DNA from: a virus
DNA: 40,941 bases
Virus record (IMG/VR): IMGVR_UViG_3300049847_000484
Span: 1 to 40,941 of that record
Strand: one strand, 5' to 3'
This document shows, piece after piece, positions 1 through 40,941 of the stretch. Numbering within the stretch: the first letter of the stretch is position 1; each line of letters begins with the position of its first letter. A program made the translations under genes and the position numbers. The notes under the pieces are model-generated. The model was not told the DNA's origin and did not search any database. It saw only the letters and a list, made by a program, of their open reading frames with translations.

Positions 1-32
1 GGTGGGAGAAGGGAGGGGAGAGGGGGAAGGAG
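1..32. repeat. Terminal direct repeat (left copy) of circular contig
   Basis: The first 32 bases are identical to the last 32 (40910-40941), with no mismatch. The bases are almost all purine on the plus strand. Such a short exact overlap is what a k-mer assembler leaves on a circular or terminally redundant genome, so the true unique length is 40,909 bp. Reading the minus strand across the join keeps a lipoprotein gene open and in frame, so the overlap should be collapsed to one copy. It is too short to be a T7-like terminal repeat by itself. Confidence 0.9.
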
Positions 33-132
33 AGGCTGTAGGGGTGGGGGAGGCGGTAGCCGGGGGTTCGGGCTGAGTGCTTACGCAAGCAGCGAGCAGG
101 AGGTTAAGATTGAGCGCACTCAATAGCTTCAT
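1..132 (-). CDS. Lipoprotein, N-terminal part (gene spans contig join; continues at 40941-40184)
   Basis: This is the 5' part of a gene that continues through the join to 40184. The ATG at 132-130 follows an AAAGGA ribosome site ten bases upstream. The product begins MKLLSALNLLLAAC, a lipoprotein signal peptide with lipobox LAAC, so Cys14 should be lipidated. After VSTQPEP comes a linker of about 35 residues made of Pro, Ser, Thr and Ala, encoded by the polypurine/polypyrimidine tract at the contig ends. With one copy of the 32-base overlap removed, the whole gene is 858 nt and encodes 285 aa, with no frame break. The start overlaps the last 29 bases of the upstream gene ending at 104, so the two are probably translationally coupled. 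The linker resembles those that hold a globular domain away from the membrane. Confidence 0.75.
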   Translation of the reverse strand, partial: MKLLSALNLNLLLAACVSTQPEPPATASPTPTASPSPSPLPSPT

Positions 133-430
133 ATGATTCAATTCCTTTTAAAATTTGTTCGAGCAAGTCTTCAAACATCTCGTCGTCATCAAGCATCTGT
201 CGGTATGCCACCAAAAGGTTGATGAGTCCATATGCCCACCCGACTGCGCCTAGCTGGTCAGGGTCGACGGTTGTTTCGAAAACGAATTGCCCGGTGTCGC
301 TGTTGTAGGACGCAGAGGTGAGATTTGTCGTGTTCACCTCTCCACGATAATTGGGGGAATTTTTTTTTGTACCCGCTGAGGCAAATATAAACACAAAAAA
401 GGGGAATACCCCCACCCCCCGGGTCATCAC
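104..430 (-). CDS. Putative secreted small protein, homopolymer-rich 5' end
   Basis: The family is not recognised. The start is GTG at 430 or ATG at 427, with GAGG about eight bases before the ATG. The N-terminus has a basic residue, then a hydrophobic stretch (VFPFFVFIFASAG) that looks like a signal peptide or anchor. The rest is soluble, with an acidic helical C-terminus (MLDDDEMFEDLLEQ). The 5' coding part is packed with mononucleotide runs: G6-T-G5, T6 and A9 on the coding strand. It is the first gene behind the candidate leftward promoter and overlaps the lipoprotein start at 132. An internal GTG at about residue 32 would give a cytoplasmic protein, but its ribosome site is poorly spaced. 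Start and reality are moderately uncertain. Confidence 0.5.
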   Translation of the reverse strand: MMTRGVGVFPFFVFIFASAGTKKNSPNYRGEVNTTNLTSASYNSDTGQFVFETTVDPDQLGAVGWAYGLINLLVAYRQMLDDDEMFEDLLEQILKGIESYEAIECAQS

Positions 431-464
431 CAGGGCCTCGCGCCTGGTTGGAGCGAGCCCTAAT

Positions 465-494
465 ATAATAGAGGCGCACGATAACCACAGGCAA
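465..494 (-). promoter_or_regulatory. Candidate sigma70-type promoter for leftward unit
   Basis: On the minus strand, TTGCCT (494-489) and TATTAT (470-465) are separated by 18 bases. They match the sigma70 consensus at four of six and five of six positions. The predicted start is about 35 bases upstream of the GTG/ATG at 430/427. The position fits a promoter feeding the long leftward gene array. The call rests on sequence match only. Confidence 0.45.
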
Positions 495-667
495 ATAGCG
501 TAAGTAGTTGAATCTATTCAGTATTATCTGTTTAGGAAATGGGATTAGTGGTTTTGGGAATCCACTTTTGGCTATTCTTAGATCTCTAAATTAGCGAATC
601 GAGAGAGGATAACAAGACTCGATCAAGTCGAGATCCGAAAGTATCGGCGAGAACTCTCAGTCAACCG

Positions 668-700
668 AGCGATGGCTCGAGCCCGCAACACGCCATCGCT
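668..700. repeat. Hairpin with 9-bp perfect stem in control region
   Basis: AGCGATGGC (668-676) is the exact reverse complement of GCCATCGCT (692-700), with a 15-base loop. No T-run follows it on either strand, so it is not a typical intrinsic terminator. It may be an RNA structure in a leader or a protein-binding cruciform. Confidence 0.5.
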
Positions 701-725
701 GTCGAAATGCACGTCAAGCGTACAT

Positions 726-817
726 AAGTTCAACATAAACAAATGTGAGCGAATCCATTATGGATTCACACATTCGTTACGTTTACCGCCTAGAAGTTCA
801 ACACTACGAATGTGAGC
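726..817. repeat. Operator-like repeats: two bipartite direct repeats flanking a palindrome
   Basis: AAGTTCAACA occurs at 726-735 and 794-803, each followed five or six bases later by AATGTGAGC (742-750 and 809-817). Between them lies the perfect palindrome GAATCCATTATGGATTC (751-767), followed by CACATTCG (769-776), the reverse complement of CGAATGTG. The AATGTG element therefore occurs three times, twice direct and once inverted, around a dyad. This spacing suggests a multi-site operator just upstream of the operon at 884; replication iterons are an alternative. Confidence 0.6.
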
Positions 818-883
818 AGTGCTAGATAATCCAAGTAGATACAGGTCCAATTTCGAGGCACGGCGAGTGCATCTCTTCTAGTC

Positions 884-1102
884 ATGAGCAAGAAAGAACG
901 CAGCGAGATCGAGAAGTTATACGAAGCACTCTCCACACTGTCCGACTCCCAATCGCCTCTGCTCCTCAAGCTTGTAGCTCTTGAGCTGAAAGCGAGTCAC
1001 TTAGAAAGACTGAAGCCATTCAGCTTCAAAATCGTAGATGCATTCAAAGCAATGGAAGAAGAACTTCAGAAGATAGTCCAAGAAGAAAAGGAGTCCCAAT
1101 GA
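884..1102 (+). CDS. Hypothetical 72-aa helical protein
   Basis: The family is not recognised. The product is 72 aa, highly charged and predicted all-helical (EIEKLYEALSTL, FKAMEEELQKIVQEEKES), without membrane segments or cysteines. It is the first gene of a rightward operon, and its TGA overlaps the ATG of the next gene by four bases (ATGA at 1099-1102). No clear Shine-Dalgarno precedes the ATG at 884, so the start is tentative. Its place behind the repeat cluster suggests a small regulatory or accessory protein, but no function can be read from the sequence. Confidence 0.6.
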   Translation: MSKKERSEIEKLYEALSTLSDSQSPLLLKLVALELKASHLERLKPFSFKIVDAFKAMEEELQKIVQEEKESQ

Positions 1103-1647
1103 AAAAGCTACTTACACTCGCCCTACTCACCGCATGTAACGCCGAAGTACTTGTTAGCAACGATCCAGTTCCTGAACCAACTCCGGCACCAGAGCCGAGC
1201 GCAGTTGCAGAGACCGCACCGCAACCCGAGACCGAAGTCATCGAGCTCTGCGGAGCAACTTGTCCTGCGATGCTCATGACTCCACTCGAAGCGATGCACG
1301 AAGCAGGTAATCTCGATTGGACACCCAGCCAGGTCAACGTCGAGCGGACACTTGCAAGTTCCATCGACGACGTTCTCGATGTGAGACTTGTCGATGACGT
1401 TAACGGTGGTCCGTTCGGAGAGATCAGAGTCATCACAGAGAGCGGAGTGTCAGCGATGTATTTTTTAACCTACCAACATTCAGCAGAACGAATCGACGGG
1501 TATAGGAACATTGCGCCGACAATCGGTTGGCTCACGATCCGCGACGTCCATTGGGCCGATGACTATACGTTGCAGCTGCAAGTTTGCATCCAAGACAACG
1601 CCGGTCACACTGGTGCATGCAAAGTTATCAATAAGGTGTTCCAATGA
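1099..1647 (+). CDS. Putative lipoprotein, 182 aa
   Basis: The start ATG is preceded by AAGGAG at ideal spacing. The N-terminus MKKLLTLALLTAC is a signal peptide with lipobox LTAC, so lipidation at Cys13 is expected. A Pro/Glu/Ala-rich linker of about 30 residues (PVPEPTPAPEPSAV) follows, then a globular domain with four cysteines (two in CGATC, one in VCIQD, one in ACKV) that may form disulfides. The protein would sit at the outer face of the cytoplasmic membrane or the inner face of the outer membrane. It overlaps both neighbours by ATGA junctions, so it is co-translated with a tyrosine recombinase. Phage lipoproteins outside lysis cassettes often block superinfection; that role is inference only. 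Confidence 0.8.
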   Translation: MKKLLTLALLTACNAEVLVSNDPVPEPTPAPEPSAVAETAPQPETEVIELCGATCPAMLMTPLEAMHEAGNLDWTPSQVNVERTLASSIDDVLDVRLVDDVNGGPFGEIRVITESGVSAMYFLTYQHSAERIDGYRNIAPTIGWLTIRDVHWADDYTLQLQVCIQDNAGHTGACKVINKVFQ

Positions 1648-2189
1648 AGCCACGTCACCTCTCAGAATCTCAGCATGCATTAGTTTTAAAAACTCTCGAC
1701 CGCTCTATAGGCCTAGAACTCTGCATCGAATGGTTAGCAAGGACAGGGGCTAGATCTGAGGAATTGTCAAGACTAACCACCTCAGATATCGATATTCAAG
1801 GTGGGGTTGTCATTATGCCCGCCGCTAAGGGGTCAAATCGAAGAGCGATCCCTTTACCTAAGGATCTCTTAGTCACAACGACGACGATGCTTAGAGACAA
1901 GCCGATGCATCTAGCCATGGGTTATGATCTAGGGGCTTCTTTCAAATCGGCCCTTAGAGCAGCTTGGACCCGGTTTAGGGTAAGGGTCTTGGGCCCTGAG
2001 GGCTCTCACTGTTCACTGCACGGCCTTAGGGCGACGTTTGCCGTCTTGATCTACAATCGGACCCATAATGACCTTCTGCTAGCCCAAGAGCTTCTAGGTC
2101 ATAAGAACATACAGAACACTTTGGCCTATACCCGTTTGACTAGATCGAAGAGCTTTCGGACCAAGATTTTGAGGGCAGTCGGGGGCTAG
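1644..2189 (+). CDS. Minimal tyrosine recombinase (catalytic domain only)
   Basis: This is a phage-integrase/Xer superfamily site-specific DNA recombinase. The full catalytic set is visible: Arg37 in TGARSEEL, Lys62 in the beta-hairpin AAKGSNRR, His126 and Arg129 in HGLR, His153 in LLGHKN, and nucleophile Tyr162 in TLAYTRL. At 181 aa it consists of the catalytic domain alone; the usual N-terminal arm-binding and core-binding domains (about 100-170 aa) are absent. No remnant of them can sit upstream, because the ATG overlaps the lipoprotein stop (ATGA). Size and form recall FimB/FimE-like inverters and other small recombinases. It could invert or resolve DNA, or integrate the phage. No att or inverted target site was identified. 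Confidence 0.88.
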   Translation: MKPRHLSESQHALVLKTLDRSIGLELCIEWLARTGARSEELSRLTTSDIDIQGGVVIMPAAKGSNRRAIPLPKDLLVTTTTMLRDKPMHLAMGYDLGASFKSALRAAWTRFRVRVLGPEGSHCSLHGLRATFAVLIYNRTHNDLLLAQELLGHKNIQNTLAYTRLTRSKSFRTKILRAVGG

Positions 2190-2520
2190 CCTCACCCCTT
2201 CTTCAGCGTCTGCTTCGGCCGTTGGGCCAGTTGTCCAGTTGCAAACCCTATTATTGATCCATATGGACTTTTAGCGTTTTTACGGGTGTTTTTAGGGGTT
2301 TTTTGATTTGAGCTTTTTTTAGAAAGTTTATAGTATTTTCAGTGTCCCAAGTGTCCCAAAACTGAAATCCAGATAAATATCATGGCTTTACGTGGGCCAG
2401 ATGTGGGTCGGATGCGGTCCAGATGGGTCAGATGACGCACCACGTTGGACAACTTCTGTCATGACGCACCGCGACCCATCTGGCCCAAGTGGCCCACATC
2501 TGGACCACATCTGGACCACT
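2190..2520. other. Convergent intergenic region: T-rich DNA and CAGATG-type repeats, candidate origin or terminator
   Basis: This 331-base region lies between the convergent recombinase and primase genes. No gene is credible here. Bases 2270-2335 contain T-runs on the plus strand (TTTTT to TTTTTTT, repeatedly broken by G/A), an AT-rich stretch that could melt easily. Bases 2341-2358 hold AGTGTCCCA twice in tandem. Bases 2393-2514 hold the repeat cluster listed separately. Repeats beside an AT-rich segment and next to the replicative primase-helicase are the usual look of a replication origin; a two-way transcription terminator is also possible. Confidence 0.5.
2393..2514. repeat. Inverted array of CCAGATG repeats with large imperfect stem
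   Basis: CCAGATG or near copies occur forward at 2397-2403, 2419-2425 and 2428-2434 (TCAGATG). The reverse complement CATCTGG occurs at 2477-2483, 2497-2503 and 2508-2514. TGACGCACC is present twice, at 2433-2441 and 2462-2470. The segment 2393-2410 can pair with 2472-2487 over 16 base pairs with a 2-base bulge. The array stops seven bases before the primase stop codon. Confidence 0.65.
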
Positions 2521-4713
2521 TTACTCGTCGGAGTGGTTGGTTAGTCGGAAGTGGCGGATGGCTTTAGGCCTGCGGCCACCCAAGCGCGGTAGTTTGTACG
2601 TACAAGCTGAATCGGCAGGTACGCCTAGGGCCACCACGCCATCTCGGACGTAGCCAACAAGCCTCTTTGTAAAAGCCTCCCTGCTTACGGGGAACCTCTT
2701 TCCATCCTCGCACCATGAGACGTAGACTCTGTAGATTGAGTCCCTGTCTGTGTCCCATTCTGGCTCAGTGGTGACGACGCCAGCCTCATGCATCCAGCCG
2801 TAAACCGTGCAGCTTGAAAGCTTGTAGTCCTCTTTGAGCTCAGCCGATCTATACGAGGTGCTGAGTTTTCTGGACTCTACCAGCTTCCTGGCTACCGGAA
2901 TAATGTCGTTGATAATGCCTGAGTATTCAGCTCGCAGCTTAGCGTCCAGCTCGGTGTCTCTCTCCTGCTCAGAGAAGTACCTAGTGAATGGCAGGAACAC
3001 GAGCCTGTCACTGAGTCCGTGGCTTGCGTCTTTGAAGACAGGCATTTCGTTGCAGGCGAACACGAACCTAGCCCGTACGGTCATCGCGTATTCGGGTTTG
3101 TTCTTGTTTGCTGCTTGCAGCTGCCCGCCACCCACTGCTGTCTTGAAGAACTCAGAGTTGATACTGTCGGACGGTGTTTCCTCACATACGTTGAGGATTT
3201 TAGCGTCCATCGTCACGACCGAGAATGGCCGATCGAGCATCTTGAGAGGGACGATCGAGCAGTTCTCTGGGCCACATAGTCCACGAAGCACATTGAGTAG
3301 CGTGCTCTTGCCGTTGCGACCTGTGCCATAGAGACAGAAGGCTCTATGCAGGAACGGATCTCCCCCGATCAGCGTGTATGCAAACATCTCTTTGGTCAGC
3401 GTTATCAGCTCCAAGTCGCCGTTGAAGATATCTCTAAGGAAAGCCTGCCACGTGGGAGCCGTGGCGTTCGGATCGTAGCAGATAGGGAGCGTGTACCTCA
3501 TACGGTACTCGGCCGAATGCGGAACGTGGTTGCCGTTCTTAACGTTGAGCACGCCGCTGGCTAGATTGATCAGCCCTGGCACTGGATCTCCGAAGAAGTC
3601 CTCGACGTAGTTCTTGCCTCGAGCGATGCGTTTGAACTGATCCAGCGCTGAAGGATCGACACTGTCCTTGGTCAGACGCATGATGAAGTTCTCGAACTTC
3701 TTGTCGTTGATGAATTCAAAGCGGCCCTGCTTCGAGTTGTAGAAGTAATCGCCTGACTCTTCGCTTACGTGAAATAGGCTTCCCTTCAGAAACGTAGCCA
3801 TGGCGTAGAGATCGGGCTTCCCGCTAGATTTGAAAAACGAAAGGCCCTCGATCATCTCCTCTAGGGAGAGATTCGAAACGTCTCTGTGTTTTGTCGGAAG
3901 AGCTGGGAACTCTGGCTCTATGTTGTTGGGAGTGATGTGCTCGACGTACTTCCATTTGAGATTGATCATCCGCTGCGCTGCTTGCACAACGCTTAGCCCA
4001 GAGTTTTCGGGATCTGTCCTAAACCAAGAGTTCTCGCCGAAGAACTTCTCATCCAGCTCAATGATCTGCTCAACGGCTTCCTCTTTACTAAGCCCTCTCA
4101 TATACATGCCGTAGGCCTTACCTGAGAGTTCGCTCTGTCTACCTTTCGCTCCGACGATCTGTTTGCCGTCTGCGGTCTTGCCAGTTCTAAGCGGTCTAGT
4201 TTGAGGCTCCTCCTCGAGGATCTTCATCAGTTCAGCGAAGAGCTCTCTTGAAAGAACGGGGAGCTCTTCGACAGGCAGGACTTCAGACCCGACATCCCAG
4301 CGATACTCTTTGCGGATCTCGGGATGAATAGAGGGAGGAATGACTGTGAAGCTGTTGTCGCCGAGAAAGTCGATGTCGCCGACGCTGAATCGTTCTGGAG
4401 GGAAGCTTCCGGGTCCTACGAATACGCTCATTCCTTTCTTGCCGATTTTTCGCATCGGGGAGATGGAGCGAAGGAACGCCATGATCCTCGGGTTATCTGA
4501 ATCTAGGTCAATGACCTGGCATCCTGCTGGTCCGCAAGCGACGCCGATGTTGTGATCAGGCCAGCGGTGTGCGAGCGAGTCCACCTCTGTCTCTGTTTGG
4601 CGGATGTGACATGCCAGCTGCCACTTCGTGAGCGCGCCTTTCTTGCCGTAAGCGGGCAGCACATTGTAACCCAGCTCCCAGAACTTGTGTGCGTGAATAC
4701 CAAAAGGTCCCAT
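2521..4713 (-). CDS. Replicative primase-helicase (Prim-Pol/AEP domain plus D5/SF3 helicase)
   Basis: This protein should make primers and unwind DNA at the fork. Residues 1-150 form a bifunctional primase/polymerase (archaeo-eukaryotic primase) domain: GYNVLP near the start, catalytic acids in VIDLDSD (Asp69, Asp71), and GDNSFTVIPPSIHP around 118-131. The middle is a D5_N-type region. Residues 455-580 are an SF3 helicase ATPase: Walker A GTGRNGKST (463-471), acidic Walker B in KILNVCEE (505-512), sensor Asn555 in FACNEMP, and arginine finger in GLSDR (Arg570). The C-terminus is a likely winged helix. The length of 730 aa is normal for P4/D5-type phage primases. The ribosome site is GGGGAGG. 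The gene lies behind a small HTH gene and ends at the repeat array at 2393-2514. No DNA polymerase is encoded, so elongation probably uses the host replisome. Confidence 0.92.
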   Translation of the reverse strand: MGPFGIHAHKFWELGYNVLPAYGKKGALTKWQLACHIRQTETEVDSLAHRWPDHNIGVACGPAGCQVIDLDSDNPRIMAFLRSISPMRKIGKKGMSVFVGPGSFPPERFSVGDIDFLGDNSFTVIPPSIHPEIRKEYRWDVGSEVLPVEELPVLSRELFAELMKILEEEPQTRPLRTGKTADGKQIVGAKGRQSELSGKAYGMYMRGLSKEEAVEQIIELDEKFFGENSWFRTDPENSGLSVVQAAQRMINLKWKYVEHITPNNIEPEFPALPTKHRDVSNLSLEEMIEGLSFFKSSGKPDLYAMATFLKGSLFHVSEESGDYFYNSKQGRFEFINDKKFENFIMRLTKDSVDPSALDQFKRIARGKNYVEDFFGDPVPGLINLASGVLNVKNGNHVPHSAEYRMRYTLPICYDPNATAPTWQAFLRDIFNGDLELITLTKEMFAYTLIGGDPFLHRAFCLYGTGRNGKSTLLNVLRGLCGPENCSIVPLKMLDRPFSVVTMDAKILNVCEETPSDSINSEFFKTAVGGGQLQAANKNKPEYAMTVRARFVFACNEMPVFKDASHGLSDRLVFLPFTRYFSEQERDTELDAKLRAEYSGIINDIIPVARKLVESRKLSTSYRSAELKEDYKLSSCTVYGWMHEAGVVTTEPEWDTDRDSIYRVYVSWCEDGKRFPVSREAFTKRLVGYVRDGVVALGVPADSACTYKLPRLGGRRPKAIRHFRLTNHSDE

Positions 4714-4734
4714 ATCGCCTCCCCAGGCTGAGAA

Positions 4735-4917
4735 TCATCCCTGGATTAGGGCTTCGATTTTCTTTTTAATTTTCTTCCGAGGCGGAGATGTCCCGTTCTC
4801 ATAGTTCCACACGCTCATTTGAGTGACGTTGAGAACTCTGGCGAGCTGGAGACGACTCAGTCCCACCTGCTCTCTCCATTTGCGCAGTGCATTTTGTGGC
4901 GATTTTTTAACTTGCAT
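4735..4917 (-). CDS. Small XRE-family HTH regulator (60 aa)
   Basis: This is a Cro/CI-type helix-turn-helix protein reduced to the DNA-binding domain. The HTH is clear: LSRLQLARVLNVTQMSVWNYENG, where LARVLNVT and MSVWNYE form the two helices. A basic tail (PPRKKIKKKIEAL) follows. At 60 aa it has no dimerisation or cleavage domain, so it resembles Cro more than CI. Its start lies only 29 bases from the divergent Sak4-like gene, so binding between them would control both directions. It is followed 21 bases later by the primase-helicase, probably in the same transcript. Confidence 0.85.
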   Translation of the reverse strand: MQVKKSPQNALRKWREQVGLSRLQLARVLNVTQMSVWNYENGTSPPRKKIKKKIEALIQG

Positions 4918-4925
4918 GGCTTACA

Positions 4926-4953
4926 CAATTAGGCCGGATCGATAGGATGTCAA
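4926..4953 (-). promoter_or_regulatory. Possible leftward promoter for HTH/primase genes
   Basis: A perfect TTGACA lies on the minus strand at 4953-4948, overlapping the start codon of the rightward Sak4-like gene. The best-placed -10 (TAATTG, 4931-4926, 16-base spacer) is poor. The short divergent gap forces both promoters to overlap coding DNA or each other. Low confidence. Confidence 0.25.
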
Positions 4954-5657
4954 AAATGGAAGTTAAAAATACAAAGACACTGAGCGACAAGCCGAAGTTC
5001 ATTTGCGTTTACGGAGTGAGCGGCATCGGCAAGACATCACTTGCATCAACGCTGCCGGGTAAGACACTGGTGCTTGATGCGGAGAACGGTCTGCTGCCTC
5101 TACTCAAAGCAGGCATCGACTACATCTCAATCGCAACTGGCGATAAGGGCGAGCAAGTGCCTGAGGAGATGCGCCACGATCGCTTCGAGGAGTTCATGAA
5201 GTTCATCAGTAAGCCTGATGTTCAAGCTAAGTACGACAACGTGGTTGTGGATTCTCTGACCGAGATCTCTCAGCTCACGCTCAAGAAGATGCAAAAGAAG
5301 TATACGGGATTTGACGTTTGGAATCACTACGCCTCTGCGATGATTGGACTGCTGAAGTTCTTCCGTGACCTCAACAAGTATAACGTCGTGTTCACAGCGC
5401 TCGAAGATTTCGACGGTGAAGAAGGAGCCGAGAAATATCAGCCCGAAGTTGGCGGCAAGAAAGTGCGCAGCTACATCGGACCATTGTTTGATTTCGTGAT
5501 CCGCTACACAACAGACAAAGACGGCAAGCGCATCTTCATCACCTCTCAGACGGCGCGCACTGTTGCGAAATCTCGCAGTGATAACTTGGCACAAATCGAG
5601 GAGCCCCATCTTGGCAAGCTCCTTGAGAAGATCAATAAAGAGGAGTTAGTGAAATGA
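4947..5657 (+). CDS. Sak4-like RecA-fold ATPase (single-strand annealing/recombination)
   Basis: This is a phage P-loop ATPase of the AAA_24/Sak4 type, a RecA-core protein that helps strand annealing with a phage SSB. Walker A is GVSGIGKTS (residues 23-31) after a beta strand (FICVY), and Walker B is NVVVDSL. The length of 236 aa fits the family. The next gene encodes an SSB-like protein and overlaps by ATGA, the usual Sak4 pairing. The ATG at 4947 has AGG directly against it; the ATG at 4956 (residue 4) has AGGA at better spacing and may be the true start. The gene opens the rightward DNA metabolism operon and diverges from the HTH regulator. Confidence 0.8.
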   Translation: MSKMEVKNTKTLSDKPKFICVYGVSGIGKTSLASTLPGKTLVLDAENGLLPLLKAGIDYISIATGDKGEQVPEEMRHDRFEEFMKFISKPDVQAKYDNVVVDSLTEISQLTLKKMQKKYTGFDVWNHYASAMIGLLKFFRDLNKYNVVFTALEDFDGEEGAEKYQPEVGGKKVRSYIGPLFDFVIRYTTDKDGKRIFITSQTARTVAKSRSDNLAQIEEPHLGKLLEKINKEELVK

Positions 5658-6070
5658 GTATTTGGGAAGACGTAAAAATTGAAGATTCTGTTATCGGCGA
5701 AGGTATCCATCACGGCAGAATCACCGCTGCTGCAGTTAAAAAAACGAAGGCCAGTGACACTTATATCGAGCTCAAGATGAAGTTCGATGACTTCGATGGA
5801 TTCGTTTGGGATCGATTGAATCTCACTCACGAAAAGACTGCTGAGATCTCTCGTAAGAGTGTGAAGATGATTTTGGCTGGGGCGTACTTCACAGTGCCAC
5901 CGGCGATCGAGACCTACGAAGAGCTCGCAGGTGGTCTCTCTAACATTCCTGTGGCTGTGAAGATCAAGCACAAGGGCACAGATGAAGATGGCCGCATGAA
6001 GCTTGGCATCTACTACGCTCCTGAAAAAGTTCCGGCCGCGTACAAGACGGCCTATGGACAAAAGTACTAG
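5654..6070 (+). CDS. SSB-like single-stranded DNA binding protein
   Basis: This 138-aa protein looks like an OB-fold protein of the DUF669/phage SSB kind: an early beta segment (GIHHGRITAAAVKKT), a mixed charged middle, and a strand pair near the end (IPVAVKIKHKG, MKLGIYYAPEK). It lacks the acidic tail of cellular SSB. The assignment rests mostly on context: it overlaps the Sak4-like ATPase (ATGA) and precedes a helicase and nucleases. Its last 17 bases overlap the helicase start. If right, it coats ssDNA at phage forks and recruits the annealing ATPase. Confidence 0.6.
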   Translation: MSIWEDVKIEDSVIGEGIHHGRITAAAVKKTKASDTYIELKMKFDDFDGFVWDRLNLTHEKTAEISRKSVKMILAGAYFTVPPAIETYEELAGGLSNIPVAVKIKHKGTDEDGRMKLGIYYAPEKVPAAYKTAYGQKY

Positions 6071-8645
6071 CCTTAAAAAATTGCGTGACTACCAGGAGCG
6101 CGTTGTTGATGCCTCCACGTCCTCACTGACTGAGCCTGGTAGTCGCGCTCTGATTGTTGCCTCGACTGGGGCGGGTAAGACGGTGTGCCTGTCACACATC
6201 ATCGCTCGCCTCGGTCTACGCACATTGGTACTGGCTCACCGCATCCCGCTCATCAGGCAGTTAGCGTCAACCATTGGGGGTAGTTCCATTGCTTGCGCTT
6301 CGCTTGGTGAGCCGGATGTGGGTGGGCATGTTGTTGTGGGCACAGTGCAGACGCTTGCATCAAGAGATGCAGGGCCTCGTGATTTGATCGTGATTGATGA
6401 GTGTCACAGATTCGATGAGGATAGCGCTTACGCAGCTGTCCTGGATAAGTACCCATCCGCTCGAGTGCTTGGATGCACTGCTACTCCGTGGAGATCTGAT
6501 GGTCTCATCTACGGGCCGCAGAAGTTCTGGCCAGAGCCGTGTGCTCAGATCGGTATCGATGAGCTCACAGACGCTGGACACCTGGTGCGGGCAAGACTCA
6601 TGGAGCCTAGAGGTGCGTTCACTGAAGCTGATCTAGCTGAGGTGTCCATCCGTGCTGGAGAGTACGCAGCAAACGAAGTAGATAAGCTCATGGTTCCCCA
6701 GGTTGTGAGCAGACAGTGCGACGCTGTTGTCGCCGCTGCTCGTGACCGCAGGTGCATCGTGTGGTTGTGCTCATCGATCGAGCACGCATCGCACACAGCA
6801 ACGACTCTCAACGCTATGGGTGAGGTGGCTGCCGAGTACCACAGTGGCGTGACGATGGACGATAGGGATGCAGCGCTGAACGCTCGTCACATCGTATCGG
6901 TGCTGGCTCTAAGCGAGGGTTTCGACCACCCGATCGTTGACACCGTGGTGCTAGCTCGCCCCATCCGCTCATCACTGCTCTACGTGCAAGCAGTGGGGCG
7001 TGGGCTTCGAACCTATCCTGGTAAGACCGATTGTATCGCGGCTGGGTCCCTTGTTCTTACTGATCATGGGTTAGTCCCTATTGAAAACGTTAGCAGCGAT
7101 ATGCTCTTGTGGGACGGCGAAGAGTTCGTTAGCCATGGGGGAGCTATCCGCAAAGGCAAGCAGGAGGTCATTTCTTATGCAGGAGTTACGGCAACATCTG
7201 ACCATAAGGTATGGACTCCCAGAGGGTGGCTCTCTTTGGCAGAAGCCGCAAGAACCAAGGCAGGGATCGCTGTTACAGAAAGCCGTGGGGAAGGAGTCAA
7301 ACTTTCTAAGGGCGTTTGGAGCAATGACATTCTTGGACTCTACCGGCAAAAGACGTGGTTATTTATTAGTCGAATGTACTCGATGTTCAACGATCTCATG
7401 GAAGGCCTACGACAGTTTTTATCAAAACAAGGCTGGATGTCGCAAATGCGGCAATCCAAGGATGGTTCCGAAGTGGCTTTACCAGCGTTGTGGAGCCGCT
7501 TCCGATCGGTGCAAGAACCCCTGCAATTCTCGATACATCAATTATGGAGGCAGGGGGGTAAAATTTCTCTTCAGCTCTCCCACAGAAATGGCTCTTTGGA
7601 TCTTGCAAAATCTGGGCAGCCCTCCGAGCAAGACGGCTCAAATAGACAGAGTCAACAACAATGGTCACTATCGACCTGGCAATATCCGTTGGGCCAGCCC
7701 ACAAGTGAATGTCTGCAACAGAAGACGCAGAAGACTGACCCCCGCCATGCACCGGTTCAGGATGAAATATCCGGAAGTTCGTTACGCGGACGCCACTCTT
7801 ATACATTTAATTGGACAAGGATTTTCAGAGGAAGACGTTTTATACAAGTGGGGGCAGCCTTCAAACAAACCAAAAGGGAAGTATGGGACATTCTCAACGC
7901 CGGACCCAGAAATCGCTTCACTGTAAATGGCAGGCTCGTCTCTAACTGCACAGTAATTGACTTCGGTCGCTGCATCCGTGAGTGTGGTCCGCTCAACGAT
8001 CCGGTGATTCCAAACACACCCAAGACTCTGTGCATGGAAGCCAGGCCCTACCGCGTCGTCCGCTGTGATGAGTGTGGACTGATATACTTTGTGACTCGCA
8101 CCGAGCAGGCTAAGTGCGCCGACTGTGGGCATGTCCCACAGTGGGAACCTCCCACCTCACTACGAGGGACGGCGGACACGGGTGCTGAGCTCTACAAACC
8201 AAAGAGTGCTGCGACCTCTCTGCACACCTTTGAGTGCGAGGGGCTTGAGCATATCGGCACCTTCAGCGGTGGGCTCTGGATGAAGGTGGTCGGAGTGCGA
8301 GTGCATAAAAACGATTTTATGCAGGCAATTATGCAACTGGTTGACGACCAAGGCTTACGGCTCACGCTCACTATTACTTTTTCAAATCCAGGTCCGCCGC
8401 CAATGGTCAATCAAGGCATGTGGTTTGGGCGGATGAAAATCTACAAGAAGTGGCTCAAGGCTTTTGGTCTTGATTCAGGAGTGCAGTTCCCGCGCATCAG
8501 AGTGATGCCAGAGCGAGTGCATCTGCAGGTGCATGCAAGGATGCTCAGAGAAGCGTGGGCTGATGAGTGGGAAGGCTCGCAGGAAGTGATCCCGTATAAG
8601 GAAGGGTTCATGGACGGGGCGAGTGAACAGGTGGGGTTATTTTAG
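6054..8645 (+). CDS. SF2 DEAD/DEAH-type DNA helicase interrupted by an intein
   Basis: This is a superfamily 2 helicase of the ResIII/UvrB-like class. The Q-motif region is LRDYQERVV. Walker A is STGAGKT (37-43), Walker B is VIDECH, motif III is CTATPWR, and motif VI is QAVGRGLR. A zinc ribbon with two CxxCG knuckles (CDECG, CADCG) follows motif VI. An intein of 305 residues (7032-7946) sits between GKTD and CTVIDFGR; removing it leaves 558 aa, a normal size. ATG 6054 (MDKSTSLKKL) is preferred over an upstream in-frame start because homology begins there; it overlaps the SSB-like gene by 17 bases. The likely role is branch migration or fork remodelling in phage recombination. Confidence 0.9.
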   Translation: MDKSTSLKKLRDYQERVVDASTSSLTEPGSRALIVASTGAGKTVCLSHIIARLGLRTLVLAHRIPLIRQLASTIGGSSIACASLGEPDVGGHVVVGTVQTLASRDAGPRDLIVIDECHRFDEDSAYAAVLDKYPSARVLGCTATPWRSDGLIYGPQKFWPEPCAQIGIDELTDAGHLVRARLMEPRGAFTEADLAEVSIRAGEYAANEVDKLMVPQVVSRQCDAVVAAARDRRCIVWLCSSIEHASHTATTLNAMGEVAAEYHSGVTMDDRDAALNARHIVSVLALSEGFDHPIVDTVVLARPIRSSLLYVQAVGRGLRTYPGKTDCIAAGSLVLTDHGLVPIENVSSDMLLWDGEEFVSHGGAIRKGKQEVISYAGVTATSDHKVWTPRGWLSLAEAARTKAGIAVTESRGEGVKLSKGVWSNDILGLYRQKTWLFISRMYSMFNDLMEGLRQFLSKQGWMSQMRQSKDGSEVALPALWSRFRSVQEPLQFSIHQLWRQGGKISLQLSHRNGSLDLAKSGQPSEQDGSNRQSQQQWSLSTWQYPLGQPTSECLQQKTQKTDPRHAPVQDEISGSSLRGRHSYTFNWTRIFRGRRFIQVGAAFKQTKREVWDILNAGPRNRFTVNGRLVSNCTVIDFGRCIRECGPLNDPVIPNTPKTLCMEARPYRVVRCDECGLIYFVTRTEQAKCADCGHVPQWEPPTSLRGTADTGAELYKPKSAATSLHTFECEGLEHIGTFSGGLWMKVVGVRVHKNDFMQAIMQLVDDQGLRLTLTITFSNPGPPPMVNQGMWFGRMKIYKKWLKAFGLDSGVQFPRIRVMPERVHLQVHARMLREAWADEWEGSQEVIPYKEGFMDGASEQVGLF
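7032..7946 (+). mobile_element. Intein in the helicase gene, with open central region
   Basis: This is a protein-splicing element of 305 residues. Block A is CIAAGSLVLTDHG with splice Cys1. Block B is TSDHKVWTPRGW, with Thr55 and His58 in the TxxH pattern. The C-terminal splicing block is VWDILNAGPRNRF then NGRLVSN, ending in Asn305 and followed by Cys+1 of the helicase. The usual penultimate His is Ser304, a known tolerated change. Insertion is just after motif VI of the helicase, a conserved functional site typical for inteins. The middle (about residues 98-290) has no LAGLIDADG or HNH motif in this frame and is rich in Q, S, W and R, like a shadow translation; the real nuclease is in the +1 frame. 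Confidence 0.9.
7324..7926 (+). CDS. HNH homing endonuclease nested out of frame inside the intein
   Basis: In the +1 frame relative to the helicase and intein lies a complete HNH endonuclease of about 200 aa. The N-terminal part has two CxxC knuckles (CTRC at 18-21, CRKC at 39-42). Then come RCKNP, YINYGGRGVKF and the nuclease core IDRVNNNGHYRPGNIRWAS, a pattern typical of phage free-standing HNH homing enzymes. ATG 7324 is preferred: family-like sequence starts there and GGAG lies two bases upstream, which is close. An earlier in-frame ATG at 7081 would only add shadow sequence from the splicing domain. The TAA at 7924-7926 falls inside the C-terminal splicing block. It presumably cuts intein-less helicase alleles and spreads the element. 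Confidence 0.82.
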   Translation: MTFLDSTGKRRGYLLVECTRCSTISWKAYDSFYQNKAGCRKCGNPRMVPKWLYQRCGAASDRCKNPCNSRYINYGGRGVKFLFSSPTEMALWILQNLGSPPSKTAQIDRVNNNGHYRPGNIRWASPQVNVCNRRRRRLTPAMHRFRMKYPEVRYADATLIHLIGQGFSEEDVLYKWGQPSNKPKGKYGTFSTPDPEIASL

Positions 8646-8959
8646 AATCAAAAATTCAACACGAGATCTTGGTTGCGCTCACACGCAGGGGAGCGTTTGC
8701 GTTTACGCTGGTTACGTCTGGTCAAGCGCAGGCCGATGGCTCTTACCGCAAGCGCTCGCCGTGGGCGATTCGAGGTGTGCCCGATGTCTGTGTGCTGCAT
8801 GAGGGTAGAGTCGTTTGGCTCGAGGTGAAGAGCGCAACGGGGAAGCAGTCAAAGGATCAGCGTAGCTTCGAGCTCCAGTGCAAGAAGCATGGGGTAACGT
8901 ACGGACTGGTTCGTTCGGTCGATGAAGCCTTGGAGGTTGTTTATGGTAGCAGTGTTTGA
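8639..8959 (+). CDS. VRR-NUC domain nuclease (possible AUU start)
   Basis: This is a small PD-(D/E)XK-type nuclease of the VRR-NUC family. The catalytic core is RGVPDVCV, then WLEVKSATGKQSKDQ, then the C-terminal HGVTYGLVRSVDEA. Family-like sequence already begins at ESKIQHEIL, before any ATG, GTG or TTG codon; the first conventional start is TTG at 8669, which would remove that helix. In-frame ATT at 8639 has AGGTGG four bases upstream and sits just beyond an in-frame TGA (8624), so an AUU start is proposed (106 aa). The alternative is the 96-aa TTG form. It overlaps the end of the helicase and the start of the YqaJ gene. It probably cuts branched recombination intermediates. Confidence 0.78.
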   Translation: MLESKIQHEILVALTRRGAFAFTLVTSGQAQADGSYRKRSPWAIRGVPDVCVLHEGRVVWLEVKSATGKQSKDQRSFELQCKKHGVTYGLVRSVDEALEVVYGSSV

Positions 8960-9836
8960 AAACGTCGCTCAAGGATCGGATGTTTGGAAGGAAGCGCGTA
9001 AGAAGCGCATCGGTGGATCTGAGATCGCATCGATCATCGGAATCTCCCCGTACGTCTCTGCCTACCAGCTCTGGATGGAGAAGACTGGAATCAAAGAGCG
9101 CGAGGATATCTCACGCATGCCTCACGTGGTCCGAGGAATTAACGGCGAGAAGGTTGCGCGTATGCTCATTGAGAAGCAGACGCTGAAGTCGTTCAACCCG
9201 CAGGTGTGGAAGATTGAAGGCACTCCCCTAGGTGCTTCAGATGACGGCCATTCTCATGAACTGAACACGATCCTAGAGATAAAGTGTCAGGGCGCGAAAG
9301 CCCACGAAGCCACTAAGAACGGCGTGATCCCGAACTACTACATGTGTCAGTGTGTTTGGAACCTCGGCGTATCTGGTGCTGATGAGTGCTGGTTTATTTC
9401 CTTCCGCCCTGAAGACGGTACGATGCACAAAGTTGTCGTGTATCCGGACCCTGTGGAGTTCGAGCGGCTGAAAACGGCAGCGCTCGAGTTCTGGGAGCTT
9501 GTGAGCACACGTGTCCCGCCGAGCCTGTCTGAAGGCGACTACGTAGACCTTAACTCCGACTACGGCCTCAAGGCGCTGGCAGAGGAGTACGCTCGCCTCA
9601 AGGGTGAAGTGGCCGCTAAGCAAGACCGGCTCGATGAACTGGAGACGCGCCTTAAGGACGTGATGGGTAACAACCCTGGCGTGCGTATCGGGCCTCTGAA
9701 GATGACGCAGTACACAAGGCGCGGAACGATCGACTATGCGCGCATCGCTGATGTGAGTAAGATGTCTGCTGAGGAACTTGAGAGCTACCGTCGCCCATCA
9801 TCAGTGGGTGTTAGATTCACGTTGGGAGTTTTATGA
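8943..9836 (+). CDS. YqaJ-family recombination exonuclease
   Basis: This is a lambda-exonuclease-like enzyme (YqaJ domain) that resects DNA ends for single-strand annealing. The signature RIGGSEIASIIGISPY followed by YQLWMEKTG is near the N-terminus. The metal site is formed by the Asp/Glu region GASDDGH and LEIKCQG (E-x-K), with YYMCQCVWNL as the third motif. A coiled coil (LAEEYARLKGEVAAKQDRLDEL region) follows. The ATG at 8943 has GGAGG six bases upstream and is chosen over an upstream start at 8922; this gives 297 aa. It overlaps the VRR-NUC gene by 17 bases. Together with the Sak4-like ATPase and SSB it completes a phage recombination module. Confidence 0.88.
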   Translation: MVAVFENVAQGSDVWKEARKKRIGGSEIASIIGISPYVSAYQLWMEKTGIKEREDISRMPHVVRGINGEKVARMLIEKQTLKSFNPQVWKIEGTPLGASDDGHSHELNTILEIKCQGAKAHEATKNGVIPNYYMCQCVWNLGVSGADECWFISFRPEDGTMHKVVVYPDPVEFERLKTAALEFWELVSTRVPPSLSEGDYVDLNSDYGLKALAEEYARLKGEVAAKQDRLDELETRLKDVMGNNPGVRIGPLKMTQYTRRGTIDYARIADVSKMSAEELESYRRPSSVGVRFTLGVL

Positions 9837-10141
9837 TCAACAAGATGCCGCCGGATTTCGTTCAAGCTGGTCACATGAGGCAGATCGCCTGGTGCCGCGA
9901 TAACAACTACGACTGGGCCGTGGTGCTTCAGCACCGCATGACTGCTCAAGACCTAAGGGACTTCGCTGTGTGGGCCGTGAAGGCTGCTGAGTGGCTCGAG
10001 GATGGCAAGCTTGAAGAAACGGCCATGATGGTGGCTCGTGAGGAGCACCGTCAACGAACCAACAGGCCTATCGAATACAAGTCCATCCACGAAGATAAGT
10101 TGACCCTTGGGCAGGTGGCGAAGTTTAAAAAGGGTCGGTAA
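9833..10141 (+). CDS. Hypothetical 102-aa protein
   Basis: The family is not recognised. The product is soluble and mostly helical, rich in Trp, His and charged residues (HMRQIAWCRDNNYDWAVVLQHR, AVWAVKAAEWLEDGK). There is no membrane segment. The ATG overlaps the YqaJ stop (ATGA at 9833-9836), so it is translated with the recombination genes and may be an accessory to them. A free-standing HNH gene follows nine bases after its stop. Confidence 0.75.
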   Translation: MINKMPPDFVQAGHMRQIAWCRDNNYDWAVVLQHRMTAQDLRDFAVWAVKAAEWLEDGKLEETAMMVAREEHRQRTNRPIEYKSIHEDKLTLGQVAKFKKGR

Positions 10142-10150
10142 CATGAGAGG

Positions 10151-10654
10151 GTGCTAGACCCTTACTCTCAGCAATACGCTAAGATTAAGTATTCAGCCAA
10201 GACTAGAGGCATCTCGTTTGAGCTTAGTCTTGATGAGTTTATAAATGTCGTCCGTGAGCCCTGCTTCTTATGCGGGCGTCGTGTGATGACTGATTCAGTC
10301 AACGGCAAGAAAATCGATTCACTGATTATGTGTGGCATCGACCGAGTCGACTCGTCGGTGGGCTATGTGGCCGGTAACGTCGAGGCTGCGTGTATTGATT
10401 GCAACAACATCAAAGGGACCTATTCGATAGAGGAGCTTCTATGTCTGCTGATGCGGGTTCTTCCGAGACTCATGAGATACGTTGGCAGGAAGCTAGCAGA
10501 GCTACCCGGAAGAGCTGGGAGAAGAGACTTGGTAAAAGCGTTAGAATCTCCCGACATGATTATGAGATCATCTTTGTACGCAAACTCATGCTGGAAGAGA
10601 AAGAGCTCGAAGGGCTCTGTGACCAAGCGGAGAAAAAGATCTACGTATCGCTAG
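10151..10654 (+). CDS. Free-standing HNH endonuclease overlapping the next gene
   Basis: This is an HNH nuclease with the zinc-finger form of the fold: PCFLCGRR, then CGIDRVDSSVGYVAGNVEAACIDCNNIKG, where four cysteines hold the zinc and Asp/Asn residues form the active site. The start is GTG at 10151 with no well-spaced ribosome site. The recognisable domain ends near residue 100; the remaining 65 residues are very basic and overlap, in another frame, the first 214 bases of the metallopeptidase gene, so they look like read-through into the neighbour. It was probably inserted as a homing gene between the 102-aa gene and the peptidase. Confidence 0.78.
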   Translation: MLDPYSQQYAKIKYSAKTRGISFELSLDEFINVVREPCFLCGRRVMTDSVNGKKIDSLIMCGIDRVDSSVGYVAGNVEAACIDCNNIKGTYSIEELLCLLMRVLPRLMRYVGRKLAELPGRAGRRDLVKALESPDMIMRSSLYANSCWKRKSSKGSVTKRRKRSTYR

Positions 10655-10824
10655 ACGGTCAGGACCCGGCGCAAACGCTCGTGCACGAAATCGTTCACGC
10701 CGAGATCGGCGAGGCTGGTATTAGGCAACACCCTTCATGGTGTCTTTCCCTTGAGGAGATTGTTTGCGAGGTTTTTGCGAACTCGATGACTGCTCACTTT
10801 CAACTAAAGACTCGCGCTTCCTAG
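10441..10824 (+). CDS. Zinc metallopeptidase-like protein (HExxH, ImmA/SprT-type)
   Basis: The motif HEIVH at residues 82-86 is a zinc-peptidase active site, and a downstream Glu in LSLEEIVCEVFANSM is a plausible third ligand, as in ImmA/IrrE or SprT-like proteins. A preceding segment (KIYVSLDGQDPAQTL) has the usual strand-then-helix lead. ATG 10441 follows GAGGAG with a good spacer, so it is preferred; the gene gives 127 aa. Its first 214 bases lie inside the HNH gene in another frame. It is the last gene of the rightward operon and its 3' end overlaps a leftward gene by 104 bases. Its substrate is unknown; cleavage of a repressor is one possibility. Confidence 0.68.
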   Translation: MSADAGSSETHEIRWQEASRATRKSWEKRLGKSVRISRHDYEIIFVRKLMLEEKELEGLCDQAEKKIYVSLDGQDPAQTLVHEIVHAEIGEAGIRQHPSWCLSLEEIVCEVFANSMTAHFQLKTRAS

Positions 10825-11002
10825 CAAGGTCTTCAAGTGAAGAGATCACATCGACTTCGTCTTTGAGCATCGCAAGAGCTTTGCTGTAGATTTCGGGCTT
10901 TTTCTTCTTAGCCATCTCGACGTCTTTGATCTTGCCTGCAAGGCACTCGACTTCCCAGTCTTTCTTGCTTTCAGATCCGTATTCATTTTCCATGTCTTCC
11001 AT
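10721..11002 (-). CDS. Hypothetical 93-aa acidic helical protein, last gene of leftward unit
   Basis: The family is not recognised. The protein is charged and helical (DWEVECLAGKIKDVEMAKKKKPEIYSKALAML begins the core; quoted in part), with a Ser/Gln/Lys-rich tail. The start ATG at 11002 shares one base with the stop of the upstream ejection protein (TAATG); an ATG at 10993 is an alternative. The last 35 codons overlap the 3' end of the rightward metallopeptidase on the other strand, and the tail is probably just what the antisense sequence allows. It follows the ejection genes, so a small virion or assembly role is possible. Confidence 0.65.
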   Translation of the reverse strand: MEDMENEYGSESKKDWEVECLAGKIKDVEMAKKKKPEIYSKALAMLKDEVDVISSLEDLARKRESLVESEQSSSSQKPRKQSPQGKDTMKGVA

Positions 11003-12504
11003 TATTCCTCCTGAGGATTAGCTGCGCGTTTCTTCAAGTATCTTCCTAGAGCAGACTCTGCTGCGCCAGAGAGCTGAGGGGCCGCTTTGTTAATAAACGT
11101 CCCAGTGGTCGTTGAAATTGGAGTAGCGAACCTTGCGGCTTGTTTGCCTAGGTATGGCAGGATTCCCAAAGACATAGCCATTGGGTCTACCTCGGTGACC
11201 AGCTTTCGGCGAGCTTCTTTCTCCGCCTCAGCCCTGGATCCCTTTCCAATCGTCTGAAGAAGACCGAGCTCTTCATTGGTTAACGACAGAGCTTGTCCAA
11301 GTTCTGGAGACGCTTGTGTGGCCGCTCTCTGGATCTCGTCGATCATGCCAGCGTTTGCCTGGCGATACAGGTTGATCTCAGTGGGAGTGGCCTTCATGTA
11401 CCATTCAGTGCCACGTTTAGGATAAGCCTTCGATCCGAACGTGCTCTTGACGCTGTTAGCATCGAAGACACTAGCGGCGGCTCTCCCAGGAGTTTTCACA
11501 ACCTCAGTTACTTGTGTCAGTATGGGCTTGCCTGACTCATCAAGGATAGCCGATGGAATCTCTCGAGTAATTGTTTCCGCTGTGGGCTCGATGGCTTGGA
11601 GTGAAATCTTTTGGTCAGTGAGTTCCTTCAGAGTTTGTTGTGCCTTGGCTGCAACTTCGTTATTCGCACTCCTTGAGAGAGCCGCCGCTTCGGCGATAGC
11701 CTCATCAAGGCCTCGGCTGTAATCCCTCTTCGGCAGGGCAGTCGCAACCTGCCCAAGTAGGGTCCCTTGGCGCGCCGCCGCCTGTTCTCCTTTTGCAGCA
11801 AGCGCTTTATCAATACCTCGGGCTGATCCAAAGATCCCCTTTTGCAGCATGTAGTTGCTGACTGCGTCCTTCCCCTTGCTGGCGATTTCAGCCATGGCGT
11901 TCATAGTTGGAACGCCTGCTGCTACGATTTTTTTGCCGACGTATGCCGTGGGCTGCTCGAGCGGATTGAGCAGCCCGTAAGCGATTTCTCCCCCTATGCC
12001 TAGTTGTTTGATGGGAGCGGCGAGCATTCCTGGATCTGCAGCCCCTTCAAAGACAGCTCCACCAACTGACAGCGCACGCTCTTGTCCTCTAGACAGTTTT
12101 TTTAGAGCAAGGGCTTTTCTCAGCAAGTCTTTCCCAGAGTATGCTTCGCCGCTAATAGCTTTTTCCACAGCGTCTCGTGGCAGAGTTTCGGGCATTGGTT
12201 GGAAACTCTCTGGGTAAGCCTGCGCAAGGATCTCGGTGGCTTTTGAGCCAAGCTTGTCAGCACCTGCAGCCACGGCAGTTCGGCCTATGCCAGACGTATA
12301 CCCTAGAGCCTGTCCAAGCAGCTGCATCGGAGTTGGGGTCTTTACGCCTGCTAACATCTCTTGTGTCTGTTGCTCGGTGGGATCAGTCTCAAGAGAGTGA
12401 GCTGTCTTGAGCTGGTACAGGTCCTCGTCTGATAGCTTAGATAAGTCTCCACCTGCTTGCCTCAGTCTCTGTAGCGTATCGCTTGAGAGCTTGGTTAAAT
12501 CCAT
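11002..12504 (-). CDS. Putative internal virion / DNA ejection protein (500 aa)
   Basis: This is a long, Ala-rich, helical protein with no catalytic motif. It starts MDLTKLSSDTLQRLRQAGGDLSKLSDEDLY, a repeated LSxxxLxxL pattern (quoted in part here), as seen in podovirus ejection proteins. Two short apolar segments, around GIGGEIAYGLL and near the C-terminus (MSLGILPYLGKQAARFA), could insert in membranes. It is the last of four consecutive genes after the tail hub (14893 to 11002), the same place as P22 gp7/gp20/gp16 or T7 gp14-16. It probably leaves the virion with the DNA and forms part of the conduit across the envelope. Confidence 0.65.
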   Translation of the reverse strand: MDLTKLSSDTLQRLRQAGGDLSKLSDEDLYQLKTAHSLETDPTEQQTQEMLAGVKTPTPMQLLGQALGYTSGIGRTAVAAGADKLGSKATEILAQAYPESFQPMPETLPRDAVEKAISGEAYSGKDLLRKALALKKLSRGQERALSVGGAVFEGAADPGMLAAPIKQLGIGGEIAYGLLNPLEQPTAYVGKKIVAAGVPTMNAMAEIASKGKDAVSNYMLQKGIFGSARGIDKALAAKGEQAAARQGTLLGQVATALPKRDYSRGLDEAIAEAAALSRSANNEVAAKAQQTLKELTDQKISLQAIEPTAETITREIPSAILDESGKPILTQVTEVVKTPGRAAASVFDANSVKSTFGSKAYPKRGTEWYMKATPTEINLYRQANAGMIDEIQRAATQASPELGQALSLTNEELGLLQTIGKGSRAEAEKEARRKLVTEVDPMAMSLGILPYLGKQAARFATPISTTTGTFINKAAPQLSGAAESALGRYLKKRAANPQEE

Positions 12505-13490
12505 TAACCGCCTCCACGCCTAGCCAACTCGGCCTCAATCTCACTCATAGAAGGCACTGAGTTCTTTGCAGCACCCTTTGCAGGAGCCTTAGGACTTTTA
12601 TTCCCAGCGGAGCCTCGCATCTGTTGACCAATCTTCTTGTAAGATTCAAACGGATTGTTTGGGTACTTTTTGATCGATTCGACCACTCTGCCGTATGTGG
12701 GGTTGGCCTTGTACTGATCTGCGTCTGTCTCAGCTTCCAACTGAATTTTGTCTGCAAACTTTTGGCGAGCACTGTTAATAGAGTCTTTGAGGTACTGGAT
12801 GTCCTCGTCTGCAACTTCTCCATTGCCTCCAATCTTGGTGGCGAATAGCTCGAACGCTAAGTTCACGTCTTTCATAACGGCGCGCTCAGCATCTGGGTCA
12901 GAGGTCGCCCCCTTATTCCCACCCAGGGATGCGAAGCTACCAGACTGAGCAATGATTCGTCTTGGATCACGGCTGTTGAGGGCGTCGTCGATTTGTCCAA
13001 ATTTGATTAGGTAATCATTAGCGCTGTTTCGTTTTTTGAGCTGCTCGTCTTTGACGTCTTTAAACGCCTTCATGTCTTTAGCTTCAGTATCCTGCGCTCC
13101 CAGACGCGCCTGATTCTCCTTATCCGGGCCCGGGCTGTTAAGAAGTCGCAGCAGCTCTCCGCTCTTTGAGCTGCTCTTGGCAGCTTGGAGTTCGCTAAAG
13201 AGCTGGTCGGTCTTCTGATCGTAGCCAGCTTGTTGCTGCGCTGATTGCGCTGCAGCAGGAGCGATCTTCGTGCCGAAACTGGAATCCAGAAACGCAGCCA
13301 CGGGTGTGACGTCGACGCCAGATGCACGCGCGGCAAGGCGAGCCTGCAATGCTTCATTGAGAGCCCCAGCCTTCTTCTCTTCAGCAGCCTTTTGGTCGCC
13401 AATCAGTTGAAGGATTGTAGCGGTCTTGAGCGCACGTTGTTTTGCGTCGTTGCCCTCAAGAGAATCTGCAGTCTCAAAGATACCTGCCAT
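12504..13490 (-). CDS. Putative internal virion / DNA ejection protein (328 aa)
   Basis: The protein is helical, Gln/Ala/Lys-rich and lacks cysteines, signals and membrane segments. The N-terminal third is rich in Ala and Gln (PAAAQSAQQQAGYDQKTD). The middle contains an NxxDYLIKFGQIDDALNSRDP-like segment, and the C-terminal tail is Ala/Lys/Pro-rich (KAPAKGAAKNS). The start ATG shares a TAATG junction with the upstream gene, and its stop touches the next start. By position between two other ejection-like proteins, it is probably the second P22 gp20/gp16-type internal protein. Confidence 0.6.
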   Translation of the reverse strand: MAGIFETADSLEGNDAKQRALKTATILQLIGDQKAAEEKKAGALNEALQARLAARASGVDVTPVAAFLDSSFGTKIAPAAAQSAQQQAGYDQKTDQLFSELQAAKSSSKSGELLRLLNSPGPDKENQARLGAQDTEAKDMKAFKDVKDEQLKKRNSANDYLIKFGQIDDALNSRDPRRIIAQSGSFASLGGNKGATSDPDAERAVMKDVNLAFELFATKIGGNGEVADEDIQYLKDSINSARQKFADKIQLEAETDADQYKANPTYGRVVESIKKYPNNPFESYKKIGQQMRGSAGNKSPKAPAKGAAKNSVPSMSEIEAELARRGGG

Positions 13491-13855
13491 TAAGCGTTCA
13501 TGAACCCGTTGGGGATCATGCCTCCAGCCTGGTTCGCTTTTATGCCGGGGGACTTCATGCTTTCAATTAAAGCCTTGTAGTAGTCGTTCTCAGCGCCTGA
13601 TCTCTGAAGCCCCTGCCCGAACTGGAAGCCAGACAGAGCTCCTGAAGCAGCACCACCAAGGCCTCCAGGTCCTGCTTCGTCAACGCGCACTCTAGCGTCG
13701 CCGCCTTGAACGAGCGGAGCGTAGAGGGATTGCAGCGCTGCTTGTTGGGCGTTGTACTTATTCTGCGCTTGCGCTGCTGCTTTCTGTTGTGAACCTTGAA
13801 AGAGACCAAGGATCCCGAGTCCTGCAGAAGCTCCAAGTGATACCGGATCAAACAT
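13490..13855 (-). CDS. Putative small ejection protein (P22 gp7-like position)
   Basis: This 121-aa protein begins with a Gly/Ala/Leu-rich apolar segment (LGASAGLGILGLFQGSQQ), followed by a Gln/Ala helix (KAAAQAQNKYNAQQAALQS) and a Gly-rich tail. That combination, a short membrane-active stretch plus an amphipathic helix, is common in the smallest podovirus ejection protein. It starts directly after the stop of the upstream gene and ends in a TAATG junction. The assignment rests on composition and gene order. Confidence 0.55.
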   Translation of the reverse strand: MFDPVSLGASAGLGILGLFQGSQQKAAAQAQNKYNAQQAALQSLYAPLVQGGDARVRVDEAGPGGLGGAASGALSGFQFGQGLQRSGAENDYYKALIESMKSPGIKANQAGGMIPNGFMNA

Positions 13856-14893
13856 TTAAATACCCTCCATCTCAAGTTGCTTGGCGCGTGTGTAGTAAAG
13901 CGTGAAGGCCGCCTCAAAGTGGCCTGCTAGAACGAGAAGCGTTGTGTACTCAACAAGCGCTTGTAGTTTCGAAAAATCATAACCGCCAGCTTCCATGCGA
14001 GATACGAGAGCTGGGACGTTGTCGTGGTAGTACTTGAACTCTTCCGGATGGTTCTCTTCGCAGTACGTGTAGAACGCACCGAGCGCCATCTTGGTCTGCT
14101 CGTTGTGCGGGCCACATGCCTTCGCGACAGCTCCACAGATGTAGCTACCGCCACCCTGGGGCAGCTTGTCTGCTGCTTGCATCTGATCGGCAGAGAGTCT
14201 GCCTCCAGCTTGAAGAGCCGAGTTGAGTTTGTATTTATTCTGTAGGTAATCGTTGCGACCAGCAGAGTCCTTGGCGAGTCCTTCAGCAATCTGCTTCTGC
14301 AGATCTTGCTTAGCGCCCACTTCTTTAATGCCGATATCACGCATGCCCGCATCGGATGCAGCACGTGTCTGCTGGCGATTGGCCAGATCTCCAAAGATGT
14401 TCGAGGCCGCCACGCGCTCTCTTGCGCCAGACGACAGCCCGCCACCCATGGCGAGATCCGAGTACGTGTTAGCACGAGCGCCTGCAGCTGCTTGCGCTTG
14501 GTTGTCGAGGTTCGTTCCGAGTGCTGCTTGCGCTGCTGCTCGTTGCTGCTCAAACAAAGGATTAGGCCCTGCGCCGAAGGCTTGGTTTTGCAGGTTCTTG
14601 AAGGCAGCGTTGTTAGTCGTCGACTGATACGCAGGCGCTTGCTTGACGATGCCCTTGATGAACTTCTCGTTATCAAGTCGGCGTTGGTCGAGTTCGCTCA
14701 GCAGTTGTCCGTTCTGAGTGGGGAGGCTCTGCTGCTTCTTAGCCTGTGCGTTCATCGCCTGCTTAACTGTAGCCCCTCTCAACAGCGTGTTGTAAGCAGT
14801 GTCGTCTTGTTTGATTTTACCCTGTTTGACCAGTGCTTTTGCGTTCGCTTTTGCAAGCTCAGCATTGCGCTGCATTTGCTGGACGTTGATCAT
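13856..14893 (-). CDS. Putative virion protein with globular C-terminal domain (345 aa)
   Basis: The first 235 residues are Gln/Ala/Asn-rich and helical, like an ejection or internal protein (NAELAKANAKALVKQG, FEQQRAAAQAALGTN). The last 100 residues form a different, cysteine-containing domain (CGAVAKACGPHNEQ, then FKYYHDNVPALVSRMEAGGYDF and YYTRAKQLE). A domain this distinct suggests a fusion or a host-facing module. The start overlaps the gp4-like gene by ATGA. The function is not recognised beyond its place as first of the ejection gene block. Confidence 0.55.
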   Translation of the reverse strand: MINVQQMQRNAELAKANAKALVKQGKIKQDDTAYNTLLRGATVKQAMNAQAKKQQSLPTQNGQLLSELDQRRLDNEKFIKGIVKQAPAYQSTTNNAAFKNLQNQAFGAGPNPLFEQQRAAAQAALGTNLDNQAQAAAGARANTYSDLAMGGGLSSGARERVAASNIFGDLANRQQTRAASDAGMRDIGIKEVGAKQDLQKQIAEGLAKDSAGRNDYLQNKYKLNSALQAGGRLSADQMQAADKLPQGGGSYICGAVAKACGPHNEQTKMALGAFYTYCEENHPEEFKYYHDNVPALVSRMEAGGYDFSKLQALVEYTTLLVLAGHFEAAFTLYYTRAKQLEMEGI

Positions 14894-15819
14894 GTATACA
14901 CTCCCTGCGCGACATCCATATCTTCGTAGGCTGTCACGTCTTTTTCAATTGTGTCGTCTTGATCTGGGACCATATCGGCAAGAGTTGAGAACACTTGCTC
15001 TCGGATCTGCTCAAGCTTTGCCTCTTCACGCTTGATACGTTGGTTGCCGATTTCTTTTGCAAGACATTGGCAGATCATGTGCTGTGCGATGAAATTCCAA
15101 AACTCAGGGAAGTCGATGTAGTCCGTTGTTGTTGTCGGGATCGATGCAGCGCGGATGTACCAGCTCACACACTTAGGTTCAGTGAATGTGAGAGTCACAG
15201 ATCCTGTCGCCAGCGCCTCTGATGTCAGAGTAAGCGTGGTTGCTGAATCAACAGATTGCACGCGCGTTCCGTTAGCGATCCCAGTGCCTGAAACAAAGTA
15301 CCCTTCAGTTAGCCCTGCTGTTGAGGAGACGGTGAGAAGAGTAGAGCTGATCGTGGTTGCAGACGATGCAAGAGTCACCACGTTTGATGTGCGCTGTGAC
15401 TTGGAGAACATCCGGATCTTGGTGCCAGAACGCGCGTCGTTGTTGACGAGCATGTAGCCCTCGATATCGGCTGTAGGATATTGATCCAGGCGAGCTGAGC
15501 TGGTGAACCTGTTCTTGACTCTGATGCGCGGAATTTCAAATATCGTCGCGCCGTCTTGCACAACCACCCGAAGGAGCTTGTTGCCGAAGATGTTTGAGGG
15601 CAGCGAGTATTCGGCCTTGCCTGCAGAGAGCGCAATCGGTGCAACAGAGACGAAGTACTGATCTTCGATGTTGAGCTTATGGACTTCGGCCTCACACTGT
15701 TTGATTGCTTCTTCGCAATAAGTCAGCAGCTCGTCTCCAGTGATGAAGTTCTCTTCCTTCAGGTCGAGAGTATTCTGGACGTAGTCGAGCACATCACCAT
15801 AAGTTTTATATGCGCTCAT
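14890..15819 (-). CDS. Head-tail adaptor (P22 gp4 / T7 gp11-like) with inserted beta domain
   Basis: The N-terminal helices (YGDVLDYVQNTL, ELLTYCEEAIKQCEAEVHKL) and the segment AGKAEYSLPSNIFGNKLLRV match the usual pattern of gp4-like adaptors that sit under the portal. The C-terminal half (FPEFWNFIAQHMICQCLAKEI, then a charged helix) completes it. Between them, about residues 145-215 form a Thr/Ser-rich beta module with SGTGIANGTRV and ATTLTLTSEAL, a repeat-type domain found in many virion proteins and not part of the adaptor fold. It overlaps both neighbours by ATGA. It should link the portal to the gp10-like hub. Confidence 0.7.
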   Translation of the reverse strand: MSAYKTYGDVLDYVQNTLDLKEENFITGDELLTYCEEAIKQCEAEVHKLNIEDQYFVSVAPIALSAGKAEYSLPSNIFGNKLLRVVVQDGATIFEIPRIRVKNRFTSSARLDQYPTADIEGYMLVNNDARSGTKIRMFSKSQRTSNVVTLASSATTISSTLLTVSSTAGLTEGYFVSGTGIANGTRVQSVDSATTLTLTSEALATGSVTLTFTEPKCVSWYIRAASIPTTTTDYIDFPEFWNFIAQHMICQCLAKEIGNQRIKREEAKLEQIREQVFSTLADMVPDQDDTIEKDVTAYEDMDVAQGVYT

Positions 15820-16133
15820 GTACTATATTTTCCGGCAAAAAACCTCACTCTACAAGCTCCCGAAGTGGTTATTACTAGGTCCCTTGAGGTGAACCGCTCA
15901 TACAGAAACGTCACCGTACCCCCAGTTGTATAGGTCACCAGCACATCAATTGGGGTGAACCCCATAGCGTGTGGGATCCGAACGGCCGTCTCGGCCTTAT
16001 TGAACTCAAGGTCAAAGAACTTGAACTCAGGCTGAAGCAGCGCCGCTTGAGATATAAAGTCCACCACCCATTGCAGGGACTCTTTTACTGCGTCGTCTTT
16101 GATCTGCTCTAGAAGCGGCTGCCTGATTTTCAC
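15816..16133 (-). CDS. Small tail-associated protein (105 aa)
   Basis: The first 35 residues are helical (LLEQIKDDAVKESLQWVVDF). The rest is beta-rich, with AVRIPHAMGFTPIDVLVTYT and VTFLYERFTSRDLVI. The IPH-GF-P-DV pattern recurs in small podovirus proteins located beside the tail hub gene. The GTG start overlaps the hub stop (GTGA), and its stop overlaps the adaptor start (ATGA), so it is translated with both. It probably decorates or plugs the tail, but the exact role is unknown. Confidence 0.6.
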   Translation of the reverse strand: MKIRQPLLEQIKDDAVKESLQWVVDFISQAALLQPEFKFFDLEFNKAETAVRIPHAMGFTPIDVLVTYTTGGTVTFLYERFTSRDLVITTSGACRVRFFAGKYST

Positions 16134-18712
16134 TGGTTCACCGCGTTCTCACCTTGGTAGGCCAGCTGAGAGGGGCCGAGCACTTCGTAGAAGAGCGAGT
16201 ATTCAATGAGGTTAATAAGCGATGCCTTGAGGTATCCGCGAATAACCCACTTGGCTCCAGTGCCGAGTGCGACCTCGTCATCTGGGTCTGAGAAGTCTAC
16301 TTGCCCACCACTGACCTGGATGATCAGGTAGGACTTCGTGTAATTGTCTGCCTCAAATGAGATGTAGTAGTTAACGATCGCAGACGGGAAATCACGAGTA
16401 CTCATGGAGGCTGACTTCACTGTGTCCGAAATCCCGGAAGCAGTGACTTCGACTGTGTCGTACTGGTTGCTCTCAAACAGCGGAACAAACCCAGGCCTCA
16501 TTGAGATCTGCTTGTATTCGCATCTAAGGCCTCGGGCAGAGAACCTTCTCGAGGTGTCGATGATCGTGCGAGCAGGTCTCCAGAGGCGGGGGTCTCCATA
16601 CGAGGCCGTAGGGCTGCCCCATGGAATGAAACGCTGGAAGTAGATCGGCTCTAGCGCGACGTCGATCCCTGAATCGTCGTTTTCGCTGCTAACCGTGAGA
16701 GTCATTTCAGCGTTGATATCAAGCAGCGGTCTGGCTTTGACGAGGATCTTTGTGACGTACTTCCTGGCCTGCGTTGTGCCTAGATCTAGAGCGCTGCCAC
16801 GGTAGTCAAAGAAGATCGGTAGCTTGTCGAAGTCAGTGGGAACCGTGTTACCGCTTGCATCAATCCATACGTCGCTGGGCTCTGTTTTGCTGAAATATCT
16901 GGTGAACCCATGGCGATCGCCAAAGTAGAGTCTCTTGTTTGCAAAAAGGATAGCCGTGGGGAGCATGTTCCTAAACGCAGAAGTGGTCTTCTCAGAATTA
17001 AGGAAAGTGTATCCCTTAGAGGTCTTGTCCGATGCGGGTTTGCTCACAGTCACGGTAGACGGCGTTACATCGAGGGTGATGCTGCCTGCCTGAAGCGGAG
17101 CCAGCTCGTCGTTTCTGAACACGTACTGACCAGGGTCAACGCCTGTTGTGTCGGAGAATGTGACCAATTGGTTTACGTTCGTGCCGGTCAGGGTCTCATT
17201 GAGCTCATCGTCCTGGTAGCCAGAGCCCCAGGTAGTGAACACACGCTTGCGGATATCAAGGCAGTAGAATCCGGCGTTGTCGTCATCGACCGGGTAGGCT
17301 TCATCAAGCGAGTTGGGCACAGCCCAAACAACGCGCTGTTCGTTTAGATCAAGCGCGCCGCAGATCCGTTTGCGCTTATCGGCCGTATCCACAAGAGCCG
17401 GGAATCGTTGCCTGAAGTTTTCAGACAACGGCACTACTTGATAACCGTCGGTGAAGTAGAACCCATCGGTGCCCACGAAGAAGATCCCTTGCAATGTTTG
17501 CACGAGCGCCAGATGCCCCACCGCTCCGACTGAGTCTGAGATCTTTTTAGGAATCATTCCATTACGGCCTTGGTTATCAAACGATCCATCGATGCGATAG
17601 ATCGAGCGATCACAGAAGACCACAGGGATTGAGCGTACGCTGGAGACGCCGGTAATCGGTTGCTCCATGTCAGCGTAGAAGCCTTGAGGAACAGAGTCGG
17701 GGTCACCGCGTTTTGATTGCCACAAACGCTGCGGTTGCAGCTGGAGATCAGCGCCAGTGGTGACGCTTACTTCCGTACCATGCGCATAGTAGACGTAGTC
17801 GGTCGTGCCGTGCACGTACTTGCAGGTCGGTGGTCTGTCGTTGCCCACAATTCCGCCCGTCGTGTAAAGCGTCTCATTGTTCTGAAGAGTAGTGTCAGAA
17901 ACCGTATCAGAGATGGATGTCGTCCCGTTGGTAACCTCGCCGACATAGTAAAGCACTGCTCCTGCGTTTGTAGTGCGATAGACCTCAACTTTGATTGCGG
18001 TAGTGTCGTAGTGGAGCCCAGTGGTGTTTGCCAGCACCGGGATCGATCCGACTGTGATGCCTGGCGATGACCCTGGAGTCGTAGTGCCAATGTTTGTGAA
18101 TTCTTTAAACTGAGGAGCGCTGCGATCGATGTAGGTCACGTCCTCAACTGTGTATGTGTACTTCAGCACCAGTGCGTAGATGTAGTTCGCACCTGCTCCG
18201 CCAGTTGCCGTGTATGTGTTGGCCACAATCGGCAGTCCTGCAGTACGCAGTCTCAGCGTACCACCGCTGTCGTTGTATACCTTCACAGGGCGCTGGTACG
18301 GAGACTCGTGAGTGATGATGGAGTGTTTGTTCCACTCAGCGTACGCAAACGCTGTGCTGCCTGTGATCGGAGATGCGAGCGTGAACGCCGATGCGGATGC
18401 AGGCCCCACAAGCTCAGTCATCGCCGAGCCGTTGTCGTACCAGAGCTTCTCACCTGCTTGCTTGATGGTTGTGTAGTCTCTAGCAGAACCTGTGGTCTGC
18501 CCGAGCATTAGGCCGATGCGACGAGTGGAAACCGACGTAGAGACCTGAGCGCGAGCGAGGGATCCAGTGAAATCAAGAAGAGTACCTGGGCGGCTAATAA
18601 GCTTTCCATATTCATCAACGACGAGGTTGTCTGCCTTCTCGTATTCCTGAGGCTGAGCGCCAATGTGAAAATCTGTCAGACCACCAAACTGCCCAACAGA
18701 TAGCGTCGCCAT
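16130..18712 (-). CDS. Tail hub / DNA stabilisation protein (P22 gp10, T7 gp12-like)
   Basis: This large beta-rich protein of 860 aa has the N-terminal signature of the gp10/nozzle family: GGLTDFHIGAQPQEYEKADN, then VVDEYGKLISRPGTL. Blade-like repeats follow (KHSIITHESPYQRPVKVYND, VFCDRSIYRIDGS, GIFFVGTDGFYFTDGYQVV), consistent with a beta-propeller body. There are no membrane segments. It lies next to the gp4-like adaptor and should form the tail nozzle that seals the packaged DNA and carries the fibres. Its stop overlaps the following gene (GTGA). Confidence 0.78.
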   Translation of the reverse strand: MATLSVGQFGGLTDFHIGAQPQEYEKADNLVVDEYGKLISRPGTLLDFTGSLARAQVSTSVSTRRIGLMLGQTTGSARDYTTIKQAGEKLWYDNGSAMTELVGPASASAFTLASPITGSTAFAYAEWNKHSIITHESPYQRPVKVYNDSGGTLRLRTAGLPIVANTYTATGGAGANYIYALVLKYTYTVEDVTYIDRSAPQFKEFTNIGTTTPGSSPGITVGSIPVLANTTGLHYDTTAIKVEVYRTTNAGAVLYYVGEVTNGTTSISDTVSDTTLQNNETLYTTGGIVGNDRPPTCKYVHGTTDYVYYAHGTEVSVTTGADLQLQPQRLWQSKRGDPDSVPQGFYADMEQPITGVSSVRSIPVVFCDRSIYRIDGSFDNQGRNGMIPKKISDSVGAVGHLALVQTLQGIFFVGTDGFYFTDGYQVVPLSENFRQRFPALVDTADKRKRICGALDLNEQRVVWAVPNSLDEAYPVDDDNAGFYCLDIRKRVFTTWGSGYQDDELNETLTGTNVNQLVTFSDTTGVDPGQYVFRNDELAPLQAGSITLDVTPSTVTVSKPASDKTSKGYTFLNSEKTTSAFRNMLPTAILFANKRLYFGDRHGFTRYFSKTEPSDVWIDASGNTVPTDFDKLPIFFDYRGSALDLGTTQARKYVTKILVKARPLLDINAEMTLTVSSENDDSGIDVALEPIYFQRFIPWGSPTASYGDPRLWRPARTIIDTSRRFSARGLRCEYKQISMRPGFVPLFESNQYDTVEVTASGISDTVKSASMSTRDFPSAIVNYYISFEADNYTKSYLIIQVSGGQVDFSDPDDEVALGTGAKWVIRGYLKASLINLIEYSLFYEVLGPSQLAYQGENAVNQ

Positions 18713-18716
18713 TATT

Positions 18717-19115
18717 TTATCTTACCTTGCGCATGCGGCGAAAAAAACCCCGCGCGCTGTCCTCGTACTTGCATTTGTGAGCCGAGCAGAGTTGCTCGAT
18801 CTCGGCCTTTATCTCAGCGAAATCTTCAGCGCTGATCGACACACGCCCAACACGCATCTCTTGCCACTCTTCTGGCGAGATATCGCGCGTCTCATCGTCT
18901 AGGAACCTTGCACAGTGAGCGTCTTCACCGAAGTCAGCGCAGGCTTCGAAGTCTCGGATCTCAACCGAGCCGCATCCGCTAAGGCCGAGCAGCGCCGTCG
19001 AAATGAACAAGCCGATTGAAACTCTCCACAGCCCGAGCACGGGCAGCGGCAGCGGCTGCTGAGTCGCCACTGGCTTTGGCTCTTTTGAACTCTTCAATGT
19101 CTGCAAGGTATTCAT
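18717..19115 (-). CDS. Putative lipoprotein overlapping the upstream lysis-region gene (spanin candidate)
   Basis: The segment LWRVSIGLFISTALLGLSGC is a signal peptide with lipobox LSGC. The mature part is about 84 aa, acidic, with further cysteines (CADFGEDAHC, LCSAHKC) and a basic end. The signal lies about 48 residues in if translation starts at ATG 19115; a GTG just before LGLWRVS would give a normal lipoprotein, though without a clear ribosome site. The 5' part overlaps the 126-aa gene in another frame for 137 bases. A lipoprotein nested in the 3' end of a membrane protein, beside an endolysin, recalls Rz/Rz1, but Rz-like features of the partner are weak. Confidence 0.6.
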   Translation of the reverse strand: MNTLQTLKSSKEPKPVATQQPLPLPVLGLWRVSIGLFISTALLGLSGCGSVEIRDFEACADFGEDAHCARFLDDETRDISPEEWQEMRVGRVSISAEDFAEIKAEIEQLCSAHKCKYEDSARGFFRRMRKVR

Positions 19116-19359
19116 CGCGCTCCTTTGCGGTTTGAAACTCGATCACCATGAAGGTGCCCGCTAAGGCCATCTGCCTATATACCCAGCCATTCACACGAGA
19201 GAGCAGGAGATCAAAGAGCTGCGAGATGATTGGCCAGTTTAGAAACGGGAGCTCAGCCCGCGCGCCAGCGTTGCCTAGCGCAACGATCCAAGAAACAAAG
19301 ACACTGATGCCCTTATTTAGGTTCGCTGCCGCCTGGTTCTCTGTCGGCAGGCTTGCCAA
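18979..19359 (-). CDS. Membrane-associated lysis-region protein (126 aa, TTG start)
   Basis: The TTG start at 19359 directly follows the stop of a tiny membrane protein (TAATTG). The protein has apolar segments ISVFVSWIVALGNA, FLNWPIISQLFDLLLS and MALAGTFMVIEF, then a charged Ala-rich helical tail (DSAAAAAARARAVESF). Two or three membrane helices followed by a cytoplasmic helix would suit a holin or pinholin partner. Position between the endolysin and the candidate spanin supports a lysis role. Family not recognised. Confidence 0.6.
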   Translation of the reverse strand: MASLPTENQAAANLNKGISVFVSWIVALGNAGARAELPFLNWPIISQLFDLLLSRVNGWVYRQMALAGTFMVIEFQTAKERDEYLADIEEFKRAKASGDSAAAAAARARAVESFNRLVHFDGAARP

Positions 19360-19503
19360 TTACTCTTTCTTGCCGATGAGGGCTTTTGCTACGTTCACGA
19401 CCATTTGAAAGATGCTGTTTGCCTTGATCCCGGGCACGAGAGCGAGTGCTTCGGAAATAGCCAAAAGAGCGCCAAGGATGACGGCGAGTGACTTAGGGTC
19501 CAT
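19360..19503 (-). CDS. Small holin-like membrane protein (47 aa)
   Basis: This short gene starts at ATG 19503 with GGAGG eight bases upstream, a strong ribosome site. The product begins MDPKSLAVILGALLAISEA; one transmembrane helix runs to about residue 24, an amphipathic segment follows (SIFQMVVNVAKALI) and the protein ends GKKE. One or two short apolar helices and a basic tail are typical of small phage holins or holin regulators. It is placed directly after the endolysin gene and before another membrane protein. It should sit in the cytoplasmic membrane. Confidence 0.65.
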   Translation of the reverse strand: MDPKSLAVILGALLAISEALALVPGIKANSIFQMVVNVAKALIGKKE

Positions 19504-19532
19504 AGTAAATTCCTCCGTGTGGTTAGTAGTTA

Positions 19533-19958
19533 TTATGGAGTGAATTCTCTGTTTCCGCTAGGGGGCGCCTTGTCTTGAATATGCACCCAGTGTCCCTTAC
19601 GAGTGACAGAAAGGGATTCGATGTAGATGTCTATTTCAGCAGATGCCCAGCGTGCGCGGTTAGCGTCGAGCCAGTCGGCAAGCTTCCCTGTGGGGTCGGC
19701 GATATCAATGGCCTTAGCGACCAGGTGGTTCGACTTAGCCGATCCGTTGACTTGCTTATTCAGCGACGGCGTTCGCCATCCGCTAGAGACAGCAGGCGCA
19801 ACACCCGCTGCAGCGCAAACCATGGAAGCCTTAGCGATGAGCTTCATCGCATTCTTCTGGTAGCCATCTCGCATGTCCTCAGGAAGCGCTTCCCAGTCTG
19901 CGAGCAGACTCATGTGCTTCTTCCCTGAGGTTATGTAGTCTTTTAGGCTTAGGATCAT
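19533..19958 (-). CDS. Endolysin: M15-type zinc peptidase
   Basis: This 141-aa protein is a D-Ala-D-Ala carboxypeptidase/L-Ala-D-Glu endopeptidase-like M15 enzyme. The active-site pattern is complete: SSGWRTPSLN (Arg62), SNHLVAKAIDIAD with zinc ligands His78 and Asp85, and GHWVHIQ with ligand His126. There is no signal peptide, so release needs a holin, which fits the neighbouring small membrane genes. It should cut peptide cross-links or stems in peptidoglycan at the end of infection. The ATG overlaps the stop of a 43-aa gene (ATGA). Confidence 0.87.
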   Translation of the reverse strand: MILSLKDYITSGKKHMSLLADWEALPEDMRDGYQKNAMKLIAKASMVCAAAGVAPAVSSGWRTPSLNKQVNGSAKSNHLVAKAIDIADPTGKLADWLDANRARWASAEIDIYIESLSVTRKGHWVHIQDKAPPSGNREFTP

Positions 19959-20086
19959 TCAGCCTTCGGCTTTAGGGCTTCATCCAGCACTGCCAGAGCA
20001 AAGCCAACTTGATCGTGTACGTTCTTGTTCGCCACGATAAGGGCGCATGCTTCTTTAAGGAATTGGATCGCTTGTTCCGGGGTCAT
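19955..20086 (-). CDS. Hypothetical 43-aa helical protein
   Basis: This short gene begins MTPEQAIQFLKEACALIV and ends LKPKAE, one continuous amphipathic helical pattern with no clear membrane span. Its TGA overlaps the endolysin ATG (ATGA), and its start lies inside the end of the upstream 121-aa gene (overlap of 32 bases). The tight coupling on both sides supports it as a real gene; the function is unknown. Confidence 0.6.
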   Translation of the reverse strand: MTPEQAIQFLKEACALIVANKNVHDQVGFALAVLDEALKPKAE

Positions 20087-20420
20087 CAGGTGTCTCCTCA
20101 ACTGGCGGCTCAACCACTACAGGTGGAGGCGTAGAGGCGATTTCCTCCAGCACCGCGACTGCAGCGATAACAGCCTTATATGCTGCCAGAATCTTACCCG
20201 ACTGGTCTTGAAGCGCCAGCGGCATAAGAGACGGGAAGTACCTATTTTTCACGATCGACGGGAACGTCTCCGTTTCGTTGATCGGATGCAACGTGTACGA
20301 CACGCTAACCATAGGAGGAATAATATGTGGCTCTGGAGTCTCGATTTGCACAGACCGGATTCCCCACTCTGTGAACACCTTCTCAGGGATAGTGATCGGA
20401 TCTTTAATATCAATAGGCAT
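20055..20420 (-). CDS. Hypothetical virion-region protein (121 aa)
   Basis: The product starts MPIDIKDPITIPEKVFTEWG, has an apparently beta-rich first part and a helix (KILAAYKAVIAAVAVLEEIA) near the end, then a Pro/Val/Glu-rich tail (PPPVVVEPPVEETP). The ATG at 20420 lies two bases after the tail-fibre stop and is preferred over a TTG at 20441. Similar small proteins after fibre genes are often fibre attachment or chaperone proteins, but nothing here proves that. It overlaps the 43-aa gene by 32 bases. Confidence 0.65.
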   Translation of the reverse strand: MPIDIKDPITIPEKVFTEWGIRSVQIETPEPHIIPPMVSVSYTLHPINETETFPSIVKNRYFPSLMPLALQDQSGKILAAYKAVIAAVAVLEEIASTPPPVVVEPPVEETPDDPGTSDPIP

Positions 20421-20422
20421 AA

Positions 20423-23140
20423 TTAAGGAGCTCCATACCAATATGTTACAAGAGATGTTTGAGTGACTTGGTCATTTATTGAGGCCGAACATTCTCCAGT
20501 GAAGAGCAATATCGAGCTATTGCTGTCAATAGAGCTAAGTCCAGTTAATAGGCCATTCGAGGCATATGTGAAGGCTAGGGCCATATTTCCAGCCGACATC
20601 CTGACCGCATATCTGACAGACGTAGAGGAAACCCTAATAACCTCACCAGATATGCTCCATGGGGTGGCGACAAGAACCGCTATTGCTCCAGAGTCATAAA
20701 TAATCGACCCCTGAAATTTAACCTTTAGCCTCTTTGTTGCCGTCGCGTCTGCCCCAAAAGCACCCCCACTGTAGAAGCTAACAACATCCCCATTTGTCCC
20801 AAGCTCTGCGGCCTGAGTTGTGTAACTCATTAGAGTATCTTCGCCTGTACCAATATTCCCAGCTTGGGTAGTATTTTGGGACGTCAGGCCACCAACAACA
20901 GCATAATAATTCCCAACGGCAGTCTTTCCTCTACGCGTTTTATGTTTGAAATCTGAGTCAAAAGATACTGCTGTAGCATTTGAAGAAGCGACTAATTGCA
21001 AAACATTCCCAGTTGTTCCGGATCCCTGAACGATACTTGCTGCTATTTGTGAACTTGACGAGTGTCCGGACACCGTAAACGTTCCCGCCCCAGAGGTTGT
21101 CCCAACACTAACCTTATGATTCGATCCATTTACGTAAAGCAAACCTGAAGTGAACACGGAACTTGGAGCCACTAGAAGCTGCGGATTTGTCGATGTTCCA
21201 AATGTTATCTGCGTGGGGCTTAGTGTTAAAAACGACACCTGAGAAGTCACGGTCCTAAATGACAGAGTGCCACCAATAGCTAAATATCCATTGGAACCAA
21301 GCCCATACAAAGCAAAGGCTCTGTTGCTACCATTTCTAATTTCAAACCCAGCATAATTACTCGAAGACACACTTTGGTAGATGGCTTGAAGGTCATACCC
21401 AGCTGAGGATAATAATGGATCTACGTTCCCGGCTGACGATTGAAGGGACGCTGATCCTGGAATAAATGACGTTGGCGTCGCTGAGTATGACCCAGTAGTG
21501 TACGCCGTTCCAAAGTCCTCAAAGTCAATTACTCCAGTTCCAAATCCAACCGATGTATCAAACTGCTTCCATTGAAGGTAGCTAGCTCCATTGTTCGAAC
21601 TTTTTTCAACATAGTATTTCCAAGCGTTAACAGCGGAGTTTGGCGTTGAATATGTTGGTGCTGTTACATAGTTGGCGGATATATAATACTTTGAACCAGT
21701 ATTTGGAATTGTCACATTGTTTGATTGAGTGAATGAATTGGCATACAAGTCAGAGTATCCGCGAAGGTTCTGGTATGCTCTAACCCGATAACGGACCGTT
21801 TGTCCTGTGCCTGTAATTCCATATGTGGTTGGGGATTGTGTATTAGATCCACTAAACGCCCCACTCCCCCAAGCGTCAGCGTATTCATCTCCATCTCCGC
21901 TTAGGGTGTTCGAGAAAGACGTTCCCCCACTATTCTCCCCGTATATCGAGATACTCGAAACAGTCCCGCCACCTGCGCTTGGGAACCCAAGAACTCTATG
22001 TTCCACAATGAAAAATTCCCCAGATGTAGAGGACACTGTGTAATCATAGAATGGCCCAAAGTATTGAGATCCAGATGGAGCGATGACAACTGCTCGAGCC
22101 CTGTAATTTCTAGCTGCCCCTGTCGACTGAATAGCTAGAGCAGCACTGACATATGGATCGCTTTGTGAGTCAAACGAAGAGAATGTTGCTGATTGTGGCG
22201 ACGTAGCTCCAGGGAAATCCTGGTAATAAAACGTCCCATTCATATTCAGAACGATTACAATGCCATCGCACGACGCGGGAACAGTGGCTACGCTAACCGA
22301 AACATCATAAGAGCCAAGACCAGTATCAAACCCAGCATTTACAGCCGCTCCTGCTATTGTCTTATACAAAACAGAATTGATCGTTTTGTATGAGTAGGCA
22401 TAGGCCTGTGGATCGGTTCCATTCTCGGTGAAACTGCCTGACCCAATATTCACAAATCCACACGACGAGGCATCAGTAGGACCACTAGCAACCTGAGCTC
22501 TTGTTGCTGTGACCTCCGATGAAGTTGGAGCCGATGCCAGGGTTTGTAAATTAACAGCTAATGTAACTGACCCAACGGAGAATATAGAATACCCAGATGT
22601 AGACCGAACATCTAAAGCGGCGGACGGATCAGTCGTGTTGATCCCAAGAGATAACCCAGAGACCTTCCAGAATGGGGCAGATGTATTGGGCGTTAAAAGA
22701 CCAGACCCATCAGCAAACGGCATATATCCTGCCGTGTACCCTCCAACAACAGAGCCGGTTATTGTGCCAAAACCTAGAGCTCCACTTAGCCTTCTTAAAA
22801 CGTGACCATCTGTTCCTGCAGAGATATCCGCAGGAACGCCGGAGGAGCTGCCAGCTCTTCCAATCACAGACCAGGCGGAAGAGTTTCTTAGCATTGCATC
22901 GGTAACTTTGGCTGACCCAATAGCCGTAACGCCTGCGTTGGTTATCGTGATGTCACCACTCATCGCCACGCCAGTCGCAACGTTTGAGGCGTTGCCGACA
23001 AAGATTCTGGCTGAGGTGAGTGTGGTTGCTAGTTTTGCGTTGAGCGCTGTCTGGAGATCGGTCTGCGAGGACAACGTCCCCGTGATTGATCCCCAAGTCC
23101 CACCACCGCCTGATGGCGGTATATAACTAGTATCCGACAC
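20423..23140 (-). CDS. Tail fibre / spike protein (905 aa)
   Basis: The GTG start at 23140 has AGGGG six bases upstream. The N-terminal 150 residues carry a fibre-type repeat pattern (LQTALNAKLATTLTSARIFVGNASN, quoted in part; GDITITNAGVTAIG) that probably trimerises and attaches to the virion. The remaining 750 residues are Ser/Thr/Gly/Tyr-rich beta sequence, likely the receptor-binding part; no intramolecular chaperone motif was recognised. The distal part is visibly more AT-rich than neighbouring genes: 21241-21300 is 43 percent G+C while 17281-17340 is 58 percent. This suggests exchange of the host-range segment behind a conserved head-proximal end. Confidence 0.75.
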   Translation of the reverse strand: MSDTSYIPPSGGGGTWGSITGTLSSQTDLQTALNAKLATTLTSARIFVGNASNVATGVAMSGDITITNAGVTAIGSAKVTDAMLRNSSAWSVIGRAGSSSGVPADISAGTDGHVLRRLSGALGFGTITGSVVGGYTAGYMPFADGSGLLTPNTSAPFWKVSGLSLGINTTDPSAALDVRSTSGYSIFSVGSVTLAVNLQTLASAPTSSEVTATRAQVASGPTDASSCGFVNIGSGSFTENGTDPQAYAYSYKTINSVLYKTIAGAAVNAGFDTGLGSYDVSVSVATVPASCDGIVIVLNMNGTFYYQDFPGATSPQSATFSSFDSQSDPYVSAALAIQSTGAARNYRARAVVIAPSGSQYFGPFYDYTVSSTSGEFFIVEHRVLGFPSAGGGTVSSISIYGENSGGTSFSNTLSGDGDEYADAWGSGAFSGSNTQSPTTYGITGTGQTVRYRVRAYQNLRGYSDLYANSFTQSNNVTIPNTGSKYYISANYVTAPTYSTPNSAVNAWKYYVEKSSNNGASYLQWKQFDTSVGFGTGVIDFEDFGTAYTTGSYSATPTSFIPGSASLQSSAGNVDPLLSSAGYDLQAIYQSVSSSNYAGFEIRNGSNRAFALYGLGSNGYLAIGGTLSFRTVTSQVSFLTLSPTQITFGTSTNPQLLVAPSSVFTSGLLYVNGSNHKVSVGTTSGAGTFTVSGHSSSSQIAASIVQGSGTTGNVLQLVASSNATAVSFDSDFKHKTRRGKTAVGNYYAVVGGLTSQNTTQAGNIGTGEDTLMSYTTQAAELGTNGDVVSFYSGGAFGADATATKRLKVKFQGSIIYDSGAIAVLVATPWSISGEVIRVSSTSVRYAVRMSAGNMALAFTYASNGLLTGLSSIDSNSSILLFTGECSASINDQVTQTSLVTYWYGAP

Positions 23141-23264
23141 AGAGCACCCCTATGGCTGTAGCCACTAACGCTAGCAACACCCACGGCCAGTACGCCGGGC
23201 GAGGTGCTGGCTTGACGATGCGAAAGCTCTGAGCCCGCACGTCCTCTGGACGCAGGTAGCGCAT
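23127..23264 (-). CDS. Small single-pass membrane protein (45 aa)
   Basis: The product starts MRYLRPEDVRAQSFRIVK and has one strong transmembrane helix, WPWVLLALVATAIGVLCV, near the C-terminus. A basic N-terminus then puts the tail end outside. It overlaps the GTG of the fibre gene by 14 bases and follows the upstream gene after two bases. It may be a lysis regulator or a membrane factor, but there is no family match. Supported by codon phase and tight packing. Confidence 0.55.
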   Translation of the reverse strand: MRYLRPEDVRAQSFRIVKPAPRPAYWPWVLLALVATAIGVLCVGY

Positions 23265-23266
23265 GA

Positions 23267-23557
23267 CTACACCTTCACAGGGTACAAGAGTCGGACGACG
23301 TCCGTGCTGGCTCCTCGGATGTAGATCAGCGAAAGATCGTAGACATCCATCTTTCCGTTTTGGAACAAGTCCGCCAGCTTGATTGGAGTCTGGGGTACTA
23401 GAAAGCCCGTGGTGGTGCTCACGTTAGAGTCCCCGATGTAGACCACGTCGCCAGCATCAGCTTGGATGAGGCAACCGCCTTGCACCTGTCCTGTGCCGAG
23501 AGTCTCAGCAGTAGACCCTGAAAGTGTTTTGACTACTGCGTTTAATTTCCAGCTCAT
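23267..23557 (-). CDS. Small beta-rich virion protein, paralogue of the 26552-26878 product
   Basis: This 96-aa protein starts behind AAGGAGG, an excellent ribosome site, in a TAATG junction. Its core, VVYIGDSNVSTTTGFLVP, then KLADLF, then YDLSLIYIRGASTDVVRLL, lines up with VYFGNSSVTSTDGFPVAP, NLGDLF and WDLNTIYVYGTAGDTIRVA in the protein at 26552-26878. The shared pattern is a beta-sandwich-like fold found in small phage decoration or appendage proteins. It lies between fibre-type genes, so a virion-surface role is likely. Confidence 0.65.
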   Translation of the reverse strand: MSWKLNAVVKTLSGSTAETLGTGQVQGGCLIQADAGDVVYIGDSNVSTTTGFLVPQTPIKLADLFQNGKMDVYDLSLIYIRGASTDVVRLLYPVKV

Positions 23558-23769
23558 TATTCCTCCTTACGGTCACAGCGTGCCGCATCAGGCTTCTCGC
23601 CTGTAACAGCGTACTTTATGAATTGTACATCGATGCACATCCGGTGCACGATCCCATTATCTTTTTCTATCTCCGCGACGCGAGACTGAAGAGTCGTCGC
23701 CCATGCCGCCCCTCCAAGCAACACAATCACCAGAGAGATTGACACAGTTGTCGACTCAGTTAGTTTCAC
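23557..23769 (-). CDS. Small membrane-anchored protein (70 aa)
   Basis: The product has an N-terminal hydrophobic helix (TVSISLVIVLLGGAAWA) followed by a charged helical part (LQSRVAEIEKDNGIVHRM) and two cysteines. The topology, an N-terminal anchor and a coiled C-terminal domain, is like an inner-membrane spanin but short. Its ATG overlaps the stop of the 636-aa appendage protein (ATGA). It could be part of lysis or a membrane-bound virion factor; the lysis genes lie 3 kb away. Confidence 0.55.
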   Translation of the reverse strand: MKLTESTTVSISLVIVLLGGAAWATTLQSRVAEIEKDNGIVHRMCIDVQFIKYAVTGEKPDAARCDRKEE

Positions 23770-25676
23770 AATCGCTCCACCGCAATCCAGTTCGAGCTGG
23801 AGTTCGTGTTGGTTTGGTGAGACCCAGACAGTGTGTGCTCAAGTCTCACGTCAATGGTATCGCCAGCCACCAGTGCGATCGTGCCAGAGCCTTGAAGAGC
23901 TTTAGCCGTAACCGCCGTTGATTCAACGTAGCGACTGGAGATGTACTGTGTAGGCGTGCCGTTCTTGTAGAGCCTATGAGAGTAGAGGTTGCCAGCCGTG
24001 TCGGCCACAGAGTTAAGCTCTGAGCAGGCAGTGACTCTATAACGTCCCGGAGCAGGTGCCGTGAACTTCCACGAAGCACCTGTAGTCACTGCGCCATGTG
24101 TGTCGTAGTCGCGAGTTGCGAAGTCGAGCAGGAATGGACTCGTAAGGCCTTGCGCTACGTTCGAGGTATACCGGGCTGCGATCTGCTCACTAGCAGCGAT
24201 TGCAACCGGCCCAGACAGACGATCGAAGTGAATGGCCGTGAAGATCGTGCCGAGCAAGTCGAAAGTGTTTGTTGTCGCGTCTCGAGACACAATGACCTTG
24301 AGCTGATCTCCTGCCACACAACTCACAAGAGCGCTGCCCGACGTGATCGGGAAGACAGACGAGGTGGATGCGAACTGGTAGTCTGCTACCGCGATGACGT
24401 TTGAGTTGTTCTTCTGAAGGATTGCGTTGAATGCAGACTTGCCAGCAACGCCCACAACAGATGTGCCAGCTAGATAGACTGCTACTCGGTAAGTCCCTGG
24501 GACTTGTACTGTGTACACACCGCCTGAGTAAGCGTTGTGAGTATCGATGAGCTTAGAGGTCGGAGCAAAAGTTGTGGCAGTAGTGCCAATCGTTTGTGTG
24601 CTTGTAGCATAGCTAGCGGCAACAACCCGCGTGTCTGCAGAGTCAGAGATCGCCACACTAGAGCCCCATCCAGCGATAGGGATGAATGCCGAGAACTGAA
24701 CCAGATCTCCGCTAGCGAATACGCCAGGTACAGTCGCCGTGATCGCGTTGTCCTTGAGGTATGTGCCAGACACATTCCACACGACAGGAGTCACCGTGGT
24801 GGTTGTCGAGTACTCAACAGCGCATCCGTAAGCCGCAGTGCCTGCTGCTTTGATTGAGCCGTAGCCGTAGACCTGTACACCTGCGGCTTGAGTGCCGGGA
24901 ACTTTCGTTGTGTCGATTGTGAGCCCAGCAGGTAGCGAGACTGAGCTCAGCGTTCCCGTGGGAGCTCCAGAGAGATCCACTTGCACCCGTAGTTCAAGAG
25001 AATCCCCTACTCTGCGCCAGCGACCTGTGGCCGTAGCGTTGGTGGACCAGGCAGAGATGGTCGGAGTGTAGGTAGTCCAGTCTGTTACCGGCGCCCCGTA
25101 TACGGACTGGTTCTCACTCACTGTTAGCTGATCGAACTTCAGCACGTAAGCGCTAGCAGAAGTCGATGCCGTGTGGAATCCCACTCGGTAAGAGGTCGAG
25201 TTAGCTGAGGTCTGAAACACTGCGCTGATCTTGGCTTGAGTGGAACTCACAGAGACCACTTGATAGCCAGAGGGCTGAATCAGAAGAGAGTTCGTGACGT
25301 CATAGACGTAGATGCCAAGATCACCTGTGGCGTATGTGCCAGAGACGACTTCATACACACCGCTGATCTGAAGCGTCTTAGCCTGCTGAGCGCGGTCGAT
25401 TGTGAAGGCACACGCCACACCTTCGCCCTGGCGGTTAGCGGCGTCTTTTGTAAATAGGAAGGAGGAGGTATTGATAAGCGGCGATGACGTGGACCTCGTC
25501 CAAGTCACGGTCGCCGATCCGCCTGTCATGTCGACTGGTGTTGCTGCAGCAGCGTCGGCGTAAGTCGCCCACGGAGCTGTGTTGAATTCAGCGTCACCGT
25601 TTTTGAGGTAGTTCTTGGTTGATACGAGCCCCTTGATCAGGCTTGCTTCAAGAATTCTATTCGCGCTAACGCCCAT
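23766..25676 (-). CDS. Virion appendage protein with carbohydrate-binding-like and tandem C1q-like domains
   Basis: This 636-aa protein appears modular. The first 180 residues resemble a carbohydrate-binding module (LKNGDAEFNTAPWATY, then VDMTGGSATVTW). A middle beta section follows. The C-terminal half holds two C1q/TNF-like jelly rolls, each with a DTH-A-YSGG/TTGA-type start, a PGxYRV strand (VPGTYRVAVYLAG; APGRYRVTACSEL), a LxKN turn and a final IxxxRL end. Such domains bind receptors or sugars and form trimers. The ATG start shares a TAATG junction with the previous gene. It is most likely a receptor-binding or tailspike-like protein. Confidence 0.7.
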   Translation of the reverse strand: MGVSANRILEASLIKGLVSTKNYLKNGDAEFNTAPWATYADAAAATPVDMTGGSATVTWTRSTSSPLINTSSFLFTKDAANRQGEGVACAFTIDRAQQAKTLQISGVYEVVSGTYATGDLGIYVYDVTNSLLIQPSGYQVVSVSSTQAKISAVFQTSANSTSYRVGFHTASTSASAYVLKFDQLTVSENQSVYGAPVTDWTTYTPTISAWSTNATATGRWRRVGDSLELRVQVDLSGAPTGTLSSVSLPAGLTIDTTKVPGTQAAGVQVYGYGSIKAAGTAAYGCAVEYSTTTTVTPVVWNVSGTYLKDNAITATVPGVFASGDLVQFSAFIPIAGWGSSVAISDSADTRVVAASYATSTQTIGTTATTFAPTSKLIDTHNAYSGGVYTVQVPGTYRVAVYLAGTSVVGVAGKSAFNAILQKNNSNVIAVADYQFASTSSVFPITSGSALVSCVAGDQLKVIVSRDATTNTFDLLGTIFTAIHFDRLSGPVAIAASEQIAARYTSNVAQGLTSPFLLDFATRDYDTHGAVTTGASWKFTAPAPGRYRVTACSELNSVADTAGNLYSHRLYKNGTPTQYISSRYVESTAVTAKALQGSGTIALVAGDTIDVRLEHTLSGSHQTNTNSSSNWIAVERL

Positions 25677-26551
25677 TACAAACTCCTCGCGACTTCAAAT
25701 AGCCTGTTCGCCGTTGCGTCGTAGCGGACGCGCAGTGAGCTGCCTCTATAACCAGTCCAGTCGCCATTGATTAAAAAGTTACCAGATGAATCCGCGAACG
25801 GAATCGTTATTGTATTCGTGTCATCGGTCCCGACAAACTCGTACTCCGCACCGTCAACCGCTGCGGTCAGCGTGATCGCAGTGAATGTTTGAGCAGAGCT
25901 GCCGGTGTACCTGAACTTCTGAGAAGCATCGGCGGTTACTGTAACCGTCGTGCCGGTGAAGTTTGAGGATACCGTCGTGCCACTGCTGCCACCACCGACG
26001 AGTCTCCATACAGAGCTCGTGCCGTCGTAAGCAAGAAGTGCCATGGAATTGTTCTTGAATCTGAAATCAGAACCGGTGCCTGTGTCGATACGATCAGCAG
26101 CGCTTGCAGAACCAGACAGGTAAGCAATCGTTGCATCCGCTCCAGTGGCGTTCATGAGCAGAACAACCTTCGCGCTTACTCCGTTGCCGATACCCTGAAT
26201 GATCGTTGCAGCAGAGAGTCGGATGATCGAACGGTTTGCCGCACTCAGCTGAGCGATTGCTCCTGCTGTTGCGTCAAGAGTTACGGAGAGAGCAAAGTCC
26301 TGTTGGAATGTAGCGTCTCCAGACCAGACGTGATCACCTGAGAGAGTTGCAGCAAGCTTCCCGCCCGTGACGTTGAGGTCTGCGATCTTCGCTGTTGTGA
26401 CAGCGCTGTCAGCCAGCGCCGCAGTCGGTAAGGGCACTCCCTTACCGGATGTGTGGTCGTGGGTATCAACTGCTGTGAACGAGTCGATGATATCTTGGAC
26501 GTATGTCTGTGAGCGTTCCGGCGGCGGATTGACTCCGTTAATATTTGCCAC
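25676..26551 (-). CDS. Fibre-like virion protein (291 aa)
   Basis: The protein starts with a GTG codon two bases from the upstream stop. The N-terminal part (SQTYVQDIIDSFTAVDTHDHTSG) and ALADSAVTTAKIADLNVTG are typical of phage fibres: a head-binding segment with an HDHT motif and a collagen-like/beta-helical repeat. The rest is beta-rich with few charges. It should form a trimeric fibre or an adaptor on which the larger 636-aa and 905-aa proteins sit. No enzymatic motif is visible. Confidence 0.65.
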   Translation of the reverse strand: MANINGVNPPPERSQTYVQDIIDSFTAVDTHDHTSGKGVPLPTAALADSAVTTAKIADLNVTGGKLAATLSGDHVWSGDATFQQDFALSVTLDATAGAIAQLSAANRSIIRLSAATIIQGIGNGVSAKVVLLMNATGADATIAYLSGSASAADRIDTGTGSDFRFKNNSMALLAYDGTSSVWRLVGGGSSGTTVSSNFTGTTVTVTADASQKFRYTGSSAQTFTAITLTAAVDGAEYEFVGTDDTNTITIPFADSSGNFLINGDWTGYRGSSLRVRYDATANRLFEVARSL

Positions 26552-26878
26552 TTAGGCTCCCACTTCTTGAGCTACGCGGATTGTGTCTCCGGCAGTTCCG
26601 TAAACATAGATCGTGTTCAAGTCCCACTGTCTAATCCGAGATCCCATGAAGAGATCTCCCAGGTTGAGCACACCTCCTGGCGCGACAGGAAACCCGTCGG
26701 TCGATGTGACCGACGAGTTCCCGAAGTAGACAGTAGCAGCGTTGGTGCTCGGCGCCAGGAACACTACGTTCTGCGCAAATCGCGCAGTAGCGTCCGTGGT
26801 GGACGTGCACACAACCTCAGCCGTATTCGTGACTGAAATCGTTTTCTTGTACGTTTTCAGTGAGAAGACGCCTGACAT
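26552..26878 (-). CDS. Small beta-rich virion protein, paralogue of the 23267-23557 product
   Basis: This 108-aa protein shares a core pattern with the protein at 23267-23557 (see there): VYFGNSSVTSTDGFPVAPGG, LGDLF and WDLNTIYVYGTAGDTI. The N-terminus is Thr-rich. It starts in a TAATG junction after the decoration-like gene near the coat protein. A capsid or fibre decoration role is suggested by position; sequence alone does not decide. Confidence 0.65.
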   Translation of the reverse strand: MSGVFSLKTYKKTISVTNTAEVVCTSTTDATARFAQNVVFLAPSTNAATVYFGNSSVTSTDGFPVAPGGVLNLGDLFMGSRIRQWDLNTIYVYGTAGDTIRVAQEVGA

Positions 26879-27210
26879 TAGATACCAGTCGTCGAAGCCT
26901 TGAGAACGAAAACTTGAATCACGGATCCAGCGCCGGGGTTAGCCGACCAGATTGCCGTAAGCGAGTTTGCAGCTTGGGTGCTCCATCCCAGGAGGGGCAA
27001 GTTGTTTGCGCCCTTCGTGGATTGAGTCACAGCCAAGATCAAGTCGCCTGCAGCGAGACCTGTTACAGTCATCGCTTCCGTTGCAGCGCCACCGGCGCCA
27101 GCGCTAGATGCGTAGACTTGGAAGTTAACTTGGTCGCCCAGGTTAACCTTTGCTTGCTTGATGCCCAGTTTGGCCAGAGCGTATCTCTGGGCTTCTGTAA
27201 GAGCTGCCAT
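26878..27210 (-). CDS. Putative capsid decoration protein (110 aa)
   Basis: The gene begins at ATG 27210 with AAGGAG seven bases upstream, just after the terminator behind the coat gene. The protein has a helical start (LTEAQRYALAKLGIKQAKVN) and a beta core with GLAAGDLILAVTQST and IWSANPGAGSVIQVFVLKA. The GDLILAV and GAGSVIQV pattern is common in small proteins encoded next to phage coat genes. It is probably a head decoration or stabilising protein. Confidence 0.6.
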   Translation of the reverse strand: MAALTEAQRYALAKLGIKQAKVNLGDQVNFQVYASSAGAGGAATEAMTVTGLAAGDLILAVTQSTKGANNLPLLGWSTQAANSLTAIWSANPGAGSVIQVFVLKASTTGI

Positions 27211-27227
27211 AAATTTCTCCTTATAAG

Positions 27228-27261
27228 AAAAAAGCGCAGGCGGTTATGCACCGCCCACGCT
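27228..27261 (-). terminator. Intrinsic terminator after the coat gene
   Basis: On the minus strand the stem AGCG-TG-GGCGGT (27261-27250) pairs with ACCGCC-TG-CGCT (27244-27233) around a 5-base loop, with a 2x2 internal mismatch. It is followed by six T residues (27233-27228 as A on the plus strand). It lies 17 bases after the coat stop codon. Downstream genes are still on the same strand, so it probably reduces transcription after the highly expressed coat gene. Confidence 0.8.
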
Positions 27262-27277
27262 GCTGTGTGGATCAGTA

Positions 27278-28537
27278 TCAGGTGTAGCTGAGGCTCAAGC
27301 TGTGCAACACACCGTTGTTACCAGGCTTGGTCCACTCCATCTCACCGAAGAGTTTGTAGTCCAAGATGTACTGGTAGCCAGTCGTGTTACGCACAACGAA
27401 GTACTCTCTTCCGTCTGGAGCAGCGTGTCTCTTGAAGAAACCTTTGCTGCGGAAGACCATCGACTTCATGTCGAGGAAGAAGATCACGTCGTTGTCAGCT
27501 TCTTGAACACCGACGAACTTCAGCATTTGACCAGCAGGGCTGCCGATCATGATTTCTTGCCATCCGAACTCGCTGACCTTGGTTTGGCCAGGAGCAACGT
27601 GGAAGCTGCCCTTCTCGATTTGGATCAGTTGCAAGATGACGCCGAGGTTAGCAAGGCTCATCAGCACGGTGTTGGCATTGCCACGAGCTTTTTGTTGGAT
27701 CTGGGCGTAAGCCTTGAAGATCACATCAAGAAGGTTGGCAGAGGTTGCGGTAGCACCAGAGATGTTCGGAGCCTGGAGGAAGGGATAAGCCGTCTTGGTT
27801 TGGCCGTGGATGGTTGTGGAACCACCGTTAGCAGCGGACAAGAGAGCGGAGCGGGCAGAGACGAAGGTCGATGCCGTTGTGCCGTCCCAGCTTCCAGGAT
27901 GGTAAACCTTGGCGTTCTGAGACAGGGTGTAAGCAGAGATGTCAGCAGCTGCGCCACCGCGAGTAGCGGAAAGGGTCACAGTCGATGCATCGATGCTCAT
28001 CGCGATCACATAGTAGGTGCCTTGGGTGGAGTTATCATCATCCAGGATAACTTCTTGGCCGATCTCAAAACGGTCGACGAAGTTAACTGCGAGAACGCCT
28101 CCAGCAGTACCGTCGGCAGTTGCTTTAGCGAAGTGAGGCCCGCTGATGAGAGCAACAGAGGTGATCATCTTCATGCGGCCGACGAAGTCATCAACTGTGT
28201 CTTCGACGAGCTTAAGGAAGGTGCCTTCCGGGATCTTAGCGTCGTGATCGACGAGATCGCGGTGGTTGAAGATCATCGAGCCCCAGAGCTCTTGGTAGTC
28301 ATCAATCGAGCCGCGGACGTAGGTGTCTTGGGAGATGTTGCCCGAAGAAGCCAGCGATCCGAACCCGATCGTAGAAGCACCTGCTCCTTTGAACGGGACG
28401 ATGATCTTGGAGCCTTCCCAAGCGTTGTCCTTCTTAACGTTCTGGAGCATCCAGTCGCGTTTGAGAAGTTCTTCGCGGAGAAGACGGTTAGGAAGATACT
28501 CATTGAGCATCGTGCTGAATGAACGAGTTGTTGCCAC
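27278..28537 (-). CDS. Major capsid (coat) protein
   Basis: This 419-aa protein has the composition and position of a tailed-phage coat protein, presumably HK97 fold. Typical features are the N-terminal MLNEYLPNRLLREELLKRDW, a central GGSTTIHGQTKTAYPF region and the late segment EYFVVRNTTGYQYILDYKL. It has no cysteine-rich or catalytic motif. The GTG start has AAGGGGG five bases upstream, a very strong ribosome site as expected for high expression. It follows the scaffold gene and is followed by an intrinsic terminator. Codon use is among the most uniform in the window. Confidence 0.82.
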   Translation of the reverse strand: MATTRSFSTMLNEYLPNRLLREELLKRDWMLQNVKKDNAWEGSKIIVPFKGAGASTIGFGSLASSGNISQDTYVRGSIDDYQELWGSMIFNHRDLVDHDAKIPEGTFLKLVEDTVDDFVGRMKMITSVALISGPHFAKATADGTAGGVLAVNFVDRFEIGQEVILDDDNSTQGTYYVIAMSIDASTVTLSATRGGAAADISAYTLSQNAKVYHPGSWDGTTASTFVSARSALLSAANGGSTTIHGQTKTAYPFLQAPNISGATATSANLLDVIFKAYAQIQQKARGNANTVLMSLANLGVILQLIQIEKGSFHVAPGQTKVSEFGWQEIMIGSPAGQMLKFVGVQEADNDVIFFLDMKSMVFRSKGFFKRHAAPDGREYFVVRNTTGYQYILDYKLFGEMEWTKPGNNGVLHSLSLSYT

Positions 28538-28551
28538 TTTAACCCCCTTGG

Positions 28552-29460
28552 TTAATCAAGCTGATTAGCTTTTTCTCTTAATTTACGGATGTCATCTAGT
28601 GAGCTAACGCGTGAGTTCGCCGGCGCGGAGGATCCACCCCCAACATTCGGAATCGTCTTCAGCACCTTTTTCGCAGCAACGATGGTTTCAGCACTGTCAC
28701 TAAGAAAAGGACCGAACATCTTCCGAATCTGCGACACCACTTGGTCAGGCGTGGGATTGTTCCCAGTCTGAGTGAACATCGCAGAACCAGTTTGCAACAC
28801 GAGTTGCTTGAAGGCTCCAGCTCCTTGGCGGGCCTCATATTTTGCTACCATCTGCGATACCTCGGGCTTTTCAAGCTCTCGGTCGATTTGGTAATCAGTT
28901 GCGGTGACCATTTCATGGTGTAACCGTTCCTGATAACTCTTATTCTCACTTTGAAGTTTAGAATTTTCAAGCTGGTAACGACGTTTTTCCTCCATCACAG
29001 CCTTCTGCTCGGGAGACATCTTCTCGCGATTGATGATGTGAATAGCTAGATCTTTGATCTGATCAGGGCTTAGTCCCATTCGCTCGATGAAGTCATCGTA
29101 CTGCTTATCGCCCAGGAACTGAGCGGCTTCAGCCAGTTTTGAGATTGTAGGTTCGTACTCGCTGAGTTTCTTCCTAAAGTCAGCAATCATCGGCTTGTAT
29201 TCTTCAAAGCCATTAACTTTTTCGAACAGCTGTCGCACCTGAGTCAGTGACTCTTGATCCTTAATAATTGACCGATACATCTCCGGGATCTCGTGAGTCT
29301 TCCCGCCGTAGTTGTAGTCATAACTTGCTTGCCACGGAGGCGGGGCCGAAGGATCGACCTCAGGCTCAATCGCAGGAGCTTCTTCTTCGGCTGCTACCGG
29401 CTCTTGTAGTTCTTCTTCGATCTCAGGTGTTTCGTTCTGCTCAGTTACGTCTTCAGACAT
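28552..29460 (-). CDS. Scaffolding protein
   Basis: The 302-aa product is very acidic at the start (EIEEELQEPVAAEEEAPAIEP) and predicted helical/coiled coil through the middle (EEKRRYQLENSKLQSENKSY). It ends in a basic helix (LDDIRKLREKANQLD), a coat-binding arrangement common in scaffolds. It lies between portal and coat genes, the standard scaffold place. The stop is 14 bases before the coat start. It directs procapsid assembly and then leaves. Confidence 0.8.
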   Translation of the reverse strand: MSEDVTEQNETPEIEEELQEPVAAEEEAPAIEPEVDPSAPPPWQASYDYNYGGKTHEIPEMYRSIIKDQESLTQVRQLFEKVNGFEEYKPMIADFRKKLSEYEPTISKLAEAAQFLGDKQYDDFIERMGLSPDQIKDLAIHIINREKMSPEQKAVMEEKRRYQLENSKLQSENKSYQERLHHEMVTATDYQIDRELEKPEVSQMVAKYEARQGAGAFKQLVLQTGSAMFTQTGNNPTPDQVVSQIRKMFGPFLSDSAETIVAAKKVLKTIPNVGGGSSAPANSRVSSLDDIRKLREKANQLD

Positions 29461-29486
29461 TTTTGTAAACCCTCCAAGCGGAGAGT

Positions 29487-31523
29487 TTACGCGGAAGGTG
29501 CAATAATTTCTGCGTTCTGGCCTTCTGCTTGAACTATTCCACTGCCAGCTAGCTGCGCTGCAGCAGCAGGATCAGGCATTTGTGAAATGATCTCATCCTG
29601 GAATGCGCCCTGCTCTTTTAACTTTTGCACGAGCCATTCGACAGAAGCGTATGGCAACCGAGCACGACGCGTGCGCTCAGGGTTGTTTGGATCTTGCACG
29701 AAGTAATCAACACCAATCAGTGTTCCACCATCGGGGATGAATCCGCTGTTAGCACGAGCAAGCGCTTGTTGTTTCTCCTGCGCAAACTGCATGTGAGCAG
29801 CAACTGCATCCTTGTACCCTTGTTGAAGGAACGGATGCATGAGCTTGAAGTCGGCTTTCTTCATACGAGCAGTCAGATGTCCTGCAATGTATTCATGGTT
29901 ATCAACTTCAGAGATCAGCGGCGTCTCACCTCTGTCGAGCGCAAGAATCTCATTCTCAGCAGACTCATAATCACTTGTGAGCTCTGAGAAGGACTCATCG
30001 ACGTTAGCGTAGGGGAGCATCTTGATGATCTTGCCAAGCTCTCTCTCAGGCAACTTGTTGCCGACGTACTGCAAGATGTGCGTGAGGCTAAGCTGCCTTC
30101 CCATCTTTGATTCAAGGTCCTCAGTCTGCGGCTCAAGTTTGATCCGGATCAAATCCTGAGGGAGTTGCTTGAATTCTGCAATGTTCACAGCCTCGGCCGC
30201 GCCAGTAGCCTGAATGATTGCGCTGTCGGGCAAGTAGTAGCGAGCCATCTTGAGGTAAGTCTGGCAGACGTCTTTTAAAAACAATTCGAACCTAGAAACG
30301 TAACGCTGGAAACGCTGTTTCTTCGCGCCTGCCCTAAAGAGCAGCGTGAAGGCGTCCATGTCGCCAGTCGGAGCATCATCTTCATCGATCTCAGCCAGCT
30401 GGTACATTTCTTTGATGTTACCGAGCATGTAATCAAGGTACTGCGCCCCAGTACGCCCTTCGATGATCGTCGGAGGTGCGCCAGTGGTTGTCACAGTGCG
30501 AATGCCTGGCAGCGACACGCCAGCAGAGAGCTTAGCTCCGTTTGCCAGCACAAGCTTGTCATCGCCCAGAGTGAGCTGATGCTCAGCCATCTTAGATGCT
30601 GAGCGGTTGATCTCAATCTGGCAGGGACGAAGCGGTTTAGTGCACGCAATGCCACGAGCCTTCGTTTGTACGTAATCAAAGCGCTGCCCTTGAATGGGGA
30701 AGATCCCGCCAGGCAACTCGCCTTGAGCTACGATCGCGCCACGGATGTGAATCGCATACCACCCGTTAGGATATTCGGCGCACGGTCTGAAATACCACTC
30801 GCGAACGAGAGTCTCGCCCTTCTTAGAGGGGCGGTATGCGTTGGATTCAAAAACCATGAAAGTATCTTCTTCAGTCTCTTTGATCTCATCGATGGAGCCA
30901 GCAAATTGCTTTTTGAGATCCTTAGTAGGCACCATCTTCCGAATCACTAGATACGGAGACTCAAGAACATTCTTGCAAACAGGGGAGCGCAGCACGTTGA
31001 AGCCGAGCACTTGCTCGATCTTGATTGCGCCTTCATAGATAGGCGTCTCTACGCCATTCTCGTCGACTTCGTACGCAATGATGTTGCCAGCAGATTGATC
31101 AAAGTAGAACTTACTCCACACTTCACCAATACCGGTGAAGTCATCAGCCCAGTCGCCAATGAGCGCATCGAGATTGTTCTGCTCCTTGCCGTAAGCCCAG
31201 ATCGAAGTGCACAACTCAGCAGCCTTGCGGTCCTTGGACTCCTTAGGTCTGCGCGGTGCAGGCATCACTCCAGGAGCAGAGCTCAGGATGACGTTTGAAT
31301 ATCTCTTAGCGATCTTACCAAGATGGTTTTTGGTGAGCCTGATCTTCACTTCATTGGAGAGATCTTTTGAGCTGCGAATCCGGTCCCAGTATTTGGAGCC
31401 ACGCTTATTGTAGTGGTCGCCATTGATCATCAAGAGAGATGTGCGCATCTCCGCAAAGTCTGGCTTATCGCATTCCTCGGATTCCTGATAAAGGCGATCG
31501 AGTTCCGCCAGCTCTTTGCTCAT
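29487..31523 (-). CDS. Portal protein
   Basis: This 678-aa protein lies directly after terminase and before scaffold. The size matches P22-like portals. Early residues (CDKPDFAEMRTSLLMINGDHYNK) and the segments WADDFTGIGEVWSKFYFD and PCQIEINRSASKMAEHQL are typical of podovirus portals; the C-terminal quarter is helical and Gln/Ala-rich (AVAAHMQFAQEKQQALARA), like the P22 portal barrel. No active site is expected. Twelve copies should form the DNA entry vertex. Confidence 0.8.
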   Translation of the reverse strand: MSKELAELDRLYQESEECDKPDFAEMRTSLLMINGDHYNKRGSKYWDRIRSSKDLSNEVKIRLTKNHLGKIAKRYSNVILSSAPGVMPAPRRPKESKDRKAAELCTSIWAYGKEQNNLDALIGDWADDFTGIGEVWSKFYFDQSAGNIIAYEVDENGVETPIYEGAIKIEQVLGFNVLRSPVCKNVLESPYLVIRKMVPTKDLKKQFAGSIDEIKETEEDTFMVFESNAYRPSKKGETLVREWYFRPCAEYPNGWYAIHIRGAIVAQGELPGGIFPIQGQRFDYVQTKARGIACTKPLRPCQIEINRSASKMAEHQLTLGDDKLVLANGAKLSAGVSLPGIRTVTTTGAPPTIIEGRTGAQYLDYMLGNIKEMYQLAEIDEDDAPTGDMDAFTLLFRAGAKKQRFQRYVSRFELFLKDVCQTYLKMARYYLPDSAIIQATGAAEAVNIAEFKQLPQDLIRIKLEPQTEDLESKMGRQLSLTHILQYVGNKLPERELGKIIKMLPYANVDESFSELTSDYESAENEILALDRGETPLISEVDNHEYIAGHLTARMKKADFKLMHPFLQQGYKDAVAAHMQFAQEKQQALARANSGFIPDGGTLIGVDYFVQDPNNPERTRRARLPYASVEWLVQKLKEQGAFQDEIISQMPDPAAAAQLAGSGIVQAEGQNAEIIAPSA

Positions 31524-31526
31524 AGT

Positions 31527-31784
31527 CTAACTATCCTCTCCCATTTGCAGCCGCTCATATGCCTCAGGGTCACTTATCAGCAGCTCTGACTCAGACATGC
31601 CCTTAGCCTCCTGCTCAAGCTGCTGACTGATAAGAGGACCTGGGTCTGAGTTTAAGTTTAAGGGCACTTGGGCCGTTTCGGAAGGGGCAAAGCGGATTAC
31701 AATGCCATCCGGCAGCGTGATCTCATGAACGTGAGCCGCTGCGGCCACCCGAATCAGCTCACAAAGATCAACCTCTCTAATCAT
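31527..31784 (-). CDS. Small protein between terminase and portal (85 aa)
   Basis: The ATG at 31784 overlaps the last 8 bases of the large terminase and is preferred over an upstream in-frame start inside that gene. The product begins MIREVDLCELIRVAAAAHVH and has a beta hairpin EITLPDGIVIRF, then an acidic helical tail. A helix followed by such a hairpin is often seen in small proteins encoded between terL and the portal gene, but their role is unknown. Confidence 0.65.
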   Translation of the reverse strand: MIREVDLCELIRVAAAAHVHEITLPDGIVIRFAPSETAQVPLNLNSDPGPLISQQLEQEAKGMSESELLISDPEAYERLQMGEDS

Positions 31785-33324
31785 AAAGCTCGGCCCAATA
31801 GTTAAACTCCTCCTCGAAGTCTTGGGAGCCTTGGTTGTTTCTTTCATCCTTATATCCATCCCTTCGTGCCTGTAGTTCTGTCTGAGGATCAGCAAACGAT
31901 GACGGTGTCACCTCAACCCGCCCGCTAATAGCCGCCCAGTTCCATACAAGCGTTGCGACTACGTAGCGGACCGAGTCGATTGAGTCGTCTTTAGCGTGTG
32001 ACTTCGAAGTCCCGTCAAGTAGAGACTCCATCTCGCCTGCGATCTTGTGCATCTGCATGTGGTCTTCAGGGAACCTGCACTCAGCAGTGTGAGTGTAGAA
32101 TAAAAGCGCTCTGGCTTTTAATAGACTAGCGACCGCCGACTCCCCCACGGCATGAGACTTCACTCCCCGCATAAACGGCAACCCTAGTCTCTCTGCGATC
32201 GTTCCCAAATCAACGGCCGCCCAGTCATAGAATGCTGTAGTAATGTTCGGCAGCCCCGTCACCATCTCAAGGTACTTATCGATGACGTCCTGCGCAGTCG
32301 TCTGGATCTTATCGCCTCGCCAGTGTTTCACAACACGCACCTTGGTGCGCTCCTCATCACAAGCCACAATCGTAATCGCCGACGGGTGCTTGCTCTCCCC
32401 GCCACCACCGTAATCCAGCCCCGCAAACCACTGCCAGTTATCAGGAACTGGGTGAAACGGTTTTAGATGTTTCTCCCGATCAAAGCCCTGATACTTGAGC
32501 CCGCCGTCCTTCACAAAGCGCCCCATGATACGTCGATCGACTTCAGCCTTAGAAACGCACGACTCAACCGCGCGCTTGATCACAGCGTCTGTCCACATCG
32601 AGGGAGTGCCATCCTCATAGGTCTGACAGTCGTAAGCAGAGACCTGCCAGATACGAGCTTCCTTCCAGCGCTTACGCTCCTCTACAACTTCCTTCCAGAA
32701 CTGCTGCCCAAGAGTGGCCGTAAACACGAAGTACATGTAGCCCTGAGTCGCAGCTGTCCGCATCTGAAGCTCTGGGAGCAGATCTTCTGGCACTTCTTCA
32801 TCAAGCCCCATCATGTAGCACGACCCTGTTTGAAGCAGCTGCACGTCTTGCTTGTAGGTCTTGAAGTAAATATTAATCCCTGAGTTGAACTTCAGCGCTT
32901 TCAAGTGCCGCGTGCCGTCCTTCTCAACCCGCCACCCGTAGATCGTACAATCGGGCGCGACTTTCGGCAGCAGTGGTCGCCACTTCTCATCGAACTCAAT
33001 AGTTGTCACATCACGCCCCGGGTACAGATACCACCACTGCGAGGGAAGCTGCCCCTCCGACAAGTGAGGCCAGAGCTTGGGCCAAAGAGCTGGAGTGACT
33101 GCAGTGTGAATGAATTTACGAATCAGCGTCGTGGATTTCGAGAGCTGGTTTCCGGCAACGATGATCATTCGCTTCGATTCTAGGTCGTCGAAGAACTCTC
33201 GACTCCACCTATAGAACTTGTGCATGTACAGGTGCGGGAGCTTGGCCCTCTCAGCGGCCTCAGCCTCAAGTGCCTGAAGCTTCTGGAGCTTCAATCTCTT
33301 TAATGGGTCGATCTCCGTTACCAC
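31777..33324 (-). CDS. Terminase large subunit (TerL)
   Basis: This is the packaging motor ATPase and headful or site nuclease. The ATPase has a P-loop-like AGNQLSKSTT and Walker B MMGLDEE (about residues 171-177). The RNase H-like nuclease starts at FAGLDYGGGG, with later acids in AFYDWAAVD and KDDSIDSVRY. GTG 33324 has AAGGAG seven bases upstream and is preferred over a TTG nine codons earlier; it gives 515 aa, normal for TerL. It overlaps the small-subunit gene by 59 bases. Packaging strategy (cos or headful) cannot be told from this. Confidence 0.9.
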   Translation of the reverse strand: MVTEIDPLKRLKLQKLQALEAEAAERAKLPHLYMHKFYRWSREFFDDLESKRMIIVAGNQLSKSTTLIRKFIHTAVTPALWPKLWPHLSEGQLPSQWWYLYPGRDVTTIEFDEKWRPLLPKVAPDCTIYGWRVEKDGTRHLKALKFNSGINIYFKTYKQDVQLLQTGSCYMMGLDEEVPEDLLPELQMRTAATQGYMYFVFTATLGQQFWKEVVEERKRWKEARIWQVSAYDCQTYEDGTPSMWTDAVIKRAVESCVSKAEVDRRIMGRFVKDGGLKYQGFDREKHLKPFHPVPDNWQWFAGLDYGGGGESKHPSAITIVACDEERTKVRVVKHWRGDKIQTTAQDVIDKYLEMVTGLPNITTAFYDWAAVDLGTIAERLGLPFMRGVKSHAVGESAVASLLKARALLFYTHTAECRFPEDHMQMHKIAGEMESLLDGTSKSHAKDDSIDSVRYVVATLVWNWAAISGRVEVTPSSFADPQTELQARRDGYKDERNNQGSQDFEEEFNYWAELYD

Positions 33325-33922
33325 TTTCAAGCTCCTTAATCTTGCGCTCAATCTCTTCCAGAGGCAGTGATTGATTTGAAGGCGCAGGCGCGGTCTTCAT
33401 CTTCTGATCCATGTTGTAGTTCACAGTCTTCTGTACGATTCCGCCCTTAATGCGCTGATCAAGATACATTGTGACCTTGAGCTTTAGATCGATGACCTTG
33501 TGATCAATTTTCCCATCACCGTTGACGTTGGGGAGATCAAAAATCTTGCGCATCTCCTCAAAGCCCTTTTGGTGAGCCTCATAAATCAAATCATCATACG
33601 TAGTCGGCGGTCTGAGCACGTACGCAAGGCGAGCCGGGTTGTACATCTCGCGCATGATCAACATCACAGGGATCGCAACCCGAGATGTGATGTTAGCCCA
33701 GCTCATACGACGAGCTTCACGTTGAGCATCCTCGTACTCCGCCCAAAATACGTTGCGGAAACGATTGATCTCAGGAGTTGGGCGCGCCGCACGCTCAAGC
33801 TCTTCGTTGCTCATCTCAAAATGTGAGAGATCAGTCTGCGCCTCAAGAGGCCTGCGCATAGGAGCAGGCATCATGTTTATAAGAGAAGCGTGGTTAGCTG
33901 AGTCGAAGATATCAATGGACAA
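33266..33922 (-). CDS. Terminase small subunit candidate
   Basis: This 218-aa helical protein lies directly upstream of TerL and overlaps it by 59 bases, the usual TerS place. It has a WANITSRVAIPVMLIMREMYNPARLAYVL region (quoted in part), then DLIYEAHQKGFEEMRKIFDLPN, possibly a DNA-binding and oligomer core, and a charged C-terminal helix (LPLEEIERKIKELES) that could meet TerL. No clear classical HTH was seen, so the call depends on context. It overlaps the dNMP kinase gene by 11 bases. Confidence 0.65.
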   Translation of the reverse strand: MSIDIFDSANHASLINMMPAPMRRPLEAQTDLSHFEMSNEELERAARPTPEINRFRNVFWAEYEDAQREARRMSWANITSRVAIPVMLIMREMYNPARLAYVLRPPTTYDDLIYEAHQKGFEEMRKIFDLPNVNGDGKIDHKVIDLKLKVTMYLDQRIKGGIVQKTVNYNMDQKMKTAPAPSNQSLPLEEIERKIKELESGNGDRPIKEIEAPEASGT

Positions 33923-34469
33923 GATCAGCGATCCTCATGATCACGCGAGCCGCTTGCTCTGCAGCAACCTCGCCCGTGTTGATCTGTGCCTGCCACTGAG
34001 TGTAGCCATCGAGCGCAACCTCTGACTGATGATCAGGATCTCCCCACTTAGCAGCACGAATCCGGCGTACGGCCGGAGAGGCGAAGAGTCGGATGCGATG
34101 AATAGAGCTCACGCCACGCGCATCATCAAAGGCCGCAAGCTCGTTTGGGAATCTGCAGTCATCGAACACGACGACCTTCGGAAACGGCACCAGAGTCAGA
34201 GCCCGCGCTCTAGCGCAGCGAGCCCATAGATCCTCTGATCTAGTGTTGCGCCCCCAGTTGGTGCCAATCATCTGCAGCAGCGCACGATCGATGCCCACGA
34301 GCTCATCAAGCCCGTAGCGCTTCAGCACTCTCCTGGCTTGGTCGTGAATTTCGTAGACCGGATCAGCGAACTTCAGCACACGACAAGCAACAGGAGCTGC
34401 ATTTCGAATGATGTTAGCGATAGTTGTCTTCCCACTACCCTGCGAACCAGCTAATAAAATTATTTTCAC
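33912..34469 (-). CDS. Deoxynucleoside monophosphate kinase-like enzyme
   Basis: This 185-aa P-loop enzyme has Walker A GSQGSGKTT (residues 8-16), then LLQMIGTNWGRNT and VVVFDDCRFPNEL. The pattern of GT-x-x-R-x, followed by a VFDD-x-RF-x-NE strand, matches the phage dNMP kinase family (T4 gp1-like). It converts dNMPs to dNDPs for phage DNA synthesis. The ATG overlaps the EEP gene stop (ATGA). It is placed next to packaging genes, not with the replication operon. Confidence 0.78.
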   Translation of the reverse strand: MKIILLAGSQGSGKTTIANIIRNAAPVACRVLKFADPVYEIHDQARRVLKRYGLDELVGIDRALLQMIGTNWGRNTRSEDLWARCARARALTLVPFPKVVVFDDCRFPNELAAFDDARGVSSIHRIRLFASPAVRRIRAAKWGDPDHQSEVALDGYTQWQAQINTGEVAAEQAARVIMRIADLVH

Positions 34470-35086
34470 CCTATACGGTAGCTTAGGCCGGGGTGATCAG
34501 AATAACCAGGAATGATCTCGAAGTTTGACGCGTTGACTCCACGGGTGAACACATGGTCAAGATACCTGTGCCCACTGTAGTGCGCTTGATAAGCGTGAGT
34601 GTATCCGTACTTCTTCATCAGATCTCTAATCTGGGTCATGCGACCTTCTGTTGAGGTATTAAAATCCCCTGCAAACAGACATGGACGGTTAGGATTTACG
34701 GCCTTTAAAACCGTCTCCACTTGTTTACATAGCGGCTCAGCTTTCTTAAACGGCCAGCCATTATGTCCATGGATTGAAACAAGCGTGTAGTCGCCAAAAT
34801 CAACAAGGACCGTGGTCTTTTTGATTCCGATGACGGCTTCTGCGTCTTCACAGCGAAACTCCTTCACAAGAGGACGACGCTCGGTGGCCTTATACAAAAT
34901 AGCCGCACCGACAGGGTCGCCTCTTTTAACGTAGCTTGTGGCCATAGCGAGCTGATACCCGTTCGAGAGGTCATCAGGAATGCGCCAGTATTCTTGCAGC
35001 AAACACACTGCAGGATTGATCTGGGAAATCAGCGCACGTTGCGCCTTATCCATACGCTTAGCTAGGTTGAGTTGTAGAATCTTCAT
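34466..35086 (-). CDS. EEP-family phosphoesterase (endonuclease/exonuclease/phosphatase)
   Basis: All main motifs of the EEP superfamily are present: QLNLAKR at the start, LLQEYWR (metal Glu), SIHGHNGWP, FAGDFNTS (catalytic Asp/Asn), LDHVFTRG and the terminal SDHPGLSY (Asp-His). At 206 aa it is compact. Family members cut DNA at abasic sites, remove poly(A), hydrolyse 2',5'-linkages or remove phosphates; the substrate cannot be read from sequence. It is coupled to the dNMP kinase (ATGA) and overlaps an upstream small gene by 29 bases. Confidence 0.87.
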   Translation of the reverse strand: MKILQLNLAKRMDKAQRALISQINPAVCLLQEYWRIPDDLSNGYQLAMATSYVKRGDPVGAAILYKATERRPLVKEFRCEDAEAVIGIKKTTVLVDFGDYTLVSIHGHNGWPFKKAEPLCKQVETVLKAVNPNRPCLFAGDFNTSTEGRMTQIRDLMKKYGYTHAYQAHYSGHRYLDHVFTRGVNASNFEIIPGYSDHPGLSYRIG

Positions 35087-35279
35087 GAGCGGATCTTACA
35101 GCAAGAAGCCATGTCGTAGACAGCGAGTATTCGTGCGACTTGTTCAATGCCACACCCCAGCAATTCCAAATCACGAACTCATCCGTATCATCGAGCCCTG
35201 AGACCCAGCCCGTGTATGTACCCTTAACGGAGTCAAACACAGGATAAGCCACGACCTCTAAGCCAGCTCTAGTTTTCAT
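35058..35279 (-). CDS. Hypothetical 73-aa protein
   Basis: The family is not recognised. The product begins MKTRAGLEVVAYPVFDSVKG and contains an aromatic stretch WVSGLDDTDEFVIWNCWGV, suggesting a small beta-rich fold. The ATG at 35279 is preferred to a GTG one codon earlier. It overlaps the EEP gene by 29 bases and, at its start, the small membrane gene by 11 bases. Confidence 0.6.
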   Translation of the reverse strand: MKTRAGLEVVAYPVFDSVKGTYTGWVSGLDDTDEFVIWNCWGVALNKSHEYSLSTTWLLAVRSAHEDSTTQPS

Positions 35280-35346
35280 CACTCACCACCCAGTGGATTA
35301 TAATGATCAAACAAGCAGATGTGATGAGCAGCAACAGGATACTCAC
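35269..35346 (-). CDS. Tiny single-pass membrane peptide (25 aa)
   Basis: A GTG at 35346 with AAGGGA seven bases upstream opens a 25-residue frame, SILLLLITSACLIIIIHW followed by VVSDEN, almost entirely a transmembrane helix. The GTG overlaps the stop of the zinc-knuckle gene (GTGA), and the end overlaps the next gene. Both junctions and the strong ribosome site support it; nothing else does. The role is unknown. Confidence 0.45.
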   Translation of the reverse strand: MSILLLLITSACLIIIIHWVVSDEN

Positions 35347-35480
35347 GACTCATCCCTTAGCTCCTGCTCGCACGACCTACAAAGCAACCCAAATGGGTAG
35401 ATCAGCAGCAGGTCGAACGGGTGGAACTGCTTGGCGCAATGGACGCATGTAGACTTATGCATAAGTGGACACCCAAACAC
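35343..35480 (-). CDS. Small zinc-knuckle protein (45 aa)
   Basis: The frame encodes CVHCAKQF, 13 apolar residues, then CRSCEQELRDES: two CxxC pairs about 18 residues apart, a clear zinc ribbon. GTG 35480 has AAGG six bases upstream and adds FGCPL, with a further cysteine; ATG 35462 would give a 39-residue form without a ribosome site. The stop overlaps the next start by GTGA. Such small zinc proteins are common in phage early regions; target unknown. Confidence 0.55.
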   Translation of the reverse strand: MFGCPLMHKSTCVHCAKQFHPFDLLLIYPFGLLCRSCEQELRDES

Positions 35481-35553
35481 TCAAAGCCTTGGGAGGACCC
35501 GAGTTGCGGACCATTACAGTCCCTTGGTTTAGGTGCCCGCTTAGACAGCGTCT

Positions 35554-35778
35554 TCATCCAAGCGCCTTCAGAATTGCTATTCTCAACTCCCTTTCCTCTT
35601 CTGATTGACCTAAGAGACTAAACGCTCTCTGCAAAAGCTCTCTTGCTTTTTGCATGTCAAGAGCGTGGCTGACAAACGTGAAGGTAGATCCGGGTGGGAT
35701 GGATTTAACTTGAATACTCTCATAAGCCTTGAGCATAGACGCTAGGTTCTCTTGCGAGAGGAACGCTTCGTTGCTCAT
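35554..35778 (-). CDS. Hypothetical 74-aa helical protein
   Basis: The product is helical and charged (FLSQENLASMLKAYESIQ, KARELLQRAFSLL, SEEERELRIAILKALG), without membrane segments. The ATG overlaps the upstream gene stop (ATGA). A 51-codon frame could follow its stop (ATGA at 35553) but has poor composition and conflicts with the zinc-knuckle gene, so it is not annotated. Function unknown. Confidence 0.65.
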   Translation of the reverse strand: MSNEAFLSQENLASMLKAYESIQVKSIPPGSTFTFVSHALDMQKARELLQRAFSLLGQSEEERELRIAILKALG

Positions 35779-36083
35779 AATTCAGGACCCCAAAACGTAT
35801 CATGCTCAATCCACTCCGGAATCGGAAACTCGGATGCTGGCATCCATGCCAACACATCCTCTGGAAAAGCTGCTGGGTTGTGATTTGAGAGACAGACCCA
35901 GAAGCATCCGCGCCCTGTAAAGTCCTCCGTTTCGACCACTGCTGTTTTGCCATCAGGGTAATAACCAACAGTGCCAAACATTACCTCACAGCTTAATGGC
36001 TTGTGTTTTTTCCAGTGCTGAAAAAGCACGGCAACAATTTCGCCCTCTCTCGGGAGCTCGGTTACAGGGTTTCGCCAGTTCAT
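35775..36083 (-). CDS. DUF551-like phage protein (102 aa)
   Basis: The pattern MNWRNPVTELPREGEIVAV, a middle strand region with GKTAVVETEDF, and the end AWMPASEFPIPEW resemble the DUF551 family, in which a W-x-LP start and a W-MPLPEPP end are conserved. Members are frequent in phage accessory regions and have no known activity. ATG overlaps the stop of a 22-aa gene (ATGA). Confidence 0.65.
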   Translation of the reverse strand: MNWRNPVTELPREGEIVAVLFQHWKKHKPLSCEVMFGTVGYYPDGKTAVVETEDFTGRGCFWVCLSNHNPAAFPEDVLAWMPASEFPIPEWIEHDTFWGPEL

Positions 36084-36148
36084 GATTCAAGCTCCTTCAT
36101 GGCAGCGATGTGCACAGTAGGGTCCGTGTTATGTCTCGCCTCACTCAT
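36080..36148 (-). CDS. Very small coupled gene (22 aa)
   Basis: The frame MSEARHNTDPTVHIAAMKE-LES starts in an 8-base overlap with the previous gene (the same ATGAGTGA-type junction used nearby) behind GGAGAAGGAAG. Its stop overlaps the next start (ATGA), and the codons ATGAAGGAGCTTGAA near its end provide a ribosome site for that gene. It may be a real peptide or just a translational bridge. Confidence 0.45.
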   Translation of the reverse strand: MSEARHNTDPTVHIAAMKELES

Positions 36149-36395
36149 CTTCCTTCTCCCCACCTGCTTCGATCAACGATAGGGCGGTGCGGGCTATGTT
36201 AAGTGCGTCCTGTGTCCTTGATTCCCCTATCAATGAAAACAGGCGGTCTTCAATTTTCTCAAGAGCTTCAATCGCGATGGCGAGCTTCGCTTCCGCCGCG
36301 CAATCACAGAACTCCCCATCAAACTCATTAGGAATAGTCTTGTGACACTTGTCACAGGTATCGTTTTCAGTTGCTGCAATCTGCTGCCAGCTCAT
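36141..36395 (-). CDS. Small protein with N-terminal cysteine cluster (84 aa)
   Basis: The product starts MSWQQIAATENDTCDKCHKT and has CDKC and CDC separated by 14 residues, a possible zinc site. A long helix follows (AIEALEKIEDRLFSLIG) with an acidic end. The ATG at 36395 overlaps the upstream stop (ATGA) and is preferred over an in-frame codon 18 residues earlier. Function unknown. Confidence 0.65.
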   Translation of the reverse strand: MSWQQIAATENDTCDKCHKTIPNEFDGEFCDCAAEAKLAIAIEALEKIEDRLFSLIGESRTQDALNIARTALSLIEAGGEKEDE

Positions 36396-36589
36396 ACCTT
36401 CTCTTTCTCGAACTCTGCTATCGCAGTGCGCGCCAAGGCGAACAAACATCGAGCAAGAGTAGCGTGTGCCTCTTCCAGCTCCATACCAAACATTCCTTCA
36501 ATCAATCGCTCGCAGTTCTCAGGCGTAGGGGGCAGCTGGCCAAACACTTCAACCAATAACATTGATTGCGCCTTGCTATTGTCACTCAT
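36392..36589 (-). CDS. Hypothetical 65-aa helical protein
   Basis: The product runs from MSDNSKAQSMLLVEVFGQLP to a helical end, ARCLFALARTAIAEFEKEKV. The start at 36589 uses the 8-base ATGAGTGA overlap with the upstream gene and is preferred over an earlier in-frame ATG inside that gene. No motif is recognised. Its helical end resembles that of the next protein (IARTALSLIEAGGEKEDE), so the two may be distant duplicates. Confidence 0.6.
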   Translation of the reverse strand: MSDNSKAQSMLLVEVFGQLPPTPENCERLIEGMFGMELEEAHATLARCLFALARTAIAEFEKEKV

Positions 36590-36818
36590 TGCTAGACTCG
36601 AACTCTGCGAGGATTTTTTCAAACGCTGCAATATCTTCATCACTCAGCAACACCGCCGCAATCCGATCCTCGCGCCCTTTCTCATAGGCTTCGAGGAGGG
36701 CGGATTGGATTTTATCTGTGAGGTCGTTCTGCTCATTGCTCCAAGGAAGGTACGTACGCGCAAGCTCCTCCGCACGCTGCCGTGCCCAGGTTGAGAGGGT
36801 CATGGTTTCAGAAGTCAT
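36582..36818 (-). CDS. Hypothetical 78-aa helical protein
   Basis: The product is helical and acidic: LSTWARQRAEELARTYLPW, then KIQSALLEAYEKGREDRIAAV, then DIAAFEKILAEFESS. The EAYEKGREDRI segment is the common phage motif AYekGR/A found in many small accessory proteins. ATG 36818 lies behind GAGGGAACG. It overlaps both neighbours by 8-11 bases. Confidence 0.65.
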   Translation of the reverse strand: MTSETMTLSTWARQRAEELARTYLPWSNEQNDLTDKIQSALLEAYEKGREDRIAAVLLSDEDIAAFEKILAEFESSNE

Positions 36819-37059
36819 CTCGTTCCCTCGCAACTAATTGAACGCCATAAATCTTCAACTCAGACCAGAGATGGGGGCGTCCGCTTGCACTGTAACGTTT
36901 ATTCCCAATGGAATACTGGCCCGTTGCACGGCTATACAACTCCACAATCACTCTATTGAATAGCTCAGGAGTGACAGCAATTTTCACGAGTCCATCCGGA
37001 ATGCCGTACTGCGCATGGAGTTGATGAGTGAGCCTTAGCAGCCCTTCTTCAAATTTCAC
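36808..37059 (-). CDS. Hypothetical 83-aa protein
   Basis: GTG 37059 has GGGGGGAG four bases upstream and overlaps the previous stop (GTGA), so it is preferred over an upstream in-frame start at 37140. The product has a helical start (KFEEGLLRLTHQLHAQYG) and a beta end (LWSELKIYGVQLVAR). No family recognised. Confidence 0.62.
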   Translation of the reverse strand: MKFEEGLLRLTHQLHAQYGIPDGLVKIAVTPELFNRVIVELYSRATGQYSIGNKRYSASGRPHLWSELKIYGVQLVARERDDF

Positions 37060-37337
37060 TTCTCCCCCCTCAATTTCGCGAGTGCTTCGCGGGCTCGAGC
37101 CACATAGCACATCCCACCAAAACCCCAGTGGTCCCGACAAATATCGTTGTGGTCAAGGTGACACTTTTCTGAGTGCGGTTCCAGCATTACCTTCAACGCC
37201 TCAACCAAAAGTGAGGACGTCCGCTCATCCGCAATAGCTTTAGCGATCATGGCCTCAAGCCTATAGGTAGCGCTTGTCCCCCACTCGTTCTGCCAGTGGG
37301 TGACGATTTCAGCTGCGATTGTTTCAGGGGGTTTCAT
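37056..37337 (-). CDS. Hypothetical 93-aa protein with Cys/His pairs
   Basis: The product starts MKPPETIAAEIVTHWQNEWG and contains EKCHLDHNDICRDHWGFGGMC, a cluster of Cys and His that could bind a metal, then a helical end. The ATG at 37337 overlaps the stop of the 56-aa gene (ATGA). No family recognised. Confidence 0.62.
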   Translation of the reverse strand: MKPPETIAAEIVTHWQNEWGTSATYRLEAMIAKAIADERTSSLLVEALKVMLEPHSEKCHLDHNDICRDHWGFGGMCYVARAREALAKLRGEK

Positions 37338-37504
37338 GCAAGACCCAACGCCCTTCGCCAATCAATCCAGTCCCTATGTATGCATCCATCATTCAGCAAA
37401 GTGCCGGAAGGAACCACGTACACGCTAGGTTCAAACGACTCCGGCCCCCATATCTCAGGGTCTCTTTGAGCGCCAGGCATCCAGTATGGAAGCGGGTTAC
37501 TCAT
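37334..37504 (-). CDS. Hypothetical 56-aa Trp-rich protein
   Basis: The product starts MSNPLPYWMPGAQRDPEIWG and ends HRDWIDWRRALGLA. It has five tryptophans in 56 residues. The ATG lies in an 8-base overlap with the upstream gene and the TGA overlaps the next ATG (ATGA), the same junctions as its neighbours. It has no membrane segment and no known family. Confidence 0.6.
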   Translation of the reverse strand: MSNPLPYWMPGAQRDPEIWGPESFEPSVYVVPSGTLLNDGCIHRDWIDWRRALGLA

Positions 37505-37769
37505 CCAACACCTCTCGCCACCTAAAAATATCGCACTTAGTTGCGTGACTGCATCTCCGTAAATAATCCTGCGCCTCCTCTGGAGTGTGGAATGAATGCC
37601 GTTGCGTTGCGCTGTTTAGATAGACGAATTGGAGCATCCATCCCTCACGAGGCACACGGCGCTTGCTCTCTTCGCAAAGCCGCTCCCAGCTTGAGGCGCC
37701 TGCGTCGTATTTCGTACACAACCACCGCTCAAATGCTTCACGTGTCAGCGTGATTGTGTCGTCTCTCAT
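37497..37769 (-). CDS. Hypothetical 90-aa protein
   Basis: The product has TREAFERWLCTKYDAG and a W-x-L-x-Y segment (GWMLQFVYLNSATQRHSF, then AQDYLRRCSHATKCDIF), a pattern seen in small phage accessory proteins. The ATG overlaps the upstream stop (ATGA). No function can be assigned. Confidence 0.65.
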   Translation of the reverse strand: MRDDTITLTREAFERWLCTKYDAGASSWERLCEESKRRVPREGWMLQFVYLNSATQRHSFHTPEEAQDYLRRCSHATKCDIFRWREVLDE

Positions 37770-37987
37770 TTATCCCTCAGTGCTTGTGAAATAATCCCGC
37801 GTAGAAGTGCAACCTGTCCTTCGAGAGCTGCAATGCGGGCGTTTGCTTCAATAATTTGTTTATCTAGTGAAGGATTAGGCTTCTTGTATGGCTCTTTTAG
37901 AAGGCTTGGAGACCGATGCAGCCACTCCCCTTTATCAGAGTCCCAAAGGAAAACATGATCAGGTTGTTTCTTTTTACGTGTGCTCAT
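37766..37987 (-). CDS. Hypothetical 73-aa protein with coiled-coil end
   Basis: A basic start (MSTRKKKQPDHVFLWDSDKG) is followed by a helical, likely coiled-coil C-terminus (KQIIEANARIAALEGQVALL). ATGA overlap with the lipoprotein gene upstream. It may oligomerise; no family recognised. Confidence 0.62.
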   Translation of the reverse strand: MSTRKKKQPDHVFLWDSDKGEWLHRSPSLLKEPYKKPNPSLDKQIIEANARIAALEGQVALLRGIISQALRDK

Positions 37988-38265
37988 CTCTTGTCCCTCA
38001 GTGCTCTGCAGATCAGCAGGCTTTCTTCTGGGTTCTTGGTGTTAACGGCGTGATAAACCTTGCGTCCGGCTTTGTCTTCATACTCTTCCCAGGAGATTTG
38101 GCAGCTTTTGCCTTCATTTACATCCCAAGCCCTCACGTGCTTCCCAAAACACTCGCCAAGCTCACGGCATGATGCTGCGAAGTCGCCACGACGGACCCAC
38201 TCGCGGACCTCTGCCGGCTTAGGGGAGCAGGACGTGAGTAGGAGTGTCAGAGCTATGAGCCTCAC
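37984..38265 (-). CDS. Small lipoprotein (93 aa)
   Basis: The GTG start is followed by RLIALTLLLTSC, a short signal peptide with lipobox LTSC. The mature part carries four cysteines (ASCREL, GECFG, KSCQI, LICRA), probably two disulfides, and a mixed charge pattern. It overlaps both neighbours (GTGA upstream, ATGA downstream). It should be exported and anchored in the envelope; receptor masking or superinfection exclusion is a possible role, by analogy only. Confidence 0.75.
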   Translation of the reverse strand: MRLIALTLLLTSCSPKPAEVREWVRRGDFAASCRELGECFGKHVRAWDVNEGKSCQISWEEYEDKAGRKVYHAVNTKNPEESLLICRALRDKR

Positions 38266-38600
38266 AACACTTCAACCTTCTCACCTTGCTTGAGGCTGAG
38301 CCTCTTCTCAAGAGCCACACGCAGCGCCTTACTGTAGTCCAGCGTTCCATCAGCGTTGAACGCACGCGGGAGTTCGTTGAGAGCTGCCATATCGATCGCG
38401 CGCTTGTCGGTGAAGTGGACATAACTTATGACGCCGTTGAAGCTGTACGACTTCAGCCGGTCACGCGCACGGTTAATAAAAATCACAGCCTCTTGCGGGC
38501 CGAGCTTCGACAGCGATACCTGGTGACGAGCAGCCTGCGCCGCAAGCCCCACGTGCGCGCCACGCATGTCAGCACCCAGGAACACGCGCACGGTCTTCAC
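38262..38600 (-). CDS. Hypothetical 112-aa protein
   Basis: The product starts with a strand and glycine turn (VRVFLGADMRGAHVGLAAQA), includes PQEAVIFINRARDRLKSYSF and ends in a basic helix. No motif was recognised. GTG start in a GTGA overlap with the upstream HTH-like gene; the stop overlaps the lipoprotein start. Confidence 0.65.
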   Translation of the reverse strand: MKTVRVFLGADMRGAHVGLAAQAARHQVSLSKLGPQEAVIFINRARDRLKSYSFNGVISYVHFTDKRAIDMAALNELPRAFNADGTLDYSKALRVALEKRLSLKQGEKVEVL

Positions 38601-38863
38601 TTGAATTCTCTTAGCAGCTGCCCGATTGAGGAGAGCGGCACTACGAACGCAACACCAGGAATGCGAGCCAGCTGCTGCCTCGGAGTCGGAGGGATTTCGG
38701 TAATCGTTACAGCAGGCTTAGTCTGCTTCACCCATGTGTAATAACTAGCAGGGAAAACCTTAGCGCTCTTACACGCCGCCGTTAGAGTCTGCCCCTCCGC
38801 TCTCATCTTGTCGACAAGAGCTACCTTCTGTTCCTTCTGATTTAACGTGTATTTTTTCGACAT
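38597..38863 (-). CDS. Small HTH protein resembling IS3-type transposase N-terminus (88 aa)
   Basis: Residues 10-48 have the helix-turn-helix pattern of transposase orfA proteins: KVALVDKMRAEGQTLTAAC then KSAKVFPASYYTWVKQ. The remaining part (Pro/Thr-rich, then PGVAFVVPLSSIGQLLREF) is not transposase-like, and no orfB or terminal inverted repeats lie nearby, so this is not an insertion sequence. It is probably a phage DNA-binding regulator. It overlaps the upstream 83-aa gene by 95 bases. Confidence 0.65.
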   Translation of the reverse strand: MSKKYTLNQKEQKVALVDKMRAEGQTLTAACKSAKVFPASYYTWVKQTKPAVTITEIPPTPRQQLARIPGVAFVVPLSSIGQLLREFK

Positions 38864-39020
38864 GCAGGCCGCTTAATGAGTTTAGCTTTGCAATGTCAAT
38901 GTGTAATTTTTCAGCCTCTTCTAATGTCAAAGGCTTACGTGTTCTATCAAGCAAAGATAATAGTGCCGCACGTTCTAATTTATAACTTAATTGATTCTTT
39001 AAACGTGATTTCCAGTTCAT
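38769..39020 (-). CDS. Hypothetical 83-aa basic protein
   Basis: The start MNWKSRLKNQLSYKLERAAL is basic and helical, followed by TLEEAEKLHIDIAKLNSLSG. The last 30 residues overlap the HTH gene and look like read-through (GSSCRQDESGGADSNGG). The first nine codons lie in a 25-bp segment duplicated at 39264-39288. ATGA overlap with the upstream gene. Function unknown. Confidence 0.58.
   Translation of the reverse strand: MNWKSRLKNQLSYKLERAALLSLLDRTRKPLTLEEAEKLHIDIAKLNSLSGLHVEKIHVKSEGTEGSSCRQDESGGADSNGGV
38996..39020. repeat. 25-bp direct repeat, copy 1
   Basis: Bases 38996-39020 are identical to 39264-39288, 268 bp apart. Both copies contain a gene start (ATG AAC TGG AAA on the minus strand) and both are preceded by TGAAGC with a one-base difference. 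The segment between them is the 81-aa gene. Confidence 0.85.
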
Positions 39021-39262
39021 GCTTCACCACCTAATAGTCTAAACAAACGTTCATCCTGCTCGCAGAGCTGGCGCGCAAACCTCTCTGCCTCCGCTACCGA
39101 ATGGAACTTATAAGGGAGCTCCTCTGCCACTTGGCTCCCGTCTAACTCCTCTAAAGCTCGAAGCATCCCATAAGTGCCATCCGAGTTTATAATAACGCAG
39201 TACTCAAGCTCGCGTCTGGACGGCAGCGTAAACGCGTGACCTCTTCTTTGAGCAGCCATCAT
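39017..39262 (-). CDS. Hypothetical 81-aa protein, flanked by 25-bp repeats
   Basis: The product begins MMAAQRRGHAFTLPSRRELE and has YCVIINSDGTYGMLRALEEL and FHSVAEAERFARQLCEQDE, an alpha/beta pattern like many small phage proteins that pair a short beta sheet with a helix. The start (39262 or 39259) overlaps the stop of a 9-codon fragment. Flanking by direct repeats suggests it was inserted as a unit. Confidence 0.65.
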   Translation of the reverse strand: MMAAQRRGHAFTLPSRRELEYCVIINSDGTYGMLRALEELDGSQVAEELPYKFHSVAEAERFARQLCEQDERLFRLLGGEA

Positions 39263-39288
39263 GTCTTTAAACGTGATTTCCAGTTCAT
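39259..39288 (-). pseudogene. Nine-codon remnant of the 83-aa gene start
   Basis: The frame MNWKSRLKT then TGA repeats the first eight codons of the gene at 39020. It is created by the 25-bp duplication at 39264-39288, overlaps the RNA ligase stop by ATGA and runs into the ATG of the 81-aa gene. It looks like the left-over start of a gene displaced by insertion; it may still carry ribosomes to the next start. Confidence 0.6.
39264..39288. repeat. 25-bp direct repeat, copy 2
   Basis: This is the second copy of the segment at 38996-39020. It spans the stop codon of the RNA ligase gene and the start of the 9-codon remnant. Confidence 0.85.
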
Positions 39289-40184
39289 TGCTTCAGCCTT
39301 TCCTTGTACCACTGAGCTAGCCCGCGAGTCGTCGATTGTTTGACCTTAGGCCATGCCCACTGCAGAAGCATCTCCTTCATCTCGTCTGCACACTCTTTTA
39401 AAATATCTTCCGGGACTTCATTCAGCAAAAGCCCAATGTCTTTTGGCGAGCTCTCGAGCCGTCCAGAATCACGCAACCGCTCAACAGCCTTTGTCCAGCG
39501 CTGCTCGCAGCGAAGCATAGAGCCAAGAGTGGTTACAATATCAACAGAACTGGGGTTTGAAATGCCCCACTCGATTGTGTGCTTCTCTTTGAAATCCTCA
39601 GAGACGAACTTCGCCATCACGACTTTTTTATCCCGCCCGAACACGTCGTAGGCAGCGGGCTTGACCACCACACCTTCGATCTTAGCAAGCCCTAGGACGC
39701 TAGTAGTGTCCATGAACCGCACCAACTCATGCGGCCCATCAAGCTTCCCTTGATAGAAGAGAGGCGTGATCTCAAACCCTAAACGCGCACACTCAGCCTC
39801 TTTCTGCTCACGCGTTAAGTACCCCTCCACTCCTTCAGTGGAAATGTCGAAGACGATGAAGTGATTCGCAGGCGTCCTGGCGTATTCAAGAGCATTGTGC
39901 TTGGGTTTAGCCAAGAACTCCGCACGGTAAGTCCACCCAGGAGTAAGCCGATTTGCAAACGACTGAGCAGAGCTCACTCCAAGAGCAAACATGTGGTTAG
40001 TGGCTGGGACCGGAATCGACACGCCCTTGCTACGACACAGAAACTCACCCGACTGGGTGACTCCAAAACTAAACTGACTGCCGTCAATCTTCTCTTCAAC
40101 AATCACTGGCCCGCTGAACAAATCACGCGCTACAGCGTGGTCTACAGCGTAGAGACTGGGATAACTATGCAAACTGAGTTCCAT
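39285..40184 (-). CDS. RNA ligase (Rnl2-like nucleotidyltransferase)
   Basis: All covalent nucleotidyltransferase motifs are visible: motif I VEEKIDGSQF with adenylated Lys32, Ia CRSKG, III WTYRAEFL and FIVFDI, IV EGVVVK, V VVMAKFVSEDF. A helical C-terminal domain of about 100 residues (LRCEQRWTKAVERL) follows, as in Rnl2-type enzymes. The length of 299 aa fits. It joins 3'-OH and 5'-phosphate RNA ends, using ATP. The ATG at 40184 overlaps the lipoprotein stop (TAATG) with GGAG eight bases upstream; a GTG at 40193 is less likely. No polynucleotide kinase accompanies it. Repair of tRNA cut by host defence is the usual job of phage RNA ligases. Confidence 0.87.
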   Translation of the reverse strand: MELSLHSYPSLYAVDHAVARDLFSGPVIVEEKIDGSQFSFGVTQSGEFLCRSKGVSIPVPATNHMFALGVSSAQSFANRLTPGWTYRAEFLAKPKHNALEYARTPANHFIVFDISTEGVEGYLTREQKEAECARLGFEITPLFYQGKLDGPHELVRFMDTTSVLGLAKIEGVVVKPAAYDVFGRDKKVVMAKFVSEDFKEKHTIEWGISNPSSVDIVTTLGSMLRCEQRWTKAVERLRDSGRLESSPKDIGLLLNEVPEDILKECADEMKEMLLQWAWPKVKQSTTRGLAQWYKERLKQ

Positions 40185-40941
40185 TACTGACACTCCACCA
40201 CTTCTTCAACCTGCTTAAGCAACTCCGTGCACGCAGGCGCGACCTTCACGCCAGTGCCGCTTCCGCCACCCAATGTCCAGTAGTGCTGGCGCTGGATCCG
40301 GCCCATGATCGCAGCGTAACGAGTAGCGAACGCCGGGCAGTACTTAGATAAACGCTGGAACTCAAGCGGCTCGCCTGAGCCGAAGTTCTGTAGATCAGAG
40401 ACAGGACAACGCGTGTTACTCCCGCCGAACTCGTTCCACAGACACTCAGGGTCATCCTTACCCTTACCCTTGAACTGATCAAACAGCGCACGCAGCACAC
40501 TCGATCCAGTCGATGCCAGCGAGTCGTACGATGTCTGATGCACGCCAGCCTCAGTGCCAGCTGCGCGAGAGTCCTTGCACGCACTACCAGCACGGTCACA
40601 ACCACAGCACCAACGCCCACCACTCTCTGCCAGCGCCATGCCAACCATGATCGAATACATCGAGCGCATGGGAGGGTCGGAGAGCTTGATTTTGCCACGG
40701 TTGGCGAAGTACGTGATCGCGTCTTTTGATTCAGAGCCAGGAGACATACCCGCTTCCTGACCGCAGACGGTAGCAGCATAGGTCAGCACGTGCCCTAGAA
40801 GGAACGCCTTAGGCGGGTAGTCCTCGTCGCCACTGATGTCGGTCTTGAGACATTTAGATGAAGCCACCAGAGCCTCTATACGGGCTTTGGACGGGCCGAC
40901 AGCGGTGGGGGTGGGAGAAGGGAGGGGAGAGGGGGAAGGAG
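40184..40941 (-). CDS. Lipoprotein with Cys-rich lysozyme-like domain, C-terminal part (starts at 132 across the join)
   Basis: This is the larger part of the 285-aa lipoprotein that starts at 132. After the Pro/Ser/Thr linker encoded at the contig end (PSPTPTAVGPSKA), the domain contains MVGMALAESGGRWCCGCD, LWNEFGGS and YCPAFATRYAAIMGRI. The ALAESGGRW segment recalls the catalytic-Glu motif of lytic transglycosylases/lysozymes (E-S-G), and about ten cysteines suggest disulfides in an exported protein. This enzyme call is tentative. Taken alone, the window would suggest a GTG start at 40867, but no stop intervenes upstream and the lipobox lies on the other side of the join. It is followed by the RNA ligase (TAATG). 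Confidence 0.72.
   Translation of the reverse strand, partial: PSPSPLPSPTPTAVGPSKARIEALVASSKCLKTDISGDEDYPPKAFLLGHVLTYAATVCGQEAGMSPGSESKDAITYFANRGKIKLSDPPMRSMYSIMVGMALAESGGRWCCGCDRAGSACKDSRAAGTEAGVHQTSYDSLASTGSSVLRALFDQFKGKGKDDPECLWNEFGGSNTRCPVSDLQNFGSGEPLEFQRLSKYCPAFATRYAAIMGRIQRQHYWTLGGGSGTGVKVAPACTELLKQVEEVVECQ
40910..40941. repeat. Terminal direct repeat (right copy)
   Basis: Identical to bases 1-32; see the left copy. The tract is purine-only on the plus strand except one T, with G-runs that could form a G-quadruplex. On the minus strand it codes for the Pro/Ser/Thr linker of the lipoprotein. Confidence 0.9.

What the first reader, a model, noticed from the sequence alone, without database searches (positions are those of the whole stretch)
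7032..7946. Intein whose homing endonuclease is encoded out of frame inside it
The helicase and intein frame is open without a stop across 7032-7946, with good splicing blocks at both ends. In the same DNA, the +1 frame encodes a complete HNH endonuclease (7324-7926; knuckles CTRC and CRKC, YINYGGRGVKF, IDRVNNNGHYRPGN). In ordinary inteins the endonuclease is in frame and spliced out as part of the intein. Here the intein frame over the nuclease looks like a shadow translation (Q/S/W/R-rich), yet it has been kept open for about 600 bases. This means a long dual-coding region in which one frame must stay stop-free for splicing and the other must make a nuclease. Evolution by insertion of a free-standing HNH gene into a mini-intein is a simple origin. 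I know of no described system with this exact layout.
Basis: partly seen in the sequence, partly recalled or inferred. Interest (0 to 1): 0.92.

Follow-up and report, generated by a model that had tools for sequence, protein, structure and literature searches.

The report
Intein hiding an overlapping nuclease gene
A phage helicase gene is interrupted by a self-splicing protein insert whose DNA also encodes, in a shifted reading frame, the nuclease that probably spreads the insert; more than 100 related inserts share this double-coded design, and a few have broken into split, two-part versions.

Summary
Window 7032-7946 is a class-1-like intein (305 aa, C1...N305|C+1) near motif VI of a phage SF2 helicase; an intein-less homologue shows the empty site. 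The same DNA encodes an HNH protein in the +1 frame, probably from ATG 7177 behind AGGAGG (not 7324) to TAA 7926, so about 750 of 915 nt are dual-coding, including splicing block B. It is not an assembly artefact: I found 89 distinct inteins with HNH in +1 and open intein frame, 16 with it in +2, none with it in frame, and 22 mini-inteins without it. In 16 close pairs the splicing blocks evolve as intein (pN/pS 0.22); the overlap evolves as HNH (0.20), not as intein (1.16). AlphaFold gives a confident HINT fold at the two ends and disorder between. So the intein frame is merely kept open while the other frame carries the nuclease. Six loci (five distinct) are fractured into split-intein halves around the same HNH gene. 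Prior art is partial: APSE-1 P45/P46 (overlap visible in the record), Sodalis SO-1 (mislabelled intron), and the 2025 ShiLan element (hidden HNH, no splicing domain). A 2025 preprint on actinophage inteins may describe the layout; I could not read it.

The parts
6054..7031 (+). N-extein: SF2 (ResIII/RadD-like) helicase
   Evidence: Pfam ResIII 4e-22, Helicase_C 6e-5; phrog_16 DNA helicase 1.5e-66
7032..7946 (+). Intein, 305 aa, inserted at GKTD|CTVID
   Evidence: Open frame; conserved blocks; empty-site homologue L169 GKDD|CLILD; top Foldseek hits are inteins, best Ssp DnaB mini-intein 8e-5
7032..7301 (+). N-terminal splicing half (blocks A and B; residues 1-90, C1, T55, H58)
   Evidence: pLDDT 95-98 over residues 1-90; profile of the N-half matches only solved inteins, best E 1.4e-3
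7869..7946 (+). C-terminal splicing half (blocks F and G: VWDILNAGPRNRFTVNGRLVSN), residues 280-305
   Evidence: pLDDT about 96-98; D286 and N305 invariant in A5
7162..7168 (+). AGGAGGT, Shine-Dalgarno-like, embedded in intein codons CAG GAG GTC
   Evidence: Duplex energy -9.8 kcal/mol; about 4% of ATGs in these loci reach -8
7177..7926 (+). Overlapping HNH gene, +1 frame, 249 aa (ATG 7177, TAA 7924-7926); alternative starts GTG 7285 and ATG 7324
   Evidence: phrog_3377 and phrog_374 about 1e-18; AF2 mean pLDDT 86.8; pN/pS 0.20 across 16 pairs of homologues
7375..7449 (+). Two CxxC knuckles of the HNH protein (C67/C70, C88/C91)
   Evidence: Invariant or nearly so in the 50-member alignment A4
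7642..7683 (+). HNH core IDRVNNNGHYRPGN
   Evidence: D157, R158, Y165 and N169 invariant or nearly so in A4
7947..8645 (+). C-extein of the helicase, starting with the +1 Cys
   Evidence: Continues the helicase frame; aligns across the junction with L169

Best explanation
This is a mobile intein with a dual-coding middle. Ribosomes reading the helicase frame make N-extein, HINT half 1, a long unstructured filler, HINT half 2 and C-extein. The HINT halves fold together and splice themselves and the filler out, restoring the helicase (inferred; splicing not tested). A second translation event, most likely internal initiation at ATG 7177 behind AGGAGG (inferred), makes the 249-aa HNH protein from the +1 frame. 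That nuclease presumably cuts intein-less helicase alleles so that repair copies the intein in (homing; inferred). Selection acts on the splicing blocks in the intein frame and on protein sequence in the HNH frame, and requires only that the filler stay stop-free (shown by comparative data). The filler is the by-product of the nuclease gene, not a domain in its own right.
For: Both frames are open and homologous over a wide family: 89 distinct +1 and 16 distinct +2 open inteins, none with an in-frame HNH. Free-standing HNH relatives carry 10.3 stops per 100 codons in the frame that is stop-free in +1 inteins. Synonymous recoding: P(0 stops) < 1/2000 for the window and small for nearly all loci. 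Substitutions by host codon position: splicing blocks 50/35/131, overlap 441/169/150, chi-square p about 2e-31; pN/pS 0.22 in blocks, 1.16 in the overlap read as intein, 0.20 read as HNH. AF2: ends confident, middle disordered; Foldseek matches mini-inteins. HNH modelled at pLDDT 86.8. Mini-inteins lacking the HNH, some with remnants (Javan422), show the filler is dispensable. Precise empty site. Inteins more alike than the flanking exteins in three pairs (L004/L005 99.4% vs 94.9/81.1%; L003/L022; L002/L004), as transfer predicts.
Against: No expression, splicing or cleavage data. In the window the F-block His is Asn (N294) and the penultimate His is Ser; Ser-Asn occurs in 19 of 157 family members, so it is tolerated but may slow splicing. 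The HNH lacks the usual catalytic His (DRV/DRID), as do its relatives, and its model has no significant PDB fold match, so nuclease activity rests on profile annotation. ATG at this position with a strong Shine-Dalgarno occurs in 46 of 89 full inteins but also in about 10 of 22 mini-inteins, so the signal is partly dictated by the KEVI-Y amino acids; some inteins lack it. In L024/L025 the intein is less similar than its exteins.
Confidence: 0.88

Rival explanations
1. Ordinary intein with an in-frame HNH nuclease whose frame was shifted by two compensating indels, sequencing errors or pseudogene decay.
For: Frameshifted copies exist in the family (L216; L018 looks frameshifted).
Against: Same offset in 89 distinct inteins from independent records; no in-frame version found; the overlap evolves under purifying selection in the HNH frame.
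Confidence: 0.02
2. The HNH is made by ribosomal frameshifting from the helicase frame, giving an N-extein/IntN/HNH fusion, rather than by internal initiation.
For: The HNH frame is open upstream of ATG 7177 as far as 7075; several homologues lack a strong internal start.
Against: A good AGGAGG-ATG is present in the window; no conserved slippery site was noticed (not searched systematically).
Confidence: 0.12
3. ShiLan-type element: a hidden HNH gene in an open but non-splicing insertion that stays in the host protein.
For: Same hidden-HNH logic (PMC11855218).
Against: Here both splicing halves are present, conserved, under purifying selection and predicted as HINT; the insertion lies in a conserved helicase motif, where a 305-aa insert should be harmful (inference).
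Confidence: 0.04
4. Group I intron carrying an HNH ORF, as the Sodalis SO-1 homologue is annotated.
For: Annotation of gp38/gp39 in NC_013600.
Against: No Rfam match in 6500-8600 even at E <= 1; frame open throughout; intein motifs at both ends.
Confidence: 0.01
5. The intein is real but the HNH copy in this phage is no longer expressed or active; the architecture is a relic here.
For: Mini-inteins show that HNH loss is common; the HNH start region of the window aligns poorly.
Against: The 249-codon frame is intact; core residues and zinc knuckles are kept.
Confidence: 0.1

Closest known systems
ShiLan element (out-of-frame HNH in actinophage DNA methylase; Arsenault et al. 2025, PMC11855218)
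   Same: HNH in another frame of an insertion that stays open in the host frame; sporadic distribution; internal start proposed
   Different: ShiLan has no intein splicing motifs or fold and is argued not to splice; here a HINT domain is split around the overlap
APSE-1 DNA polymerase P45 with HNH P46 (GenBank NC_000935)
   Same: Same architecture: +1 HNH inside an intein in the polymerase, annotated as overlapping CDS
   Different: Different HNH lineage; I found no paper in the library that discusses the overlap
Salmonella and Dhillonvirus 'intein-containing DNA polymerase' phages and Sodalis SO-1 gp38/gp39
   Same: Intein with HNH in another frame
   Different: HNH in +2 rather than +1; separate HNH clade; SO-1 annotated as a type I intron
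Canonical HNH inteins (e.g. Synechocystis GyrB; from memory)
   Same: HINT domain plus HNH nuclease
   Different: The nuclease there is in frame and part of the intein polypeptide
Fractured genes with split inteins and an endonuclease gene between the halves (Dassa et al. 2009, from memory)
   Same: Relatives L028 and L031-L035 have IntN, HNH and IntC ORFs in a row
   Different: The window is contiguous; in these relatives the HNH overlaps IntN from the same ATG position
Gosselin et al. 2025 preprint, Actinobacteriophage inteins (10.1101/2025.01.02.630785)
   Same: Cited by the ShiLan paper for overlapping reading frames; title mentions non-canonical architecture
   Different: Not held in the library; how far it anticipates this finding is unknown

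Membership tests
Intein (class 1-like) | Block A nucleophile Cys1 and block B TxxH | tested here: met
   C1, T55, H58; invariant in A5
Intein (class 1-like) | C-terminal Asn and +1 Cys/Ser/Thr | tested here: met
   N305|C; C..C in 151 and C..S in 4 of 157 family members
Intein (class 1-like) | F-block and penultimate (G-block) His | tested here: not met
   N294 and S304 in the window; Ser-Asn ends recur in the family. Not strictly defining: inteins without penultimate His that splice are known (from memory)
Intein (class 1-like) | HINT fold | tested here: met
   AF2 ends at pLDDT 95-98; Foldseek to mini-inteins 8e-5
Intein (class 1-like) | Precise insertion in a conserved extein motif with intein-less alleles | tested here: met
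   L169 empty site
Intein (class 1-like) | Autocatalytic splicing | not testable with these tools
   Needs expression
Canonical large intein | Homing endonuclease in frame with the HINT halves | tested here: not met
   HNH in +1; 0 of 105 distinct open HNH-bearing relatives in frame
HNH homing endonuclease | Profile match and zinc knuckles | tested here: met
   phrog_3377/374 about 1e-18; CxxC pairs
HNH homing endonuclease | Catalytic His of the HNH motif | tested here: not met
   DRV/DRID in place of DH in the window and its relatives
HNH homing endonuclease | Cuts the intein-less site and promotes homing | tested here: inconclusive
   Intein more conserved than exteins in three pairs, not in a fourth; cleavage not testable
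ShiLan-type insertion | Absence of a splicing domain | tested here: not met
   Splicing domain present
Group I intron | Intron core structure | tested here: not met
   No Rfam match
Split intein / fractured gene | Halves on separate ORFs | tested here: not met
   Window frame continuous; met only in L028, L031-L035

The most novel reading that the evidence does not exclude
A whole, largely unrecognised class of phage inteins never carries its homing nuclease in frame: the nuclease gene overlaps the intein in +1 (at least twice independently) or +2, the intein frame is kept merely open, and fracture of such elements yields natural split inteins with the HNH gene between the halves.
Probability: 0.55. 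Interest if true: 0.86.

Novelty: new variant of a known kind. Interest (0 to 1): 0.76.

Why it matters
Inteins are taught as one polypeptide with the nuclease fused in frame. Here the nuclease is uncoupled from the spliced protein and can be expressed, lost or replaced independently. That gives a long systematic gene overlap (about 750 nt) replicated in more than 100 distinct sequences, well suited to measuring dual-coding constraint. It also offers a testable route to split inteins, whose origin is debated, and exposes a hidden nuclease gene missed in records annotated simply as DNA polymerase or helicase.

Tried and rejected
blastn of the helicase/intein against phages found nothing, and a single-sequence HNH scan of viral contigs found nothing; alignment queries were needed. 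Pfam recognises neither frame of the window's intein. Fold search of the HNH model gave no significant match, so HNH identity rests on PHROGs. I first read the conserved AGGAGG-ATG as selected for HNH initiation; mini-inteins carry it at a similar rate (about 10/22 vs 46/89), so I keep it only as the best start in the window. Group I intron rejected. Compensating indels rejected. The direction dual-coding to split is not resolved by the HNH tree: the split clade sits near the base of the main +1 group with weak support.

Full report
OBSERVATION. The helicase ORF 6054-8645 (SF2, ResIII/RadD-like) is continuous through an insertion at GRGLRTYPGKTD|CTVIDF. The insertion, 7032-7946, starts with Cys and ends with Asn before Cys. 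An intein-less homologue in a viral contig (L169) aligns across the junction as GRGTRLSDGKDD|CLILDYG, so the boundaries are exact. In the +1 frame of the same DNA lies an HNH-type protein: phrog_3377 7e-19 and phrog_374 9e-19 for the part from 7324.

START OF THE HNH GENE. Homologues align upstream of 7324. In the window the strongest start in the HNH frame is ATG 7177, formed by the last two bases of the Tyr49 codon and the first base of the next (TAT|GCA), preceded by AGGAGGT at 7162-7168 (duplex energy -9.8 kcal/mol; about 4% of ATGs in these loci reach -8). The gene then runs to TAA 7924-7926 (249 aa) and overlaps about 750 of the intein's 915 nt, including splicing block B. ATG at this position occurs in 65 of 89 distinct +1 inteins and has a strong Shine-Dalgarno in 46, but mini-inteins without the gene carry it at a similar rate, so amino-acid constraint explains part of it. 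Internal initiation is inferred.

A FAMILY, NOT AN ODDITY. tblastn already showed Streptococcus Javan phages and Gardnerella phage AB1 matching in both frames with the same offset, in DNA polymerase I rather than a helicase. Scans of viral contigs and of prokaryote genomes, classified with HMMs for the two splicing halves and the HNH, gave these distinct intein sequences: 89 with HNH in +1 and open intein frame, 16 with HNH in +2 and open frame, 22 mini-inteins (113-175 aa) without HNH, 5 fractured, 1 frameshifted, and none with an in-frame HNH. The counts depend on which contigs the scans return, and openness is part of the class definition; the informative fact is that contiguous HNH-bearing inteins with a closed frame or an in-frame HNH were essentially absent. 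Hosts are SF2 helicases, a DnaB-like replicative helicase, and several types of family A DNA polymerase at several sites. [quoted passage not shown]

NOT CHANCE. For each locus I recoded the HNH synonymously (host codon usage, or shuffling its own codons) and counted stops in the intein frame. The window gave none stop-free in 2000 under either null (means 10.8 and 13.9 stops). Nearly all loci were at or below about 0.01; L012 (one null), L024 and L025 were the weak ones, 0.02-0.06. Free-standing HNH relatives have 10.3 stops per 100 codons in that frame.

WHICH FRAME IS UNDER SELECTION. In 16 independent close pairs, substitutions in the splicing blocks fall on host codon positions 1/2/3 as 50/35/131, in the overlap as 441/169/150 (chi-square p about 2e-31). 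Host position 1 is HNH position 3. Nei-Gojobori pN/pS is 0.22 in the splicing blocks, 1.16 in the overlap read as intein, and 0.20 in the overlap read as HNH. The method ignores the dependence between frames, but the contrast is large. So the intein is selected at its ends, the HNH in the middle, and the intein frame there only for being stop-free.

STRUCTURE. AlphaFold2 on the intein gives pLDDT 95-98 for residues 1-90 and about 96-98 for 280-305, and mostly below 55 between. Foldseek matches mini-inteins, best Ssp DnaB 8e-5. The N-half profile hits only solved inteins. The HNH protein is modelled at mean pLDDT 86.8, with its first 30 residues, which overlap block B, weaker. No significant PDB fold match was found for it.

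HOW IT WORKS. Shown: both frames conserved, each selected where expected; empty site; natural mini-inteins. Inferred: splicing of the helicase with removal of the filler; separate translation of HNH; HNH-driven homing. Mobility has comparative support: in three pairs the intein is more similar than the flanking polymerase. Caveats: window residues N294 and S304 replace the usual F- and G-block His (Ser-Asn in 19 of 157 members), and the HNH lacks the classical His.

ORIGINS AND SPLIT INTEINS. In the HNH tree (quick method, many weak nodes) the +2 set forms one group (97), most +1 form another, and the APSE-type +1 HNHs nest among free-standing HNHs, so an out-of-frame HNH probably arose at least three times. 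Six loci (L028, L031-L035) are fractured: the polymerase N-part with IntN ends at a stop, the HNH starts at the same ATG position inside IntN, and the C-half has its own start; in L031/L032 (GTG or ATG 4396) this has a Shine-Dalgarno-like sequence (-8.8, -8.7) and overlaps the HNH stop. This is the layout of a split intein with its nuclease gene between the halves. Dual-coding giving rise to split is attractive, because the HNH no longer needs the continuous frame, but the tree does not fix the direction.

PRIOR ART. ShiLan (PMC11855218) describes hidden out-of-frame HNHs but argues against an intein. APSE-1 P46 within P45 and SO-1 gp39 within gp38 show the overlap in public records. The preprint 10.1101/2025.01.02.630785 is cited for overlapping frames in actinophages and could not be read; nor could Gorbalenya 1998. 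I therefore call this a new variant of a known kind.

Noticed in passing
L028, L031-L035 (IntN stop near aa 103; C-half start L032:4396): Fractured DNA polymerase genes: split intein halves with the HNH gene between, HNH starting at ATG49 inside IntN; in L031/L032 its stop overlaps or abuts the C-half start.
   Followed up: partly
L140:3501-5378, L198:736-2616: Two inteins in one polymerase: a mini-intein and, at KFVEN|C or KIVEN|C, a second intein with a different out-of-frame (+1) HNH.
   Followed up: partly
L006 (Sodalis phage SO-1, NC_013600) 2501-3397: gp38/gp39 annotated as type I self-splicing intron; the sequence shows an intein with HNH in the +2 frame.
   Followed up: yes
L219 (APSE-1, NC_000935) 3001-3918: P46 HNH overlaps the P45 polymerase intein; the deposited P46 gene starts inside the HNH match, so it covers only part of the HNH frame.
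   Followed up: partly
window 10151-10654 and 10399-10824: Free-standing HNH/endonuclease VII-like gene (phrog_3118 3e-13) overlapping the next ORF by about 250 nt in another frame.
   Followed up: no
L216 (Eubacterium plexicaudatum), L018: Copies with an apparent frameshift in the N-terminal splicing half: decay or sequencing error.
   Followed up: no
phrog_26005 (matches window intein and L014, L016, L029, L036 inteins): PHROG family of unknown function matches this intein's N-half in several host genes and is probably an unlabelled intein family.
   Followed up: partly
L008/L210 (Javan422, Streptococcus porci) 168-aa intein: Mini-intein keeps remnants of the HNH shadow sequence, suggesting in-frame deletion of the HNH core.
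   Followed up: partly
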